This document shows positions 1 to 10,733 of a DNA stretch of 10,733 bases, piece by piece. Origin of the DNA: Candidatus Adiutrix sp. (GTDB lineage: Bacteria; Desulfobacterota; Desulfarculia; Adiutricales; Adiutricaceae); contig JAISRV010000175.1 in NCBI GenBank assembly GCA_031273445.1, positions 1-10,733 of the forward strand, read 5' to 3'. The notes beneath the pieces were generated by a model. That model worked only from the letters and a program-made list of their open reading frames with translations, ran no database searches and was not told where the DNA came from. The translations under genes and the position numbers were made by a program. The stretch's first letter is position 1. Every line of letters begins with the position of its first letter.

Positions 1-235
1 GGCTTGATCGGCGGGCGGTTCCTGGTAAGCCGAGGCGAAGCTTTCGGACAATAAAGAGGAAGAAGCATCGCCCGCCGCCGCTTGTTTGAGCCGCAGGCGA
101 GTTGCGGCGGCGGTTGCACAAAGCCGGGGGTCCAGGGGGCGGAGCCCCTGGCGCGGGTGGGTCCAGGGCAGGGCTGCGAAGCCCTCCCCTGGCGGGGGCG
201 CGGGGCGCGGAGCCCCGCAATGACGGCTGTGGCAG
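1..235. repeat. Left boundary repeat cluster with several GC-rich palindromes
   Basis: This gene-free stretch is a mosaic of the window's repeat families. Bases 10-113 match bases 10564-10667 at the other end of the window with about six differences by eye. Next come a palindrome CCAGGGG-GCGGAG-CCCCTGG (132-151), a CCAGGG...CCCTGG copy at 161-192 whose interior holds a nested hairpin (AGGGCT-GCG-AAGCCCT), and GCGGGGC-GCGGA-GCCCCGC (200-218) followed by AATGACGGC. Bases 120-180 also resemble the last 60 bases of the window. I see no credible gene here; short open frames are by-products of the GC-rich repeat. Confidence 0.8.
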
Positions 236-248
236 TCAGCCCCGCCCC

Positions 249-283
249 GCCGACCAGGGCGGCCACAAGGGCCGCCCCTACAA
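249..283. repeat. Small palindromic element GGGCGGCC-acaag-GGCCGCCC with CCCCTAC flank
   Basis: The hairpin has perfect 8-bp arms (257-264 and 270-277) around a 5-nt loop, followed by CCCTAC. Read on the minus strand, the CCCTAC side gives GTAGGG, which contains the TAG stop of the last head gene (278-280). The same CCCCTAC motif occurs near 8200, 8272 and 9747. It looks like a different small mobile palindrome from the CCAGGGC family, with the two often placed side by side. Confidence 0.6.
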
Positions 284-700
284 AGGCGGGCCCTCGGGCG
301 CTTTGACCTGCAACGTGGCCCTGACGGCCACCCAGCCGGCGGCTGAAAAGTCTTCCGTCAGGGCCGTAATCAGCCACCAGGTTTCATCCTGCCGCTGGAG
401 CAGGTCGCCGCTCCGGGCCAGGGGCCGCACTAGGCCGGCGGGCTTATCGGCCTGATTTGCGGCCAGGAGATAAAAGCGGCGGTTGGTTTCGTTCTGCCCC
501 ACCCGGGACGCAACCGCGTCCGAGTGGGCCAGAGCGTCGTCGCCTTCAGACTGTATCTGCGCCTTGACCGCCTCGCCCGCCGCGTAGACGGCCTTTATTT
601 CGCCTCTGACGTTCATCTGGCCGGTCGCCCGGTACAGCGTGACCGTTTCGTTGGGGTGAACGGCCGAGATGAGGCCGTTGGCTATGGCGTGCAAATTCAT
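278..700 (-). CDS. Head-closure/neck-like phage protein (head-tail joining)
   Basis: This 140-residue protein has the pattern of a small neck protein found after the DUF4054 and gp10-like genes in many tailed phages: an MNLHAIANGLISAVHPN start, a central NRRFYLLA strand near residues 73-80, a glycine-aspartate turn (SGDLL, 97-101) and a WWLITAL...WVAVRATLQ ending (108-131). The inferred role is closing the filled head or bridging head and tail. Relatives, as I remember them, stop at about the VxVTLQ position; here nine extra residues (VKAPEGPPL) and the TAG stop come from the adjoining palindromic repeat. The start overlaps the upstream gene's stop by 4 nt (ATGA), typical of translational coupling. 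The specific neck role is inferred from pattern and position. Confidence 0.7.
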   Translation of the reverse strand: MNLHAIANGLISAVHPNETVTLYRATGQMNVRGEIKAVYAAGEAVKAQIQSEGDDALAHSDAVASRVGQNETNRRFYLLAANQADKPAGLVRPLARSGDLLQRQDETWWLITALTEDFSAAGWVAVRATLQVKAPEGPPL

Positions 701-1155
701 TCGCCGCCCCTGGGGATGACTTCATAGCCGATGGCCTTCATCAACTCTCCGGTTCTGACCAGTGGCTTCCCGGCCTGGGAAACAAAACCCAGTTCGGCCT
801 TTTCCATGATGGTTTCGTCTTTCAGCGGGGCCAGGCCCCGGCTTGTTTCCAGCGTTTCCTGCACGTCCAGGGCCGCCGCCTCGCCCAGCATGTTCAGGGC
901 CTGTGGCGCCTCCATGCCGTTACGCAGGTTTTCGGCCAGATATTCCGACCAGTCGGCTTTCTTGGCTTCCAGTGTGTTGCGCAGAAAGGGCCGGGCCGGC
1001 ATGTTTTCGCTCCCGAATTCATGCAGGGCCGCGATAGGGGCTATGGGCTGGCCGTCCGGCCATTTCGACCCTGACAGAATGCCGACCTCGACCCCTTCGC
1101 CCTGTTTCATGAATCTTTTCATCCGTTCCTTCAACCGCTCCATCACGCTTTCCAT
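697..1155 (-). CDS. HK97 gp10-like neck / tail-completion protein
   Basis: A 152-residue protein with the hallmark layout of the HK97-gp10-like family: an amphipathic charged N-terminus (residues 4-19), a VEVGILSGSKWPDG strand (22-35), an AALHEFGS motif (43-49) and NMPARPFLRNTL (51-62), followed by helices and a VRTGELMKAIGYEV end (133-147). Proteins of this type sit at the head-tail junction or cap the tail tube. The start chosen (1155) lies 9 nt after the DUF4054 stop; a second ATG at codon 5 is a possible alternative because the ribosome site is weak in both cases. The leader upstream (ACGGGAAAGTGAGCGATGAAA) closely resembles the first codons of the large terminase gene. It overlaps the next gene by 4 nt. 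Confidence 0.75.
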   Translation of the reverse strand: MESVMERLKERMKRFMKQGEGVEVGILSGSKWPDGQPIAPIAALHEFGSENMPARPFLRNTLEAKKADWSEYLAENLRNGMEAPQALNMLGEAAALDVQETLETSRGLAPLKDETIMEKAELGFVSQAGKPLVRTGELMKAIGYEVIPRGGE

Positions 1156-1164
1156 TTTTTTATT

Positions 1165-1668
1165 TCATCGCTCACTTTCCCGTTTTAAATGGCGGGCAAC
1201 CCCGGCCGACCAAAAACCGCCCGCCGATTCAGCCTCTGCGGGCATTGGGTCCAGGGCGAAGCCCTGGTAATACCGCCCCCCGGTCATATAGCGCCGCGCG
1301 GCTTGCCAGAAGGTTTGACCGCAGGGCGTCTGCTGGTGCCAGTCGGCCGCTTTGCCGGTCATGGCCGGCACGGCGAAGCTGACGGAGACGGAGCCTTCCG
1401 AGGCCGAGACCGCCGGGCCGGCGGCCCCGCCGGCCTGGGCCGCCCTGAGGGCCAGGGTGGTCAAGTGACAGACCAGCAGATACAGAAGCGTCTTGCGGGC
1501 GTTTTGTCCCCGCTCCGGGTCATAGGGCACGGGCGAGGCCTCGCTGTTGTCCAGAAGGAGCGTGGCCGCGTCGAAGGCATAAGTCAGTTGTTCGTCGCTG
1601 ACCGCTTCTGGCGTGAAGTGGGGGAACCTGGCCCGGAATTCCGCCGGATCGAAAACAACTATGGCCAT
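1165..1668 (-). CDS. DUF4054 head-tail connector with repeat-encoded C-terminal tail
   Basis: Residues 1-134 have the DUF4054 (gp6-like connector) pattern: FDPAEFRARFPHFTPEAVSDEQL near the start, an alanine-rich helical middle (LLYLLVCHLTTLALRAAQAG), SVSVSFAVPAMTG, and the typical TFWQAARRYMTGGRYY ending. Such proteins form the ring joining portal to the head-closure protein. The ribosome site AGGAAGG lies 7 nt before ATG 1668, which supports this start. After GGRYY, where I recall relatives ending, 33 more residues follow, beginning QGFALDPMPAEAESAGGFW; this part is the plain translation of a palindromic repeat copy (1199-1267), then RHLKRESER. The tail is in frame and uninterrupted, so the repeat is either tolerated or used. 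Confidence 0.8.
   Translation of the reverse strand: MAIVVFDPAEFRARFPHFTPEAVSDEQLTYAFDAATLLLDNSEASPVPYDPERGQNARKTLLYLLVCHLTTLALRAAQAGGAAGPAVSASEGSVSVSFAVPAMTGKAADWHQQTPCGQTFWQAARRYMTGGRYYQGFALDPMPAEAESAGGFWSAGVARHLKRESER
1199..1267 (-). repeat. CCAGGGC-family element inside the DUF4054 gene's 3' end
   Basis: On the minus strand it begins with the palindrome CCAGGGC-TTC-GCCCTGG (1251-1267), then GACCC, a degenerate middle, and GGCGGGCGGTTTTTGGTCGGCCGGGG. The last part matches the corresponding piece of the copies at 3414-3501 and 8240-8316. The central GGATGCTCCCGCATCC hairpin is nearly erased. The palindrome end faces the conserved gene core. Confidence 0.75.
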
Positions 1669-1729
1669 GTATCAACCTTCCTAACCTAAAGCAAGGCCAC
1701 CGTAGGCCAAACATCCCTGTTTAGCTTCC

Positions 1730-2188
1730 TTATTCGGCGGCCGCCGCCGGCGTGGTTTTCATGTCTTCCGGCGCGACCGGCTCCAGGCCGTGGCGCAATT
1801 CAGATTTTTCCTCGGCTTCGTCCAGGGCGTAGTCTTTGCGCTCGGCGGCGAAGATGAGGCCGTTCTTAAAGAGGGCCAAGGCGCCGTAAGTTTCCTTGAT
1901 GTATTCCCAATCGTCCGCCGCGACCGGCGTCAGGCCGAAAGCGCCGATGGGCAGCTTGCCCTTTTCCAGGCCTTTCAGGTGGGCGGCGTTGCCGGCGATT
2001 TCCACCCGCCGCCCGTCCGGCATGACGAATTTCAGGCCCGAGGCCCGGTTGAGGGCCACAAACACCAGGGCTCCGCCCTGGACCTCGGGGCAAGCGCCCC
2101 ATGCTCCCGCATCCGATCCGTTGTGGCTTGTTTGGAGGTTGGTTGTTGGTAAGCCGGGGCCTCGTTTGTTTCGCTTTGATTTGCTCAT
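1730..2188 (-). CDS. Conserved phage head-module protein of unknown function with repeat-encoded N-terminus
   Basis: A 152-residue protein between the major capsid and DUF4054 genes. Residues 42-152 carry the conserved part as I remember this small family: FVMPDGRRVEIAGN, a glycine-lysine segment (GKLPIGAFGLTPV), ADDWEYIKETYGALALFKNGLIFAAE and SELRHGLEPVAPED. The function is unknown to me; the position suggests a head or connector role. Residues 10-41 (from GPGLPTTNL to VQGGAL) translate a palindromic repeat copy. The start is well supported by AAGGGAAG 4 nt before ATG 2188, so the repeat is translated. The first residues, MSKSKRNK, resemble the portal's MKRNKPKK leader. A second repeat fragment lies just upstream of the ribosome site. 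Confidence 0.72.
   Translation of the reverse strand: MSKSKRNKRGPGLPTTNLQTSHNGSDAGAWGACPEVQGGALVFVALNRASGLKFVMPDGRRVEIAGNAAHLKGLEKGKLPIGAFGLTPVAADDWEYIKETYGALALFKNGLIFAAERKDYALDEAEEKSELRHGLEPVAPEDMKTTPAAAAE
2065..2161 (-). repeat. CCAGGGC-family element inside the 5' end of the unknown head gene
   Basis: Read on the minus strand it runs GGCCCCGGCTTACCA..., a degenerate spacer, CGGATCGGATGCGGGAGCAT, an extra small palindrome GGGGCGCTTGCCCC, then GGTCCAGGGCGGAGCCCTGG (2065-2083). This is the same order as the long copies at 10389-10497 and 10507-10620, including the CCCCGGCTTACCA part. The whole copy is open in the gene's frame. Confidence 0.75.
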
Positions 2189-2199
2189 GAACTTCCCTT

Positions 2200-2237
2200 C
2201 CCAGGGCGAAGCCCTGGCCTCACGCGGGAATGACGGC
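2200..2237. repeat. Short palindrome fragment upstream of the unknown head gene
   Basis: CCAGGGC-GAA-GCCCTGG (2201-2217) is followed by CTCACGCGGGAATGACGGC, which resembles the GCCCCGCAATGACGGC flank of the copy near 212-227. It sits immediately before the ribosome binding site of the 2188 start. Confidence 0.65.
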
Positions 2238-2269
2238 TAAGACGATAGGCATGAAATCAACTCTTAGCC

Positions 2270-2305
2270 CCTTCAATTTGAAAACCGCGCTTTTCAAATT
2301 GAAGG
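2270..2305. terminator. Perfect 15-bp hairpin downstream of the major capsid gene
   Basis: CCTTCAATTTGAAAA and its exact reverse complement flank a CCGCGC loop. It lies about 45 nt after the capsid stop, next to a second hairpin. It has no clear U-tract after the stem, so it may act as an RNA-stability or processing hairpin rather than a classical terminator. Confidence 0.5.
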
Positions 2306-2317
2306 CTCAGTTTAAAT

Positions 2318-2345
2318 CCCGAAAAAAGCGCCCGCTTTTTTCGGG
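2318..2345. terminator. Perfect hairpin immediately after the capsid stop codon
   Basis: CCCGAAAAAAGCG and its exact complement CGCTTTTTTCGGG are separated by two bases, so the tip will open slightly. Its A-run and T-run make it terminator-like on either strand. On the minus strand it begins two bases after the capsid stop, a place where phages often attenuate transcription to make more capsid than connector protein. Confidence 0.55.
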
Positions 2346-2347
2346 GC

Positions 2348-3370
2348 TCACATTCCTGCCATCTGGGCGAAAGCGAAAGGCTGGAGGACGATGCCGCCGT
2401 AGGTGGTGGAGACCCACTTCTGCTTGAGCGAGGACATTTCCGGAACCAGGCGGCCGGCCCTGATCTTCTCGCCGAAGCCCAGTTCGCCGGTGGGGTTGCC
2501 GGCCACATTGGGGGCGATGAGAAACATGGTCTCGCCGGCGCTCAGGCTGGCCAGTTCCGGCAAAGTCACGATCTTCAGGCTGGAGAAATACTTGTTCAGC
2601 ATGTCGATGACCGAGACGTTGAAATCAGTGGCCGCGCCCAGGTGAACGGACAGGCCCGGCGAGAGGGCCAGGGTGAGCCCGGCCGAATTGTCGATCAGCC
2701 CGGCCGACTGGCTGACCAATTCGGCGAACAGGGCCAGCACGTCGTTATAAATCTGGACGGTGGTTTTGTCGGCCCACAGGGGCGACGCGCCTCCGCCCAC
2801 AGGGGCGGGCGTGATGGCCGCCGGCAGGTTCGGATCATTGAGCAGGCCGTAAATCTCCCTGTCCTGGATGCCCGTGAGATAAAACTTGTTGGCGTCGATG
2901 TCCAGGACGGCGGCGGCGGCCCGCTGTTTGGAGGAAGCCAGATCCAGCTTGGCCGCGCTGGTCATGGCCGTCTCCAGATCGCCGTAGCTGATGGAGGTTT
3001 CAAAAAGATACTGCTCGCGAGTCAGCCAGTTGGAGTTGACGTCGCTGGCCCCGTTGTTGGCGAAATCGCTGTAAGGCTGGGAACGCCCGACCACTTCGTC
3101 GGTGCGCCACTTGGCGTAAGGGGTCGTCCAGTCGCCTTTCTTGGTTTCGGAAAAAAGCTCCCGGGCCCGGCGCGGGGCGGTCTGAATCTCGATGACGCGC
3201 GGGTCGATGTAGGCCAGCAGCTCCACCGGCACGGTCACGTTGGGCATGGTCAGCAGGGCGGCGTCAGCGGCCAGGCGGGCGACGCCGGCCGGGTCATACC
3301 AGGCGCGGGCGCCGGGGAAGTTGAAGCCGTAAGCCCTGGCCTGGTCAAAGGTTAGTTTCATGATGGTCAT
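2348..3370 (-). CDS. Major capsid protein, DUF2184 type
   Basis: A 340-residue protein with the DUF2184 capsid pattern. It begins MKLTFDQARAYGFNFPGARAW and continues with VPVELLAYIDPRVIEIQTAPRRARELF, WTTPYAKWRTDEVVGRSQPYSDFANNGASDVN and YLFETSISYGDLE. Next come a KQRAAAAVLDIDANKFYLTG helix, a long shell domain (VSVIDMLNKYFSSLKIVTLPELA) and the typical end WVSTTYGGIVLQPFAFAQMAGM. It would build the icosahedral shell in an HK97-like fold. The start at 3370 is chosen because GGAG lies 8 nt upstream; ATG three codons later is less well spaced. It follows the cement gene after about 120 nt of repeat and ends beside two strong hairpins. No repeat tail is fused to this protein, unlike most of its neighbours. 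Confidence 0.85.
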   Translation of the reverse strand: MTIMKLTFDQARAYGFNFPGARAWYDPAGVARLAADAALLTMPNVTVPVELLAYIDPRVIEIQTAPRRARELFSETKKGDWTTPYAKWRTDEVVGRSQPYSDFANNGASDVNSNWLTREQYLFETSISYGDLETAMTSAAKLDLASSKQRAAAAVLDIDANKFYLTGIQDREIYGLLNDPNLPAAITPAPVGGGASPLWADKTTVQIYNDVLALFAELVSQSAGLIDNSAGLTLALSPGLSVHLGAATDFNVSVIDMLNKYFSSLKIVTLPELASLSAGETMFLIAPNVAGNPTGELGFGEKIRAGRLVPEMSSLKQKWVSTTYGGIVLQPFAFAQMAGM

Positions 3371-3413
3371 TCTTATTACTCCATATTCTTTCTTTTCAAG
3401 CCAAGTCGCGATG

Positions 3414-3501
3414 TCCGCCCCGGCCGACCAAAACCCGCCCGCCGACCCCGACCCTGCGGATCGGATGCGAGAGCATCCGGGGTCTAGGGCTTATGCCCTG
3501 G
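3414..3501. repeat. CCAGGGC-family element between capsid and cement genes
   Basis: This is a near-complete copy. In plus-strand order it has CCGCCCCGGCCGACCAAAAC, CCGCCCGCCGACCCC, a hairpin GGATCGGATGCGAGAGCATCC, then GGGTCTAGGGC-TTAT-GCCCTGG. The loop of the last palindrome contains the TAA stop codon (3491-3493) of the cement protein. The rest fills the space before the capsid ribosome site. Confidence 0.8.
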
Positions 3502-3967
3502 TGATTATGATGGGTTCGCCGATGTCGCCGGGGGTGGTCACGACCCAGGGCGTTTCCACGGCCCCGGTGACGGTGGCCCCGGCCGCGCCGGTCTTGATGG
3601 TTCCGTCGGCGCTGACGGCGAAAACCTTCTGCCCGACCGTCGCGGCGGTGGCCGAAACGACCCAGTAGGCGCCCTGGGTGGCCACGGTCAGGGTGGAACC
3701 CTCCGGGGCGAGGTCGGAACCCTGGGCGGTCACGTCCATGTTTATGTAAACAATGTTGCGTTCGACCAGCCCGATGGGCTCTGCGTCTTCCTCGCCGGCG
3801 TTTGTGGCCTGGGCCACCGGATCGGTTCCGGGCCAGACGAAAGTGCCGATAGCCACGTCGCCCTCGGCCAAGGGGGTGTTGGGCCAGTAGTTATAAGAGT
3901 TCTGGCCGGCCTTCATGCCCGGCAAGCCGGCGGCTATATCGCCGTAAACCTGTTTCTGAGGAATCAT
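3491..3967 (-). CDS. Structural cement / decoration protein (gp24-like)
   Basis: A 158-residue, mostly beta-strand protein lying directly upstream of the capsid gene. It opens YGDIAAGLPGMKAGQNSYNY, then has GDVAIGTFVWPGTDP (36-50), EPIGLVERN (63-71), and a repeated strand-turn pattern (GAYWVVSATAATVGQKVFAVSADGTIKTG...GAVETPWVVTTPGDIGEPIIITR). This matches my memory of small capsid-cementing proteins that bind the shell exterior of DUF2184-type heads. The start at 3967 has GGAGA about 10 nt upstream. The last residue and the TAA stop fall inside a palindromic repeat, in its loop. The family call rests on pattern and position. Confidence 0.68.
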   Translation of the reverse strand: MIPQKQVYGDIAAGLPGMKAGQNSYNYWPNTPLAEGDVAIGTFVWPGTDPVAQATNAGEEDAEPIGLVERNIVYINMDVTAQGSDLAPEGSTLTVATQGAYWVVSATAATVGQKVFAVSADGTIKTGAAGATVTGAVETPWVVTTPGDIGEPIIITRA

Positions 3968-4051
3968 TTTTTTTGTCTCTCCGTAGTATCTATGCTCCCT
4001 ACCGGCGTCTTGGTCGGCCGGGGCCGTCAGTCGTGCCGACGTCGGGCTGTT

Positions 4052-4714
4052 TTAATGCGAAATCTTGATGTTGGCCAGGCCTTTAAAAGGGCCGTCCATG
4101 TCGAGCGGGGCCTGGGCCGGCTGGGCGGCCGGACTGGCGGCTTTCAGGGCCATGTCCACCATGTCGGCCAGGGCGCTTTCGTCGCTGGTGCGTGGGGTCA
4201 GGCCGCGCGACTTGAGGGCGTAGGCGTAGATGCCGCCGGCCCTGTCGAAGGCCAGAGGGTCGATTTCGCCCACCAGGGGCCGCACCTTGCGGGCCGCTTC
4301 GGAGAGCCGCCCGAACCTGGCCAGGGCCTTTTTGACGGCCCGGTCTTCAGCCGCCTTCACGTCTAGGGCCAGACGGCGCAACTGCTGATCCATGGCTTTT
4401 ATTTCGCCGTCAGCCGGCTTGTCTTCGTCCTCGGCCGGCTCGTCCTTGTCTTCGTCCGCGGCCGGGGCGGGCCGCAGGGCCTCAACCAGGGCCATGATTT
4501 TGGCGGCCAACTCTTTGTCCTCAAGCGAGCCGATCAGGGCGGCCAACTCTTCGGCCGGGTTATCGGTTACGGCCGGGGGAGCGGGGTCGTCTTTGGGCTC
4601 TTCTTTGAGCTCAACTTTCAACTCCGGCTCTTCGTCGTTGGCCAGGCCCTTCTTGTCCGTATCCAGGCCTTCGGCCTCGGCGATAAGTTTTTTTATTTTG
4701 TCGATTAATCCCAT
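4052..4714 (-). CDS. Possible nested scaffold protein from an internal start
   Basis: Inside the DUF2213 gene, codon 191 is an ATG with AAAGGA about 9 nt upstream, placed exactly between the protease domain and the charged helical region. Starting here gives a separate 220-residue protein MGLIDKIKKLIAEAEG... with the acidic, alanine- and lysine-rich make-up of capsid scaffolds. Lambda (C/Nu3) and other phages make their scaffold in this nested way. This is an inference from the ribosome site and domain boundary; the codon could simply be an internal methionine. Confidence 0.4.
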   Translation of the reverse strand: MGLIDKIKKLIAEAEGLDTDKKGLANDEEPELKVELKEEPKDDPAPPAVTDNPAEELAALIGSLEDKELAAKIMALVEALRPAPAADEDKDEPAEDEDKPADGEIKAMDQQLRRLALDVKAAEDRAVKKALARFGRLSEAARKVRPLVGEIDPLAFDRAGGIYAYALKSRGLTPRTSDESALADMVDMALKAASPAAQPAQAPLDMDGPFKGLANIKISH

Positions 4715-5284
4715 GTCGGTAGTCCTTTCAGTCTGGGGGGTTATTTGTTGATCGGAGACGGCTACGTCCGGGCCGGCCCGGCCTTCTTCGACCAGGGCCA
4801 CGTGATTGCCGCGAATGTCGGTCATGATGAAGTCGTAGGCTTCGCCCTGGAAAACGCCGGGGCTCATGACCGGGGTGAACTGGTAGGCGGCCGAGAGCTG
4901 GCGGCGGCGGCCGCTTTCCACGGCCTCGATGGCCCGGGCGTCGGTGATGACCAGGGCGTTGTCCAGATAGGGCGCGCTCCAGGCGGCCTCGGCGCTCAAA
5001 CTGCCGACGCGGTGTTCCTTCTGGGGGGCTTCGGCGCTTTCGGGGTAATGGCCCAAAAGGAGCGGCAGACCGTTGAAGGTGTCCGCGCCCTTGGCCAGCT
5101 CCTCCCCGGCCCGGTAGCCGTAATAAATCCTGTCCGGCTCAAGCCCCAATTCCTCCCAGCCGGGGATTTCGCGGCCGTAATAGGGGTTGACCGTCTCTTT
5201 CGAGATATGGCTCGCGGCCACATGCAGAAAGCCGTTGTCGTCTTTGCGCCGGCGGCTGCCGACGTCGAAGATTAAGGAATTCAT
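4052..5284 (-). CDS. DUF2213 prohead protease fused to a scaffold-like domain
   Basis: Residues 1-175 have the DUF2213 pattern: RRKDDNGFLHVAASHISKETVNPYYG, DRIYYGYRAGEEL, LPLLLGHYPE with His79, RRQLSAAYQFTP with Ser131, and RGNHVALVEEGRAGPDV with His161. His79 and Ser131 fit a herpesvirus/HK97-type protease arrangement, but I assign them only as candidates. Residues 191-410 are a highly charged, helix-rich region (acidic EDEDKPADGE stretches, then AARKVRPLVGEIDPLAFD) like a scaffold. ATG 5284 is chosen over ATG 5299 and TTG 5323, which extend the frame, because GGGAA lies about 9 nt upstream and MNSLIFDVGS fits the family start. The portal-to-protease gap holds an opposite-strand cassette. 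Confidence 0.8.
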   Translation of the reverse strand: MNSLIFDVGSRRRKDDNGFLHVAASHISKETVNPYYGREIPGWEELGLEPDRIYYGYRAGEELAKGADTFNGLPLLLGHYPESAEAPQKEHRVGSLSAEAAWSAPYLDNALVITDARAIEAVESGRRRQLSAAYQFTPVMSPGVFQGEAYDFIMTDIRGNHVALVEEGRAGPDVAVSDQQITPQTERTTDMGLIDKIKKLIAEAEGLDTDKKGLANDEEPELKVELKEEPKDDPAPPAVTDNPAEELAALIGSLEDKELAAKIMALVEALRPAPAADEDKDEPAEDEDKPADGEIKAMDQQLRRLALDVKAAEDRAVKKALARFGRLSEAARKVRPLVGEIDPLAFDRAGGIYAYALKSRGLTPRTSDESALADMVDMALKAASPAAQPAQAPLDMDGPFKGLANIKISH

Positions 5285-5285
5285 G

Positions 5286-5314
5286 TTGACGTTTCCCATT
5301 AAATGGCGTATACT
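5286..5314 (+). promoter_or_regulatory. Candidate sigma-70 promoter P1 of the plus-strand island
   Basis: TTGACG (5286-5291) and TATACT (5309-5314) are separated by exactly 17 bp, ten of twelve consensus bases. A transcript would begin near 5321 and run towards a strong terminator hairpin at 5386-5455. The -35 lies one base upstream of the DUF2213 ATG on the other strand, so the two genes' signals abut. Confidence 0.55.
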
Positions 5315-5320
5315 TATTTT

Positions 5321-5455
5321 CAAGATAAGGTTCTTGTTCTGTCCGTGGGTCTGCGAAACCTGAGGGGAACAGAGGTCTTTCTTTTAGCGGGAGATGAAGG
5401 CAGATGTCCGTGGATATTGACTACGGCGCCAGAGCCTTCGTCTCCCGCTGTTTTT
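5321..5455 (+). ncRNA. Putative small RNA or attenuated leader, about 135 nt
   Basis: No convincing protein frame fills 5321-5495. A promoter at 5286-5314 and an intrinsic-terminator shape at 5386-5455 delimit a possible short transcript. Within it, TTGTTC and GAACAG can pair near the 5' end, and the nonamer TGTCCGTGG occurs twice (5340-5348 and 5405-5413), the second copy in the terminator loop. It could be a free small RNA of the island, or a leader whose terminator limits expression of the downstream antitoxin-toxin genes. I do not recognise it as a known RNA family. Confidence 0.4.
5386..5455 (+). terminator. 16-bp hairpin followed by GTTTTT
   Basis: AGCGGGAGATGAAGGC (5386-5401) pairs along its whole length with GCCTTCGTCTCCCGCT (5434-5449) with one G-U pair, around a 32-nt loop, then G and five T residues. 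The T-run is on the plus-strand 3' side only, so it would stop plus-strand RNA. The loop is unusually long for an intrinsic terminator. Confidence 0.6.
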
Positions 5456-5495
5456 GACTCAAAACGGCGAAATCCGTTCCATCTGTCTAAATCCG

Positions 5496-5504
5496 TGCTA
5501 TAAT
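5496..5504 (+). promoter_or_regulatory. Extended -10 promoter P2 of the antitoxin-toxin operon
   Basis: TGCTATAAT is a perfect extended -10 box; no good -35 is seen at the usual distance. It lies about 30 nt before the antitoxin ATG, so a transcript beginning near 5511 has a short leader that includes the TGGAGG ribosome site. Because the box overlaps an ATG at 5503, that ATG cannot be the start for RNA made from this promoter. Confidence 0.6.
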
Positions 5505-5535
5505 GGACGTCAATGGATTCTACTGGAGGCGCCAT

Positions 5536-6024
5536 ATGCCCAGCGTTTTTGACGTCGCAGATTACTTTATCGCCAAAAACGACCCCAGAGAGGGCGACAG
5601 GATGACCAATCTTCGTTTGCAGAAGTTGGTTTACTACGCTCAGGGCTTCTGTTTGGCGCTTTTGAACCGACCACTGTTTAATGAGCCGATAGAAGCCTGG
5701 CGGCATGGCCCGGTTTGCGAAGCGCTGTATCATAAATATAAAAGTTTCGGCAGCGAACCTCTGGACACGATTTACAAAACCAAACGCGAGGCGGCGCAGG
5801 CCCTGAAAAGCGCTCTCAAGCCGTTCGCTAAAGATGAAATAGAGGTCTTGGATGAGGTGTTTGAGGTTTATGGTCAATACACCGCGTCCCGATTGCGTCA
5901 ACTGTCTCATGACACGCCCCCCTGGCAACAGGCTTTCCCTGACGGGGTCATTTCCAAAGCCTCCATGAAAGAGTTTTTCGCCACACAGATAAAAACCTCC
6001 GACGGAACGTCCGCCGCGGCTTGA
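5536..6024 (+). CDS. DUF4065 / SocA / Panacea-domain antitoxin
   Basis: A 162-residue protein with the pattern of the DUF4065 (GepA/SocA, now called Panacea) domain: SVFDVADYFI at the start, MTNLRLQKLVYYAQGF (23-38), PLFNEPIEAWRHGPVCEALYHKYKSFG (46-72), and a C-terminal helix with EIEVLDEVFEVYGQYTASRLRQLSH and a TPPW motif. The family is known mainly as an antitoxin or adaptor that neutralises a variable toxin, in some cases by delivering it to a protease. ATG 5536 is chosen because TGGAGG sits 7 nt upstream and the family begins here. It is less GC-rich than the head genes, lies on the opposite strand and has its own promoter, as expected for a moron. The gene after it is its likely toxin partner. 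Confidence 0.85.
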   Translation: MPSVFDVADYFIAKNDPREGDRMTNLRLQKLVYYAQGFCLALLNRPLFNEPIEAWRHGPVCEALYHKYKSFGSEPLDTIYKTKREAAQALKSALKPFAKDEIEVLDEVFEVYGQYTASRLRQLSHDTPPWQQAFPDGVISKASMKEFFATQIKTSDGTSAAA

Positions 6025-6026
6025 TC

Positions 6027-6443
6027 ATGGCCGGCAAAATTAATCGCCCCAAGGGAGCGCCGGCGGCCAAAAGAGTGCTTGAGCCGGGGCCGGAATCCCC
6101 TCCGGGCTCCAATTTGACTCTTCATCCTAAAATATCCCTTGCTTTCGTCCAGCCTGGGCGCTATGCCCTTAATAAATGCACAAAGGACGAAAAGGCGGCT
6201 TTGGTCGATAAGCTTCATAATCTATGCGCCTTGACCTGGAAGCAAATATACAATGCTGGTCGGCATGGCCTGGGTTTTGAAAAGGTGGAGGTCAAAAAGG
6301 CCGCGCCGCCGGAAATATTCAAAGACCATAACCAGGTCGCTTTTCGTTTTTGCGGGAAAAAACCCATGGTCGGATTCATTGATCATGACACCTTTTATAT
6401 CGTCTGGTTCGACCATGATTTCACCCTCTACCGGCATGACTAG
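6027..6443 (+). CDS. Putative toxin partner of the DUF4065 antitoxin
   Basis: A 138-residue protein whose ATG lies two bases after the antitoxin's TGA; a TTG at 6021 would overlap it by 4 nt. No strong ribosome site is visible, so translation may be coupled. The N-terminal 25 residues are basic and proline/alanine-rich; the rest (from LTLHPKISLAFVQPGRYALN) appears compact, with a helix DEKAALVDKLHNLCALTWKQIYN (55-77) and a C-terminal strand pattern FRFCGKKPMVGFIDHDTFYIVWFDHDFTLYRHD. This ending recalls small RelE-like nuclease toxins, where a last strand carries catalytic residues, but that is only a resemblance. Candidate active residues are the conserved-looking H and D residues near the end. 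The toxin role is inferred from gene order. Confidence 0.6.
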   Translation: MAGKINRPKGAPAAKRVLEPGPESPPGSNLTLHPKISLAFVQPGRYALNKCTKDEKAALVDKLHNLCALTWKQIYNAGRHGLGFEKVEVKKAAPPEIFKDHNQVAFRFCGKKPMVGFIDHDTFYIVWFDHDFTLYRHD

Positions 6444-6494
6444 CGGACTGTGCGGTTAGTTCCGTCCCTCAAAGCAGATCGGCGGTTTTTTTAT

Positions 6495-6523
6495 TTGACT
6501 TTTCCCTGTCAGTTTTCTATAAT
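6495..6523 (+). promoter_or_regulatory. Near-consensus promoter P3 pointing antisense into the portal gene
   Basis: TTGACT (6495-6500), a 17-bp spacer and TATAAT (6518-6523) match eleven of twelve sigma-70 consensus bases. It follows a T-run (6486-6492) that may mark the end of the toxin transcript. RNA would begin near 6530 and run antisense to the 3' end of the portal gene; no real plus-strand gene follows within reach. Confidence 0.55.
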
Positions 6524-6537
6524 TAAATAACGCTTTT

Positions 6538-8082
6538 CTATCGGCTCTCGTTATCTGAATCCGCATCGCCGCTTAACCCAAGATCAACAAAAAGACCGTC
6601 TTCATCCTTTATCAGGGCTTTACGCAGGTCTTCGCCGTCCACCGCCCCTCGATCCGCATATGCCGTTCTGGCGTTGGCTCGGGCCAGTTGCACATTCGCC
6701 TCGGCCGCCTCATCCGCCTCCGACAGCGGGCGAAATTTGAAGCCCAGGCCAGGGTCAATTCGGCCGAAACGGTTCAGTTGCAGGATATCCAGAGCCTTAT
6801 CCAGGCCCGCCCGGAACAGCTTCTCCTGCCGGCTTTCGATATGATCATAATAGTTGCGCAAATCGCTTTCTCCTGTGGCGTTGAAGCCGGCCGGGGAGAT
6901 GCCCAGAAGCTTCACCGCCGGAGTGCGGTTGACGGCGGCCACAAATTCCAGCGACTGCCGCGTGATGTCGGTGGCCCCGCTCAAGGGCGTCTCCAGCTTG
7001 ATCAGGTCTTCGGTCTCTTTATCGATGACCATCAGCCCGTCGTTGTTGCGCGTCTGGACGAAATAGCGCGACCGCGCGTCCACCTCCGCGCCGCCGCCCC
7101 CGCTCAAAACCTGGCTCATGTCGATTTTGAGGGCCGTCAGGGAAAATTTTGTCAAAAGCCGTTGCGTGGCCAAGCGGCATTCCTGGAAATGTTGAATATA
7201 GTCATATAAAATCTGGGCCTGGGGAATGCCGAAAAAATTATAGGCCGGCTTCAACAGCAGCGGCGGCTCATTGTCGGCGACGTGGATGAAGCGCGAGGCG
7301 TGAACCTCCCGCGACAATATCCACCAGTTGCGCGGCTTGAAATAATCCGGGGCCAGCGGGTCGAAACAGTTGTAGAGGCCGGGGAAACAGTTGACCGGCT
7401 CGACCACCCGGAAGCCTTTCAAAGCGCCGGGCCGCATCTCGGCGGAAACGCCGTCGAGGTTGAGCGGCTCGCGCAGGGCCTCGCCCACGGCCCCGGCGTC
7501 GATGAAGATCAGACAGCCGCCGAACCAGCCGGTCAGCGAGGCCGCCCGGTGAAAGACTTCCCGTAAGCGGAACTTCTTCAAATCGCCTTTTAGGGCGGTC
7601 AGGGCTTCCGCTTCCGTTTCATCAATATGCGTGTCCCCGGCCCGGTTCAGCTCGATCCAGGCGCGGGTCAGGTCGTCGGCCACGGTCTCCACGCAGGCGG
7701 AGACAAGCCCGTCCTGGGGCAGGGCCGACAGGGCGGCATAACCCATGAACTGGCCGCCGCAGCCCGGCCCATACCCCAGCCCCATCCGCGAGGCCTGTTG
7801 CATAAGGGAGTAGGCCCCCGATGTCTCCAGAGCCGCGTCGGCGGCCAGGCGTATTTCTTCGCTCGCGCCTAAGGTGCGGGCCGGGCCGAATTTGGCCCGC
7901 AGATCGTCCAGGGTGGGCATGGGCGCCAGGGCTCCGCCCTGGACCCAAGGATGCTCCGCGTCCGATCCGTAGTTGCGGGATCGGCGGTTAGGGGCGGAGG
8001 CGGTTGCCCTGGCGATTGCCCTGTCGGCCGAGGCATGGCTTTGGGCGCCGCCGCGTGGTTTTTTTGGTTTGTTTCTTTTCAT
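6538..8082 (-). CDS. Portal protein, DUF1073 type, with repeat-encoded N-terminal stretch
   Basis: A 514-residue protein with the DUF1073 portal pattern: LVSACVETVADDLTRAWIELNR, a TGWFGGCLIFIDAG strand, FRVVEPVNCFPGLYNCFDPLAPDYFKPRNWWI, HASRFIHVADNEP, ILYDYIQHFQECRLATQRLLTKFSLTALKIDM and FNATGESDLRNYYDHIESRQEKLF. It forms the twelve-fold ring through which DNA is packaged. ATG 8082 is chosen over the upstream ATG 8124 because AAGGAG lies 4 nt before it. Residues of the early region (NYGSDAEHPWVQGGALAP) are the translation of a palindromic repeat copy at 7926-7975, preceded by a basic MKRNKPKKPRGG leader. The conserved fold appears to begin after it, around LDDLRAKFG. Confidence 0.85.
   Translation of the reverse strand: MKRNKPKKPRGGAQSHASADRAIARATASAPNRRSRNYGSDAEHPWVQGGALAPMPTLDDLRAKFGPARTLGASEEIRLAADAALETSGAYSLMQQASRMGLGYGPGCGGQFMGYAALSALPQDGLVSACVETVADDLTRAWIELNRAGDTHIDETEAEALTALKGDLKKFRLREVFHRAASLTGWFGGCLIFIDAGAVGEALREPLNLDGVSAEMRPGALKGFRVVEPVNCFPGLYNCFDPLAPDYFKPRNWWILSREVHASRFIHVADNEPPLLLKPAYNFFGIPQAQILYDYIQHFQECRLATQRLLTKFSLTALKIDMSQVLSGGGGAEVDARSRYFVQTRNNDGLMVIDKETEDLIKLETPLSGATDITRQSLEFVAAVNRTPAVKLLGISPAGFNATGESDLRNYYDHIESRQEKLFRAGLDKALDILQLNRFGRIDPGLGFKFRPLSEADEAAEANVQLARANARTAYADRGAVDGEDLRKALIKDEDGLFVDLGLSGDADSDNESR
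7926..7975 (-). repeat. CCAGGGC-family element inside the 5' end of the portal gene
   Basis: On the minus strand: TACGGATCGGACGCGGAGCATCC, then TTGGGTCCAGGGCGGAGCCCTGG. Both palindromes are present, but the long GC-rich arm seen in intergenic copies is missing. It keeps the portal frame open and encodes YGSDAEHPWVQGGAL. Confidence 0.8.
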
Positions 8083-8094
8083 GCGGCTCCTTTT

Positions 8095-8316
8095 CAGGGC
8101 GGGCAGGCCTGCCCCGGCGAACATTGCGGGGCGCGGAGCCCCGCAATGACAGCCAGGGCCGACCAGGAGGGCGGGCCAACCCCGCCCCTACAGGAGACAA
8201 ACGCTCGTTTCCAACCCGAGGGCGGCCTGTCGGCCCCGGCCGACCAAAACCCCGCCCGCCGACCCCGCCCCTACGGATCGGATGCGGAGCATCCGGGGTC
8301 CAGGGCTATGCCCTGG
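8095..8316. repeat. Composite repeat block between large terminase and portal
   Basis: The region first holds a perfect 10-bp hairpin ATTGCGGGGC-GCGGA-GCCCCGCAAT (8123-8147). It then has two CCCCGCCCCTAC-like pieces, the CCCCGGCCGACCAAAACC arm (about 8234-8255), the GGATCGGATGCGGAGCATCC hairpin (8276-8295), and CCAGGGC-TAT-GCCCTGG (8300-8316). The last palindrome carries the TAG stop of the large terminase in its loop. Apart from the portal ribosome site, the ~220-bp gap is repeat. Confidence 0.8.
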
Positions 8317-9682
8317 GGCTGATGCGCATGGGCGGCCGTTCCCCGTTCAGCAGGTTGAAGGCCCCGGCGCAGGCGTCGGCGTGGTCGTCGTGGGCCGCCT
8401 CCGGGAAGCCTTCCAACTGGTCGAAAAACTCTTCGTTCCAGTCGCCTTTGATGAAATAGACGTTCCCGGCCTCGCACTGAGCGGAAAAGGGGCCGAACCT
8501 GGCGATTTTGTCACCGCTTTCCGGGCGGGTCTTGACTCTATATCCGGCCAGCTTTCTGACGAAATTTTGAGCCTGGGACTTGCCGGCCTGGCCGGGGTCC
8601 TGCGGCAGGCCGACGATGACCTTCCTTCCGTCCTGCCCGGCCATATTCGCAACGGCTTGCTCGACATGAAAGGGGCTCTTTCTGAGGCTCAGGCCATGCA
8701 GGAGGAAAAAGCGGCCTTCTTTGTCCCGGCCCATTTTTACGGAGACCGTAAAGTCAGGATCGTTCGCGTCGGTCTTCTCCGTGGCCGCCAGGTCCCAATA
8801 GCGGACTGTTTGCAGGTCGGCCGGGGCGGCCGGGGCCGCCGTTATCCACTCGCGCCGGAACAAAAGCCCGCCCGTCGGCCTGATTTTCCAGTTGCCGTAG
8901 AGGAGACGTTCCCTTTCCACCACGCTCAGGGCCTTCAAATTGGCCAGGTAGCCGGGGTCGGCCGCCATCAGTATTTTATTGTCGAACAGCGACGAGGCGA
9001 TGAAAGTCACGCTCTTGGGCAAACTTTCGTCGCCGTAGTCGCGCTTAAGATCGTCCGGACTGTCGGCCCAGATGATCTTGTCATTGAGGCGAATCATCCA
9101 GCGGATTTTGCCGGAACGCTCCGGGATGGCCAACCCCGTGTCCGGATCAATCCACCAGCTTATAAAGCCGGCCACCCAGGAATCCGCGTCGGGGTTGCAG
9201 GTGGCCCGGACATAAGGCTTGACGCCGCAAAGGCTTCTGTTGCGCGAAAGCATGTAGAAAAACTGGTTTTGCGAAAAGTGGGTCAGCTCGTCAAACTCGA
9301 TGAGGGGGATTTGCGCGCCCTGGTAGTTGTGAACCGTCTTTTCATCCTCAAGGTGTCCGAAAGTTATTTTCGTGTTTTGAGGAAAAACCCATGAAAGCGG
9401 CTGTTTGCGCGAGGCCGCGCCAAAGGCCGGGTAGAGGCGGTCGGCCTCGTCCCACAGCCCGCCTTCATTGGTGACCTGAATCAGGTTCTTTCTGAAAATG
9501 ACCGACCCGAAACCTTTTTTATGGATATGGCGCAACGGCTCCGCCAAAATGGCCCAAGTCTTCCCCCCTCCGGCCGCGCCGCCGTAAATGGCGATGTCGG
9601 CCGGCGTGGCCATAAAAGCCTCCTGCGGCCCCGTTTGCGGTTTTATCTCATTTTTTGTTTCATCGCGCATTTTCCCGTTCAT
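8306..9682 (-). CDS. Terminase large subunit
   Basis: This 458-residue packaging motor ATPase and nuclease cuts concatemeric DNA and pumps it into the prohead through the portal. Walker A is GGAAGGGKT (34-42), Walker B IPLIEFDE (125-132), and a coupling motif YVRATCNPD lies at 157-165. The nuclease half shows RYWDLA with Asp297, VGLPQDPGQAGK with Asp362, and HDDHADACAGA with Asp432-Asp436, as in RNase H-like terminases. ATG 9682 is used; its ribosome site is weak. ATG at codon 24 has a good GGAGG site, but that start would cut into the family's usual GPQEAF segment. The final residues PRA and the TAG stop are supplied by a palindromic repeat. Confidence 0.93.
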   Translation of the reverse strand: MNGKMRDETKNEIKPQTGPQEAFMATPADIAIYGGAAGGGKTWAILAEPLRHIHKKGFGSVIFRKNLIQVTNEGGLWDEADRLYPAFGAASRKQPLSWVFPQNTKITFGHLEDEKTVHNYQGAQIPLIEFDELTHFSQNQFFYMLSRNRSLCGVKPYVRATCNPDADSWVAGFISWWIDPDTGLAIPERSGKIRWMIRLNDKIIWADSPDDLKRDYGDESLPKSVTFIASSLFDNKILMAADPGYLANLKALSVVERERLLYGNWKIRPTGGLLFRREWITAAPAAPADLQTVRYWDLAATEKTDANDPDFTVSVKMGRDKEGRFFLLHGLSLRKSPFHVEQAVANMAGQDGRKVIVGLPQDPGQAGKSQAQNFVRKLAGYRVKTRPESGDKIARFGPFSAQCEAGNVYFIKGDWNEEFFDQLEGFPEAAHDDHADACAGAFNLLNGERPPMRISPRA

Positions 9683-9702
9683 TTCTCATTTACCTTTTAA
9701 GA

Positions 9703-9793
9703 GGCCGCCGGCCCCGGCCGACCAGGAAGCGCCGGCCGACCCGGCCCCTACGGATAGGATGCGGAGCATCCTGGGTCCAGGGCTTTGCCCTGG
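9703..9793. repeat. CCAGGGC-family element between small and large terminase genes
   Basis: Plus-strand order: GGCCCCGGCCGACCAGGAAG, CGCCGGCCGACCCGGCCCCTAC, the hairpin GGATAGGATGCGGAGCATCC, then GGGTCCAGGGC-TTT-GCCCTGG (9777-9793), followed by two further CCCTGG units. It encodes the last ~14 residues and the TAG stop of the small terminase. Confidence 0.8.
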
Positions 9794-10233
9794 CCCTGGC
9801 CCTGGCGGCCGTTGTCGGGCAGTCGGTAGACAAGAAGCTTGGCCGGGCGCTCCGGGGCTTCCGTCCGTTGGCTTTCCTTCCAGCCTAAGCGGGTTTTGGC
9901 CCAGAAGACCAGGGCGGCCAGGTCGCCGCCGACGGCTTTTTCAAAAAGCGCCTGGCCTATGGCCAAAGCGGCTTCGGCCTGGCCCCGGTCCAGATCGGCC
10001 TGATAGAGCCGCCGCAATTCCGGAAGCGTCAAGCGCGCCCGGGCGGCGATGAGTTCCGCCGCGACTCCGAAACGACTCATGGCCTCCGCTTCGGCGGCCA
10101 GTTCCTCGTCGCGACGGGCGGGAGGGTTTTCGGCGGGAGGCCCTTCAACAGGAGGGCCTTCAACAGGAGGGCTTTCAACGGGAAGATTTTTAAGGGAAGG
10201 GCTTTCAAGGTAAGAATTTTCAAGGGGGCGCAT
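9748..10233 (-). CDS. Small terminase-like protein with pentapeptide-repeat N-terminus and repeat-encoded tail
   Basis: Residues 55-120 match a small terminase-like DNA-binding family: an HTH-like FGVAAELIAARARLTLPELRRLYQADLDRG, then AEAALAIGQALFEKAVGGDLAALVFWAKTRLGWKE. It would recognise the packaging site and load the large subunit encoded next. Residues 4-38 are seven degenerate pentapeptides (LENSY, LESPS, LKNLP, VESPP, VEGPP, VEGPP, AENPP) from a 15-bp tandem repeat. The C-terminus GQGKALDPGCSASYP and TAG stop are a translated palindromic repeat. ATG 10233 has AGGAG 8 nt upstream. Assignment as small terminase rests on the core pattern and on position before the large subunit. Confidence 0.72.
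   Translation of the reverse strand: MRPLENSYLESPSLKNLPVESPPVEGPPVEGPPAENPPARRDEELAAEAEAMSRFGVAAELIAARARLTLPELRRLYQADLDRGQAEAALAIGQALFEKAVGGDLAALVFWAKTRLGWKESQRTEAPERPAKLLVYRLPDNGRQGQGQGKALDPGCSASYP
10120..10224 (-). repeat. Seven-unit 15-bp in-frame tandem repeat
   Basis: Seven consecutive units of exactly 15 bp, for example AGGAGGGCCTTCAAC and AGGAGGGCTTTCAAC on the plus strand, form the first part of the small terminase gene. Neighbouring central units differ by one or two bases while outer units have drifted, as expected for replication-slippage growth and decay. Confidence 0.85.
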
Positions 10234-10279
10234 AACTCGATCTCCTGGCTGATTCCGGGCCGGGGCGGCCCTGAAAAAC

Positions 10280-10285
10280 AGTATA
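10280..10285 (-). promoter_or_regulatory. Possible -10 box for the late head operon
   Basis: TATACT on the minus strand lies about 46 nt before the small terminase ATG, ahead of the AGGAG ribosome site. No convincing -35 is seen at 16-18 bp, so this may depend on a phage activator or be fortuitous. Confidence 0.25.
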
Positions 10286-10388
10286 AGCAGCCCAAAACCG
10301 CAAAATCGCCCCCACCCCCAAACGAACCGTCATTGCCCGTCATAAGCCGCCGCCGCCCCCCAAATAACCCTTGACCGCCAGGGCTCCG

Positions 10389-10620
10389 CCAGGGCTCCGC
10401 CCTGGACCCCGGATGCTCCCGCATCCGATCCGCCGGGTCGGAGTAGACGGGCGGTTCCTGGTAAGCCGGGGCGAAACTTTCGGACAATAAAGAGGAAAAA
10501 GCGCCGCCAGGGCTCCGCCCTGGACCCCGGATGCTCCCGCATCCGATCCGCCGGGTCGGAGTCGGCAGGCGGTTCCTGGTAAGCCGAGTCGAAACTTTCG
10601 GACAATAAAGAGGAAAAAGC
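10389..10620. repeat. Two tandem ~118-bp copies of the long form of the element
   Basis: The palindrome CCAGGGCTCCGCCCTGG starts at 10389 and again at 10507, and the bases that follow are nearly the same in both: GACCCCGGATGCTCCCGCATCC, GATCCGCCGGGTCGGAGT, GGCGGTTCCTGGTAAGCCG and GAAACTTTCGGACAATAAAG. This is the longest form of the family; shorter forms inside genes keep only the palindromes or one arm. A partial extra CCAGGGCTCCGC lies just before the first copy. With 10234-10388 it forms about 390 bp without a gene ahead of the small terminase. Confidence 0.85.
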
Positions 10621-10733
10621 ACCGCCCGCCGCCGCTTGTCTGAGCCGCAGGCGAGTTGCGGCGGCGGCGCCGACCAACCGGGATCCAGGGGCGGAGCCCC
10701 TGGCGCGGGTGGGTCCAGGGCAGGGCCGCGAGG
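10564..10733. repeat. Right boundary repeat, near-duplicate of the left end
   Basis: Bases 10564-10667 match bases 10-113 with about six differences by eye. After a diverged spacer, both ends resume with ATCCAGGGGCGGAGCCCCTGG-like sequence and GCGCGGGTGGGTCCAGGGCAGGG. The two copies are in the same orientation, 10,554 bp apart. No gene is seen. Confidence 0.8.

Follow-up and report, generated by a model that had tools for sequence, protein, structure and literature searches.

Why does one palindromic repeat lie across the ends of, and in frame inside, so many genes of a single phage head module? The window, by which we mean the whole 10,733-nt stretch analysed, is contig C109 of a draft genome (G000; 2.79 Mb, 439 contigs). 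It carries a minus-strand head module with genes for a small terminase-like protein, large terminase, portal, DUF2213-type protease, cement protein, major capsid protein, phrog_2085, DUF4054, a neck protein and phrog_1912. The analysis points, with a probability of roughly two in three, to a REP/BIME-like element of the host whose usual place is the 3′ end of genes, its first hairpin lying on the termination codon, and which has colonised this prophage head operon. What was observed directly is the family itself, the way it is oriented, its lock to stop codons and the protein ends that it encodes.

Repeat copies in the phage head module

The repeat unit is ~82 nt long and consists of two hairpins, CCAGGGCnnnGCCCTGG and GGATGC..GCATCC, followed by a GC-rich arm; the first hairpin has the form CCAGGGC-nnn-GCCCTGG, with a three-base loop. 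An iterated profile search, seeded with a single repeat, found eight copies in the window and 69 across 43 loci of the window's own genome, and exact CCAGGGCNNNGCCCTGG palindromes number 8 in the window versus 42 in the whole assembly (reversed control, 0). After the second hairpin, GTAGGGGC follows in the window copies at 8274 and 9751 and CGTC in many copies of the same-genus genome G003; both are absent from the stop-side end. RNA folding of four window copies against shuffled sequences gave z values of -0.52, -1.95, -0.93 and -2.66, three of the copies not being clearly more stable. A comparison of the repeat with known RNA families gave six matches, with E values reaching 1 and scores well short of the gathering threshold in every case.

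Six minus-strand head genes receive a stop codon, C-terminal residues or, in two genes, N-terminal linker residues from these copies, and the copies in head genes are open and in frame, which agrees with the claim of the sequence-only reading that at least six genes draw on the repeat in open frames. Two genes end inside it, as had been proposed. The large terminase gene (TerL; 8306-9682, minus strand) has its TAG at 8306 in the loop of the palindrome at 8300-8316 and encodes a protein ending in SPRA; the copy that spans this stop (8233-8315, plus strand) lies within a 223-nt spacer. The cement gene (3491-3967, minus strand) has its TAA at 3491 in the first hairpin of the copy at 3417-3500 (plus strand), and its product ends in IITRA.

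Two further genes read through the repeat and acquire C-terminal tails. The small terminase-like gene (TerS; 9748-10233, minus strand) has a weak match to phrog_12540, a family of unknown function, and is so named because of its position before TerL and its similarity to the gene before TerL in locus L028 (41% identity). The loop of the copy at its 3′ end (9711-9792, plus strand) is AAA and free of stops, and the frame reads on to a TAG in CCGTAGGGGC; the resulting tail, QGQGQGKALDPGCSASYP, is 18 residues long and follows PDNGR, where the sister protein terminates as PDNGRN. In the DUF4054 gene (1165-1668, minus strand), the copy at 1200-1266 (plus strand) has the stop-free loop TTC and encodes a 33-residue tail in place of HPWG, the C-terminus of 61 of the 72 best homologues; the window protein keeps GGRYY and then enters the repeat. 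Comparison with homologues shows the extra residues in both proteins, as in the portal protein, to be repeat-derived. The lost DUF4054 end suggests that some phage insertions are damaging rather than functional.

Both N-terminal cases had likewise been described as in-frame copies; that in the portal gene is upheld, while that in phrog_2085 is less certain. The portal gene (Phage_portal_3; 6538-8082, minus strand) contains a partial copy at 7927-7989 (minus strand), read in frame as a linker (NYGSDAEHPWVQGGALAP). The codon-usage gene finder placed the start at 7920 instead, but we prefer 8082, which is preceded by AAGGAG and is supported by an N-terminus, MKRNKPKKPRGG, that equals MRRNKSKRPRGG of the 78%-identical sister protein at 9 of 12 residues. 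There are 65 residues before the GPA-T motif in the window protein versus 46 in the sister, and in a predicted structure that is weak overall (mean pLDDT 63.6) residues 10-52 fall below 50. The phrog_2085 gene (1730-2188, minus strand) starts either at 2188, with GGGAAGGGAAG in front, or at GTG 2065. A full copy at 2066-2160 (minus strand) forms an in-frame N-terminal linker if the start is 2188, and the repeat is likely to be part of this N-terminus; the reading is less certain because GTG 2065, just past the repeat, is the start in database entry P0241 (111 aa), as it is in the codon-usage gene finder. Just upstream of this start region lies an isolated palindrome, CCAGGGCGAAGCCCTGG (2201-2217).

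The remaining window copies, at 10390-10472 and 10508-10588 (both minus strand), lie upstream of TerS. In the phrog_1912 head gene (278-700, minus strand) the TAG belongs to another kind of hairpin, a GTAGGGGC hairpin of the GTAGGGGCGG type, as the earlier reading had noted; GTAG-type hairpins were rejected as a general supplier of stops in this genome, since 1 of 19 GTAGGGGCG copies (42 loci) gives a predicted gene its stop. At both contig ends (8-180 and 10562-10733) stand diverged copies, partly 94-98% identical, of a further composite repeat that contains a GCCGCCGCAACTCGCCTGCGGC hairpin; the assembly may have broken there. Repeat-coded residues carry low predicted structure confidence, which fits tolerance of the insertions as well as it would fit a function.

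A sister contig from the same genome, C27, encodes TerS, TerL, portal, a Mu F-like protein and protease (identities to the window of 41% for TerS, 73% for TerL, 78% for portal and 77% for protease), and a profile search found no repeat copies on it. TerL and portal overlap there by 4 nt, versus the 223-nt spacer of the window. Measured from first possible starts, the gaps in the human-gut phage MT836569 (L141) are 16 nt for terminase-portal (its terminase belonging to another Pfam family, with no match to that of the window), 17 nt for protease-cement, 37 nt for cement-capsid and 24 nt for capsid-phrog_2085, versus 223, 84, 120 and 159 nt in the window. In both relatives portal and protease are separated by a Mu F-like gene (in C27 at E 2.2e-5, below Pfam's cut-off), where the window has a two-gene cassette directed against the head operon, a SocA/Panacea-domain gene and its partner (phrog_8366; 5503-6443, plus strand). 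No window ORF matches the Mu F-like head gene; the prophage may therefore be defective, and the head genes cannot be called essential, as they had been. On another contig, C366, a toxin-antitoxin-like pair (L053:2812-3553; Gp49-like below cut-off, dnstrm_HI1420) opposes a repeat-bearing tail module.

A host-wide repeat with its first hairpin often at the stop codon

The repeat had been taken for an element directed at phage structural genes. The host-wide search that this called for, with positions tabulated against gene ends, rejects a phage-specific repeat: exact palindromes number 42 in the window's genome and 81 in G003 (reversed controls, 0), occur in six of the seven genomes searched in the genus, and lie at the stop codons of ordinary host genes as well. 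Among the 69 own-genome copies, at 43 loci nearly all of which were picked for holding repeat matches, 60 fall between genes, 8 overlap the 3′ end of a gene and 1 is internal to a gene, where random placement expects 10.7, 3.5 and 50.5; the two N-terminal window copies were scored as intergenic because the gene finder picked downstream starts. On the phage side, a double-hairpin pattern scan of viral contigs found none, blastn of one repeat copy against phages gave no match, and the palindrome is absent from the stretches of seven relative contigs (five viral, C27 and G006 C167) and from L141.

Position relative to stop codons was followed in G003, in 33 stretches that together contain 47 of the 81 copies in that genome, namely the copies listed along a single contig. 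Gene ends were predicted with a codon-usage gene finder of our own and were compared with a deposited annotation at one site: CDS UQZ91392.1, on a Smac51 plasmid with coordinates matching G003 contig 3, stops immediately at the palindrome. Strain Smac51 is recorded as a pure culture from cockroach hindgut, and its plasmid matches the contig-3 copy. The taxonomic assignment depends on this plasmid match, since scanning genome contigs with TerL gave no confirmed relative. Using only palindromes with GGGT at one flank (in G003 43 of 47, in the window's genome 31) and merging tandem copies, we found that 29 of 37 independent G003 sites begin -12 to +6 nt from a predicted gene 3′ end. Null means were 0.27 for uniform and 0.41 for intergenic-only placement, with a maximum of 3 in 400 runs. 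Eight of the 37 sites lie outside this lock. Orientation is similarly biased, 38 of 43 palindromes facing the 3′ end of a gene, at a distance of up to 30 nt in 36 cases, and 5 facing a 5′ end. The lock is weaker in the window's own genome, with 8 of 27 sites in the same interval (null means 0.23 and 0.38); leaving out the window gives 7 of 22.

The 29 locked sites fall into three groups. Seventeen directly follow the stop, in 8 the loop of the first hairpin contains it, and 4 begin at +3 to +5, with CCA(G) or a partial copy between stop and palindrome; a further distance-0 copy, L094, is not orientable and enters a count of 18, outside the lock-test 17. The trinucleotide before the palindrome is TAG, TAA or TGA in all 17 distance-0 copies and a non-stop in 7 of the 8 loop-stop copies. 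Loops of TGA or TAA occur in 4 of 43 G003 copies and are in frame in 4 of 4, for each of which the chance would be one in three were the upstream frame random. Loops of ATA or GTA, which offer a stop in one frame, also turn up, without being required, in 8 of the 17 distance-0 copies. Loop-stop genes gain 2-3 residues and distance-0 genes none. Many G003 copies (L078-L110) run on into a conserved segment with ATCATCGTATTAAGAGCG, often with its inverted copy further downstream, and the full element in that genome therefore looks like a multi-hairpin mosaic.

The combination of TAR and palindrome occurs in four of the seven genomes of the genus (4 copies in G000, 2 in G002, 27 in G003 and 1 in G004). 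A class-wide lock was rejected, the combination being found in 0 of 53 other genomes searched, though 34 of these have the bare palindrome. Spread driven by a RAYT is unsupported by co-occurrence: across 21 genomes, and in counts only, Y1_Tnp matches do not track palindromes. In G001, a palindrome-free genome of the same genus, many of the listed Y1 transposase matches are short and have internal stops.

Native gene ends and competing explanations

Orthologues indicate where the genes ended without the repeat. Eight of 30 G003 gene rows were chosen; the Mrp orthologue L158, which is interrupted by a stop, was set aside, and two G003 self-matches (L111, L132) were left uncounted. The distance-0 genes for IF3, PrsA and the L103 protein end within one codon of 7, 4 and 4 orthologues, respectively (15 in total). 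FolD, GlgA, HIT and carbamoyltransferase end within 5 codons of 8, 10, 5 and 6 (29 in total), and Mrp is +4 to +9 relative to 3. The exact palindrome was found in none of the 48 orthologue loci compared. Since the ends of the eight tested genes agree with those of their orthologues, the repeat there occupies native gene ends or their immediate vicinity. Loop-stop copies follow non-stop trinucleotides, yet the tested ones lie near native ends, so the shared property is the end of translation and not the DNA letters; a single DNA target motif does not account for both the distance-0 and the loop-stop class.

How might such a position be kept? Purifying selection alone leaves the scarcity of scattered intergenic copies in G003 unexplained, and what is required is either a gene-end-sensing mechanism or selection that favours a hairpin at the stop; we prefer the latter, with a putative function at the RNA level. 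Selection would retain copies whose first hairpin holds translation termination at or inside it, with the native stop just before the hairpin serving frame 0 and the three-base loop supplying a stop in the other two. The hairpin could then act on mRNA at termination, by protecting the 3′ end, slowing translation or insulating the gene from the one that follows. A loop lacking a stop would let the frame continue into a protein tail of roughly 12-33 residues. Phage genes that once overlapped or nearly touched would have been pushed apart, and copies would also have landed in N-terminal linkers. Carried further, the repeat may be a movable translation-termination module, its hairpin held on the native stop, its loop serving as the stop in whichever non-zero frame needs one, and the protein ends of resident phages rewritten on the way; this extension we put forward tentatively.

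A possible but doubtful account is that the prophage is decaying and that repeats pile up in it under little counter-selection. The window contig is dense in repeats, holding 8 of the 42 exact genome copies in 10.7 kb where ~0.16 would be expected by length, although copies elsewhere in the genome may be undercounted because repeats break assemblies; C366, a second phage-like contig with tail genes, holds another 3 of the 42. Loss of HPWG from DUF4054 and the presence of the two-gene cassette where relatives have the Mu F-like gene point the same way. The family-matching head ORFs are nonetheless open over most of the profile, ribosome-binding-like motifs precede the portal and phrog_2085 starts, and decay leaves the lock in host genes unexplained.

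If instead a transposase or other enzyme inserted the repeat at TAR or stop-like trinucleotides, position would reflect target choice rather than function. Exact abutment to the stop is the expected product of such site-specific insertion, and 16 of the 17 distance-0 stops in G003 are TAG or TAA, yet TGA is the commonest stop of its predicted genes (95 of 229). We consider this unlikely, given the 7 of 8 loop-stop copies with no preceding stop trinucleotide, of which those tested still lie at or near native ends, and given that counts of Y1 transposases, the family searched, do not follow the repeats: G001 has 47 Y1 matches versus 0 palindromes, and G002 has 0 versus 22.

Kinship with the in-frame palindromic elements of Rickettsia, as suggested by the sequence-only reading, would mean that coding in frame is itself selected or tolerated and that the peptides are useful. 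The open copies in DUF4054, TerS, portal and phrog_2085 invite this view, as does a baseplate-hub gene on another phage-like contig that also ends in a repeat-coded tail. It is very improbable all the same: with 60 of 69 own-genome copies intergenic, internal in-frame copies are the exception, locked G003 genes gain few residues or none, and the coded segments are of low predicted confidence. It is hardly credible, finally, that GC-rich open frames make intergenic repeats look coding through an annotation artefact, for although the downstream starts chosen by the gene finder (7920 and 2065, the latter shared by the database entry) and a caution about N-terminal REPs in the accessible text of Di Nocera et al. 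(PMC3733652) speak for it, the portal N-terminus matches its sister and the stops of TerL, cement, TerS and DUF4054 are independent of start choice.

Relation to known repeats

In keeping with our preferred reading, a REP/BIME-like repeat of the host, the family displays features of a REP: it is a short palindromic repeat in many copies (42 in G000, 81 in G003) and mainly extragenic (60 of 69). Rickettsia palindromic elements are known for insertion within ORFs. The family here resembles them in being a palindromic repeat read in frame inside proteins, which in this family is the minority, and it lacks their usual in-frame location within coding sequence.

According to the accessible text of Di Nocera et al. 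(2013; PMC3733652), GTAG REPs often contribute a TAG stop with their termini, certain REPs lie within ORFs, and RPE-4 and RPE-6 are counted among the GTAG/CGTC-tagged REP families; REPs that stand beside stops, supply TAG or lie inside ORFs are thus already known. Like the REP/BIME elements described there, the window repeat is short, palindromic, of high copy number, mostly intergenic and near gene 3′ ends. Unlike them, as that text presents them, it abuts the stop exactly or carries it in the loop, its copies fill a prophage head operon, and no association of tag with RAYT was seen (counts only). In E. coli, too, hairpins lie close to stops: the accessible part of the RepRanger paper (PMC12306157) places 446 of 4,072 REPs within 15 nt of a stop codon, compared with 29 of 37 sampled G003 sites at -12 to +6 nt, and states, citing a primary study, that REPs at most 15 nt from the stop stall ribosomes and lower translation. 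The small mobile sequences RU-1/RU-2 (PMC2759123) and the Coxiella QMITEs (PMC5896051) overlap or become fused to the 3′ ends of genes and can extend the encoded proteins C-terminally, as does the window repeat; in the portions of those papers at hand they are described as individual fusions, whereas the family studied here follows a positional rule.

A literature search, with most subscription journals outside it, found no stop-locked family with loop-borne stops and no REPs in a phage head operon, and the precise lock and the loop stops therefore look new. Whether function or tolerance places REPs behind genes is still argued. A position fixed with nearly single-nucleotide precision with respect to the stop, in a genus of which one member is in culture, makes that question testable, and the head module of the window indicates that repeats of the host can alter the ends of phage structural proteins while reading frames stay unbroken.
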